A stretch of DNA of 64,000 nt from Dryococelus australis (Eukaryota > Arthropoda > Insecta > Phasmatodea > Phasmatidae), in contig CM057005.1 of assembly GCA_029891345.1 (NCBI GenBank), forward strand, positions 62,707,760 to 62,771,759, written 5' to 3'. Shown here piece by piece: positions 1 through 64,000 of the stretch (positions within the stretch are counted from its first letter, which is position 1; each line of letters starts with the position of its first letter). The translations under genes were made by a program, and so were the position numbers. The notes beneath the pieces are model-generated. The model saw only the letters and a program-made list of their open reading frames with translations. It was not told where the DNA came from and did not search any database.

Positions 1-190
1 ATTCTTCTCAGGACTCCGTACAAGCGAGACTCAATCATATGGAAGAAATTGAGAAAATGTGTATTTCTAATTTAAAAATTGATCACCAGAAACCACGAGA
101 GAGTATAGAATTCCTTTTCATAGGTGACGAGAAAACACATGTAAAATTCTATCGTCCTATCTATTTAACTTCTATTAACATTTCAGTATG

Positions 191-365
191 CAGGAGTCAG
201 TCGGCAGGAATCAGTCGGCAGGATTCGGTCGGCAGAAATAAGTCTGCAGGAGTCACTTTGCAGGAATCAATCGGCAGGAGTCAGTCTGCAGGAGTCAATC
301 TGCAAGAGTCAATCTGCAAGGGTCAGTCTGCAGGAATCAGTTTGCAGGAGTCAGTCGGCAGGAGT
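191..365. repeat. 14-bp minisatellite, about 12.5 copies, inside an open frame
   Basis: Units of the form CAGGAGTCAGTCGG repeat every 14 bases with a few substitutions each. Because 14 is not a multiple of three, the frame that is open from 39 to 392 reads the unit in all three frames and gives a 14-residue peptide cycle once per 42 bases (SQSAGISRQDSVGR and variants). The flanking peptide is not recognised, and coding status is unproven. Confidence 0.85.
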
Positions 366-397
366 AAAGTGTATGAATTCATGTATGCTTGAAGACG

Positions 398-1051
398 ATG
401 CAAGCGACTGAAGATGTGAAATCGGATATGTTATATATTATTACATACATACCTTCAACGACTGCCCACAAATTACATGAAAAACAATGCAGTTACTGTG
501 CCAAGACCTTCAGTAAAAGTTGTAATGCATGGCGCCATGAGAAGAGAGACTGTTTGAAGAACCCATCTCGTGATATTTTCAGCTGCAAAAACTGTCCTAG
601 GCAGTTCACTCGACGTGATAACTTAAACAAACACATCAAGGTTGATAAATGTAGTGTTTTTTCGCCCACTGAGAAACAGCACTTGATGACATCGTTACCT
701 CCTGTTAATACACTACATAAAATGTTTGTAGACGACGAGGGAACTCGCATGATGAAACATTACGACAATGACCACATGCAGTTTATGCAAGGCGATACAT
801 TGAAAGAACGTACCGAGATCTTCAAGGATTCGTCTACTGGGAGTCAGCAAGTGTTGCCGGCAATACCTTTTGCTGCTTTGGTGGGTACCGATTTGACAGG
901 CGATTGTGATGAGACAGTTAATACTAAAGACGTAATGAGTGCCGGAGAGTGGGTTTGCTCAGAATGTACATTTGCAAGAGACGTAATGAGTGCCGGAGAG
1001 TGGGTTTGCTCAGAATGTACATTTGCAAGAAGTGAAGAAGATCATAAGTGA
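398..1051 (+). CDS. Two-finger C2HC/C2H2-type zinc-finger ORF, probably a fragment
   Basis: The ATG at 398 is the first in this frame; the frame opens slightly earlier at a TTG. Two fingers are visible near residues 30-75: CSYC with H and C at x12/x4 spacing, and CKNC with H and C at x12/x5 spacing. Both end in Cys rather than His. Further on, a 17-residue segment with a CSEC knuckle is duplicated exactly. The frame stops at 1049-1051, but a +1 shift there opens an acidic stretch to about 1206, which suggests a frameshifted relic or an unseen splice (GTGAGA follows at 1048). A role in nucleic-acid binding is inferred from the fingers only. It could be a mobile-element accessory ORF or a host gene fragment. 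Confidence 0.45.
   Translation: MQATEDVKSDMLYIITYIPSTTAHKLHEKQCSYCAKTFSKSCNAWRHEKRDCLKNPSRDIFSCKNCPRQFTRRDNLNKHIKVDKCSVFSPTEKQHLMTSLPPVNTLHKMFVDDEGTRMMKHYDNDHMQFMQGDTLKERTEIFKDSSTGSQQVLPAIPFAALVGTDLTGDCDETVNTKDVMSAGEWVCSECTFARDVMSAGEWVCSECTFARSEEDHK
929..1030 (+). repeat. Perfect 51-bp tandem duplication
   Basis: Bases 929-979 and 980-1030 are identical. The unit is in frame and encodes 17 residues (DVMSAGEWVCSECTFAR), each with a CxxC pair. Identity of the two copies points to a recent event. Confidence 0.95.
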
Positions 1052-1335
1052 GACAAAGCGAAAATGATCATGAAGACATTGATAACGTTGAAGGCGATGA
1101 TGGCGATTTTCTCGATGTACTGACACGCCTCTCCGACACATTTACTGCAATGAACGACATGAAAAAGGCAGAAGACGCCGAGAGTACTGGCTACCTATTT
1201 CCTTAGACCCGAAAGAACTTGTTGCTAGACTCAGATATTTGATTGAACATTCAAAAACGTATTTCTCGTGCATTGTTGCGATATCTTCAGTCCTTAGGTT
1301 AGTCATCAGGGTCAAAGCTCACTGGAATCAAAGTT

Positions 1336-1650
1336 TAAAGGTCATTGGGGTCAAAGTTCTACGGACAATGGATTAAAGGTCACCGACATCCGACATGACC
1401 GACAAGATGGTTGCCAGGGGACCAGAATGACAGAGCATTAACAGCTCAGTTCACAAAGCCCGATAGTAAATTTCTTAATAATTTTTAATAATTTTAAAAT
1501 AATTTTTAAATTTTTTTTTTACAGATTTTTAGAATTTTTGTAGATTTCGAGGTCAAAGGTCATTGGGGTCAAAGGTAAAAAGTCGCCGACTTCCAACATG
1601 GCAGATAAGATGGCCGCCAGTCGACTGGAATGACAGAGCATGAACAGAAC
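1336..1650. repeat. Diverged tandem pair, about 219-bp spacing
   Basis: The block AAAGGTCATTGGGGTCAAAG at about 1336 recurs at 1555. The following stretch (GACAAGATGGTTGCCAG... / GATAAGATGGCCGCCAG..., then AATGACAGAGCAT) recurs at a similar offset. The copies are clearly diverged. Confidence 0.75.
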
Positions 1651-2856
1651 CCAGCTCCGGTCTGTTGTGCCGATGTGCCAAAACTGGTTATTTCATTGTA
1701 CTATAGTACCATAAGCTAGCATGCAACCAACCGCAATGCGAAGGTAGGATTCGGAGCATCAACTTTGAATGTAATTAGTCTAAAGTTTTGAATGATAGGG
1801 TTTACTAACCTGAAATATTTACAGGACCGTCATTTTGAAAACAAGTGTCTGAGAAACTTAAAGCATGTTCAAGTTTACATGGCCTGCCGTAGTGCTACTT
1901 ATGTGAATAATTTGGTGGAATTTGGCTGATTGGTTCTCGAGATATTTCATAAAACTTAATGACGGAGGAACCTTCGTCACATGTATAATACATTTTACCA
2001 TTTTTAAATGTGCATGTTTGTAGGGTACGTTTCTTGTTTTCTAGCCTATGAGGAGATATGCGAGGGTAAATAAACGGTGACTTTAATACTGTGCTTAAAG
2101 AAACTTCTTTTCAAAACTCATAACGCCTCCACTTGCTTCTACATGCAACACATTTATGTATTGTGGGTTGCGGCCCGCAGTTGTTAAAGGCGTTTGGCCT
2201 GCGCGTCAAACAGACACCAAGTTGGCATTGGAGAACGATTGTCATTGTGAAAAAGCTTGTGATTTGTTGTTGATGTTGCAATGAGTTTCCGATTACTCTG
2301 TAAAGCTGGCCTGTGACTCTAAGCGCGGGGTTTGCAGGAGGGGTTGTAGGTCGAGTATATAAGACGAATGGCAGAAGTGAGTCGGGACTATGAAATATTC
2401 TTGCTGAAATCATGGACTTAGGTTACGGCGAAGATAAATATGTGGGGCATGTAATATTTTCCTGACTGGGCGTGGACTCTGAAGAGAAGTGAAACTTGGA
2501 GAATCTTCCCCTAGACAGGATGTTCGAAATAGTGTACGCTGCTCCGAAGTTACCCGAGTTGGAAAGGGGGATACGAAGTGTGGTAATGGGGAAAGCTTAC
2601 AACGAAGTCACTCGGGGCCAGGCTGGAAGAGTTTTTCTAGAGTAAGAAGTGCGGTTACGGTAGTCCCAGAGTAGAGAGGAAGATGTGCCGTGTGTTTAGA
2701 GTGGACGAATGTGCTATGAATATTGTATGTGGACATGAGCACTGCCAGCATATAAAGATGTTTTGGTTGGGAGAGTAGCTTCAGCATTGCTCTGACTGGT
2801 GTGTTGTGAAGCAGAAGTGTGTAGTGATTTTTTTTTACAGGGTAAGCAAAAAAAAA
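1651..2856. other. No gene seen
   Basis: At about 1829-1960 there is a degenerate member of the same dispersed repeat that fills 5.2-7.2 kb (CATTTTGAAAA, then AATTTGGTGGAATTTGG and GAGATATTTCAT). A TATATAAG box lies at 2356-2363 on the + strand in a slightly GC-richer stretch, but no convincing coding exon follows it. Confidence 0.4.
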
Positions 2857-3128
2857 ACACACACACACTCTCACACACACACTCTCACACACACTCACTC
2901 ACACTCACTCACACTCACTCACACACACTCACTCACACACACTCACACACACTCTCTCTCTCACTCTCTCTCTCACTCTCTCTCTCACTCTCTCTCTCAC
3001 TCTCTCTCTCTCTCTCTCTCACTCTCTCACTCTCTCTCACACTCTCTCTCTCACTCTCTCTCACACTCTCTCTCACTCTCTCTCTCACTCTCTCTCTCAC
3101 TCTCTCTCTCACTCTCTCTCTCACTCTC

Positions 3129-3159
<31 letters not shown>

Positions 3160-3298
3160 ACTCACTCTCACTCTCACACTCTCACTCACTCTCACACTCT
3201 CACACTCTCACACTCTCACACTCTCACTCTCACACTCCACTCTCACACTCTCACTCTCACTCTCACTCACACTCTCACTCTCGCTCTCTCTCTCTCTC
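2857..3298. repeat. CA / CACT / CT compound microsatellite
   Basis: About 440 bases of almost pure pyrimidine-plus-A repeats: (CA)n, then (CACT)n and (CT)n variants. Long Ser/Leu/His reading frames across it on the + strand and Arg/Glu frames on the - strand are artefacts of the repeat. It ends exactly at the left end of the Tc1-like element. Confidence 0.95.
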
Positions 3299-3827
3299 TA
3301 CCAAAACGTAATTGGGGAGCCGTGAAGATAGGTAATTCAGTACGTCAGTTGACCTTTGTTCACGGCCTTCGGCGTAGGACCGCTGGTGTTTGTCCGTGGT
3401 AGCATGAACACAGAGGTCTATTATAACATTCTGGGTAATGAAATGCCCCCAACATTGTGGCGTTTTTACAAAATGGACCAGTGTTACTTCCAGGATGACA
3501 ATGCCAGGTGCCATGTTTCAAGGGCTACGATGCAGTGGTACGCCGACAACAATGTTCGCCGATTTGACTGGCCCGCCCAGAGCCCCGACCTCAATCCTAT
3601 AGAACATCTTTGGTACGAATTGGATAGCCGGGTGAGGGCTCGTCAGGCACGGCCAAAATCCATTGCTCAACTCATGGGATGGTTGCAAGAGGAATGGCGA
3701 CGAATCCCCGTGGATGTCCTGCAAACACTCGTAGAGAGCATGCCAGACAGGGTGGCCCTACGAGATTCTAACTAGGAGACAACCACCGAGCAAACATTGT
3801 GGACAGGTGCCCAATTACTTTTTGGTA
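3299..3827 (+). mobile_element. Internally deleted Tc1-like element
   Basis: The left end starts TACCAAAACGTAATTGGG at 3299 and the right end closes with the matching inverted CCCAATTACTTTTTGGTA ending at 3827, both at TA dinucleotides as expected for Tc1/mariner targets. The 529-bp interior holds only the C-terminal half of a transposase, so it is a deletion derivative. Confidence 0.8.
3404..3775 (+). pseudogene. Tc1-like transposase, C-terminal half
   Basis: Family knowledge: Tc1 transposases cut and paste DNA using a DDE catalytic triad. The frame from 3404 has QDDNARCH (second catalytic Asp) and DWPAQSPDLNPIEHLW (catalytic Glu in IEH), spaced as in DD34E enzymes, then a normal C-terminus ending at TAG 3773-3775. 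The N-terminal DNA-binding region and the first catalytic Asp are missing, so it cannot be active alone. The remaining frame is intact, which suggests a fairly young copy. Confidence 0.85.
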
Positions 3828-3837
3828 GATTGTGTGT

Positions 3838-3840
<3 letters not shown>

Positions 3841-3932
<92 letters not shown>
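3841..3932. repeat. (TA)46 microsatellite
   Basis: An uninterrupted TA run between two oppositely oriented Tc1-like ends. Because Tc1 elements insert at TA, the array may have been the target or may have expanded from it. Confidence 0.97.
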
Positions 3933-3935
<3 letters not shown>

Positions 3936-3961
3936 ACACACATGTACACATATACACTATC

Positions 3962-3987
3962 TACCAAAAAGTAATTGTCCTGTCCAC
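3962..3987 (+). mobile_element. Second Tc1-like terminal inverted repeat
   Basis: TACCAAAAAGTAATTG followed by TCCTGTCCAC matches the inverted right end of the 3299-3827 element (GTGGACAGGTGCCCAATTACTTTTTGGTA). I found no partner end in the next kilobases, so this is an orphan end or a truncated copy. Confidence 0.65.
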
Positions 3988-5215
3988 TATACATAACACT
4001 CAGTCTTGCTAGTGCCGGGCTGTGGTTCCATTCTCAATTTCTATTAACAAACGCAACTTCCAACTTTGCTTACCCTCCACATGTATTTACCGTTTCATAA
4101 TACCTAACATCAGTTATAAAAACGGAAACGAAATTAATGCGATAATGATTGAACCGATAATTATTTAGAGAGCACATTACAAATTATAAGAAAACTCCCA
4201 TTTTCCCCGAACACTTTCGTCCACTTTCCAAGGAAAATGGTAGGACTGGAGAACGCAAACAGAACTATGTTTACCCTGCCGAAGGAACGCGGTGGCGTGG
4301 TGTTACTTTCAAGTTCGATTCATCGCTAGTCGCCCCGTTTGTGGGAATAAATACTAGATAGCAGGACTATGCGCGTACAGTAGAGTACGGGAGTTACGAA
4401 AAACGAAATGTCTGTTTCTCGAATTGGAAACGGGAAACTCAGAATTAAATGTGTTTAAAATTAAGGCGAAAACTATAATGGTCAAACATTTCCAATATGT
4501 ATAGGGTAAGTGTTACTTACCTTGCGTCTATGGAATAAACGCCACTGTCGTGAAGAAACATTACCAACACGTTGGGGTGTTACGTGGATGTATTGGAAGA
4601 ATGCAAGGGAGGAATGCCTACACCTCTGGTGCTAAGTGAGGGGATACTCACGGTCCAATGCGTGAGTGCACTGAAGGCTGTTTTGCGAAGATAACGAAGG
4701 AAAAGAATATAATTTTTGTGGAATTCTTGGTCACGGTTTGTTTATTTGGGGGAGCCTCGTGTCTAAAGTCAAGGGCCTTGGCAGGCGATGTCAATGGGTG
4801 TTCAGTCACATTGTTATCTTGTAATAAGTATGTATGGGTAATGATCAATGCAGATTTGTCATGGTTGCAATTTGTAACTATACTTAAAATATCGGTATTG
4901 TGCACAAAACAGAGCTACATCATGAACAAAAAATAAAATAAAGTAACACTTGTGCAACCAACATCTAACGTTGCTCATTTGTGATTACGCCGCATCACTC
5001 TGGAAGGCGGAAGCGCAGCTGTCGAATCTTTCCCGATCTTATGACTATTATGTGGAATTACGCTTCCCGTCCCTTCCCCTTCCTTGTTATAATTTGCAGC
5101 AGAATTTTCGAGGTTGGGAGGGGAAGTTGTGGTGGCTACGATGTAGGAAAGAACCGCTCTTATTTATTGCTTTCTTAAAACATTGCGTTAAGAAAATAGG
5201 TGCTTATAATGGATA
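3988..5215. other. No gene seen
   Basis: Unique-looking AT-rich sequence with only short frames (about 92 residues at most) lacking recognisable motifs or convincing splice sites. Confidence 0.4.
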
Positions 5216-5548
5216 ATGTCAGCACACAGTTGGTTGAATTTTGTAAAATTGTTTAATATGTATGACATATTAATCAAAATTATTGATATGACTGACAACC
5301 CTTTTGAAAATCAGTCTGATCCCACCTACATGGCTTTCTTAGCACTAGTGCGCAAAATTTGGTGTAAATTAGTTGAATGGTTCCAGAAATAAGGCAGGTG
5401 GTTCCATTTTATTACCTCGCACTATATTTCATATGGACTGTAAAAAGAGGGTCTCTTTATGTATAACTGATAATTCTAATGAATACTGTTAGAGCACAAA
5501 ATTTGGTTGAATTTGGTTAAATTTTTTAAATAGATATACCAGGGGTCG

Positions 5549-5569
5549 AGCCCGCGGAAACCGCGGGCT
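5549..5569. repeat. Short GC-rich perfect inverted repeat
   Basis: AGCCCGCGG, three A, CCGCGGGCT. It stands out in AT-rich surroundings and is too short to assign. Confidence 0.7.
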
Positions 5570-5601
5570 AGGCCAGTATCGGCGAAGCTGATAATTATAA
5601 G

Positions 5602-5764
5602 CCCCCCCCCCCCCCCCCCAAAGGAGAGCTTTCGTCACCGGCAGAAATGGTCGAATGTAGGCACTCTCCCGGGATAACACCGATCACACTTGCTTCGGGA
5701 ATCAAATATCCACAAACAAACAACATTTGCGGCCATTGAATAACACACCCCCCCCCCCCCCCCC
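5602..5764. repeat. Two poly-C tracts (18 and 17 C)
   Basis: C runs at 5602-5619 and 5748-5764. Similar long G/C homopolymers recur across the window (17217, 20996, 38633, 41178 and 57510). Confidence 0.95.
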
Positions 5765-7240
5765 TTTGTGAGGGTTGGGGAAGGGCAATTGTCCCAAATC
5801 ATGCTTAGAGCTTCCCCTGCGGGCCTACTATCACTTGTCCATACTGGCTTCACCATAAAGAGGCTCAAAAAGGTCAAATATGGGGTGCGCTACAATCACA
5901 CAAAATGGAAAACATACCCCCGTTATCCCTCTAACTCCTCCCAGTTCGGTGGAGGGGGAGGGTTTCAAAGAGGAATGATGGGGGATCAGTGAGGGGGGTC
6001 GGCTTCCCCCCTCCCTTCCGTTTGCCCACAGCAGCCCTCCAAAAACAGCGTTTCTCGTGCAAAAACTTCTGTTCTTGATTAATTAGTATGAACCTACTGA
6101 ACAAAACTATTTATATTAACGCCATTAAAAAAAGTCTGACGCACATAAAACATGTTAGTTTACATTACCTACTGCAAGATTACTTGCGTGTAAAATTTGG
6201 TGGGAATCGGTCTATTGGTTCTTAAGATATAACATAAAATATAGGTTTCTTTTTTTTTTTTTTTTTTTCATGTGGCGATCTTCATAAATGGAGAACCAAA
6301 AAAAGTTATGTATAAGCACGTTCGATTACACATTTTCGTATATAGAACACAGAACTAAAATATTTATATAGCCACCATTCTGAAAAGTAGTGTCTGGTAA
6401 TCTTAAAACATATAAATTAATATTGCCTACCATAGCACAACTTCTTCGCCAGATTTGGTAGTAATCGGTTTATTGTTTCCCGAGATATGACATAAAGCTT
6501 TATTTTTAACTGTAGTGCCGTCTTATACAATGGCGGAGAAATGAGGCTCTGTATAGACAGAATTGATGGTTATAATGTATACTGCCAGCATACAAAGTTA
6601 AGTTGAAATTTGTTTCGTAGTTTCGTAAATAGGCCAATAGCATACTGAAATGAAATATTTATATGGTTGTCATTTTGAAAAAAAAATGTAAGAGCCACTC
6701 AAAACATATACCTAAATTTGCGTGTTCTTCTTACTTGTTCACTAAATTTAGCAGCAATCAGATTTTTCCCCTAGAGATATGACAAACTGTACGGTAAATA
6801 AATTAAAAAAAAAAACCTTGAATATTTGCAAGTATAGCCACCATTTTAAAAATAAGTGCTTATCAATTTAAATCACGCATTTTTACGTCAACTATCGTAC
6901 ATGCCAAATTTATCGTGAATTGAGTAGTTTTCGAGGTATGATTTAGAATATTTCATTTTTATGTAATGCTATCTTCCAAAATGGCAGACTAACAACATCC
7001 ACTTCTGAATTCAATGCTTATATAATACACTGCCAACATACATTTGGTTTAAATGGGTTGAATGGTTCCCGAAGAATGACATAGCACCTTTAAAAAAGTT
7101 TTAATGGCCGCCATTTGGAAAGTAAACACTTGGCATAGTCGAAAATGATAGAAGTCAAATGATGCCCTTACTAACTGCTGTATGTTTGCCGAGTTTAGTG
7201 AAATCCAGTTCAAGCATTCTAAAGTTTTAGGGGGAACACA

Positions 7241-10219
<2,979 letters not shown>

Positions 10220-10227
10220 GAGTTTAC

Positions 10228-10391
10228 CTGGTGGGTGGGACGTGGCTGCGGTTGTCCTAAAGTTGCGGCGGGGCACGGTGGACTGGCGAGAGCTCCTCCC
10301 ACGTCGTTCTGCTCGCGCACGTACCGCTTGCAGTGGCACCTACGTTTCAGCGGCGACGAGTTGTAGCTCTTGCAATCCGCGCACGTCCGCC
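10228..10391 (-). CDS. Candidate Cys-rich internal exon
   Basis: On the - strand a frame is bounded by an acceptor (GTTTGCGTAG) and a donor (CAG|GTAAACTC). The enclosed 164 bases are GC-rich, unlike the surroundings, and read [20 protein letters not shown], then a Pro-rich tail ending PRPTHQ. Five Cys fall within the first 40 residues. Entry phase is 1 and exit phase is 0. I do not recognise the family and see no flanking exon, so this rests on splice signals, composition and cysteine density only. Confidence 0.27.
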
Positions 10392-10439
10392 CTACGCAAA
10401 CGCACACACGAGCATGCATATAAGTGCACATTGATTTAG

Positions 10440-12280
10440 AAAAACTATGTTTCCGACTTCGAAGGAGGGCAAACCTTTAGGAAGGTCTCTCGTAGTAAAT
10501 TTTATGTTGGTGCAGAAAAATCATACATCACATGTTGCGTACGAGATGGAGAAATATCAGTATTCTTGAAGCGAAGATGTACAGAACCACCAGAAATATA
10601 TTTGTAATAACAATTTTTAGATAGCAGTCATTGCAAAAAAAATAATAATTTTACGTGAATATTTAAGTGTCGCATTCAATCAGGTACACCCCTATGAAGG
10701 CAAGCTTAGAGAGTGTACGATATATCAAAACTTTATTGATGCCCATTTACTCTCATTCTGGCACCATTTCTTAAATTTAATGTCTACCCTAACCCCCGTA
10801 TTTTTTACGCCATTGGTACTTCGATGTCTTTGTTTGTAAGCATGTATTTATATGTTTGTTTACATGCATTTATAGATGATAGTATGCTTGTACATACACA
10901 CATGTTTATATATATATATGCATGCATATGTACGAATGTATGTACACATGTGGGTATGTATGTGTGTGTACTTTGGTATGGTTATGAGGGCCAGCAGTCT
11001 GCCCCCCCCCCCTTTTTAATTCTCATCACCGAGGCCAACCTGACTGAAAGCTGATGGCTAATGCGACTGGAAGGAGGCGAGTCAAGAATGGAACGACTGG
11101 GTGGTGGGGGATTCTGGAGGGGAGATGTTGCGGGGCTGACAGGCGTCTGTGGTATCACCTTCCACAAGGTCAGAGATTGTCTGCCCTACAGAAAAAAAAA
11201 CGTATTTATGATTAATAATGTTATCGCTATGCGGGCGTAACTGTGGAATAATCTAGAAAGGATCAGCGCAGTTGCGAATATAGAGCCATTTACCCCAGGC
11301 AGGACTGGGGATGGCGGTGTTTGGTGAGTGTTGCTAGTGATTCAGCGCGCCGTAGATTATCAGTAGTGCAGAGACTGCGATATTTGTACTCGAAATAACT
11401 ACGTGAAGTGGTCGGATGCTCTCATGGGGAGTGAGTGCTGCGATGTCTGTTACCGACATAGGAGTCGAAGCAGAGGTGAAAGTAGCTTACGAGAGATTGG
11501 TGCACTTTGATTTATGTAGAGTATTTGTCGGTATATTATTTTGTAATGAGGCTGATTTTAATATTTAAATAATGATATAACAGTATATTGGTTAAAGGTT
11601 TATCATTTACAATGAAAACTGTAATAAGTAAAGGAAATATAATATTTTTTTGTAGTAATGTAAGATTTCAAGACAAGTTGTGTTCCAAAACACTTTAGTT
11701 CAGAACCACTTTCGTGATTGGATCGTTTGAATAGTTGCGCGTCTTATCTGCCCGCGAATCACGAAAGGTCAGTAACGGAGAAACTTAATTCTGGTTGGCT
11801 CACTCATGTAGCAGTCAACCTTAACACAATGACAAGCACCCAATAGCCAAATAAATACTGCAAGTGTGCAAATAGGATATTGAAGTCTAGCCTCCACGCA
11901 AACCTTTTCGCGAGAAACAGGTGGCCCTATAAATTAGGAAATTAAGTTTGGCTCTCATATTACCTCCATCCCTTCACAATCTTGGTTGTCTCCAGGTATT
12001 TGGTTGTAATGCACATATGTGTATATTTGTGTACATGCACATGTATGTATTTATATATGTATAGTATATTAATTAATCGAAGCATGTCCGAATAAGGATG
12101 TTATATTGGTTTTGGCTAATCACATCGGACCTTGACCCATGACGTTTAAGGTTAAGTGCAACTCAAATCTTAGTCACATGGCTTTAAAAAATTGTGGTTT
12201 TTGTCGTGGTCAATTTTACTGATTTTGTTGTTTGTGTCGTCAGAATCACGAGAAACATAAGAGGTTCCTTAAAGCTACAA
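10440..12280. other. No gene seen
   Basis: Contains TATG/TGTA-type simple sequence at 10840-10980 and 12000-12070 and AT-rich spacer. Nothing coding is supported. Confidence 0.4.
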
Positions 12281-12802
12281 AGGTGTTCAACCGGTGTTTA
12301 AGACGGGTCTCGTGGTCTTCCTGGTCGGCACAAAGTCAGTAGCCCCTGTAACGACCCTGTGAACGGGCTGGCCCTTATTCATTGTATTGCCTGGGGTCTT
12401 GATGATCTGCCGATGTTGATGCTCCAGGTGTCGTGCAGCCGGACAGGATAGGTGACTACCAGCAGGGTAGTGATGAGGGTTGCCGTTACCGTCCGGTGGA
12501 CAGGGTAGTCCTGAAGGGACTGTCACGACCATGACCAATGGGGTAATACCAAGAGGTGGTAAGGAAGGAGCAGTAGACATAATTCAGGAGCTGTTGATGG
12601 TCCAGTCTTCCAGAAGCAGGAGAGTCTGCCGGTTGCATAAGAGGCTTCTGGAGGAGTTGTCTTCAACTGGTAGCTGATTCCGACTTTGAAGAGAGCGGTG
12701 GAATCTGCGAGCGTGCCAGAGTGCTAAACCGCTGGTGGTTTCCTCCGGCGCAATCCTGAGCTGTGTAGGAGCATAGACTCGAGTTCTGCGGTCTAGCAGG
12801 GC

Positions 12803-12810
12803 TATTTATA
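12803..12810 (-). promoter_or_regulatory. Possible TATA box on the - strand
   Basis: TATAAATA on the - strand, just beyond the stop of the 12822-13067 frame. A coding end followed directly by a TATA box would fit the 3' end of an LTR element, but no LTR pair was found. Confidence 0.25.
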
Positions 12811-12821
12811 CTAATTACTTC

Positions 12822-13067
12822 CTAGGTCGGAGTAGCAGAAGGGTATGGGGGTGATACGCTCTGCCGCTGGATTCCAGGGTTGAAGAATGCTGATGCGGCG
12901 CTATCATCCCCTATTACTGGTGGAGCGCTCCCTCGGTACTTCGTGGAGTTATCTGTGGCATTGAGCGGCGAGTTCGGTGGCTCGCTCAGCTCCTTCCAGT
13001 ACTGTTTAAACGACTTGCCCAAAGGTGAACTTGGTTCAAATGGGGCGAATTTGAGAAAGCATAATTG
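12822..13067 (-). CDS. Candidate terminal exon or element-derived C-terminus
   Basis: After the acceptor CTCTGCACAG the - strand is open for 81 codons to TAG (12822-12824). The peptide looks like a soluble regulatory tail (KSFKQYWKELSEPPNSPLNA, later VSPPYPSATPT), rich in Ser, Pro and Asn, with no stop and little simple sequence. I do not recognise it. Entry phase is 0. It could be a host last exon or the end of a retroelement ORF. Confidence 0.3.
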   Translation of the reverse strand, partial: QLCFLKFAPFEPSSPLGKSFKQYWKELSEPPNSPLNATDNSTKYRGSAPPVIGDDSAASAFFNPGIQRQSVSPPYPSATPT

Positions 13068-14399
13068 CTGTGCAGAGCATCATGCGTCAGAATGCATGTA
13101 TATGTATCAAGTCTGAACGCCGTGAAGTTTACAAAGTATGTACATTAATTTTTTACTTGCAGTGCCTAAAATAAATATAACAAAATATCATATGAGATTC
13201 AGTACATTCCAAATATATCTGCTTTCAAAAAGAACTTCAGAAAAAAATTATGAGGAACAATATGCTGCAACACTAGGTGAAAGTTTAAATATGGGATATG
13301 ATTTGGACAAAGAGGAACTTTCTACACTATTTACATGCATGTATCTTATACGTATATAATAAATGTTTTTGTGCATCCATATATAGTACGTATGTGTACG
13401 CATATATATGCATGTGTATATGAGTGTATTTGTGTATGAACGTGTTTGTATAACAATACAGATAGCCTATGAAACTATTTAAGACTTTAACCACAATTCG
13501 GAAATACTGGTTGATGTCAGTTATACCTTTCACTTCATATTATGTATTTGTACCCTTCACTTTGATAAATTGAATAGCCATCTTGAATAAAGTCGTGGCC
13601 TACCAGGATAAATGCTACCAGCTACATGGACAAGCAAGACAGTTCATTTTCTACCTTTAACCTGGCCAATATGGGCACTATAACATGATGTGAAATACTT
13701 GGTTTATGATGTTTCTGGAACCTCAGCAGCCAAATCTATGAATACCAGTCGGCTGCTGGTTTTATTTATAGTACGATTTTTGGTGAGGAAACACCCCACT
13801 GCTTTTGGGACAAAACGGTCAATTTTTAATTCGACCAACGAGGAGCGTCGGCACCTTCCAGGAGGAGTTAATTTCCCAGAAATAAAGTCCTCATGGCGCC
13901 ATCTATAATGCGTATTGCGTGCTGCTACACGCCCCCTCCGCTACACTAGCGCCCAAAGTGGAAGGTAAATGAACTAGGTTTTCCAGGCCGCTCAGATTAA
14001 CAGCTGACTTGCTGCATGATGGTCTGTATAGCGGCTCGGGCTCCGACGAACACCACGCAACGTATATCGTTCGTCATGTACGTCAACAGTTCCAGTCAAG
14101 GTAAAAGGAAAAAAATAAACTTTGCTTGGTATTGTGTCGCGCAGTGTAGGTAAAGCAAGCAGATGGTCAAGCTAGCAAATGGGACGTCTGTTGTAGCGCT
14201 GCTCGCAGTCAAGTTAGGGGCGTAGCTGGTAACTTTTCGCTGTACATGAGACACACGGTCTCAACGTTCAGTTTCTGTAACGAGCGTAGCACTCATTGGA
14301 ACATAACAAATTAAAAAAAAAAATTTGTTAAGCTGTGTCCGCACTATTTGAACATGAATTATAGATAAACTATTAAAGACAGCGTTATGGGACTGCTTC

Positions 14400-15312
14400 T
14401 ATTGAACTCTATAAGGACACAGTTGGGCGTGTGCGAATGTTAATAACAGTTACGAATAATCAAAATGTCTGCCATCAGCAGCAAGACATCGTATCTGAAT
14501 GTCAGACAGTAGCTATGGTACCCATGGGAGTGGCGTCACAGGCGGTCACAACCGCGTTCCTCATGGCAGACAGTGTTCATGTCTTTTTAGCATACACAGT
14601 GTTCTTCAGAGTTCTCCACATACAAAAATCTAACGGCAATAAATATGGGGGTCTGGATTAATACTCAACACTTCCTTGTCGGCCAACGATTCTTTCTTTC
14701 ATCCAGGAGCGAGCGACCATACGTCTCGATGGTATTGTGACAGTGCGCTGTCCTGCTGTAACATCTTGCTGTAAAAAGCAATCGTCACCTGGGGGAAGTT
14801 GGTGAACAACTGGCACAATGTTTTCCTGTAATAAGGTGGTACAGTAACTTTCACGTGACACTGTTCTGTCAAATACTTATGGCCTCACCGTCCTCTGGAA
14901 GACATATCGCAGTACTCTCTTAACTCAAGAAAATTGACTGCTTGCTCTACTACGATGTGCTGTTTCTCATTGTTTCAATACGTAGAGTTGTGGCGGTTGA
15001 GAGTAACTTTCATTTTAAAAATTGCCTCATCGAAGCAATCACGTCAGTAAAATTTCTGTGTTCGATTCATATGTTCAGAACACACTCACAAATTTTTTCA
15101 TGCCTATTTGCGTCGTCTTATAAGTAGCTTGAAGTTATGTAGGGCCTCGACTTTATCTGTTTTAAAATACGATGGATACTCGATTTATTGATCCTTGACT
15201 CATTCCGCAATTCTTCGGCGATTTTTTTTAATGTGTGCAACGCAGCCCCCAACACTGCCTTCGTGCGTTGTCTTCTCTTCCTGCCGCGCCGTCCTAACAT
15301 CACATCGCACAC
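14400..15312 (-). mobile_element. Mariner/Tc1-superfamily transposase relic
   Basis: Read on the - strand. The 15312-15118 part carries a helix-turn-helix style segment (LKKIAEELRNES, then KSSIHRILKQ). At 14861-14658 FLQQDVTAGQ and a degraded GRQGSVEY, then LPLDFCMWRTLK after a frameshift, match the second-Asp and final-acid regions of the superfamily. Stops and frameshifts separate the parts, so it is dead. Terminal repeats were not located. Confidence 0.6.
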
Positions 15313-15667
15313 AGTTCTGCCCCTCTCAAACTTGTCATTGTTACATGTGATGGTAGTGCAGTATGGAATTCTGCCCTCAACCGTCTCTGCGCCTCAATAA
15401 TGTTCTCGCTTTTCCAATATCACTTTAAAGTCCACTTACATTGCTCGAAACACTTCCGTCATGTCATCCACAGCTCTACAGTAATAGCACTGCTGCTCGT
15501 GGCTTCAAACCAAACTGACAACATAAGAATGGCTACTAGTGCTCGCACACACCCAACATTGTCCTTACAGTGTCGAATATGCACAGTCCCATCAGCTTGT
15601 ATTTAATATTTACACTGTTTTTCATGTTGGTAAACATTAATTTGGGACATCCATTATGTTGCATATA

Positions 15668-16873
15668 CACTTTCTAATCAAAAGTATCCAGATACCACTC
15701 TGTAAACGTAAACTCGTGTCTATGTGTCACTACAATCGTCACTGCTGCTGTAAACGAAGCAAGAGGGCTCGATATTGATCAGTGCTATGCGATACTAACA
15801 AACTGAGTGGGAAAAGTTAGCTGAGTGACTTAGATTGTGAAGTAGTCATTGTTTGCAACATCAGTAACTAATCCGCGATGGCCGTTTCCGTCCTTCTCAT
15901 ATTACCCAAGTCAACAGTCGGGAATGTGATAATGAAGTGTGAGTGGGAAGGCACAGCTATAACAAAACCATAGCCGGGAAGGCCACGTGTGTTAACCGAC
16001 AGGAACCGTCAAGCATTGAAGGAGAGTGATACGGGAACATTGCTTGTCACCGTGAGATAACATCACTCGTCTATTCCCCAGTGCCACTAATTGTGCAGCC
16101 AGCACCATAACTGGGAGCTACTAGTTACGAGCACTGGAGCTCAAAGCTCAGGCACCTGTCCATAAAATAAACATTTCGCCTGTGAATGAAAAGCCATGCG
16201 TTCGATGGAATTTGGAAGACTGTAGATGCGCGATTTGGAGCGATGAACCACACCATATCAAATGGCAGTCCGATAGGAGGATTTGGGTGTGGTGAATGCC
16301 AGGTGAGCGCCGCATGCCGGCCTGTGTAGTGCCTTCGGTGAAATCCGGCTGAAGGGGGGTGACAATGAAGGGTGTTACTATAGGTACTACTATGGGACAC
16401 GTTAAAGGCGGAGGGCTATAATGGTATTTTGACCAGCTGCATGATGTCTATGTCAGAAGTCCAGTTTGGAGAATATAACTGTGTTTCAGCATGATGATGC
16501 TCCCAACCACTAAGCGCGGTCTGTCCATAAGCGGTTTGTGTAAATAGGGTTCAAGAATTGGAGCAGCCAGCCCATAGCTCTGACCTCAATCCCATCGAAC
16601 ACCACTGAGGCGAAGTGGAACGGCAACTACACACCAGGCCCCAACGAACCACATCACTTACTACCCTTGCTACGTGCTGCAGGAAGAATGTTCGGCCATT
16701 CCCATGGAGACGATCTGACACCTCACTGACAGTTTCCCCCGCGAGGTTAGAGCTGTAATAAAGGCCAAGGGTTGAACAACCCCATATTAATGTCTGCTAC
16801 TAAGCAGTAAATCTGAGGGACAAATATACGACAGTTTCGTGTGGGTGTGTGGAGACTTTTAATAATGTAGTCT
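15668..16873 (+). mobile_element. Full-length but decayed Tc1-like element
   Basis: The left end CTAATCAAAAGTATCCAG near 15676 pairs imperfectly with the inverted TGGAGACTTTTAATAATG near 16850, giving about 1.2 kb, normal for Tc1. Within it, at about 16565-16620, the frame reads PAHSSDLNPIEHHWGEVERQ, the final-acid motif of DD34E transposases. Many frameshifts and stops break the gene. Confidence 0.7.
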
Positions 16874-16879
16874 ATCTAT

Positions 16880-18270
16880 GAATAAAATGTATGCATACGT
16901 ATATGACCATGTCTGCATGACCACTAAACTGGAATGCTAATCACATTGTTTTGATAGTCTTACTGGCAAAATCAATATAGTTTTAGAACATGCGCAGATG
17001 GCACATAAGTATTCCCTCTAAATGAACTATGGTATTAATGAAACTTCCCGTCAACTTAATACAGTTTGCATATAACCGTCTAAAGTTAAATTATTAATTT
17101 GAACCTTGATAATAGTGCGCCAGAAATAAAATAAAGCTTTTAAATTTAAGTGATGTTGAGTGACACTTTCTTGAAAATTGCGGTTTTGCACTGCAAAATA
17201 TTCTGTAAAAGTTGAAGGGGGGGGGGGGGGGACCAGTTTCAAAGTTGAAAATTCACCTACGAAAATAACAAATTGAAAATGAAAGTTTGCGTTAGTGATG
17301 TGGGCCCCGAACCACCTAAGCAAAGACACGATACTCATTATCTGAGTAATGCCGGCCTTCTCTTCACGTGAGTGTGACGACTTATCGCGCCCGACCACTT
17401 CGGACCTACAATGGTTGAACTGTTTGTCGCCAACCTATCATCTATGTGCCTTCCTCCCCACTCTTCGTTCAATCCCTGAACCCTGCGGGTCGTAATGTGA
17501 CACACACTCTCATGCGGGCTGGCGGGGTGCCGCAGTAACTTACTTCACACACTGTCCCGGCTCAACCCACTCACCGCTCGGCACCTCCCCAAGGTTGCTT
17601 CACACATTGCCGCTAGCACGACTGTCAGCATAAATGTAATCAAATAGTTATGTTGCCGTTTGTTTAAATTCTGTTTCCAACATATATTTGTTTTTATAAG
17701 AAATGTTTTGCATGGCGTGAATGCAATTTTTTTTCTCTTGAAATCCCGGTCAGAATGAGTTGACTAAAATTTCGATGAGAATTTTTAAGTAAACAAGTAC
17801 TTTCTGGAATTCATATTGTCATTAAGCTGTGCAGTTTTGAGACAAAACTCGATTCACGTTACAGCTGGCTCAAGATAATGTTCTTCTAAGCAGGTTCAGG
17901 ACCTCAATGCTAATAGTTAGGCAAATAAAAATTTTCGCCGCCAGTCATAGTGTTACGAGATGTCCCCTGTTATCCGGACATGACTTATTTTTGAGGCCTT
18001 GTCAACTGTTCGGCCGGGCTTAACAAAATAAAACGAAATGTCATATTTTTCAATAGAAGTGAATGACAGCTAGTATTAATTTTTTGTGGGTCTTTTACAT
18101 GTCGTTCAACGTTTAGTAGTAGTGCGAACGAACTTCTTGCAAAAGTGTAAACTTTTTGAAGAATATTACATTATTTTTTGACTTTATAAACACTCATATT
18201 TTTTCCTGGCTGTATTTTTTTGACGTGTCTGACTTGGGAAGTGCCTAGTATATCGAAAATTGTACAGTTA
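16880..18270. other. No gene seen
   Basis: Contains a poly-G run at 17217-17231 and a GC-richer patch at 17380-17630. No supported exon. Confidence 0.4.
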
Positions 18271-18275
18271 TTTTG

Positions 18276-18493
18276 CTATATGCACGGTAAAGTGAGCACT
18301 TTAGAATAATATTCAATAAATAGATTTTTTTAGTCTTAGACTCTAACTTCCGAGTGCAGTGAAATATACACGCTGTAGTTATTACTTAAATATAAATATT
18401 TATTTAAAAAAGGTGGTTAAAGTAAAAAAAAAGCTGAAATAAAAAAAAAACTAGGGCCTCAAAAGTGCTCATTTTACCGAGAACATCCTATAG
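18276..18493. mobile_element. MITE copy A (GTGAGCACTTT family)
   Basis: The left end CTATATGCACGGTAAAGTGAGCACTTT is matched in inverted form by AAAAGTGCTCATTTTACCGAGAAC...CTATAG at the right end. It is about 218 bp with no coding capacity, hence non-autonomous. Copies B and C share the same ends. Confidence 0.7.
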
Positions 18494-19829
18494 GGATAGA
18501 AACATGTTATAACAAATAAAATAATCAAATAAATACGATAGAAATGTATCTGAACCTCAGCTGTGCGAGAGTGATTAGCTGTCAATTACCAGAATTGTGT
18601 CCCATGCTTATGTACAATTGTTATCAATGTACGAAATTTGATTGATATTGGTTAAATAAGTCCCGAGATATAAAAAGGTGCCTAAAATATCTAAATTGTA
18701 GCCATTTTAAAAATAAGTAACTGGTGGGCTAGAAAACTATAATTATTAACTGCGGTAGTACACCTACACTAGGTATTTAAAACTTTTCTTTTCACAAAAC
18801 GAAGTTTGAAAGTATTAGCGACTATTTAAGAATCGATTTATATTTACCTTAAGTGCGAGGAACGAAGGTCCATGTCTAGTGAAATAAAGTGCAATTTCGC
18901 AGGCCATTTCTTGTGTAATGCGCAGACACTCGCCTTTCCCAAGACGACATGCAGGTCCAACTGAGAGAAGGGACGGAATTCACTGTAATTAAGAATGGCC
19001 GTTTATTCTCAGCAGTTTGAAGGAATACTAGGAGACAATAAAGTCTTTGTCAGCATACACTTTCGCAAATAAACTGTTCGATAGCACACTTTGGTGTTAA
19101 AACTTTCCAATGACGCAGCCCGGCCCTGATTCCAGTGATGATTGCAGAATTATTACGTCCGGTTTAAGCATCAAATTCAGATACAAATATTTTTCACTGT
19201 TAATGTAATAATTTGTTGCCGCGAGTGCTAAACAAGTGACTGTCGACAACGTCCGAACTGATGCCTACCAAATCACGAATTTACAAAATAACGAATTTGT
19301 CAATTCGGACACGGCCGAAGTTCGCCTTAAAGAACGAAAAGTAGCGTACGTCAATAGACTTACAACAAATCGCGATTAATTCGAAAATGTTATCTCATGG
19401 GGTGGTTCGACTTGCCTAGGACGTTCTCGCCGTCTCCGTTAGCGCATTTTAAATGCGGAAAAACACACAGAAAAATTAAATAATATGTTCCACAGTAACA
19501 TAACAGAAAGGAAAGTTCGCTGCTCCACTTTTTAAAAATATTGCCCCCCCCCCCCCTCTTTATTTTTTCCTTTTTTTTTTTTTTTAGAAACAATTGTTTC
19601 TGTCGCCATCACCTAATATTTTTGTTCCAGTAAGTAATTTGGATGCGGGTGGGGGATGAGTAGGGATGAGTAGGGCCTATTTTTAACATTCTTCTTCTTT
19701 CCGTCCACGCGCGAGTCCCTGAGAACTTGCAAGCTCCAGTTCATTCGATAATTTGCCCATTTCTTTTTACCTTCTAATGTTTCATCGTCATGAAGGCTTG
19801 AAGTTAGTGAGTATTGAGTGAGTGTGAGT
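18494..19829. other. No gene seen; contains a fragment shared with 57.5 kb
   Basis: About 18610-18720 is a degenerate member of the 5-7 kb repeat. About 19209-19308 matches, inverted, the sequence at 57535-57625. A C13 run lies at 19544-19556. Confidence 0.4.
19209..19308. repeat. Repeat fragment shared with 57535-57625 (inverted)
   Basis: GAGTGCTAAACAAGTGACTG, then AATAACGAATTTGTCAATTC and GGACACGG, recur on the other strand near 57540-57620 (reverse complement AAGTGCTAAACAAGAGACTG and AATAACGAGTTTGCC). Confidence 0.6.
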
Positions 19830-20072
19830 GAAGAGATTTGGGCAACTATTAACAGCGAGGTCTAGAGAGCCGATGAGGGTGATTGAAGTGAATATGGAGC
19901 AGCGCCGGAATGAAGGGGCGAGGGAAACGGGAGATCCCCGAGAAAACTCGCCGACCAACAGCATCGTCCGGCACGATTCCCACTTGCGAAAATGCGGTGA
20001 CCCGGCCGGGGATTGAACCCTGTTCGCCCAGGTGGGAGGCGAACGTGCTAATTGCTCAATAGTGAGTAGTCA
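19830..20072 (-). mobile_element. tRNA-derived SINE, copy 1
   Basis: On the - strand the tRNA-like head contains the box-B-like GGTTCAATCCCCGGCCGGG (here slightly changed), followed by the body common to all five copies (CCGGACGATG, TTCCGGCGCTGCTCC, CACCCTCATCGGCT, CCCAAATCTCTTC). The head end is degraded in this copy. Confidence 0.75.
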
Positions 20073-21388
20073 TCTTTAACATCAAGTTTAAGGGTACCCT
20101 CTACCTTCGTCACCAAACAGAGCGCAGAGCTTCAGTCGCATAATTGCCAATAGCATTTAAGAAGTATTTAGTGCCAGAATACTAGTTTCCGTATCTAATG
20201 TGCATTTTTTAAAGTGAAAAAAGAGCTGATGCGAGATTCATAACATAGCATAGGGGCATGCAGCACCTTTGTCTTTATTATTAAATACCTACTAAAAGTT
20301 CTATGCGACGAATCGACTAAAAGAAGATTGCACGTCAGTTTAGTGCATTGCGCATAAAGGCGACCAGACATTCTATGTGCGCTTCTAGGTCGCCCTTAGC
20401 TCTGCTACGCTTTTATACCTCGGACACACAAAATACCTTTATCATATCGTGGCTAGAGTATTTCTTAGATTTAGAATATGAATTTCACATCCGCAGCCTG
20501 TGATAACGGGATGTGATGTTCAGGTAGAAGATATTTTTCGTTTGGACTTATAGCTCGTGGTGATGTTGCACTTTGAATGAATGCATTGTATTTTGGTTTA
20601 AAGTCTTTCAATCGTGCAGTTTAATTTGTATATTTTTGTCAAATTAATTAGTTTTTTCTTTAATATGGGAATAAAGCAATAGCGTATCCAAAATTGTTTT
20701 TGGTACGAGGACTGACTGATATTGAGTATTAATATCGATATTATTTGTTTGGTCATAATTTTCGCCAACAACAAAGAAATTGGGTTGGTACGCAGTGTGA
20801 TATTGACGAATATATTCATGTTTGCCGGTCCAAATGCACGCCATTTATATGAAAACCTGAAAGTAAAACATGAATAAATATACGTCATTTCAGGAGGCGG
20901 AATTCGGCCTCCTTGACTCCATCTCCCCCAGACACACCTGTGGGTTAAATTTCTGTATACGAACCCCAGAATGGTAAAATTAAATAAACTTCCAGCCCCC
21001 CCCCCCCCCCCCCCCAGCAGGCTATTGCGTGCTACCCGAGGTGCCAATCTCATTTTATTCGCGGCGGGCTTGACAAGAGGGAACAAGCACGCCTATTTTA
21101 ATCTGCTTGATGAGTAACACTTGATCAGTGCAGAGGATGTATCAATCAGTTATAACACCCACCCACCCCCCTCTCCCCCACCTTCTCGGCCAGTTATCGT
21201 ATGCGCAGTGCCGCTCATGTCGGTCACTTCAGTCAGTGTTGGGCGCTAGAGGGGGAGACACCGACGACAGAGATCCAAGACGCAGGTAACCGCCTATGAA
21301 ATAATGGTCGGTAATATACAACGTGTCCATTGAATGTACGTTAAAAAATAATTTGCGAGGTGATTCCTGGTGCAAATCAAGATAAAGG
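20073..21388. other. No gene seen
   Basis: AT-rich spacer with a C20 run at 20996-21015. The longest frame, on the - strand around 20600-21086, shows no motif. Confidence 0.4.
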
Positions 21389-21807
21389 CTATTCGCGATA
21401 AAGTGAGCACTTTTGAAATCAACCGTTGAAAAAAGTCACTGCCCCTGCCAGCATATATTTTAACTGGCGCACTGAGTGACGTGCGTCCAGTAAAGTTGGT
21501 AGCGGGGGAAAGTAGTTCCATATCTTAACGTCGAATAAAAAATGTTACGTAACCATTTCTAATAACTTAAAATATTTTTTCGCTTCTTGTTTTTTTTTTG
21601 TATTGTATCGAAGAGTAAATATGAGCAGATTTGTGAAATATTCCATTTTCTAATTATTTCCCAGTTCTCTCGACCGACGCATGAATAAAGTGTTGGGGCC
21701 CATGGAAACGTTGATTTTCTATGAGGCGGAAGAATACACAACGTGCATACCAGTAGATCTTAAGCAAGGCTTCTAAAAGTGCTCAGTTTACCGTGAACAG
21801 ACTATAG
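21389..21807. mobile_element. MITE copy B (GTGAGCACTTT family)
   Basis: Ends CTATTCGCGATAAAGTGAGC...ACTTTTGAAA and, inverted, AAAAGTGCTCAGTTTACCGT then ACTATAG. The interior closely matches copy C (for example TTCCATATCTTAACGTCGAA and GAGGCGGAAGAATACACAA). No ORF. Confidence 0.75.
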
Positions 21808-23508
21808 ATAACGTAATACGAATCATAGCCAAAAGTGATTACTGATAGTGATTTGCACCACTAAACTAGGATTTGTAATTAATTTTTATTTAAATACGTA
21901 AAGAACTACGTCAGATCGAACAACAAATTAGTGGATGGTGTTTAGTCGATGAAATGTCTTAAACCTAAGAAAATTTTGTTCGTAAAATCATTACCTTTCA
22001 TAAATTATATTGGAGTTGTCAGAATATGGCCGCGGGAAAAAACATTCTAAACCCTAGCTTATTTCTTATTCTAATGCGTGAAGACGACGTGTAAACATTA
22101 GGAAATAACGTCGCCTTAGTGAAACACGCTCAGGCAAACAGCCGCACTAATTTCAGAGAGTGTAGTGGAACGCCTGTTTGGGTAGGCAAACACCAAGCTA
22201 TATGTGAACGCGTGCGTTTGCAGTTTATTGCGAAAATTGGGGACGGTCCAAACCAAGTGTTGCAAGAGCAGTAACATTGTGTAGAATTATTTGCAACGGT
22301 TTTATAACTACCGCTGGCTACAAAGTTACAGTTACAATTACAATTATCGTTTGTAATCAATATACTTTATTCAGACCAATCAAAATGTGCCTTGGAAGTA
22401 TGCATTACATGTTTTTGTTGTAATTAATTTGGTCTGTAACAAACGCTGTTATTTATATACCTTCGTTAACATCCTCTCAATAAACTGCTGCCCCAACCTG
22501 GCAACCCGAATTTAATTTTCGAAGAGGGATGATTTTATAAACCAAATTTTCTGAGGTTTAAAATCTTTTAACAACTAAACGTCATTCTCTATTTTGTTGC
22601 TTCGTATGACATAGTTCCTTATATATTTAAATAAATACTATTCAAAACCTCGTAATTTAGGGATGCATAACTCTCTCAATAATTACTTCAAACTATAAGT
22701 TGTTTTCTGTCTTAATTTGCTTTATATGAATCACCACACAAAGTTTGTAACATATCCAACTCTGACGTATGAACGTATATGGACTTACGATGTTTTATTT
22801 CGTGTTGTGTGCATAGTGCTTACAGCCAATGGGACTGCAGGTGAGGGCAATAAGTCGTGTGTTTGCATTTATTTAAACGTTTTAAGTTGGAGAGAACACT
22901 CTTTTTTTTTTATTTACACATTAAAAAAATGTGTTTCTGGACTACGTTTCTTTAATAAAATCGGTTAATTTCGAGCCGTGTATGATTGGTTGAACACAAG
23001 ACCCTGGATACTCGCCATGGATAACATCCTCCACGTAGACGTCGCTTGCGCAAACAAAATCGATAGTGAACCTAGTCACATATCTGTTGGCCAATTTTGG
23101 TGTCGATTAAGAGGAGGATGGACTAAAACATTTTCTAAGTAGTTGTATGCGCGAATACGCGTATCTCCGTAAATAAATGTTCTGCAAATACGACTTTTTG
23201 TCAGAAAATATATATATATAAAAAATAAAAATTATCTGTGCCCCTGTTGTTTTACTTTGCTCATATTAAGTGTAATGTTGGAGAAAAAAATCGTGAAAAT
23301 GGTCAAATGTCGCATATTTAAAGCTTGCCTATGCAGATTCCTTAAGCGGCAAGAGAAAAGTACAAATATACTGGCGTATTTTAATCTGTGGTCTTTCATG
23401 ACGTGTAATAAAGTCAAACTGTTACAGATATAATTTACAAAGGACAGCGTCACGACGGAAACACTGCACGTCTTGCGAGTAGTAGCGATGAGGCACTAAG
23501 TGTGCGTG
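21808..23508. other. No gene seen
   Basis: AT-rich sequence with short frames only, such as 22717-22968 +, which lacks motifs. Confidence 0.4.
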
Positions 23509-24161
23509 TTAGGGCGCGTTTACACGATGATAGTAGCTATCACGATAGTAGCTATCACGGTAGGGTGTGACAGTAAATGCCATGATAGGGACTGTTACAC
23601 ACACGATCGAGACATGCTGTGATAGGTAACCTCAAAAGGGACATGTCCGACAACAATTGTGCAAATACATTGATAGGCCCTACGTGTATATTCTTTTGTC
23701 AAGAGGTCGATATTTGTTGGGGTTGTTAAATATCGTGACAGGATATTAATGACATGTAAACATATGTTGTTCCTGTGGTTTATTATATGACAGTAAATAT
23801 ACTGTCAGTACTGTCGTGCCATACCTGTATGATAGTAGGCCTATACGTCCTGTCATACCGCCACATAGTGTAAGAACCGTGACAGATATAAAAAGAATTA
23901 AAATAATTTGGGGCAATGTTACTGCCAAAGTGAACACTGTACAAATTTGTCACCGCACTATCGCGATAGTGATGCTACATGGTTTACACCACGATAGTCG
24001 CATGTTCTGTCACGACAGTTACTATCAACTATCTAGCTTAAGCTGATATCGTGACGGTGCGACAGTAGCTATCATGCAGTTTACACGGCGATAGCAATGT
24101 GAGAGCAACTCTCGCGATAGAAACTATCACGTATTACTATCGCCGTGTAAACGCACCCTAA
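23509..24161. mobile_element. 653-bp non-autonomous DNA element with nested palindromes
   Basis: The ends TTAGGGCGCGTTTACACGAT and, inverted, CGTGTAAACGCACCCTAA form terminal repeats extending over about 26 bases, flanked by GTG on each side. The interior, especially the terminal thirds, is full of GATAGTAGCTATCACG-type palindromic units. No transposase is encoded. I cannot assign a superfamily; a 3-bp target duplication is only suggested. Confidence 0.75.
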
Positions 24162-24686
24162 GTGTCGCCCGTATCGCTCCCTCGCTTCTTGACCTTGGAT
24201 GCGCAGCTCCATCCCACTCTTAAGAGACAGTGTGAAATTGTTTGAAACATATATAAATTCCTATTATGTCGATTCTTAGGGTGGGTTTGCAACGGGGAAA
24301 AAAATATGCATTAACTGAAGAATTATGACGTGCATATAAGAACCAAAACTGCATCTACAATGTGCTTGTCCGTAATACAACTTAGCAGGTCGTTTATTAT
24401 ATCAGTGGACGTCCCCCCTTGAAACTAAGAGGAGAATCGGATATTCAAGGTAAGGGTGAGACCTATGTGCGTCCCAGGGTGAGCCCCATACGCTTAGGCT
24501 TGTAGGAATTAATATGTTACAAATCGCTTTGGGCATATTCAAGTTCATGAGGGACGAGGTTATTAAAAGAATACTGGACTTAATTTCCTTATTTATTTAC
24601 AGTTGTATAAAAATACGTACAGCTGTTATTTACAAAACTATCCCTACACGTCTTATCAAGGCAAACAGCTTCGCCACAGGAAATGT

Positions 24687-24928
24687 GAAGAGATTTGGGC
24701 GGCTCTTAACAGAGAGGTCTTGAGACCCAATGAGGGTGATTGAGGTGAGTATGGAGCGGCACCGGAGTGAAAGGGTGGGGGAAACGGGAGATCCCCGAGA
24801 AAATCCGCCGACCAACGACATCGTCCGGCACGATCCCGTATGCGAAAGTCCGGTGACCCGGCCGGGGATTGAACCCAGATCGCCTTGGTGGGAGGCGAGC
24901 GGTCTAACCACTCAGCCATCGTGGCCCC
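24687..24928 (-). mobile_element. tRNA-derived SINE, copy 2
   Basis: The best preserved head: on the - strand GGGGCCACGATGGCTGAGTG then GGTTAGACCG resembles box A context, and GGGTTCAATCCCCGG is a box B. The body is the same as in the other copies. Upstream spacer at 24165-24686 shows no gene. Confidence 0.85.
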
Positions 24929-25554
24929 CTGGAGTCGTAGTGCATTCTGAAAGGAGGCACTTCTTGAACCGATCGAGAAGTACAAAAACGCAACATTGTG
25001 GTCACGAGACAAGAGAATTATGCCTGGAAGAGCATTAGAGAATCATTGTTTTTGAATAACTGCTTATTTACTAAAGTGATGCTGGATTTTAAATTGGTTG
25101 TCGCTATGAAATTACATTGGATTATGCGTATCCCTAAAATATTCTGAGGAATCGGAGCTACGCACAGTTTCTTACACTGCTTCAATTACTTCCATATATG
25201 CAGCCGCTTTGCTACCTTACCTGTGGTGAGGTACAAAGTGGACGTATGGCAGATGTTATTGATGCTTCCGGAGTTAACACCCATTTGCCCGTGTGTCTGT
25301 GTTGTTTAGTTTGCCTCTCGGCTTTGGAGAAAGAGAACGCTGTTGTTATCATCTTGCTAGGATCATACTTAGCGTGTAAACATTTCATAGCACATGAACC
25401 TGAAATTTCTTGTGAAAATAAAATGATTTCCGGCCCAGTATTTGGAACTGCCAAAGAATATGTAAGGTTATGATGCTGTTTCAAGTACGCGAGTATTACA
25501 AAGGCGTAAATGAAGACGACGAACTTCCGGGTAGACATGTGCTTTCAAAATGGA

Positions 25555-25680
25555 TTTAAATGTTTAAAATGTAATGAAATTGTAAGAAAATCTCGACGTT
25601 CGAGTATTAAGATAATTGCAGAGATGATGAACGTGGAAAAAGAGATGGTAAGACAAGTTGTGCTCGAACATGACGTAAGT
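25555..25680 (+). pseudogene. Mariner-type transposase helix-turn-helix fragment
   Basis: The frame reads VRKSRRSSIKIIAEMMNVEK, then EMVRQVVLEHD, matching the second helix-turn-helix region of mariner-like transposases. No catalytic domain follows, so this is a small remnant. Confidence 0.55.
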
Positions 25681-26057
25681 GTGTGCAGTTTTCAGTATAC
25701 AAACACACGCATCATTGAGCTCGAGCGACCCTCCAGAAGATATGTGTTCATCATAGCGAAGATACGACAGGGGAGAAAATTAAAGGAAAGTGAAGGCATG
25801 TAGGTACATTGTAATATCTTGGCAATGATCCACATTTATCTCCCCAGTCCTATTACTTAATAATTACAAGTACAACTCGTGTGTATGGCTAACTGACCGA
25901 CAACAGATTACGATGCAACAAACAAGGACTTTCTACAACAGCTGTTGAAGAAATGGCTCGGTGCATTAACTCTAATTTCATCATATAGCCATTACATTCT
26001 TTTTTTCCTTCATAATTAATATACATTTTTCAAATTGGAATACTAACAGGTAAAGAC

Positions 26058-26434
26058 TATCCACGATTAAATTTGCACTTTTGAAGTCAACCTTAGAAAA
26101 AAGTCACTACTCCTGCTTGCATACATCTAAACGGACACAATGAGTTCCATATCTTAACGTCGAACAAAAGTGTTAGGTAACCATTTGTGATAACTTAAAT
26201 TATTTATTTCACTTTCTATTATTTTTTTATGTTTCGAAGTGTAAAGATGAGTAGTTTTGTGAGATGTTTACTTTAATAATAATTCCACATTTTCGCTGGA
26301 CCGATGCATGAATAAAGTGATGAGGTCCATGGCAATGTTAATTTCACACAAGGCGGAAGAATACACAATGTACATACAAATTGATCTTAAGCAGGGCTTT
26401 CAAAAGTGCTCATGTTATCGTGAACAGCCTTATA
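26058..26434. mobile_element. MITE copy C (GTGAGCACTTT family)
   Basis: About 377 bp, collinear with copy B throughout, including CACTTTTGAAGTCAACC at the left and CAAAAGTGCTCATGTTATCG at the right. The left end is more decayed than in B. Confidence 0.72.
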
Positions 26435-26989
26435 CGACAATGATGCAACCCTGGCCTGGTTACAGTCCAGCAGGGATTCAACATGTTTTATTTCATCCTG
26501 TAGTACTAAACTCACGAAAGTCTAACTCCGAGAATTAGCAATAACCCTAGAACCTACCTTCCCTGTAATCGTTCCAAAAACATAAGTAATCATCTTCATC
26601 CTTCGCTAATTGCACAGTTTTAAAACGCTCTATCCGCTTCTTTGGTTTACAGTACCCTTCCTTTTGACTCCTCCTCCTTCGAGATGTGACCATGGCTACA
26701 GTTGTGGCTACAATATTAGGCAGCCTTTCTCGGCCACTAACATCTGTCCATTTTCAACAAACTGGGCCTGTCCAGAGTTTGTCATGAGATGCATTCCATA
26801 CTTAAAATCAACTTATCTACTGATATTAATTTCCAAGGGCCCATTACATAACCGTACATGAAAGGGCTAACACTTATGTGGTGAGATTTGTGAACTTTCC
26901 AAAAAAATATGTACAAGCAAATATACTTGGCATGCATAACTAATAACCGATAGGCACGCCGCACATGCATGCGACAACCATAACTGAGC

Positions 26990-27260
26990 GAGTTTAAGAG
27001 AGGACATTAAGAAGGTGCGCCGAAATGCTCGTAATTTGGCCCATTAGGGCTCCAAGGTCAGATTATGTTGGGAACAATGGATACATAGAGGTGCCCATAA
27101 GTGGTGGACCAGTTCTGGACCATCCCGACAGCCTTTCATGAGAGCAGACAGTTTACTTGTCAGGCAATCACGAACAGAGCCTGTGGCTTCGTTGTCCACC
27201 ATCTACAGGCATGTAGAACCTTAACTAGAGCACCAGCACCATATAACATATTTACCAGAG
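26990..27260 (+). pseudogene. Tc1-like transposase, N-terminal relic
   Basis: With frameshifts, the + strand gives CWEQWIHRG, TSSGPSRQPFMRAD and VRQSRTEPVAS, which follow the DNA-binding half of Tc1-like transposases (W-x-W, GSGRPR, then D/R-rich helix). No catalytic part follows; 27270-28140 shows no gene. Confidence 0.5.
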
Positions 27261-28159
27261 GCATTTAAATATGCCTAGCACAGGCAGATCTGTGGTCCCG
27301 ACTATCTTTACATATTTTGCCATTAATGCCCAATAATCATCACTTCGTTGTGTAATGCTGTGGAATTGCAATGTATTTTCTTTAGAAACGCGATATGCTT
27401 TCCTTCGGGAATGGATAACCACCATGGCAGAATTTGAAAGACTGCAGGTGAGCACTACAATTCATGCCTCACTTTACAACAGCACATATCTCCTACTACT
27501 GTCATGATAGCCTGTGGAGCTATCGCTTATGATCTCTGTTTTCCACTAAATCGACGTGAAAGTCGTTGAATATAGCGGTAATATGACAATATTCTGCGAT
27601 CCCACGTACCTATTAACTTCCCTGGCCGAGTGTACAGGAACCATTTTACGAAAAAAGTTAATGCTCACCTGTGCATACGGTAGTTCTGTTTTCCAGGAGT
27701 ACTTGCGTCATGTTTAAACATTTCTGCTGCCTGTCCAGTTATCTGATTTGATGCCCAACAAAAATGTTGTCAGACACGAAGGGATGCCAGCTTCCTCCAC
27801 TTTGAGGTGTTTTTGATTCATGGAATAATTTGCTACGCTTGTAAACGAATCTTTCATGGGATAATAGACGGTGATCGCTTTCATACCCGATTGTATTGTC
27901 ACGTGTATCTGGGCACAAATCAGTCAAATGGGGTACTTCAGGTGACCTTTCGAGTCACAGTTATATGGAACATTGTCCTAACCCAAAGATACAGCAATCG
28001 CTTGTTTCTTATGCATGTGCCATTACACTAATAAAATTTAATTTAACTCCATCAGTTACTTCTTGATGTGAAAATTGTTATGGTAATGAGTGCAAGAACT
28101 GCTCAAACAATTTGGTATTTAATATTTTACGATAATTTTCCCAGTGTTTATTTAGACCA

Positions 28160-28900
28160 TAGTTGTCATATACTGTCGCTGTCGGGGGGTTAAGGTCCGG
28201 TTGCTACACTCCCCAGCACAGTGCTTACCAGTCGATGGATTACCCAGGGTGCCCGCTAGCTCTGGGGAGCTAACACAATGCTGCGAAGATCTCAGGATGA
28301 GGGCCGTTCGCGCAGGCGGCCTGTGGCGGGTGTTAGCGGCCGTGGTCTGACCACATGACACACAAGATGGGGAAGCGAAAGAATGTATCTCGGACATTGA
28401 TGCTAATGTAAAGAGGGTTTATCGCCCAAGTTACAAATACAGAGGACGTGGCAGAACACCAGTTACACGCACATACACAGTCCCTTGCAAAATTACACTG
28501 AAAACACAAATACTGATGCGGTAGCCTAGCAAAAACGTGCCCAATGGAAATTAAATTAACTTGAGTCCTGAACCAGAGCTCCTGGCCAGGATGATAGCCG
28601 ATCAAAGTCCGGAGTTGGCTGGTACTGTAGGACTACAGCCTAACGCACTTGGGCACGATATGGTGGAGAGTTAAACTAATTAAACGAGTCCACCACGATT
28701 CAGAGTGGCATAAGGGTTCCGGTACACTAATAGGTGAAACTGACTGTAAACTAACACTCGGATTAAACAAACTGTAGAAGGCCCTCACAGGACGCAACGG
28801 CATGCGCCCTACTCCGACTGTGGCTGCTACAAGACTACCAATCATGGCAGCAAGAAGGGGTCTCCAGGAGCTCCCTTCCACCTCAACGCACACAAGACAC
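28160..28900 (-). mobile_element. Possible LTR-type retroelement fragment
   Basis: A GC-richer island that shares CCTGAGATCTTCGCAGCATT (on the - strand) with 44985 on the + strand (CCTGAGATCTTCGAAGCATT). No pol sequence or LTR pair is recognisable, so this is a weak family assignment. Confidence 0.3.
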
Positions 28901-29282
28901 AACCCTTATCTATTACATGCAAATACATATACATAAATTACTTAGAATTATTTATTTGCCGTTCTCTTTTATCAACTTTAATTTGACTGTCTTAAATGAA
29001 TTGCTAGTGTGTCGCTCCATGATCTGATGGGCTCGAGAATATGCTTGCCATGACGTCACTATGGAGTCACGCCTGGTGCTCCCTGCAAGAGCGAGCTATG
29101 ACACTAGGTCCCTTGCACTGCCGTAACAACACCCCCCCCCCCCACACATACACACCTCTCGGGTTACATTGAGGGGCTACCAGTGGGTTGTTAGGACCGG
29201 ACTAGTGAAACGGACGTCTGTGGTACATCAATATCATGGTCTGAGGTGAGCTAAGAAACAATGTAATACAAGTGGAAGTGTA

Positions 29283-29531
29283 AAGATTTGGACGATCCTT
29301 AATATTGAGGTGTCTTAAGAAAGCCGTTGAGGATGAAGTGAGGTAAGTGTGTAGCAGTGCCAGAATACAAGGGTGGGGGAAGTGGGAGATCCTCGGGAAA
29401 ACCCATCGACCAGCGGCATCAACCAGCACAATTACCACATGCAAAAATCCGGGAGCGACTCCACCAGGAATCAAACTCGGTTCACCTTGATGAGAGACGA
29501 GTAGTCTGACCACTACACCACCACGGCCCCA
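29283..29531 (-). mobile_element. tRNA-derived SINE, copy 3
   Basis: The most diverged of the five. The head on the - strand is GGGGCCGTGGTGGTGTAGTG and the body retains TTTTCCCGAGGATCTCCC and CCCAAGACACC-like segments. Box B is reduced to GAGTTTGATTCCTGG. Confidence 0.7.
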
Positions 29532-29539
29532 CACTTAAT

Positions 29540-32500
29540 ACATGCCTCACAAATAAACAAACCAACAAATATTTTATGGGTTATTTTATGCAGTTAGTTT
29601 CACTTGCCACATTTGTAAACTTCACTATCCTTGAAGTGTGGTCTGGATATATTTCTGTACACAAAGAGTGTACATGGCTTCCCCTTGAGAGCCCTCTCGG
29701 TATACAAAATTTGATAAAGCTAAAAAATTTCAGGTATGATGAAGAAAGGCAGGAATATCAACATCAGATAAATAACCCAATTCAAAAAACACCTCATTCA
29801 AAATTATAATTGAAGACATTGTTAGTAGGTTGCAGGAGGAATGGTAGGCAATCTGGCAACACATAGGCCCACTAATGTGCTAGATGACACAATGTGTAAT
29901 TTCAACATGGTTATTTCTGAGGTGCAAGTGTTAAGAATGCATAATTTGTTAACACATTCATGCCCGCACTTGATCAGTCTGGATAAAATGGTGTAAGATA
30001 CATATTCAGTTGCAGAACTTACAGATAGGGTGTTTGTTTCTGAAACAGTATGAGCACAAAGGTTGTATCGATCGGGCAATGTATTTACACGGGAGACATC
30101 CAGCTCATATAAAGTTTCCAAGATTTACCAACAGTTATGGGAAATTATGCAGTTTCTACCACAATTCCATGAATGATAGGGAAGATGAGCTACACAAACC
30201 TTGAACTACGAAGAAGCCTCCTGATTGCATGGCAGAGGGGACTTCAAGAAGCACCCAACCAGCAGCACATGCAAAATAGTTGTGCACACTATTGCTTAGG
30301 AAGTACCTATGATGGGAACAGCAGCTGAACCCCCCCGCATTTTACTGACTTCATATCTTGCATAGGATCCAATCAATAGTTACTGTGTCAATGAACCCTG
30401 TTTCAAGAGAAAGAATGCTTTGTAGTTTGAATGTAAATCCCTGCACTAGAGTTGTGAAGAGCCCTAAAGAAATATTTGCAGTGAAAGTGTGGACAGGCAG
30501 AGTTCATGTAGTTGATGTATGTGTGTGTGCTGAGTGGCCGGGACACACTTGGATCTGGCAATGGTAAATTGCAGATGGAAATTCTATGTAATGAGAAAGA
30601 AAGGTTTTACCTGATTGGTACTAGTCATCGCCAGCTGACGATTATGTGAGCGCTGTGAAGCTGACTCTCTGGGCCATGTGGCCATCCGCCCGGACGTACT
30701 TCTGCTCCCACGTTGTAGTTGAATTATTTTCATCCTGAAATCAAGGGGTATTAATGGCTCCTCTCGCATCAAAGATAATCTCATACCTGATTATTGCAGG
30801 CATAGGTTTAAAAATTAAGACCAAAATTAAGGCCACACTCAAAATACTAAACTCTGTATGCTAACACACATATTTTTGTCATACACAATACACTTTACTC
30901 ACACGAAAATGTGGAAACACAAAGTACACTGCTCCAGGGCCTAAGTCCACCTGGTAGGCTATGCTGCAAACATGCGGGCATGTGGCCACATGTGAACGTA
31001 GAAATTGTGTGAAAATTATGCCTTCCCCGGGCAACACTGTTCCCAGGGGAGATGAGGAGGCTTTTCAGGTTTGAAACAAAAAAGTTCTGAGATTTCAAAA
31101 CTAATGTAACTACAAGATAAGTGTTGCAAAACAGTGATGGTGTCCAGCGTAGCATAACACGATACCTACCTCGTGCGAGCAGAATCTCTGACTGAAGTCA
31201 CAATACCCCAATGAGCCTAACACGACAGTTGCAACCACAAAGCATCGAACAGCTTAACTTTTAACCAAGATGTTTCCAAACCAGGTTTCTGTATTTCACA
31301 TTGTTGTCTTCCCCTTCTTCATCATCACTGAAAGTTTGTAATAACTTAGAAACTTCATTTAGAAACACAAATTCATTCATAGAAACCACAAAGTCAACTG
31401 GGCTAGGTGCTAGTCTAGGGAAGTGTGGTACTCAGGATTGCAGCAAAAGATACGTTTTATTTCCCTATATGTAAAATAACTCGTGACGACGTACTACCTC
31501 CTAATGTCAGCAGGAGGGCCTACTCTGGGAAGCTAACTATGCAAATGCTGATAGAGGTGACCGGTTCTAACTAACAACAGGGGTAGGGTAGGTTAGCATT
31601 GCGAAAACAACTGAAAAACTAGCTTGATGCAGTATCCTATTGTTGCTCTGAGGGGGCAGCTGTGTCTAGTGTACAGACGAGGAAATGGGTAACTGGCACA
31701 GTGGTAGGTAGACTAAGCAGGATGAGACAGGGGAACCCTCAGATAGGGTGTAAGGAACTGGAGTATCCTTCTGGCACCAAGGTGCAGTGAAGGAAGGAGG
31801 GTATGCGAGAATAAGCTCGAGTAACCCTAGCGAAGACTGGATGTGGTAAACTGATCAATGTCTGAGCAGCGGATGCTAGACTATTGATAGTTGAGCAGTT
31901 TAATCCTTGTCTGGCCGCTAACATGGTAGGAGTGAGAGAACTGGTCTAAGCAAAGCTTAAAAGTCAGGAGTCGAGCGTGACAACTCTCCTTTTACTGATT
32001 GGCTGGCATCTCATGGACAAGGGGTGGTCGCAGAGCAGGGGGTGGCGAAAATCATAGATCTCTGGCGTGACATCACCGGCTGGCTGGGGAGGAAAAAAGG
32101 AACAAATGAAGAATCCTACTAGAGGCACTGTCTAGTGGTGGATACAAGTACTCACTGCTCTAGAAGTATAATTACGGTGGATAAGTGAATAAAACAATCT
32201 ACTCTGTCTAAGATGTCCACCCTAAACGGTAAACAGTACAATGTCATCATATGGTGGGATAAAAACAGTAATGCAAACTTCAAGAACTCAAATGCAAGAC
32301 TATGCGTAGAAACAAGCTGAAGTTGTCTAACCACCACTGTTAGAAAAAACGTCATTCGCCAAATTGAAGCATAAAATGTTGCAGCAGTGCCTTTGCCCAC
32401 TGAATGTATCCACATAAAATGTGGCCGTAATTACCAAGGCTTCCAAAAAAAGGGGCATTTTTAATTCCCGACATAATCCACTATTTCATGTCATTCAACT

Positions 32501-33310
32501 AAAGGATCAAACATCCTCATTTCTTATCTCACAATACAAGCCCAACATTCATGTCTCGCTAGAACACACTATTTGTAAATTATACCACAGATGACCATTA
32601 TTTTCATTGTTATAGTGCTATGCTCTGGAGGTATCAAACACAAAAATTGTTTGCTGCCTAGCAAATTTCAAATTACAGCACTTGATATTTCCAACTCAAA
32701 AAGTTTCCTTCACCTTTTAAGATGCAACTTCACACCACCTTCACGGCCACCAGAGACAGTGTGATGTGGGATTGCCATCAAAATCACAGAATCCTGTCAT
32801 ACTGCAGAGAAAATTGAACAGTTTCTCTTGTGAAACATAAATTTTATTTTATTCATATTATACATTATTACGTTCTTGGTAACAGTTGTTGTAAGACTAT
32901 TATATGTTTCCTATTTTTCCCCATTTAAATAATCCTGTGTATCTTATGTTAAGACATTTGCACTGCTGTTTTCCTGTAAAAAGAATTACTCATGAGCTTA
33001 ATATATATTTTATATGTACATTTGTAACTTCCTTTCTCATTTAAATGCTAAGGTGACTACATTTTTCCAACCGTTTTGAAAAAGTTTCAAATTTTTTAAA
33101 ATAAAACATAAACCATTAAATACGTATGCTGGACATATGTACATGCTTAATATTTGATGATGCAGGAAACTGTTCAGGCATATACAGAGATAAATTGTAT
33201 TTGTGTGTCTGTTCTAGTCCTTCTGCGTACCCAAAATCAACTTCAATAATTATTGTATGTTCCTGCGCATGTAGTTCCTGCATGCACTGTTCCATAGGAC
33301 GCTTGTTAAC
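29540..33310. other. Spacer upstream of the DM4/12-like gene; one candidate exon
   Basis: Apart from the candidate exon at 30642-30734 no gene is supported. 31500-32150 is GC-richer and may be old element sequence. The immediate 5' side of the gene (33100-33310) has no clear TATA box; a non-coding first exon ending at an acceptor near 33216 (TTCTAG) is possible. Confidence 0.35.
30642..30734 (-). CDS. Candidate terminal exon, family unknown
   Basis: On the - strand the acceptor TTGATTTCAG opens a phase-0 frame of 30 codons, DENNSTTTWEQKYVRADGHM then AQRVSFTALT, ending at TAA 30642-30644. A second frame through the same acceptor stays open to a good donor (CAG|GTAAAACC) at 30611. Either could be real. 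Composition is protein-like but too short to identify. Confidence 0.28.
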   Translation of the reverse strand, partial: DENNSTTTWEQKYVRADGHMAQRVSFTALT

Positions 33311-33465
33311 ATGGCCGGGGCAGTTTTAGTTCTCGCATTGGTCATCCACGCAGTACTGGCATTGCCCTCCGACACCGGCGTTCATCTCGACCTGCAAGTG
33401 GATGATGCTGTTCCTACCAACAAGTTGCCTGTTTTACCACTTCCCTACAACATGCGTGCCGACAG
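33311..33465 (+). CDS. DM4/12-like gene, exon 1 (signal peptide)
   Basis: 51 codons plus two bases, donor CAG|GTGAAG. Encodes the signal peptide and a short acidic/Pro-rich stretch ending NMRAD. Without splicing the frame would stop one codon later at TGA, which supports use of the donor. Confidence 0.75.
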
Positions 33466-36400
33466 GTGAAGTATTATACGTTGTAGTTCACGGTTGACGA
33501 GGCACTTTTGAAAGTCTTGCCAAACATCTACTTCTTTGCACGTTTAAAATTAGTATTCCACTGACCCTCTACTTTATTCATGTGCCAATCAAGTTGAATC
33601 TGTCAAATTGTTATGAATGTAAATATGTAAACAATGTGCTAATTTTTTCACTAACATGTGTAAAACAGACAAAACAAATTTTTATTTTATTGAATTCCGG
33701 GGCCACAAATATAAAAGTTATTCTTTGAATACAACATTAATATATGGGACTACTATTAGTATTTAATTGCTAACATAACTGGGAGCATGCCAGTCAATAT
33801 GTGCATTAAACTATGTGCTGTTAGGGGCAATAATTTTATTTTTCACAGGTTGATTTCAAATGAGCTCTTTTTACCATGAACCAACCATCTATGATTCATG
33901 AACAACTGAATATTCATTGTGACTTGCAGCTTGCCAATGCCAGCATGAAAGGATAGAAGGAAATTACATCAAATAAACTAGAAATGTCAAATGTGACTTG
34001 GGAACGGTAGTTGTAAGGGAAATGTAATAAATACACAAATAAGAAATTAATTAAATGAAACTTCCTGAAATACTGGGGGAAATTTTGATCAAAATATGAG
34101 ATGGAAGACTAGAGATAATGTAGGTAAAATAAGGAGAACCCAATAAATATGGGAGACCTGTCAACACTACTGCTACGAATGCTCAAGGTATCAGCTCCCT
34201 GTTTACATCAAGATCACTTGCGAAGACTGCCCTAATGGGATTGGAAGCTATGTACTTGTGAGAAGATTTTTTTTGGTAATGTCAAAACTTTTGTCCCTCA
34301 GCCATTCTCAAACTAATTCTCCAATTATATTTAAGAATGAGTAAGTGCAAATCCAGAGCCACAGAGGTATTTACTGGCCTAATATGTGTCAGGACATGGA
34401 AAGGATTGTTAGTAGTTGTGAAGTGTTTCAGTTTAACACCAAGGAACAATTACTGCCTCATCTTGTACCTGACATTGGGCTCACTTATACATGAATTTCT
34501 TAGCATTTCCAGAAAAAAACTTTTAGTAACATTTGACTATTTTTTTTTTTTAAGTATCTGAGATAAACATTTTTGAGGCCAAGTTATTGAGTTAAGTAAT
34601 CAGTAATCAAAACGTTTGAAGAAGTGTTTGCAAATTTTTGTGTTCCAGATTTTGTAGTCTCCTAAAATGTGCAACTTTTCCAGGATTTTTTAAGAACAAA
34701 TTTGCATTTTGTTCCAACTGCTAATTTTGGCTTAATCTCTGCTTATGACAAAATTTAGCAATTAAATTGCATAAGCCAATGAAATCGGTAAAAACATTAC
34801 TTTTGTGCAGCAGCCATAATTATCGAATTCTAAAATAGTAAAATAAATTTAACAAAATAAAATGGAATGCAGCTTGGTGAACAAAACCTCTGACACCAAC
34901 ATCTCTTGTACATAGACATTATGGTGTAGAAGAGTTGATGATACAGTTTTATCCCACACACACAGGAAACTTAAAAACATTTCTTATTTATATATAATAT
35001 CTCATATATCCCTGCATTTTCTGAGAAAAGTTGCATGAAACTTCACACCTCAATGGTGTTCTTACAAAAATACTTTTTGATTTCCAATAACTTTGACAGA
35101 TTTTCCCTGTTTTTCAGAAGAGTGGTCATACTGTTTTTATTACTGTAGTAATGAATTCATGCAATATGATGAGGACAAATCACTAGTCCATGTTTTCCTC
35201 CTGCTAATGGGTTAACTCAAAAGGCGGTAGACACTGTAAAGCATATGCTATGTACAGTGCCAATGCGTAAGATTTCTTGTCCCTGGCAATCCTCAAGTAG
35301 AGGAATACTCACAAAGCTGTAACTGGGCAGTCTGCAACTCAAATGCTGTTGCAAGAATGCTTAAAATCATACACCCATTCTGCCAAGACCTCATGTAATG
35401 GAGATGTGCCTGCCAGAGTGCGAGATTATCCAGAAGTACTACTAACACTATCCAGTGATTGTTAATGGGGGTGGCCATGCTAGGCAACCAGAGACAGCAA
35501 CCTAAATATTGGAGGAGCTCGTTCCCGGAGGTTAATACTGCAGAGTGCATATGGAGATGGATTGCAACTCTGGTTGGCTTCGAAGGCGGTAGCTGCCTTT
35601 CTCTCCCGCTGCTGAGCACCACTCCTCCGAATGCATGACATACAGAAAGGAAGAAACATTGGCCACAAAAGAGGGAAGCAGGAGACAATGGTCCCTAGCT
35701 ATGTGTAAGGCCAAGGCCGAACAGGCAAGAGGTGAACCTGGTAAAGATGGGATCCTTGATACTGCGATACCTCGATACCCTCGAAACTTTACAGTATTGA
35801 GTGTTGCAAGAGAATACCCAAAAGTATAGAATTTTAACACTCATTTTCTTGTGCCATGATTATGGCACAAGTGTCATAATATTCGGAGCATGCAGAATAG
35901 TTGTGGAAAAGTGTACCATATGTTTTGGAACCTGTACAATAATTTCGAAAAGCATACCATAATTTAAGTAGAAGTGTACCACAATATACCATATTTTATT
36001 CATGTTTTTAGGCAACCCATACATACCACAATTATGATTTTTGACATAATTTACTTTTATGGTACATAATTGAGGTACACTAAAATTGGGTTGAGAGTTG
36101 CAAGCAAGCACCGATAGGCGCGAGTGAGCAACTTGAGTAGTTACTGTACATCCAATACATTCCACAATTATATGCTGCACTGAAACTTTTCATTTAATTA
36201 GTTTTTATCCCATTAATCACTTTTATGGTGTATATTTCTGGTACAATAAGAGCAGATAGACAGTTGCGAGTGAGCGCCGATAGGCACGACCAGTCAAAAT
36301 TAAGTAGTTATTGTACGTCATACACATACCACAATTATCTGATACACCTGTTGTGGCCTAGACCGCGTATTCCGCAGGCTACGTCACTACGGGAGTATCA

Positions 36401-39400
36401 GATAATTACAATATTTGTTTAACGTTACAGTAATTTACTTGAAGTTATAAAAAAAATTAAATTAAAAACTGCCAAATCGTAAAATAAGTGTACTGAGCTA
36501 TCATTTTCCTCAAAGTTTGATTACAACTTTTACTGCGGAAACATGATTCTATAGAATCAACGGAAACTGTTGGTTTATCATTAGTTAAGGACGTTTGGGT
36601 TACAGGCTGTCCACCATTTGTTCCCAGTGTAACGTGGGTTTTTATATAATTTGTGTATGTCAATGACACTAGTAAAATAAGCAATTTTCTTGGCCAAGTT
36701 GTTTTGTGTTCATGACAATTTAAATTTGGTATTGAGAAAAATATTGGTATTGAGTATCATGAGAAACATTTGGTATAGAAACTGGTATCGAGTAAATGTA
36801 GTATCGACCCATCCCTAGTACCTGGTGCACCTTAGTCCGGCACAATTCAGTGCGGTGGATACAGAGTGGTAGATTTCCTCAGGCTGTCCGTCAGCAATAC
36901 TTGAGTGTGGGTCCAAAGGGGATCAGACCTCCAGGTCCAGACTAGTACTTCCTCCAGCACAGTTCAACGCAGTGGACAGAGTACAGACTGGGCTGGCTGA
37001 CTACACGCTTTATGGATTGTCTTAAGAGTGGTGGCGGCTCTACCTTACTGTACACCAGGTGCACACTACAGGTGGCTGTCTAATGGGTGTGTCTCGATGT
37101 ACATGCATCCCGGTAAAGGGAGCCCGCAGTCGTGCACTATGGTTCATACTGGTTGAGGTAAAGTTCACAGTCTCCTGCTTCACTCCAATGGGCATGGTGT
37201 CTACATAGGATTAGCACAGTTAACCTATTAAACCCAGAAGTAAGCGAGAATATGAATACAATAAATACGGTGACCATACTACCTGGGTCTATCTTGAACA
37301 AGGCAAAATTGACTAGGTGGCTATTAACACAACTCTCCCTAACTATTCTAACACCATTGTCCAGAAGGGATTTGCGGGAGCCCCTATCAGAAGGGCAATG
37401 ATGGGGTGTGTTACCACTACCAGAAGAGCAGTGGTGGTTACCGTTACAATGCAAAGGCAATGCAAAGGGGTTTGATGACTTCTCCAGGGTTGCTGGTGCA
37501 AAGCTTCTATAAGGTCTGGAAGGCTTCTGTGTAGGTGTCGAAGAGCTTCTGGTAGATCATGAGGACCTGGTTGTCAGCAGAGAGCCCCAGCACAAGAGGT
37601 GGTAGAACGAGCTGCTGGAGATAAACTCACGTGTTTGGGCAGCGCATGGACATATATCCTGCTGGCCCGCCCTTGTCTGGGCTACGGAGGTGCAGATGGT
37701 CAAGTTGTCTGCTAGTGGACCGGAGCCAGGCAGGGGGAGCCAGGCAGGGCAGGGGGCGCCATCCCTCGGCGCACCTTAAAACTGCCTGAACTTGGAATGC
37801 AGTCTCGGCCGCTCGACGGTGGCTCATTCGCACTTTGGGGAGGCGAGCATGATTTCTAACAGCAGGTGAACAGTACAATCTGATGCATCTGTAATAGTCC
37901 CCGCGACAAGAGGCATATCCTGTAGGCACTTTAGTAGATGTAGTTCATGGTTAAGAACCTGCCTGGGGTGACATGAAGGCACGTGCTGATGAGACAAAGT
38001 CATTTAGTATTGTCAGAAAAGATGTCACGCGTCAAGGGTATACACCTGGAAGAGACAGTGAGTGAAGAGATTTAGACAGCTCTTAACATTGAGGTCTTGG
38101 TAGCCGATGAGGGTGATTGAGGTGAGTATGGAGCGGCGCCGGAATGAAAGGGCAGGGGAAACGGGAGATTGCAGAGAAAACACACCGACCAATAGCATCA
38201 TCCGGCACGATTCCCACATGTTAAAATCCGGAGTGACCCTGCCGGGGATTGAGCCCGGATCACCTTGATGGGAGGCGAGCGGGCTAACCGCTCAGCCACC
38301 GTGGCCCCTGGAAGAGAGAGGGTGCAGCACATTAAAGGAGGACAACTTCCAGCTTGTCCTACAAAGGCTGAGACACCTACTTCAGACTTCTGTGGCACGT
38401 TCCTTGCACCGTAAATCCACCGTCTCCTCGGCCCCTCTGCCTGAGGGAAGGTGGTGAGATGCCTGGAACCCCAACCTAGCTATGCCCCTGCCACAGATCA
38501 GACAAGGCCAACCTTGAGCAATGCTCCTCATGCCCAGCGGGCCATTATTGAGCTGCATGAGACACTAAACCCCACAACCAAAAAAAAATCCACTAAGACA
38601 ACGTCGCTTGCTTCCCAGCTGTCAGTTGATTAGGGGGGGGGGGGGGGGGGGAGTCTTCCAATGCCATCAATTATTATCCCACCAGATAGGTGGGGCATCA
38701 CTCTCCAGTTCTTTTATTGTACACATACAAACTTTCCTTCAGAGTATTTAAATGTGAACTACACCATGCCAAAAATTATTGAAAAAGCAATCACAGTAAC
38801 CTGTAATACAGTACAGTAATTTACTTTTAGTAACATAACCAGCAACTGTCAATATCCAAGAAGTAAATATGTACAAAGTGTAATATTATGAAATCTTTAA
38901 AAATCTTTGTCAAAATTCTGTATAATCTTTAGTTACGATTAGTCTGTTTACATCCACTGTGCTTCTTGCTGATGTGTGGCATTTGTGATGTCAGCTGCAG
39001 ATGGTGCAATGCATGCTGATGTCAAAAGCTAAAATTTGGCCAGTCTTAGTTCACGGCACTTCATCTTTAGAAGCATGATCATGGGATGGTTCAGGCATGC
39101 ACTGGACCACCCGTAAGGAAAATGTTAAAACAGACACTAAAAATATCTCCTGTGACTTACTACCAAGGAAAGCACAAGATAAGTACAGTCAACTCTTGAC
39201 ACTAAAACCCTGAGAATAATGACCCTTTCGAAATACCAACAATTTTTTGGGGAACTGTGGAAAATTTCAAATATAATCTTACAAATGTGGATATCTTAGT
39301 CAATTCACTGGAACCATTTCACTGTATTTGACATATACAACATGTAACTTTACCCCACTAAAGCCATGCAAAAACCACCTAAGTAAAACTTTAATGCAAT

Positions 39401-42400
39401 TTTTCTGTATAGGGGTTATGAGTTGGTCTGAATCTGTCCAAATTAAAATAATGAACCCTTTGAAGGTATGACCCTTTTCCTGGAAGTGTGAAAGGTTGTA
39501 GTTTTGAAAGTTGACTGTATATTGAGACAAACTGAATTTTAATTTCATTCGCTGGTTTCATTTTACGTACTATAAGAAAGATTCTAACATCCTTGAAGGG
39601 AACACTGCAAATACACTAAAACCCCGAATAAACAAACATATAAGTAACGAAAACAACAATCTAAAGTAAAGGTTTTTCAGGAACCGTCAAAAAAACCCAA
39701 AAGATTTTAAAAAGAATAAAATATCCTTGCTAAAATGGAATAAATTGTAATGAAAACCTAATGAAAATACATTCACTGGCTCATGGCAATAATATGTATG
39801 TATTTCTCGGTACATACCCTTAAAACATCTGCCAAAACACAAAAAAAAATTGGTTAAAGTCAGTTTAAAACTACTACGGCTGAGATTTGAGTTAAGTGCA
39901 TACGAGCCTAGAAATTTAGACTTCGCATAACATATGACATCATGAAGGGCTCTTTTGTTCTTCACCCCTCCCTACCTTGAGTGCCTACCTACCCTCCAAC
40001 CATGCTCACATAGCTACAGTTGTAGTTAATAACAGTGCAGGTTAAAGATTGAATAATATTGTGTCATATCTGAAGCAGTTGTGACATTATTTTGATGTGA
40101 ATTCAGTAACGGAGACAAAGCACGTCTCGGTGGTGTTGTCGGTTAAACAAACGTTTGGTGTGTTGGCGATTTGGTGTCTCCATATGAGCTGGGGAACAAG
40201 TCATTTGTGGAGTTGGAAGTGGTCCTAAAAATGCATTATAGTCCAAAGGCACTGGTGATTGCAGAATGATTTAAATTTCACAGGAGAGTGCAAAAAGAAA
40301 ACAAGTCCATCGCCAAGTTTTCAGTCCCCATTAAGCATTTGGTACAAATGTGCAATTTTGGCACATTTTTGCCAGAGGCATTGCGAGATCATTTGGTTAG
40401 TGTCAAAACATTCAGCAAAAGCTCACTAAAACTGGGTATACACTGGAGCAAGCACATGCATTGTCAATGACATTGAATCAAGCAGAAAAACAACAGATCA
40501 GTTGGTATAGGACGAAGTGTGCACAGTATGGGTGCAAAAGAAACAGCCTCCAGGAGTGGGAACCTCAGGAAGTAGTTTTCATCAGAGAGAATGTTATCGC
40601 TGCAGCAGTACGGAGCACATGGCAGCGACAGGCCTTTACTCACAATATAAGTCTCATAATTGATCTAAAGTACGGTATTTGGCCAGGAAATGTAGGATGC
40701 AGAAGTCGGCTACAGTATGTGGTGTCAGGGAACACAAAACTGAGGAGCCAGGAGTAGGGTACAGGATGAGTGAGAATGACCAAAATTACATCCTCTACTT
40801 GTTTATCATGCATCAGCAGCAGTTGGTAGCTACCGTGAGTTACCATGTATCAGTGATGGTAGACTGCAGACCACTGATAAGGCAAGTGGATACAGTATCG
40901 GCAGTTACTTTAGTGACGAACAAAACATATCAAGAAAATTGGCCAGACTGGCAGTTACGAAAATTGGACATCAAGATGTAAACATATTTTGGGGACTACT
41001 TGCCAGTGAAGGGGAAAGTAAACGTGGAGGTAGTATAAGGAACAGAAGAAGCAACTGCCACTATTGGTGGTGGACTCTGAACAACAGCAACTTTCTTCAT
41101 TACTAGGAAGTGATTGGAGCAGTATAAGTGTGGTTCAGTTCAGTGGACCAGGTGCTGAATGGAGCAGATACGAAAATGGGGGGGGGGGGGGGGGGGGGGA
41201 GATAAAGGAGAGAGTGCTGAAAAGGCAACTGTGTAAGTATGCAGAGATATTTAATGAGGCCTTTGAGGAAATCAAACAGTTTGTGGCCAACTTTATGCCC
41301 AAGGAGAGTGTTTCACCAGTCTTACTCAAGGCAAGGATGGCAACTTATGCACTCTAAGAAAAAGTGGAGCAGGATCTGTAGTACTTAGAATAGCAACAAA
41401 TCCTGGAAAAGGTTACCTACAGCAATTGGGCAAGCACCTTGGTAGTGGTACCTATGGCGAATGGCGAGGTAATATTGTGTGCTGATTTTAGGGCTACTGT
41501 AAATCCTAGGATAGAGCAAGCACACCAGCCACTTCCATGTATAGATGAAATTTTTGCATCTTTGGGGAATGGTAAAGTGTTTTGTGTGCTGGACTTGTCA
41601 AATGCTTACCAGCAGCAGGTGGTGGGGAAAAGAGTTGCATCCCTTGACCACCATCTTTAAACCTAAGAAGGCGGTTCCATCTTTAGCAGCAGCACAATTG
41701 CAGTGGTGGGTTTTGCCCCTTTCGACATATGACTATTCCATTGAGTACAAAAAAGGGCAGAAATGGGTAATGTTGATGCGCTGTGGAGGTTACCACTATC
41801 TCAAGCACAGACCATAGAGCAACCAGTCTTCCAGGTTCAGCATCTTCAGAACTTTCCAATCACGGCAGGGGAGATTGCTATGAAAATGGAACAGGACGAC
41901 GAATTGAAAATGATGAAAAACTATACTAGGTATGGATGGCCGAACCATGTTAATGAGCCCAGCATAAAACCTTATGCAAGCAGAAAGGATGAATTGTTAG
42001 TGGAAGAAAACAGTGTCATGTGGACAGACAGTAATTCCACAAGTAATACGAGAAAATAAGTTGCAAATGTTGCACGAGGGTCATCCTGGGGTATTTAGGA
42101 TGAAAATACTGGGAAGAAGTTATGTTTGGTTGCCTGGAATTTACAAGAGTGAGGACAAGGTAAAGAGGTGCGAGGCTTGTCAGCTGTCTAGACATAACAA
42201 GGCTCAAATGGTGAGGGTATCATGGGCAGAGACTTCTCAATTGGGAAAGCCAGTACATGTCAGTTTGACAAAAAAGGAAGGAAAAAGACTATTGATATTA
42301 GTGAATGCCTCTTCTAAATGGATGGATGTATGACCTAAGCAGAGCACAATGCCAGAGAAGACAATTGAAAAGCTATGAATAGTCTTTGCTGCATATGGTT

Positions 42401-45400
42401 TTCTCAAAAGGCCGGTGGCCGATAATAGGCCGCAGTTTTCGTCAGAAGAATTTGAGCGGTTTTATGAGACAAACGCAATCATATTGCAGCTGACTCCACC
42501 TTTCGACTCACAATCCAATGGAGCAGCATAGAGAACTGTGCAGTAAGTGAAGATTGCACTTTTAAAGCAGGAACAGGAAGTGGTTTAATGAGAAGGGGGG
42601 GGGGGGGACCATCCCTGCAACATACCATCGATAAGTGGTTGTTTACATACCGAAATATACCATGTGTGGTGACTGGGAAAACCCCAGTAGAAATGTTTTT
42701 GAGGAGGAAACCACGTGCGAGGTTGCTGTTAGTGAAGCCAAACCTGCCAGAATATAATGATAAGACACTTAGAGTGGTTCAAGATGCACGATTCAGTGTG
42801 AGGAATCCAATATTGGTGAAGTGCGACCATGGGGAACAGGCAAGATGGCTACCAGGGTGTAGTGTAGGAATAGCGAGCCCGGTGACGTACAAGGTTAAGG
42901 TTAGGGACGTCATAAGATTTTGTCGTCTTGATCGCTTACGCAAGTGTCACCTGCAAGAGGGGGTGTCTTTGGACGAACAGAGGAACTCACCCCATACTGC
43001 ACCTAAACAAGAGGGAGAGTGGAGCCGTGTGTCTTCACGGAAGATAGGAGCAACATCAAGAGTCGGAGTGGCATCAGCACCAAAGTGGCCTGTGACAGAA
43101 GCAGAATCCATGGTCAGAGCAGCAGAGCAGTCAGCAATTGGAGCAAGGCCAAGAATCAGATCAACATCAACACTAGAGGCACCAGCAGCAACAGGAGAAG
43201 AGTCAAGAGCCAGAGCAGCATCTGCACCAGAGCAGCCGGTGACAGGTGCAGCATTCAGAGTTAGAGCAACAGCCATACCAGAGCAGCCAGCAATGGACAT
43301 AGTGCAGGACCAGGCAGTGGAATGGTTACAAGGGGCATCAAGCACAGGAGACAACAGCAAAGAGGTACGTGGTTTTGGTGTGGAAACTAAAGCTCCTCTC
43401 AGAGGGGGATCGTAAAGAGCAGTGAAAGGCTGAGGCATTGTCCTCCAACATGGTGGGAGAGGTAGACAAAATTAATTAGTCTCTAGACCAGTTAGGGGTG
43501 GCCATAAATTTAGAAGGGAGAAGTGTAGTATTGAGTAATTATGGTGCCAAGGTTGGCAGCCGTGAGTGTTGACATGGTGGTGTCTGGGTTCGGCACATAA
43601 AATGTTAAATTAAAAAGTTAGTTCCTATGTCCTTGGAATGGGACCACCCATCACTAGAACACTGGCCAGCTCTGACCAGGCATAAGTTTACCACTCGAAT
43701 GCAACGTTAGCACCTGATGCCACAGGTCATACGGATTAATCAAGTGATGTATCAGTGACAACTTTGTCAACTCGAACAGATGAATTTGTGTAATTTTTGT
43801 AATCTGTACATAGACTGCTAGACCTACAACTAAGAAAATAATCTTTTTTTTTTTTTTGTTGCCCAAATGTTTATGCTGATTTTCTGTAGTGTGAAAATTC
43901 TGTCTCACAAATTTTCTCCATAATTAGAACAAACTATAATCACCTTAGCCTAAAATACCAGTGCACCTTAGGTTAATGAAATGATAGGCCATTAGAAAAT
44001 TAAAAAACTAATTATTTCGCTGTGTGTTATGTTATTTAAACATGTTTTTCTCCACAGCAGTCGGACAGCACCCAATGGTGGTTTCTACATTGCTGCTGAT
44101 GTACCAAAAGCAATTTCCAACTCTCAGAGGCAGAAAAATAAACATCTCAAGCACAAGATGAAATATTCCTCCCAAGTGAAGGAAAACAAAGATGCTGTGT
44201 CACCTCATCCTGAGCAAGCTGATGAATACACAGGTGAAAAGGTTCATACTCTCTCATGCCTTCAGTAACATATATGTCAAAAATACAAGACAAATCTCTC
44301 TTTATTTAAATATATGTATGTGCGTGTGTGCATACGTATGTATGTATGTATGTATGTATGCATGCATTTATGAACGTATGTACATACACTGCCAGATGGT
44401 AAAAATAGCACACACAAAAAGATGTATTGGATGGTACTGGAACCTGATATGTAAAGACAGTGATACAGTACACATTATACAAATGACCACAAAAACAGAG
44501 CAGCATGACAATTACATAAGGATTTGTGGTAAGCTGTCTGGTCATATTCAATAATTGACGGGTGCCGCTTATACAAATAATCTAATATGATTACGACTCA
44601 TCGCCTAGAGTACCTCTTCCACAACTACAGATGTGGTTGACACGTTGCCTACCTTACAGGCAACGGGAACTTTGAGCAAATTTTTCTCACCTGGAGGATA
44701 CACAACCCGGCAGGTCGCCGCTCCCCTACCCGCGCTGAGAGCCTGCAAGCTGCCCAGAACTCGGTTAAGGCTGAGCGCCTCCGACGAGGCACGAAGCAGA
44801 ATCGCTAACCAGAGTATTCCCACGCCAACCAGGGCCGGAGGACGTCACGCCTCCCCCACACCCCGTGCCGGCAGCCTACAAGCTTCCACTATATAAGTCC
44901 GGACGCTGCCGAGCTTGACAGTCATTCACTTTCCATCTCTTGCGTTATCCCACAGCACTGCTGCCAGTGCTGGGACAGCCTGAGATCTTCGAAGCATTGA
45001 GTACGCTCCCTGCGGCTACTTCACCATCGACAACCAGTCAACCCGACAACCAGCAAACACGCTTAACAACATGTTAAATTCATTTTGTCTCCTCAAGACA
45101 TCTTCTTTAGACAGTTTAGTAGTATAATATATTTTCTCATTACGCTCTTTCTTTCCCATTCTCCATTAGAACCAGGTCGCCTACACCTGGTCAGCGTAGT
45201 AACCTTCGGCACTCAATTGCCTGTGGTAGGAAGTAACATGCATCGCATGTTTATTGAGACTTCAATAAACGTACTGTTGTCTCCTACTTCTCAGCTTTTC
45301 TTTGTTAGAGTATCTGTCTGTTTACCCTCTAGATATGGGTTGCTATGTACACCTTTGATGAGGACCGGGGAATTTATAACTACCGAATTCACTTCAGTCA

Positions 45401-48400
45401 TGGGCGCCCTTCAGGGGTCCGTCATATTTTCACACACCCATTAGACAGCCATCTTTTGCTTCCCAAACTACAACAGGTTTGTTTCCAGTGCCGGTGGGGA
45501 GGAACAGAGGAGCCACAACAACTAGCAACACCTTCACCCAGAGAGGGGCGATAGTCTCAAGTTATTGCCTTATCCCACGGCACTGCTTCCAGTGCCGAGG
45601 CTTGAGATCTGTCATCCATTCCTGTGTGGATGCACATCCAGTGGCGACATTGGTGACCCAAACAGCTCCACGTCTCTGATCAACCCGCATAGCGTGGGGG
45701 ATTAGTGGAGACTTTACAGAGCCTGGTCAGCAAGCCAAAACCGGACTTACACTAATAACTTGTGTTCAGTATTTGAGTCAAGGTGTACCCAGTAACCTGT
45801 GGGTGGAGACTTAATGCCTTTCAGTCAAAGGTACGGCCGTAGGCGTAGGGAGCAACACGCAACGCTTCTTGCCGCCAGACAGTTAAGTGCACTTCCTCAG
45901 CCTATATCAGAAAGGCAGGCGGAACGGAACCGCATTGCCCAACTCAGGCATGAGTCAGTATTGACTGCCCCGATTGCAGTATTATTTGTTTCTCCGTGCA
46001 TACGCATTCACCCGTCGTGCCATCCTGTGGTAAAAGGATTGTTGAGCGGTATGAAAGTGAGGTTCAGTTGGGATAACATCCACATCTGGACAAACGAATC
46101 TCACCTGTGGAACCGCAGCCACGGTGTGGGCCAGGCTCGTTACGACTGGACCAGGTACACCACCAACATGACACCCAAGAAGTAGGAGTAAGTGAGTACT
46201 AGCCAACACTCCTTGCCTCTCGTCGCCTAGCTAACTCAATCACCCAGCTTTTGGTCTAGCAGACAGAATCCTCGACTGTCGTGACTATTAACATAGCCAG
46301 TCACACATCATAGTGTATTGTGATACATGCTGCAACACAGCTGTTATGAGTTCCAGCAGATGCCAGATGTTGTCCTGAGGCATACAGGCCCACAGTTGTT
46401 GAAGGTGTGTTCGAAATCCCAGATATTGCGACATGGCGGCAGATGGAATTTCAATTGGCCCCACATATACCCAATTGGGGACATTCCAGGGAGGGGGGCA
46501 AACCAATTTGTAGTGTTTGAACCTGACGAAGGCAGTCCTGGGCTACCCATGCCATGTACAATGTACAGTCAGGCGTTATCCTGATGGGATATCGCACTGG
46601 GAATCCTGACCATATATACAGAAGCAGATTGGATTGTAGGATCTCGTCCACATACCACTGTGCCTTCCAATACCATAGTGCCTGCCATTGGAGTATGCTG
46701 CTTGATAGTGAGATTGGTACATATTTGTGGTGTTCACCAGAGGCCATCCACACCTGGACACAATGATCATCAGTCGCCATAATGAAGTGGCACTCATCAC
46801 AAAATATCACACATAATCAGTCAGCAAAATTCCACATTTCTCTGGCCTCGCACCACTACAAACAAAACTGCTACTGTTCCAGGGTTAATGACAGCACATT
46901 TAATGATCACTAGGATCACAGTTTCGCCTGCGCAAGGCATCTAGAAATGGTTTGTTGGCACACAGGAGCCCCAATACTGGCCAGTATCATGGACGGGATC
47001 ACCATGGTATTCATCCCTACCTGCCTCATTACCAGTCGATTCTCTTGACCGGTAGTTGTCCTAAGTTGGTCCTCCGTGTATGGGTGCCTTTATGTATCCA
47101 CTGTTCCCAACAGCATCATACTGTATGGTCCAAAACAATCCACATGGTGTGCTATACTGCCACATGACCACCCTGCAGTTTTCAGCCCGATTATGAGTCC
47201 TCTCTCGAAGTCCGTCAGTTACATAAAGCGACGTCTTTGGTGTCTTCCTGGCATTCTTCGTCACTCTGTACACTTGCTACATAATATCTGGTGTTTTACG
47301 CATTAATGCAGCTTCGGCTACACACCAGTGTTTACAATTGTTGGTCGTGCTTGCAGCGCCACTGCTGGGTATGTAGTCAAATGCAAACACACCTTCATGA
47401 GATTGTGAATACCAGCCCATATGCTTTGATATTGACATTGTTTTACTGCTGTTACCATGGTTTCTTCATTGTGTGCTATTTTCATTGTCCAGCTCTGTGT
47501 GTGTGTGTGTATATATATATAAAGTAAACATCAGCAAGTCATCAGCATATAGTAATATATATAGAAAGCATGGCAATTTACTATAGGCTGATGACTTGCG
47601 GATGTTTACTTTTTTGTTGATTTTCTTGTTTATGCACCACAATTTGTCATATATTTGAGTATATGAATTACACAATTGCAAGTAAAACTTTAAAAGGTTT
47701 TACTTTTAAACTATTCCTGTGAATGAAAAATTATCAACCCTGAATGAGTTGTCAACATTACACCAATACGTAATTATTTAAATGTCTGTACTAAGGGAAA
47801 TGAAGCCCAAAAGCAGTATATTAACTCATTTTTGTCACAAGTAATTTTTCAGAGGTTATTTTCAAACTTTTTTGCATGACAAGTCATTAATAATTCACTC
47901 AGTTCTCATTTCTAAGATCCCTAGAATAGTAACCCTCTCGAAATAACTACATACTTGGTTGGGGAACCATGAAATTTATTCAACTGAAAAGGTTCTTCCA
48001 AAAACAAATCCCTCCAGAATAACAACCCTTTCCCCAGGAAACATGAAATATCTTACAACTTATCTCTTGCAGTGCCAAAATTTTAGGTACACCTCTTGAA
48101 AAACAACTTTTAAACAAAAACTGCATGACTATACTACTTTCATGCACTGTTCTCCTTAATGGTGTAACCAGAACATAATAATAGAGGTAACATATTCAAC
48201 CTCCATTTAGATAAATACTATTTGTTTATCAAATTAAATTAAAGCTATTTTATTTATTAAATTATGTTTAGATTCCTCATTCATACCAGAAGGTATGATA
48301 GCCGACTTTGGCTCCAAAATAATTATCACTGGGCCAAACAGTGATGACTATCCCCAAGGTGAGATAATAGTTGAAGAAGAAAAGACAACCGATGAATTTA

Positions 48401-51400
48401 TGGAGCAGACATTTGGTACTGGACTGGAACTTCTTCAATTGCGGCAGAAGCTCCAGAAACTTGACTTCTATTTCAACTTTCTTGGTATCGTCCATGAGGA
48501 CTGTCGCCAGAAAATCCTGTGCGAAGTCCTAAAAGAACCCAGTAGGTTCTATCCTTTCAGTGGTGTGCTAGACGATGCCACTAGGTAAGCTGCATATGCA
48601 ATAATAATTAGACTTGCTATTGGGCAGCTGCATGGTGGCAAGTCCATTCTTCCCTCTCCCTTACTTCAATCCCGGACTTTACCCTTCCCAAACTTTCAAA
48701 CCGTTCTTATTGTTACCACCTTCTGCAACAAATTCCTCTCTCTCACAGACCTCACAAGCTTAGACTGTCTCCTCTGTTAGATTTCAGTAGAATCACAATA
48801 TAATTAACACATTGGGCACAGTTGTTACATTTCAGTACAATTAGATGTGAATAAATTATGTGTAATTAGCAAGACAAAATTTCTGTTTACCAATTTTATT
48901 CTTCCATTTGTCTTCTCATAAGAAAACTATATACAATTATCACTTGATTCTTCTGAAAAAAATACAATTCAATACTTGTTACTTAGTTTTTCATCCTCTT
49001 GTTGCAGCAATTATGTCACTATCTTTTTCATCATTACTTTACATTAAAAAATTCACATACTACGTTTCACATTTCTTTTTAACCTGAATACACACATCCA
49101 TCATTGATGGTATCAGTTATCATTTTGCTAGAAAATGTTGTTTGAATTTACTTCGGCCTCTTATGTTGTCACCTGTCATCTGATTGGCTGTGGTCTGACC
49201 ACACCAAATCTCTCCCCTAATCAGCGATGGCGAGACGAGAGACAACCAGGATAATTTTCTTTTGTGCTTTTTTCTTAATACACATTGAATACTTTTTATC
49301 ATCTAGGAAATAATGAATACTAACAAACAAAATTATAACACTGCATATAGTTTAGAAACAAATCAAATATACTTACACATGATCATGTCAATAAAATATT
49401 AAATTGACCAAAGATAATACCGTATTTTATTTAACTCGTATAATAAAGTGTAATTTGGAAAATATATTAAATGACGTGACAACATAAGCAAGTATTCCGT
49501 AATCACATCTAATTAAAGTAACTCTGACCAGCGGTAAACTTAACCCCTCAAAAAAACTGCAATGTTACAGCCCCACTTAGTTTCTTTCCTATTCTCTTAT
49601 CTTTTCATCACTGTTTCCTCTCCTCCTATACACACTTTTAGCCAGCAACCTAACCTTCCCATTCTTTCATAACCTGAGCCTCAAAATGTCAGGTCTTGCC
49701 GATCCTCAAACAACACCTATACGAAGAAAACTAAAATTATAGTGTTGCTCACATAAATTAATTTTTTGTGACACAAATTTCGCTATTGATTTTGGTGGCT
49801 TTCTTCAGTGAATCTTGTATCTATGTACTTAGAAGCGTGCTGCTGTGACTGTGTTTGTCAGCAACTCCGTAGAGAAGTTAATTTTTTTTTAAAAGTACAC
49901 CTACATTGTGACATCACTTCACTTGCTGTGGTGTACGCATGCTGTGAAATTGTAAGTGTATGTCGTGAACAAGTTAAGAAATTTTGTGTAAATGTTTACA
50001 GCTTCTACGGTGACTTTCAAAGCCTGAACTCTGAGCTCGCCAACACAACAGAAGGTGCCCGGCTACTATCCTACATGGAGGCTGCATTTCGAGCTCAAGA
50101 AAAGTGAGGTCAAAACCATGGGCATTTCTGTTGGCTATATAATTAGCAATAATGAGTTGTCTGCCTATAAAAAAAAGTCTCATTGCTTCTTGATGCATGA
50201 CCATTACACAAAGTATTTTTGCATTATGGTTTTCTTTATACTATGAGTTCATCACACTATTAAAATTAAGTTTTTTAAACAATATGCTTAGCACGGAAAT
50301 GCTACTGAATACTCTACGGAATAATTATTGCCGTGAATACGTCTTTTAAAATTTGCAACCATAAGGGAGGCAATCCAGAAAACCAGATGATAACAAAATC
50401 AGGGGATACAGTTTGGCATTGCAGCTCCGAATCCATCACCTACATTCAAAATTCAATTACACCACTAGATTGCCAAAGGATAATAGAATATGTTACATTG
50501 AGTGTAGTGCAAAGTATCGCGTGGAACAGGGAGAGGCCACAATTTTGAGATTGTTTCGCAGCATCTCATAACTTCCACATAATATAACTTTTGACTAGGA
50601 GAAGCTACGACATTCATTTAGGTTTCAATTGACAGCTCTCGTCAAGTTCAATCGATTGAGTGTATAAAAAATTTGTGTGGCGTGGTTATGGTGAAATTGT
50701 ATGTGCTTAATGTAAGAAACTAAGAAAACTTAACACAATTTCGGCCTATACTCGTCAAAAAGCCACGTCGAATTACAGATATTGTATATGGTTGGAAAGA
50801 GCATCTCAAAAGCAATTCAGTGATAACCATAAAACCCCATATGATCAAGTGAAGCAGTGTTGGGAATTAAAAAAAAAACATCAAGGCATCTGAGCTCATC
50901 AATGTACATGTATTCATGCAAAACAAATGGCCATGTCTACAACATAGCCAAACCCAAGTTATTTTTGGAACTCTTTCTGTTTATATTAACCTGTCTTTTA
51001 TTTCAGTTTTTAATCAGGGCCCAAAGACATCAGTTTCATTCCTCTCAGTTAAAAAAATTTGCCAATAATAACTCCAAATAATTTCCCCATAGTGTGTATA
51101 AAGTTGTGCAAAGTAGCACATATCGGTGGGGCTCACACACAGTATGTTCCACAGCAGAGCGGCATGCAGTACTGGGGTTATCAGAATACCTTACAACAAT
51201 CCGTTACTTGTTAGATTGCTGGGGTTATCAGAATGCCCTACAACAATCCGTTACTTGTTAGATTGCATCATAATTTTGGTGTCAAAGGTGCGCCACCATA
51301 TGTTACTTTTGAAAATAACATTAAATCATTATCAAAAGTGAATAAAATAAGATTATTTGTTTTGAGGAATTAAAATCACTGTTAAGTGCAGTCAACTTAT

Positions 51401-52341
51401 TATAAGACTCCAACTCGATCCGACTTCCCTCATAACTTGGCTATTACACCACGGCTGTGATGATGCAAATTTTTTTACTTGCCAGAGAGACTTTCTGGAG
51501 TAATTTCCACAATCAGCTGCTCCAAATCTGCCACTTGCAAGAAACAAAATTATTTGCTTCTTTAACTGCCATCACATACTGCTCTGCTCCACTGCCTGTG
51601 TGCGATGACTAGAGACATGAGAAATTCACGAGTACAATGACATGTAGGCTAGACTTCACAGTCTTATTTACTCTCATACAGCTATCAACTGTTTATTGGT
51701 CAATTGTTGTGGTAGTAAAAGGCGGTGGTTGGGAGCACAATTTATTACATGTTTGTTATTGGCTCATTTATCTCCAGCAGGTGTCGAACATGTCGACCAA
51801 TTAAAAAAGTAACATGAACGTACAAGTGTATGAATTCTAACATGTCTAGAAATGAACCTACGAAATTCCCGGGTCTCTAGCTACGACCCATGCTTATACA
51901 TTATTAGTTTGTTTCAAAAGCAGCAGCTGCTGCACTCCAATCCACAGGGCTGTATATGTGTATGCGCCCTGTGACATCCTCCATGACAGGATGAAGTCAT
52001 GAGTGAGCCATGAATGAGTGTAAAATTTCTAAGTTTAGAATGATTTATAGATTGGCCATCTTCAAGCATAAAAACAAATCATATAAAACCAAAAATATAT
52101 ATATATTTTTTTCATTATGAAGTAAACATTACCTTTCTGTTGCTGTTTTGTGGTTGGCAGGAGTCGCTCATGTGGTATTTTCAAGTACCAGTGCCCCTTC
52201 CCAACGGAAGAGATGATCAACTACGACTCACTGTGCCTGTGGGGTGAGATGGTCCGCTGGTTGACCATCCACGTTGTGGCCAGGAAGAGCGAGTGGAACC
52301 TGCAGCCACTTCCTTCAAGAACATTCACACCATGGGCCTGA
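33311..52341 (+). CDS. Secreted DM4/12-like protein, five exons
   Basis: Exons 33311-33465, 44058-44233, 48272-48584, 50002-50103 and 52161-52341 join with compatible phases (2, 1, 2, 2) and no stop, giving 308 residues. Residues 1-17 are a classic signal peptide (MAGAVLVLALVIHAVLA), so secretion is inferred. Residues 72-96 are Lys/Gln-rich. Cys188 and Cys194 (DCRQKILCE) and Cys253 and Cys260 (SCGIFKYQCP) reproduce the C-x5-C and C-x6-C layout of the DM4/12 family, whose function is largely unknown. There is one N-glycosylation sequon at Asn229 (NTT). The start has a good context (AACATGG). The tail after Cys274 (WGEMVRWLTIHVVARKSEW) is longer than I expect for the family. Exon chaining is direct from sequence; the family call is by eye. 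Confidence 0.75.
35848..35871. repeat. 10-bp perfect inverted repeat
   Basis: CTTGTGCCAT, GATT loop, ATGGCACAAG, inside the hAT-like element. Confidence 0.8.
36015..36340. repeat. Tandem repeat, about 137-167 bp spacing, three partial copies
   Basis: The block CATACCACAATTAT recurs near 36020, 36158 (ATTCCACAATTAT) and 36322. The last two are preceded by GTGAGCGCCGATAGGC-like sequence (36113 and 36280). It is internal to the hAT-like element. Confidence 0.65.
36830..38060. other. Intron 1 spacer with LTR-like similarity to 12.5 kb
   Basis: Around 37380-37440 the - strand reads GGTAACACACCCCATCATTG then CCCTTCTGATAG, close to GGTAACGGCAACCCTCATCA then CTACCCTGCTGGTAG on the - strand near 12450-12490. 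A GC-rich frame at 37627-37929 (-) has no motif. Confidence 0.3.
38063..38308 (-). mobile_element. tRNA-derived SINE, copy 4 (in intron 1)
   Basis: The head GGGGCCACGGTGGCTGAGCG at the right edge and box-B-like GGGCTCAATCCCCGG are followed by the shared body. It lies antisense to the host gene. Confidence 0.85.
38633..38651. repeat. G19 homopolymer
   Basis: Nineteen consecutive G in intron 1, following an A-rich stretch. Confidence 0.95.
39184..39519. mobile_element. MITE-like element with TACAGTCAACT ends
   Basis: TACAGTCAACT at 39184-39194 is matched by inverted AGTTGACTGTA at 39509-39519. The 336-bp interior has no ORF and includes phrases such as ATAATGACCCTTTCGAAATA. A related degraded copy lies near 47905-48085. 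The ends and TA border suggest a Tc1/pogo-type parasite. Confidence 0.55.
40260..40750 (+). pseudogene. Gypsy gag remnant
   Basis: FHRRVQKENKSIAKFSVPIK then QMCNFGTFLPEALRDHLV follows a conserved stretch of Gypsy gag. A degraded segment near 40690 (KCRMQKSATVC) sits where the zinc knuckle should be. The frame is broken after about 40470. Confidence 0.65.
40840..41130 (+). pseudogene. Gypsy aspartic protease remnant
   Basis: VSVMVDCRPLIRQVDTVSAV then TLVTNKTYQENW matches the Gypsy protease active-site region. The catalytic DTG (family knowledge) reads DTV here, which should abolish activity. A stop follows at about 40979, then YFGDYLPVKGKVNVEV resumes in another frame. Confidence 0.7.
41439..41820 (+). 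pseudogene. Gypsy reverse transcriptase start joined to RNase H end
   Basis: VVVPMANGEVILCADFRATV and FCVLDLSNAYQQ are the first RT motifs. The sequence then jumps to RLLSLDHHL-like filler and QLQWWVLPLSTYDYSIEYKK, the end of RNase H. The YxDD-bearing RT core is missing, so an internal deletion of several hundred residues is implied. Confidence 0.75.
42040..43000 (+). pseudogene. Gypsy integrase remnant
   Basis: The zinc-binding HHCC region is visible (LHEGHPGVFRMKILGRSYVW, then CEACQLSRH), followed by a decayed catalytic core (ADNRPQFSSEEFERFY). A stop near 42530 and a G13 run break the frame; from 42588 the C-terminal part resumes (TYRNIPCVVTGKTPVEMFLR). Confidence 0.8.
43010..43415 (+). 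other. Ala/Arg/Pro repeat tail after the integrase
   Basis: The open frame continues beyond the integrase with imperfect units of about 17-20 residues containing RVGVASAPKWPVTEAE, RARAASAPEQPVTGAA and RVRATAIPEQPA. This is low-complexity tail sequence of the Gypsy ORF. Confidence 0.5.
44058..44233 (+). CDS. DM4/12-like gene, exon 2
   Basis: 58 full codons with a tandem acceptor CTCCACAGCAG. Starting after the first or second CAG keeps the frame and changes one Ser. Encodes GGFYIAADVPKAI and a basic stretch (RQKNKHLKHKMK). The donor is ACAG|GTGAAA, phase 1. Confidence 0.75.
44640..45680 (+). mobile_element. LTR-like retroelement sequence in intron 2
   Basis: A promoter-like CTATATAAGTCCGGAC at 44889, AATAAA near 45264, and a CATTGGTGACCC stretch near 45649 resembling a primer-binding-site context suggest an LTR and leader. 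The block TTATCCCACAGCACTGCTGC (44946) recurs at 45568. No matching second LTR or pol was found. Confidence 0.35.
46240..47330 (-). mobile_element. Tc1-like transposase relic in intron 2
   Basis: On the - strand MIFCDECHFIMATDD (first catalytic Asp context), WYVDEILQSNLLLYI, and GMSPIGYMWGQL (degraded final-acid motif, normally SPIEHxW with Glu) occur in order. Multiple stops and frameshifts; not functional. Confidence 0.7.
47521..47612 (+). ncRNA. 92-nt hairpin, pre-miRNA-like, in intron 2
   Basis: Arms 47521-47555 and 47578-47612 pair at 33 of 35 positions around a 22-nt loop. Both mismatches are A against G, spaced 14 apart. The size and near-perfect stem resemble an intronic microRNA precursor, but a young fold-back element would look the same. 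It is adjacent to a (TG)n(TA)n tract. Confidence 0.35.
47905..48085. repeat. Degraded relative of the 39184-39519 element
   Basis: Shared phrases: AGAATAGTAACCCTCTCGAA against AGAATAATGACCCTTTCGAA, and CCCTTTCCCCAGGAAACATG against ACCCTTTTCCTGGAAGTGTG. Terminal repeats are not preserved. Confidence 0.5.
48272..48584 (+). CDS. DM4/12-like gene, exon 3 (first cysteine pair)
   Basis: The acceptor is ATGTTTAG|ATTCC; an alternative at CATACCAG|AAGG (48290) also keeps the frame and drops six residues. Encodes an acidic segment, a Leu/Gln-rich helix (LELLQLRQKLQKLDFYFNFL) and DCRQKILCEVLKEPSRFYPF. Donor TAG|GTAAGC, phase 2. Confidence 0.8.
48585..50001. other. Intron 3
   Basis: AT-rich. No element with clear ends and no ORF with motifs was seen. 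Confidence 0.6.
50002..50103 (+). CDS. DM4/12-like gene, exon 4
   Basis: Acceptor TGTTTACAG, donor AAA|GTGAGG, both phase 2. Encodes SFYGDFQSLNSELANTTEGA then RLLSYMEAAFRAQEK, with the only N-glycosylation sequon (NTT). It occupies the spacer between the two cysteine pairs. Confidence 0.78.
51172..51265. repeat. 47-bp tandem duplication in intron 4
   Basis: CTGGGGTTATCAGAATACCT... at 51172 is repeated at 51219 with a couple of substitutions. No other feature is seen in intron 4 (50104-52160). Confidence 0.85.
52161..52341 (+). CDS. DM4/12-like gene, terminal exon 5 (second cysteine pair)
   Basis: Acceptor GTTGGCAG. Encodes SCGIFKYQCPFPTEEMINYD and a Trp-rich tail ending PSRTFTPWA at TGA 52339-52341. 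A strong internal donor-like GGG|GTGAGA at 52244 leaves open an alternative splice that would replace the tail. Confidence 0.7.
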
Positions 52342-52469
52342 CCTGGACATTCAGTCTGCACAGCCGCCACCGCCGTACTCATCGCACAGTTCCAAAACTC
52401 ATCTGGTGTGGGGCCATGTAGAATGCAGAGTTGCAGGACAATATGGTAGCTCAAGTGACATGTTTGCAC

Positions 52470-52475
52470 AATAAA
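52470..52475 (+). terminator. Poly(A) signal AATAAA
   Basis: AATAAA 129 bases after the stop of the DM4/12-like gene, followed by AT-rich sequence. Its position supports 52341 as the true end. Confidence 0.6.
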
Positions 52476-53448
52476 TTGAGTATTATAGTTAATGAATGCA
52501 AATATGCCTATCTGCCTTCACAATTACAGTGAAACTATTTTAAGAAGTTTCTGATTTTTCCACTTTCCATGTTGCAGATTTTCTCTTTCTCTGCTCCACA
52601 TGCACAGAAGTGACATTTTCACAGTATTCATCTCTCTACACTTCTTTCCTAGGTGTTATCTCTTATCTCCTGACAGAGAAGTGTGGACAACCTAAAAGGA
52701 TCTTATTCTCTCATCAAATTCAGACAACCTATCCCTCACCTTTACCTTTGACATCACGTCATGAGCAGTCAGCATACCATTTAATTACTGGTGGAGATTT
52801 AATTTGTCAGCTTCATGGTGAGATGCAGTTTCATTGCCTTGGGATAGCTAACATGGCTGGATTATTCAATGTTTTGAACAAAGGGTGATTAAAGTCATAG
52901 TTTCCCCATAAGCATACTGGTTTCAGCTGCAATGAGGCCTACAGAACAGTACCCCTTTCAACTGCCTGTAGGCTATACTACATGTAAAGTTAAAATGCAT
53001 AAGTTATAGATATTTCAATGCATAAATAAATTGCTATAAAACAGTAGTCACTAGAATTAATAGTGGTATTTTATCAGTAAACCAACCAGGATTTAGTTAT
53101 TTTTAAAACTAGTGTTCTGTAATTTGTTCATTTATTTGACCAATTTGGACAACTCTGCATCAAAACATAGACCATTACTTAAAAATTAACCGTAGATAAT
53201 ACATATCTATATTGTCACATTGAACTGCATCCAACAAATTAAAGTCTTATGGTTTCTGTGAAACTTGTAACAAAATTATAATTTAATAGATACCCACAGT
53301 ATTACATTTGATCAATAACAGTAATGCTTTTGTCTTCAGTAATTTACAACCATTTCTGAAAAAAGAATCTTTTTTTAAAGGTATCTATGTTTGAAGGCAG
53401 TAATAAAAATTCTACATCACTGTTTGCATTGAATTAACACCATCCAGC

Positions 53449-56262
<2,814 letters not shown>

Positions 56263-57509
56263 CTGCAATGAAATTTCATCACCACCCAACTCCACATGGA
56301 GTTACAGGTTTTTGTAAAAGTTACTGCTACAAACTACAAGAGGAATTACTCCTCTCATCAGATATCACCATCCTACAAAAAAAATTATGGCATCTCCAGA
56401 ATGGCACAGATTCCAATTTACGTGATTCAAGGAAAAATTTCACTAAGATCACTATTACAAAGTTTATGGCTCTTTTAAATGCAAAATCTTCACGCAAGGT
56501 AAAACTAGGTCTCATTCTTAAATGTTACATGACAAGTAACATTCTTCACATATATGTACTTAATTCCATATTTGGCCAGTGCTTATTCTGGTATTTATTT
56601 AACTGTTTCTAGAAGAACAAAATTGCTTATAGGCACGTTAATAATTGAATATAAAGTAAACTCCGATTAACCGTGTTAATAAGAGCCGGAAAAAAAAACA
56701 CGTATAGGTGAATTTGTATTAAAAAAACCCGGGTAAATGAATTTACACATTTCTATTATTAATGAAACAGCAATATTGGCTCCGAAAATCATGATAAAAC
56801 AAAGTATCTACTATACATTTGGAAGCAAACACAAATCATTCACTGTATGTGCATGATTTAAAGTACGTGACACTTTAACTGATATTTATGTTGCACCGAG
56901 AATAGATAATTGACGGCGCATGGAGTATACACAGCCTGCGCTGGTGCCAGCGCCAGCCACAGGCGCATGGGGCGGGCGACATAGATAAGCGGTGCTGGGT
57001 GCGTAGTTGTGTGTGTAGATTTCTCAACGTCCATCACTCAGACCGGTCCTTTAGATGGCAGAGTTAATTGAAAGTTTAGAATGCAATGCAATAAAGACTA
57101 TAATGGGACTTTAAAAGAGGCAACCTGGAATTTAAACAATACAGTATAATCTCTATTACTAGGAGCTTATTTCAATTTTATAGACTTATACATACACACA
57201 AAAGTTTAAAACTTGGGAAATGTTACATTTTTTTGTAAACATTTAAACACTATATATGAAAAAATGTGGGAAAAGTTAAACCCTGCCTTTATTGAAAAGG
57301 TCTTCAATTTTTTTTCCTTGACACCAGGACAGTTTTTGTTGATAACACACCATGCTTGAAATTATTTTCTAACTTCTTTGGAATAGTTAAAATGCCCTTA
57401 TATGCTTTGTTGACGTTGAGATAAAACAACACTACAAAGTGAACAATGACCCGGGCCGGCAGTCGATAAACTGGCAAGACACGTTGTAGGAATTTGAAGA
57501 GTGACAGAC

Positions 57510-57535
57510 GGGGGGGGGGGGGGGGGGGGGGGGGG
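57510..57535. repeat. G26 homopolymer
   Basis: The longest G run of the window, directly abutting the 57535-57861 inverted-repeat unit. Confidence 0.95.
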
Positions 57536-57861
57536 TCCGAAATGGCAAACTCGTTATTTCGTAAGTTTCACTTTGGATGCTGTCAACAGTCTCTTGTTTA
57601 GCACTTGCGGCAACACTTTCTTGCTTTTTAAAGCATGCCTAGTGTATTTTATGAACAATTATTTGTTTTAAAAAACATTTTATTTACACATTCACGCATG
57701 TGTTTTGAAGATAAAAAAACTACGTGGCGATCTGTCATTTTGTATTTTTCCTAACATCAACAAGATACAAAATACGAAATACCAAATTACAGAATACACC
57801 ACCATTTTTGTATACATAATCGGGTCACATCGTTTTGTAAACAAAATCTGCCATTTCGGAC
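57535..57861. mobile_element. 327-bp inverted-repeat unit
   Basis: GTCCGAAATGGCA at 57535-57547 is matched exactly by inverted TGCCATTTCGGAC at 57849-57861. Its left part is related to 19209-19308. No ORF; a small non-autonomous element is likely. Confidence 0.55.
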
Positions 57862-58019
57862 ACGGGCCTCCAGGCCACTAGATAAGCGCTTCACAACTGG
57901 TGGAAATGGATGACTCACGCAGGCCTCTGTGCCAGACAGACAGCTTAAAGAGATAAACATCAGCTCATGTGGCACAGCGATAGACGTAATGGTAACGCTG
58001 CTTGTTAAACGACACATGT

Positions 58020-58215
58020 TACAGAATTGCCTTGCCGCAGAAGTTACAGTAAACTTTGGAGAAAAAAAAAAACCACGGATAAGTCGAAAGCCGGTTAAGC
58101 GAAACACAAATAAGCGGTACAGAATTGCCTTGCCGCAGAAGTTACAGTAAACTTTGGAGAAAAAAAAAAACCACGGATAAGTCGAAAGCCGGTTAAGCGA
58201 AACACAAATAAGCGG
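58020..58215. repeat. Perfect 98-bp tandem duplication
   Basis: 58020-58117 and 58118-58215 are identical, including an A11 run. Each unit contains GTCGAAAGCCGGTTAAGCGA, a pogo-like end sequence. Perfect identity implies a very recent duplication or an assembly artefact. Confidence 0.92.
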
Positions 58216-58555
58216 GAGTGTACTGTATTTGAGTGAGCCCGTTGCAATGATTAGTAAATATGTAATAGTCAGAAGGCAAAACCATAACTAAGCACAGAAC
58301 CCACTCAATATTTGATATGCCTGAATTCAATTTATTCAGTTGGAGAAAATTGAAACTGTATGCATACACCACAGAATTTGTTCATCAAAATACTCCTTTT
58401 TCCCATTTTCATCATTACCAGTAGTGATTTCTTCAAAAAAGGGGTGGCAACAAGGGCCCTGATAATATTAGTGTTGCAAGACCACAAATGGCCAATCACT
58501 GAATGATCTACTTTCTGGGTCAAAATTACAGGATTAAATTTTTCATATAGTTTTG

Positions 58556-58925
58556 AGCTTCCGAACATTTCCAGTTGCCGTGACTGCGGATGTATGCGAG
58601 ATGTTCAGACAAATAATTCTTGATCTCATTGATAGGAAGTACCAGTGTATCGTTTGGAGGAATTCAGTGGACGACCCAGTTAGCGTGTACGAGTTGAACA
58701 GTCACGTACGGGCTGGCTTCTTCACCTTTTCAAGCCCTCCGCACCCTGCAGCAACTTGCAACAGATGAGGGTAACAAGTTTCCACTAGCTGCTCATACTA
58801 TACTCAATGATGTCTTTGTTGACGATATAGTTGCAGGAGCTGCAACTGTTGCCGATGCTCAGCTGCTAAAGTCTCAGCTCATCAGACTCTTGGCAGTAGG
58901 AGGGTTCAAACCGCATAAGTGGTGC
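58556..58925 (+). pseudogene. BEL/Pao reverse transcriptase (partial)
   Basis: FRTFPVAVTADVCEMFRQI and IVWRNSVDDPVSVYELN open the fragment. After a frameshift near 58705, LRTLQQLATDEGNKFPLAAH and the catalytic FVDD (58815-58826) follow, then GGFKPHKWCSN. Confidence 0.85.
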
Positions 58926-59830
58926 TCCAACCGTGAGGAGCTCTTGGATGACCATCAATATGAATCTGAGAACTCATCTCGTATGTTTGGTTGTCCTGAT
59001 TCAGTGAAAGTGTTAAATCTACGCTGGGCCCCAGTACAAGGCCACTTTTTGTACAAAGAGACTGTCCCTGACATACCAGTGACAAAGCGTGGTATACTCT
59101 CAGCTGTTGCTCGTCTTTATGACCCATGTGGATGGGTAGCACCAGTGGTCACATCCAGTAAGATATTGTTACACACCTTTTGTTACACACCTTGTGGAAT
59201 CAAGGCCTGGGTTGGGATAAGCCATTTGGAGAAGAGATATCAAGAGTGTGGACACGTTTTAAGGACTCTTTGCCATCCTTGTCTGAAGTTAATATGAGCA
59301 GATTCGTTCAAGTCCATGAACATAACATACAGTTTAATGGTTTTTGCGATGCCAGCAAGAAGGCATACACTGCAGTCATTTATGCTCGTTGTGTTACAGC
59401 TGGTGGTGCCACTGAAGTGCGCCTGCTTGTTGCCAAGTTCAGGGTGGCACAACTCAAGACTCTGTCTGTTCCAAGGTGCTGTGTGTAGCAGTTTTGTTAT
59501 GTAAACTTTGGCAATGTGTTGTAAGACACCTATTATTCAAAAGTTGTTAACCTGACATTGCATGCCTGGACAGACTCCACAGTAGACCTAGCCTGGTTAC
59601 GATAGTCACCACACAGTTTAAAAACCTCTATCGCCAATTGAGTTGCAGAGATCCAGTCCATTATACCATCTAGTTCCTGGAGGCATGTTCCGTTGGAACA
59701 TAACCCTGCTGATGTTGCTTCACGTGGCTGTTTTCCAGACCACTTGGTGAACACAATATGGTTTTCAGGACTATGTTGGGTGTTGCAACCTCATGAGAGC
59801 TGGCCTGTGCAGCATTCTTGAGAGAGAGCA
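58926..59830 (+). pseudogene. BEL/Pao A17 peptidase-like and RNase H region
   Basis: VKVLNLRWAPVQGHF and VTKRGILSAVARLYDPCGWV then APVVTSSKILL are the conserved block after RT. A short repeat (CACACCTTTTGTTACACACC) shifts the frame; then FNGFCDASKKAYTAVIY marks RNase H. Later parts are interrupted. Confidence 0.8.
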
Positions 59831-60008
59831 TCTCTTCCCGAAGTTAAACCAGTGATGTCCAGTGTCTTGGTGGCGAACTCCAATCAGATGCAGAACTCTG
59901 ATGACCCTTTTGGATTGTTGCAGAAATCATCTTCCTTTTTTAGACTTCAAAGAGTTATGGCATGGATCTTACGAACGAGAGCAATTTTCTGAAAACTAAC
60001 TCATTCCA

Positions 60009-60848
60009 TTGGCAAGTTGCAGACAACTGAGGAGTTGTGCACTGCCCGTAATTACTGTGTCAAGATTGTGCAGGCAAATTACTTCAGGGAAGAGATTAGA
60101 GCCTTGGAAATGGGAGAACCATGCTCTAAACCCATTAAAAGCCTTGTGCCATTCTTGGGCTCGAAGGGTGTTGTCAGGGTGGGCGGCAGGCTGATAATAC
60201 ACCTTTGACTGAAGATAGTAAGCATCCCATCCTACTTCCAAAGCAAAGCACACTGTCCGAATTGATTATAATGCATTGTCACGTGACCAACTTGCACATG
60301 GGTCCATCAACCACACTGTACCTGACACGTCGAGAATACTGGATAATTTCTGCTCGCACTTTGATTCGTAAGCTCCTTGAAAACTGTGTCGCATGTTTTA
60401 AAGTGAGTGCAGCTTCATCAGCCCCACTGATGGGCAAGCTCCCTGCCTCACGATCGCCCAGGGTAGAGCATTTTGCAATGTTGGAATTGACTTTGGGGGC
60501 CCATTCCTTGCTACCCCAGTTAAAGCGAGAAAGATGACCACCCAGAAGGTTTATCTGTGCTTGTTTGCCTGCATGGTGACAAAGGCTGTGCACCTGGAGC
60601 TCGTGACTGACCTCTCTGCAGCAGCATCCCTTGCTGCACTGAAGCGCTTTGTATCCATTCGAGGGCTCCCATCAGAGATATCCTCAGACAATGGAACCAA
60701 CCTGGTGGGTGCCAGAAACTACCTGAAAGAAGTGTACAAAAGCCTCTTCTGTAGAGAAAGCCAGCAACAAATTGTCATTGAGGCCAGTCACAGAGGGATA
60801 AAGTGGCAGTTCAGTCCCCCTGCCAGTCCCCACTTTGGTGGCCTCTGA
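60009..60848 (+). pseudogene. BEL/Pao integrase
   Basis: The zinc-binding region reads IIMHCHVTNLHMGPSTTLYL and ENCVACFK. The core has VYLCLFACMVTKAVHLELVT, SDNGTNLVGARNYLKEV and WQFSPPASPHFGGL, where the next codon, normally Trp in the family, is TGA (60846-60848). Confidence 0.85.
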
Positions 60849-61334
60849 GAGGCAGCGACTAAAAGTGTAAAACAACACCTGAAACGTGTGGTGGGAACAC
60901 AGCTGCTTACCTTCGAAGAGCTGGGAACTCTGTTTGCACAGATATCTGCAGTGTTGAACTTTCGACCACTATGTGCTTTGTCGGAGGATCCTCGAGAGTA
61001 TGATGTTCTCACCCCGGGGGATTTCCTAGTGGGTGATGCTTTGGTAGTTCTGCCAGATCACGACTTGTCAGATCTTCCTCAGAACTATCTTGACCGGTGG
61101 GAGCTAATCACTCAGTTCCAGCAGAGGGTGTGGAAGTGGTGGAGTAACGAATATCTACACACATTCCAGCAGAGAAACAAATGGACATCACTGCAGCCCA
61201 ACATTCAAGTTAACCAACTGGTGCTGCTGAAAGAGCCAAACTTGCCTCCACTGAAGTGGAAGACAGCACGTGTGACTGAAGAGCACCCTGGCCAGGATGG
61301 AATAATGCGTGTCATGTCATTAAGAACACTTTAA
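60849..61334 (+). pseudogene. BEL/Pao C-terminal domain
   Basis: Continues in frame after the TGA: EAATKSVKQHLKRVVG, then RPLCALSEDPREYDVLTPGD, YLDRWELITQFQQRVWKWW and VLLKEPNLPPLKWKTARVTE. This is the best preserved part and ends at TAA near 61332. Confidence 0.85.
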
Positions 61335-61339
61335 GGCAA

Positions 61340-62139
61340 TTTCACCAGACCAGTCACACAAATCTGACCTTTTCCTGAAGAATATTGGTGTATCGTGTGA
61401 GGTTTCAGACTCATACTTTTGTTTGGTGTTTCTTTAATATATATATTAAGTGGTGTACATTACGAAAATTGGAAAAAATGTTTATTTTTGGTGGGCGGAA
61501 TGTTTACAAACAAAAAAAAACTTCTGATGTGGTATTCGTGATATGTGACTTGTGCTGTTTTTGTGCTCAGGCACGTATTAGCAGCCTGTTTGCCATGAGA
61601 GGGCAGTCGTGTCGCAAGATGGCATGAATGGAGGATGAGCACAACTGCTTGTCCTAAACAGATTGTAATGTGACTTGAGAAAGCAAAACCATTGCAACAT
61701 GTTACACAAAATGCTGTCTTATTAATGTGTACTTGTTGCATGGTGGCGGATGTGCAAACTACGTAAGATATCTTTGTCTTGTACAGCAGATAAATTATTT
61801 TTGCATGTATGGCATCTATGGCCAAGTTCCAACATGCTTACATTTTACACATGTGGATAAAGGTTATTTTGTTTATTAACATGAGTAAACAAATAATCAC
61901 ATACGTGGAAAGTTTTTCTTCTTTTTGTCTCTCTCTTCTTCTTCCCTCCCCTTCTCTACCTTCCTTCAAAGCTAAGTTAAAACATTAAAATGTACTATGT
62001 TGACAAATTTCTAAACATGTTTTGGGGGTAAAAATTTTCTTTTGCCAGTATCTCGTTTATAATCCGCACCCCACTTTTTGTAGTCTTTTTTGTACAAATT
62101 TGCAGCCTATACATGCTGAAATACATATATTGACATGAA
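61340..62139. other. No gene seen
   Basis: AT-rich sequence after the BEL/Pao pol; short frames only. Confidence 0.4.
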
Positions 62140-62980
62140 AATCCTGTATGGCTTCTCATGTGGCAATGATTATCTCTTCTACTGAATGAAATCTATGCCC
62201 ATGCAGCTGTGCTTTCAAGCAAGGGAAGATAAAGCAATTTCATGAGGTGAAATCAGGTGAGTATTGGAGGGTGTGGCAACACAGTGCCCTGTTGCCATGC
62301 CACTACCTCTTGAACAAGCACAGAGCCTTATGCAAGGGCACTGTCATGTCACGACAGCCAGTACTTTCCACACCACAACAGCTTGTGACAAATTGCATCA
62401 TGTACACAGTGAAGGATTCCCTCATCGCAGGTGATGTTTACAACTGCTGCTTGAGGTTAAACTCAGTCTGAACAATGCTCAGTGATTCAAAGAACACTTC
62501 AAGCATCGTCATGCCTTTTGACGTGTCTTGTTACATTTCTTTTCTGTCACAGCGATGATGGTGGTTTCCAGATGGTTAATTGTCACTTCGGTTGTGGACC
62601 ATACAGAAAACACCATGTTACATCACCTGTTATGATCCTGCTGAGATGCATTGGGATGTGAGGCACATTACGCTCTTTAAAACACAACAGGGTCACATCA
62701 TCTAACAGAATTCTGTTGTGCATTCCGTAGCTTATCCCTACTACTGCTGTGAGACAATCTACAATTTCGTTGCAGTTGGCATAAACCAATGTTCAAACTT
62801 CTTAAATTTTGAAGTCAGTTTGAATTGTTCATGGCCAACCAGTACGCTCGTCATCCTCAAAACTGTCTCTCCCCTGCGCCTGCCCCTGTGTTGGTGCCAC
62901 TTAAGCCAGCACTGTGGCCCATGGTATCATTGCCATACACATGTTTCATCATCTCAAACGTTTTAGTAGTAGGTTTACCT
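62140..62980 (-). mobile_element. Mariner-like transposase relic
   Basis: On the - strand VVGISYGMHNRILLDDVTL (helix-turn-helix) and IITGDVTWCFLYGPQPK (first catalytic Asp in TGD) are clear, then VLPHPPILT and HCHMRSHTGF in other frames follow the mariner order. Many stops; dead copy. Confidence 0.75.
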
Positions 62981-62989
62981 AATTTTTGA

Positions 62990-63670
62990 CAGAACTTGGT
63001 GTTTGTCCGTTGCTCAAACCGTGACATTAATGCATTCTGCCTCTTTCATTCAATTGCTCTTCGTAACATAAGCTGTCATTCTGCTTACACTGTACCATAT
63101 CTGAAAAGACGTTTTGTTATATATCACCCAAACACCAGCTGGTTGCCATCCACAGTGGGCAAAGGGATTGAGATACTCCCAGTCACTGAGGGTAATCTCA
63201 GGCTAACACAAAAGTGTGATATTCTCATGTGCCTTCAACTATGCTACCAACACTATAAGACCCTTATACTCAGAGCACCTTGGTCTGGCTGGGATGCACC
63301 ATCCTTGATGCTGTGCCCCCTCCCCGGTCAATGTCCAGAAGATCAACACTGAAGCAGTGTTGTAGCTCACAGCATCAACCTTTCTAACGGCAATGAGAAA
63401 ATGGGAAACCCTCTGGGTCTATTGTGCCTTGGAGCCAACCATTGCCACCACAAGTCCACCCTTTTGATTAGTGGGGCCAACCAATTGGCCATGGTGCTAC
63501 TTAACTTTCTATACAACTTGTAGGTTATAAGACACAGTTGCCATGGTGTGATGATTGTTCTGCAGTGGGAGCACACTGTGCCTTATGCAAAACATCTGTC
63601 CGTAGTGCAAGCTACCTGCTGTAGCGCACCACAGTGACACTATGCGGCAGTCAACAAACTTATTGGTTGA
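62990..63670. other. No gene seen
   Basis: Contains a 118-codon + frame (62996-63352) with no recognisable motif and unconvincing composition. Confidence 0.4.
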
Positions 63671-63675
63671 CTGTA

Positions 63676-63710
63676 CTATACACTATTCATGGTAAGTGAG
63701 CACTTTTAAA
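63676..63710. mobile_element. Possible MITE copy D, one end only
   Basis: CTATACACTATTCATGGTAA then GTGAGCACTTTTAAAAG matches the terminal repeat of copies A-C. The following sequence does not match B or C, and the window ends before a partner could appear. Confidence 0.45.
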
Positions 63711-63965
63711 AGTCCTCTCATTTGGAATAAATATGATGCATGACGTACCAGGAATGTATACTCACTTGTCTGACACAGTAGAGGGTTTCCAACTTTTTTG
63801 CTAGAAGTTATGCAGGCACTTCTATAATGTTGGGGTTTCAGTTCTGATGGGGCACTGGTGCCTTCCCATTATATAGAACTGGCCAGGTTGCTGTGCAGCA
63901 GGTCATAAATTCAGGTGTGGGTAGAACAATTCTACGCTTGGGTGCCACTGGTTTCTTGGCGATAC

Positions 63966-64000
63966 CTGGGCGACAGATTGCTGGAGTGGTGTCTGTGCTG
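63966..64000 (-). CDS. Candidate upstream exon of gene 2 (partial)
   Basis: At the window edge the - strand is open (STDTTPAICRP) up to a donor-like CCCAG|GTATCG in phase 1, which would complete a GAT codon with the 56262 exon. The + strand is also open here, so this is only a suggestion. Confidence 0.2.

Follow-up and report, generated by a model that had tools for sequence, protein, structure and literature searches.

A probable DM4/12-type gene of Dryococelus australis, with a putative signal peptide and a possible link to Osiris genes through a relative

Introduction

The DM4/12 proteins form an insect family whose function is poorly understood. The locus described here raises the question of whether five short open frames, spread over 19 kb of repeat-rich DNA, form a gene of this family, and if so, to which of its members the gene is related. 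They lie in a stretch of 64,000 nucleotides from the stick insect Dryococelus australis (GCA_029891345.1, contig CM057005.1, positions 62,707,760 to 62,771,759), which we call the window and whose first base is position 1 throughout. An initial annotation, made from the letters of the DNA, had read the five frames as the exons of a secreted DM4/12-like gene running through mobile-element debris. As for the family itself, one list gives 30 Drosophila genes of a single gene class with a DM4/12 domain (PMC8664486), and in honey bee larvae, a table of changing gene groups holds DM4/12 genes together with cuticle and chitin-binding proteins (PMC9764631).

Results

Anatomy of the gene model

The five exons (Table 1) join as the initial annotation had read them, into 927 bases including the stop codon, which encode 308 residues without an internal stop. 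All four introns of this model are of the GT-AG type, and the two, one, two and two split-codon bases ahead of exons 2, 3, 4 and 5 match in phase. The poly(A) signal that had been reported is present as well. Five cysteines are found in the predicted protein (residues 188, 194, 253, 260 and 274); the first four make up the two pairs that had been described, C188-x5-C194 and C253-x6-C260, and C274 is an extra one. In exon 3, a proline stands six residues beyond the second cysteine of the C-x5-C pair. Residues 1-17 (MAGAVLVLALVIHAVLA, followed by LP) read as a signal peptide by eye, and secretion of the protein is plausible from this N-terminus.

Table 1. Positions of the exons of the gene model and of associated features in the window
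Feature	Position	Strand	Description	Basis
Exon 1	33311..33465	+	Start codon, signal-peptide-like N-terminus, residues 1-51	Open frame, GT donor, GC1 > GC2
Exon 2	44058..44233	+	Charged linker without cysteine, residues 52-110	Open frame, splice sites
Exon 3	48272..48584	+	DM4/12-like domain, first half; phase-2 donor	Related exons in genes A and B
Exon 4	50002..50103	+	Y-x2-A segment, second half, residues 215-248	Alignment to the second-half exons in genes A and B
Exon 5	52161 or 52164..52341	+	C-x6-C-P, fifth cysteine, C-terminus, stop
Poly(A) signal (AATAAA)	52470..52475	+	129 bases past the stop
LTR-retrotransposon integrase remnant, intron 1	42001..42333	+		Integrase_H2C2 (PF17921), E 8.3e-9

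Some details of the splice sites bear on the exact product. Tandem acceptors (NAG-NAG) precede exon 2 (CAGCAG) and exon 5 (CAGGAG), either of which may leave the product short by one residue. The acceptor of exon 4 is weak (3.2 bits, second of the 68 scored), and if exon 4 were left unspliced at its end, an in-frame TGA would follow directly after residue 248. Coding character was judged by GC content by codon position only, which is coding-like (GC1 > GC2) in exons 1 to 4. In intron 1, where it was looked for, the mobile-element debris through which the gene was said to run is indeed present: besides the integrase remnant, 43 pieces elsewhere in the genome match positions 42000-42700 with 71-82% identity (40 of 76 candidates scored), some of these pieces being parts of one place.

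Direct searches with family profiles

Searching the joined protein with the DM4/12 Pfam model, the check that the initial annotation had proposed, gave a negative answer: PF07841 (DM4_12) did not match at E <= 10, either with the whole protein or with two trimmed versions, and the protein stays below the curated cut-off of 22 bits. Across the genome (3,415,067,245 bases, 646 contigs), PF07841 has 18 matches at E <= 0.001, 15 of which sit close together on contig C1, between about 390.7 and 391.3 Mb. The window gene is absent from these 18, and also from the 35 matches at E <= 10 (best 45 candidates scored). DUF1676 (PF07898), the Osiris domain, is not among the Pfam matches of the window protein either. 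Two other Pfam matches, Sas10 (E 0.026) and DASH_Spc34 (E 0.18), are below their own cut-offs and were taken as chance. Among solved structures, three matches were obtained (best E 0.53) and no relative was found.

Two relatives in the same genome

A search of the 3.4-Gb genome with the window protein (10 candidates scored) listed two places besides the five exons of the query, so that the non-self matches among those listed are exclusively the DM4/12 exons of two genes, here called A and B. Both matches are weak: the gene A exon (C1:11732083) is 39% identical over 41 residues at E 0.26, and the gene B exon (C13:53788707) matches at E 3.1. Exons 1 and 2 matched only themselves among the matches listed, and no homologue of either was found in this search. 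With the gene B exon as query, the search returned that exon itself, gene A (E 1.6e-19), exon 3 of the window gene (E 0.31) and two others (E 3.4 and 5.8).

A comparison of the two downstream regions located the exons that follow in A and B, which were then read at base level. Once spliced, both genes pass the PF07841 cut-off of 22 bits: A scores 29.8 bits and B 27.0, each covering positions 5-86 of the 86 in the model. The intron between the two domain halves is in phase 2 in both genes and in the window gene, where it separates exons 3 and 4. An alignment of the three proteins has 23 invariant columns, among them all four paired cysteines. A profile HMM built from A and B gives the window protein 32.9 bits, and the best shuffle 8.7 bits (2000 plain and 2000 cysteine-fixed shuffles, 3490 reported). 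Counted as a single comparison, the E-value with this HMM is 5.8e-10 for exon 3 alone, 1.1e-11 when exon 4 is added, and 1.9e-12 (acceptor 52161) or 1.4e-13 (acceptor 52164) for exons 3-5. The DM4/12 membership that had been proposed is thereby right in kind, though only by way of two relatives that pass PF07841 once spliced; Pfam itself does not recognise the window protein.

These matches also bear on the possibility that the chain of exons arose by chance in repeat-rich DNA, and that there is no gene at all. Nineteen kilobases with free choice of splice sites can yield open chains, and it is common for a C-x6-C to lie at a suitable distance: of the 6494 acceptor continuations that the two strands of the window offer, 39 carry the pattern Y-x2-A-x(8,12)-C-x6-C, which is thus not rare. 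In our judgement, which is not a calculation, open frames and splice sites by themselves would not exceed chance. It is because of the homology to genes A and B that we regard the chain, in itself possible by chance, as a gene. The match to A and B lies above all shuffles, and exon 3 of the window gene and the exons of A and B are mutually among the best genome matches listed, so that a chance origin appears highly improbable to us. By these comparisons, the homology to A and B sets exons 3 and 4, and more weakly exon 5, apart from a random chain; exon 3 has the best support of the exons, exon 5 less, and exons 1 and 2 none that is independent.

One of the two remaining weak matches of the gene B exon, the fragment L020 (G000:C4:231189853-231189957, about 1501-1605; E 5.8), has a C-x5-C, resembles A and B in the pattern of its residues, and obtains 17.6 bits from the A and B HMM, or 1.9e-7 on the same one-comparison scale for a fragment picked from the whole genome. 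By inspection, there are stops upstream in its frame and no GT where the donor should lie, and we took it as chance or a relic rather than a proper DM4/12 exon. Since L020 reaches 17.6 bits without a donor, matches to half of the domain are not very specific. The other weak match (L019) was set aside; it has no C-x5-C.

Exon 5 and the end of the gene

Among the homologous exons, exon 5 is the weakest. Its GC content by codon position (0.43/0.50/0.68) is not coding-like, and an HMM of A and B ranks the model with exon 5 only 159th of 365 reported (387 splice combinations). With a six-sequence HMM, exon 5 entered at 52164 comes first of 338 reported (11.5 bits; the next, a different exon, has 10.9), and entered at 52161 it comes 123rd of 338. 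The spacing from the tyrosine to the third cysteine is 12 residues with acceptor 52164, the same as in A, B and three members of the DM4/12 family (D1, D2 and D3), and 13 with acceptor 52161, one more than in the relatives. Because of this spacing and the rank with the six-sequence HMM, 52164 may be the true acceptor, in which case the protein would have 307 residues.

The mixed support from the HMMs and the GC pattern favour a gene that ends with exon 4, with the TGA after residue 248 as its real stop, exon 5 unused and the C-x5-C pair the only one; the intron between exons 4 and 5 was, moreover, not seen in any relative read (A, B and D1-D3). Yet exon 5 restores the C-x6-C pair of the family, and it raises the match both to A and B and to the wider HMM. 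When a following proline is added to the pattern, 2 of the 6494 acceptor continuations have it, and both are exon 5 (acceptors 52161 and 52164). We regard an end at exon 4 as unlikely.

The GC pattern of exon 5 is also one of the points that speak for a decaying pseudogene or relic whose frames are open by chance, together with the strong divergence from the relatives and the old retroelement remnants in the intron. Against this, all five exons are open, with GT-AG sites and matching phases, and the cysteines and the intron phase are conserved. A decayed state is, on balance, quite unlikely.

Place in the DM4/12 family

The 20 DM4/12 first-half exons of this genome that were read above the Pfam cut-off (C1:390886124 and C8:124851646, also above it, were left out) all end in a phase-2 GT donor by inspection, as does exon 3 of the window gene. 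The donor follows the second cysteine after 21-25 residues in the four DM4/12 exons counted; the window gene has 21 such residues, and A and B have 22. The window protein further shares the cysteine layout of the family, with four cysteines arranged as C-x5-C and C-x6-C, and the CE after the first pair; a CP at the second pair is common to it and some DM4/12 members. It differs from the family in being missed by the family model, and from member D2 in having 58 rather than 47 residues between the cysteine pairs.

An HMM of DM4/12 exons (19 rows, three with the second half) was built without a duplicate exon (L005), two unfetched exons above the cut-off, the repeat units adjoining exon L004, and the sub-threshold sequences L036, L037 and L049, the first of which was used in the six-sequence HMM. 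This profile gives the window protein 0.2 bits, which 1482 of 4731 reported shuffles also reach. When A and B are added, the window protein obtains 28.2 bits and the top shuffle 12.1 (5000 cysteine-fixed shuffles, of which 4710 were reported, all below the window protein). Profile comparisons with hhalign are consistent with this. The window protein, A and B together align to DM4/12 with a probability of 83 (E 9e-6) and all four cysteines in register; A and B alone reach 78.5, the window protein alone 0.3, and the window protein against A and B 95.9. As A and B alone already give 78.5, the window protein adds little to the link. Its membership is indirect, because it depends on A and B, which stand above the PF07841 cut-off, as intermediates.

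Two further observations concern other DM4/12 sequences of the genome. The exon L004 contains 5.1 tandem copies, 99% alike, at 1109-1582 (G000:C1:390788129-390788602); the repeat unit of 93 bases (31 codons) carries the C-x5-C half, and the frame is open over 186 codons. This is possibly a recent in-frame amplification, or an assembly artefact. Segments with C-x5-C or C-x6-C are also present in the sub-threshold PF07841 matches L049 (C9:47468800-47469250), L037 and L036 (C1:33194250-33198400), which are perhaps further diverged DM4/12 relatives.

The Osiris connection

At E <= 0.001, the genome has 45 matches to PF07898, and the stretch C1:10.2-11.7 Mb holds 37 of these. The region of gene A (C1:11.67-11.76 Mb) has DUF1676 exons at C1:11671866 and 11727913, followed by the DM4/12 exon at 11732056. 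As the DM4/12 exon follows the DUF1676 exon at 11727913 on the same strand at a distance of about 4 kb, with a junction in phase 0 by inspection, gene A looks like a fusion of an Osiris (DUF1676) part with a DM4/12 part. In gene B, the two exons precede DUF1676 exons of the same strand by about 120 and 90 kb. No PF07898 match at E <= 0.001 is found near the window, the nearest one listed on C13 being about 9 Mb from the window gene.

Osiris genes have been called insect-specific, and two of those in the planthopper, NlOsiris17 and NlOsiris24, combine DUF1676 with DM4_12; knockdown of the former leads to soft, transparent ovipositors, and of the latter to small, irregular forewings (PMC12825958). 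In the passages of that study on these genes, the effects are those of whole genes and are not attributed to the DM4_12 part. The two domains of planthopper Osiris 17 and 24 are those of gene A, and it is solely through gene A that they can be likened to the window gene, whose protein, unlike theirs, has no DUF1676 match.

Gene A and the window gene are 29% identical over 95 residues and have in common the four cysteines, the C-x5-C-x5-P, Y-x2-A and C-x6-C motifs, and the phase-2 intron between the domain halves. Gene A alone appears to have DUF1676 and two further stretches, one rich in His and one reading VPVPVPVP; in their place, the window gene has its signal-peptide-like start and the linker. 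The second half of the domain is without an intron in gene A, which passes PF07841, whereas it is interrupted by an extra intron in the window gene, which does not.

Discussion

Together, our data make it probable that the window holds a single-copy, strongly diverged, stand-alone gene for a secreted DM4/12-type protein of about 308 residues, which belongs to an Osiris-linked branch of the family and whose nearest relatives in this genome appear to be genes A and B. If its transcript is spliced as modelled, a signal peptide would direct the protein into the secretory pathway. The charged linker, about 150 residues without known relatives, would precede a C-terminal four-cysteine domain that is split across exons 3-5 and presumably descended from the DM4/12 domain. 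Two disulfides among C188, C194, C253 and C260 would most likely hold this small domain together, and outside the cell the protein would probably serve a structural or binding function in the apical matrix of epithelia or in the cuticle. Our reasons for proposing secretion, the disulfides and this site of action lie in the family and in the knockdowns of relatives.

As for how the gene came to stand alone, a DM4/12 domain may have escaped from an Osiris-type fusion, gained an intron and acquired a signal peptide of its own, to become an independent secreted protein that is single-copy and evolves fast, an origin that we consider conceivable and somewhat short of an even chance. If it were true, the window gene would bring the DM4/12 genes of Osiris type to three, itself missed by the family model, and would suggest that further ones escape notice in insect genomes. 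That a member below the threshold is reached only via its relatives suggests, in any case, that the DM4/12 family is wider than annotated. That one of these relatives is apparently fused to an Osiris domain suggests that part of the family is tied to Osiris genes with cuticle phenotypes. The kind of gene is known and holds no surprise, and the Osiris tie is a concrete functional lead.

Other features of the window

Positions 38236-38301 on the minus strand resemble the head of a tRNA-derived SINE by eye, with itself as the only match within the window. ARAGORN called no tRNA in the window, and the tRNA-derived repeat therefore stays a suspicion. At 3353-3775 there is a Tc1/mariner-like DDE_3 transposase fragment (E 5.3e-9). 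Remnants of a BEL/Pao-type retrotransposon occupy positions 58698-61334, where Peptidase_A17 (E 9.9e-7) and DUF5641 (E 2.1e-27) each have an open frame of their own. The open frame at 377-1051, possibly an exon of another gene, encodes C2H2 zinc fingers (PF00096, E 9.5e-6).
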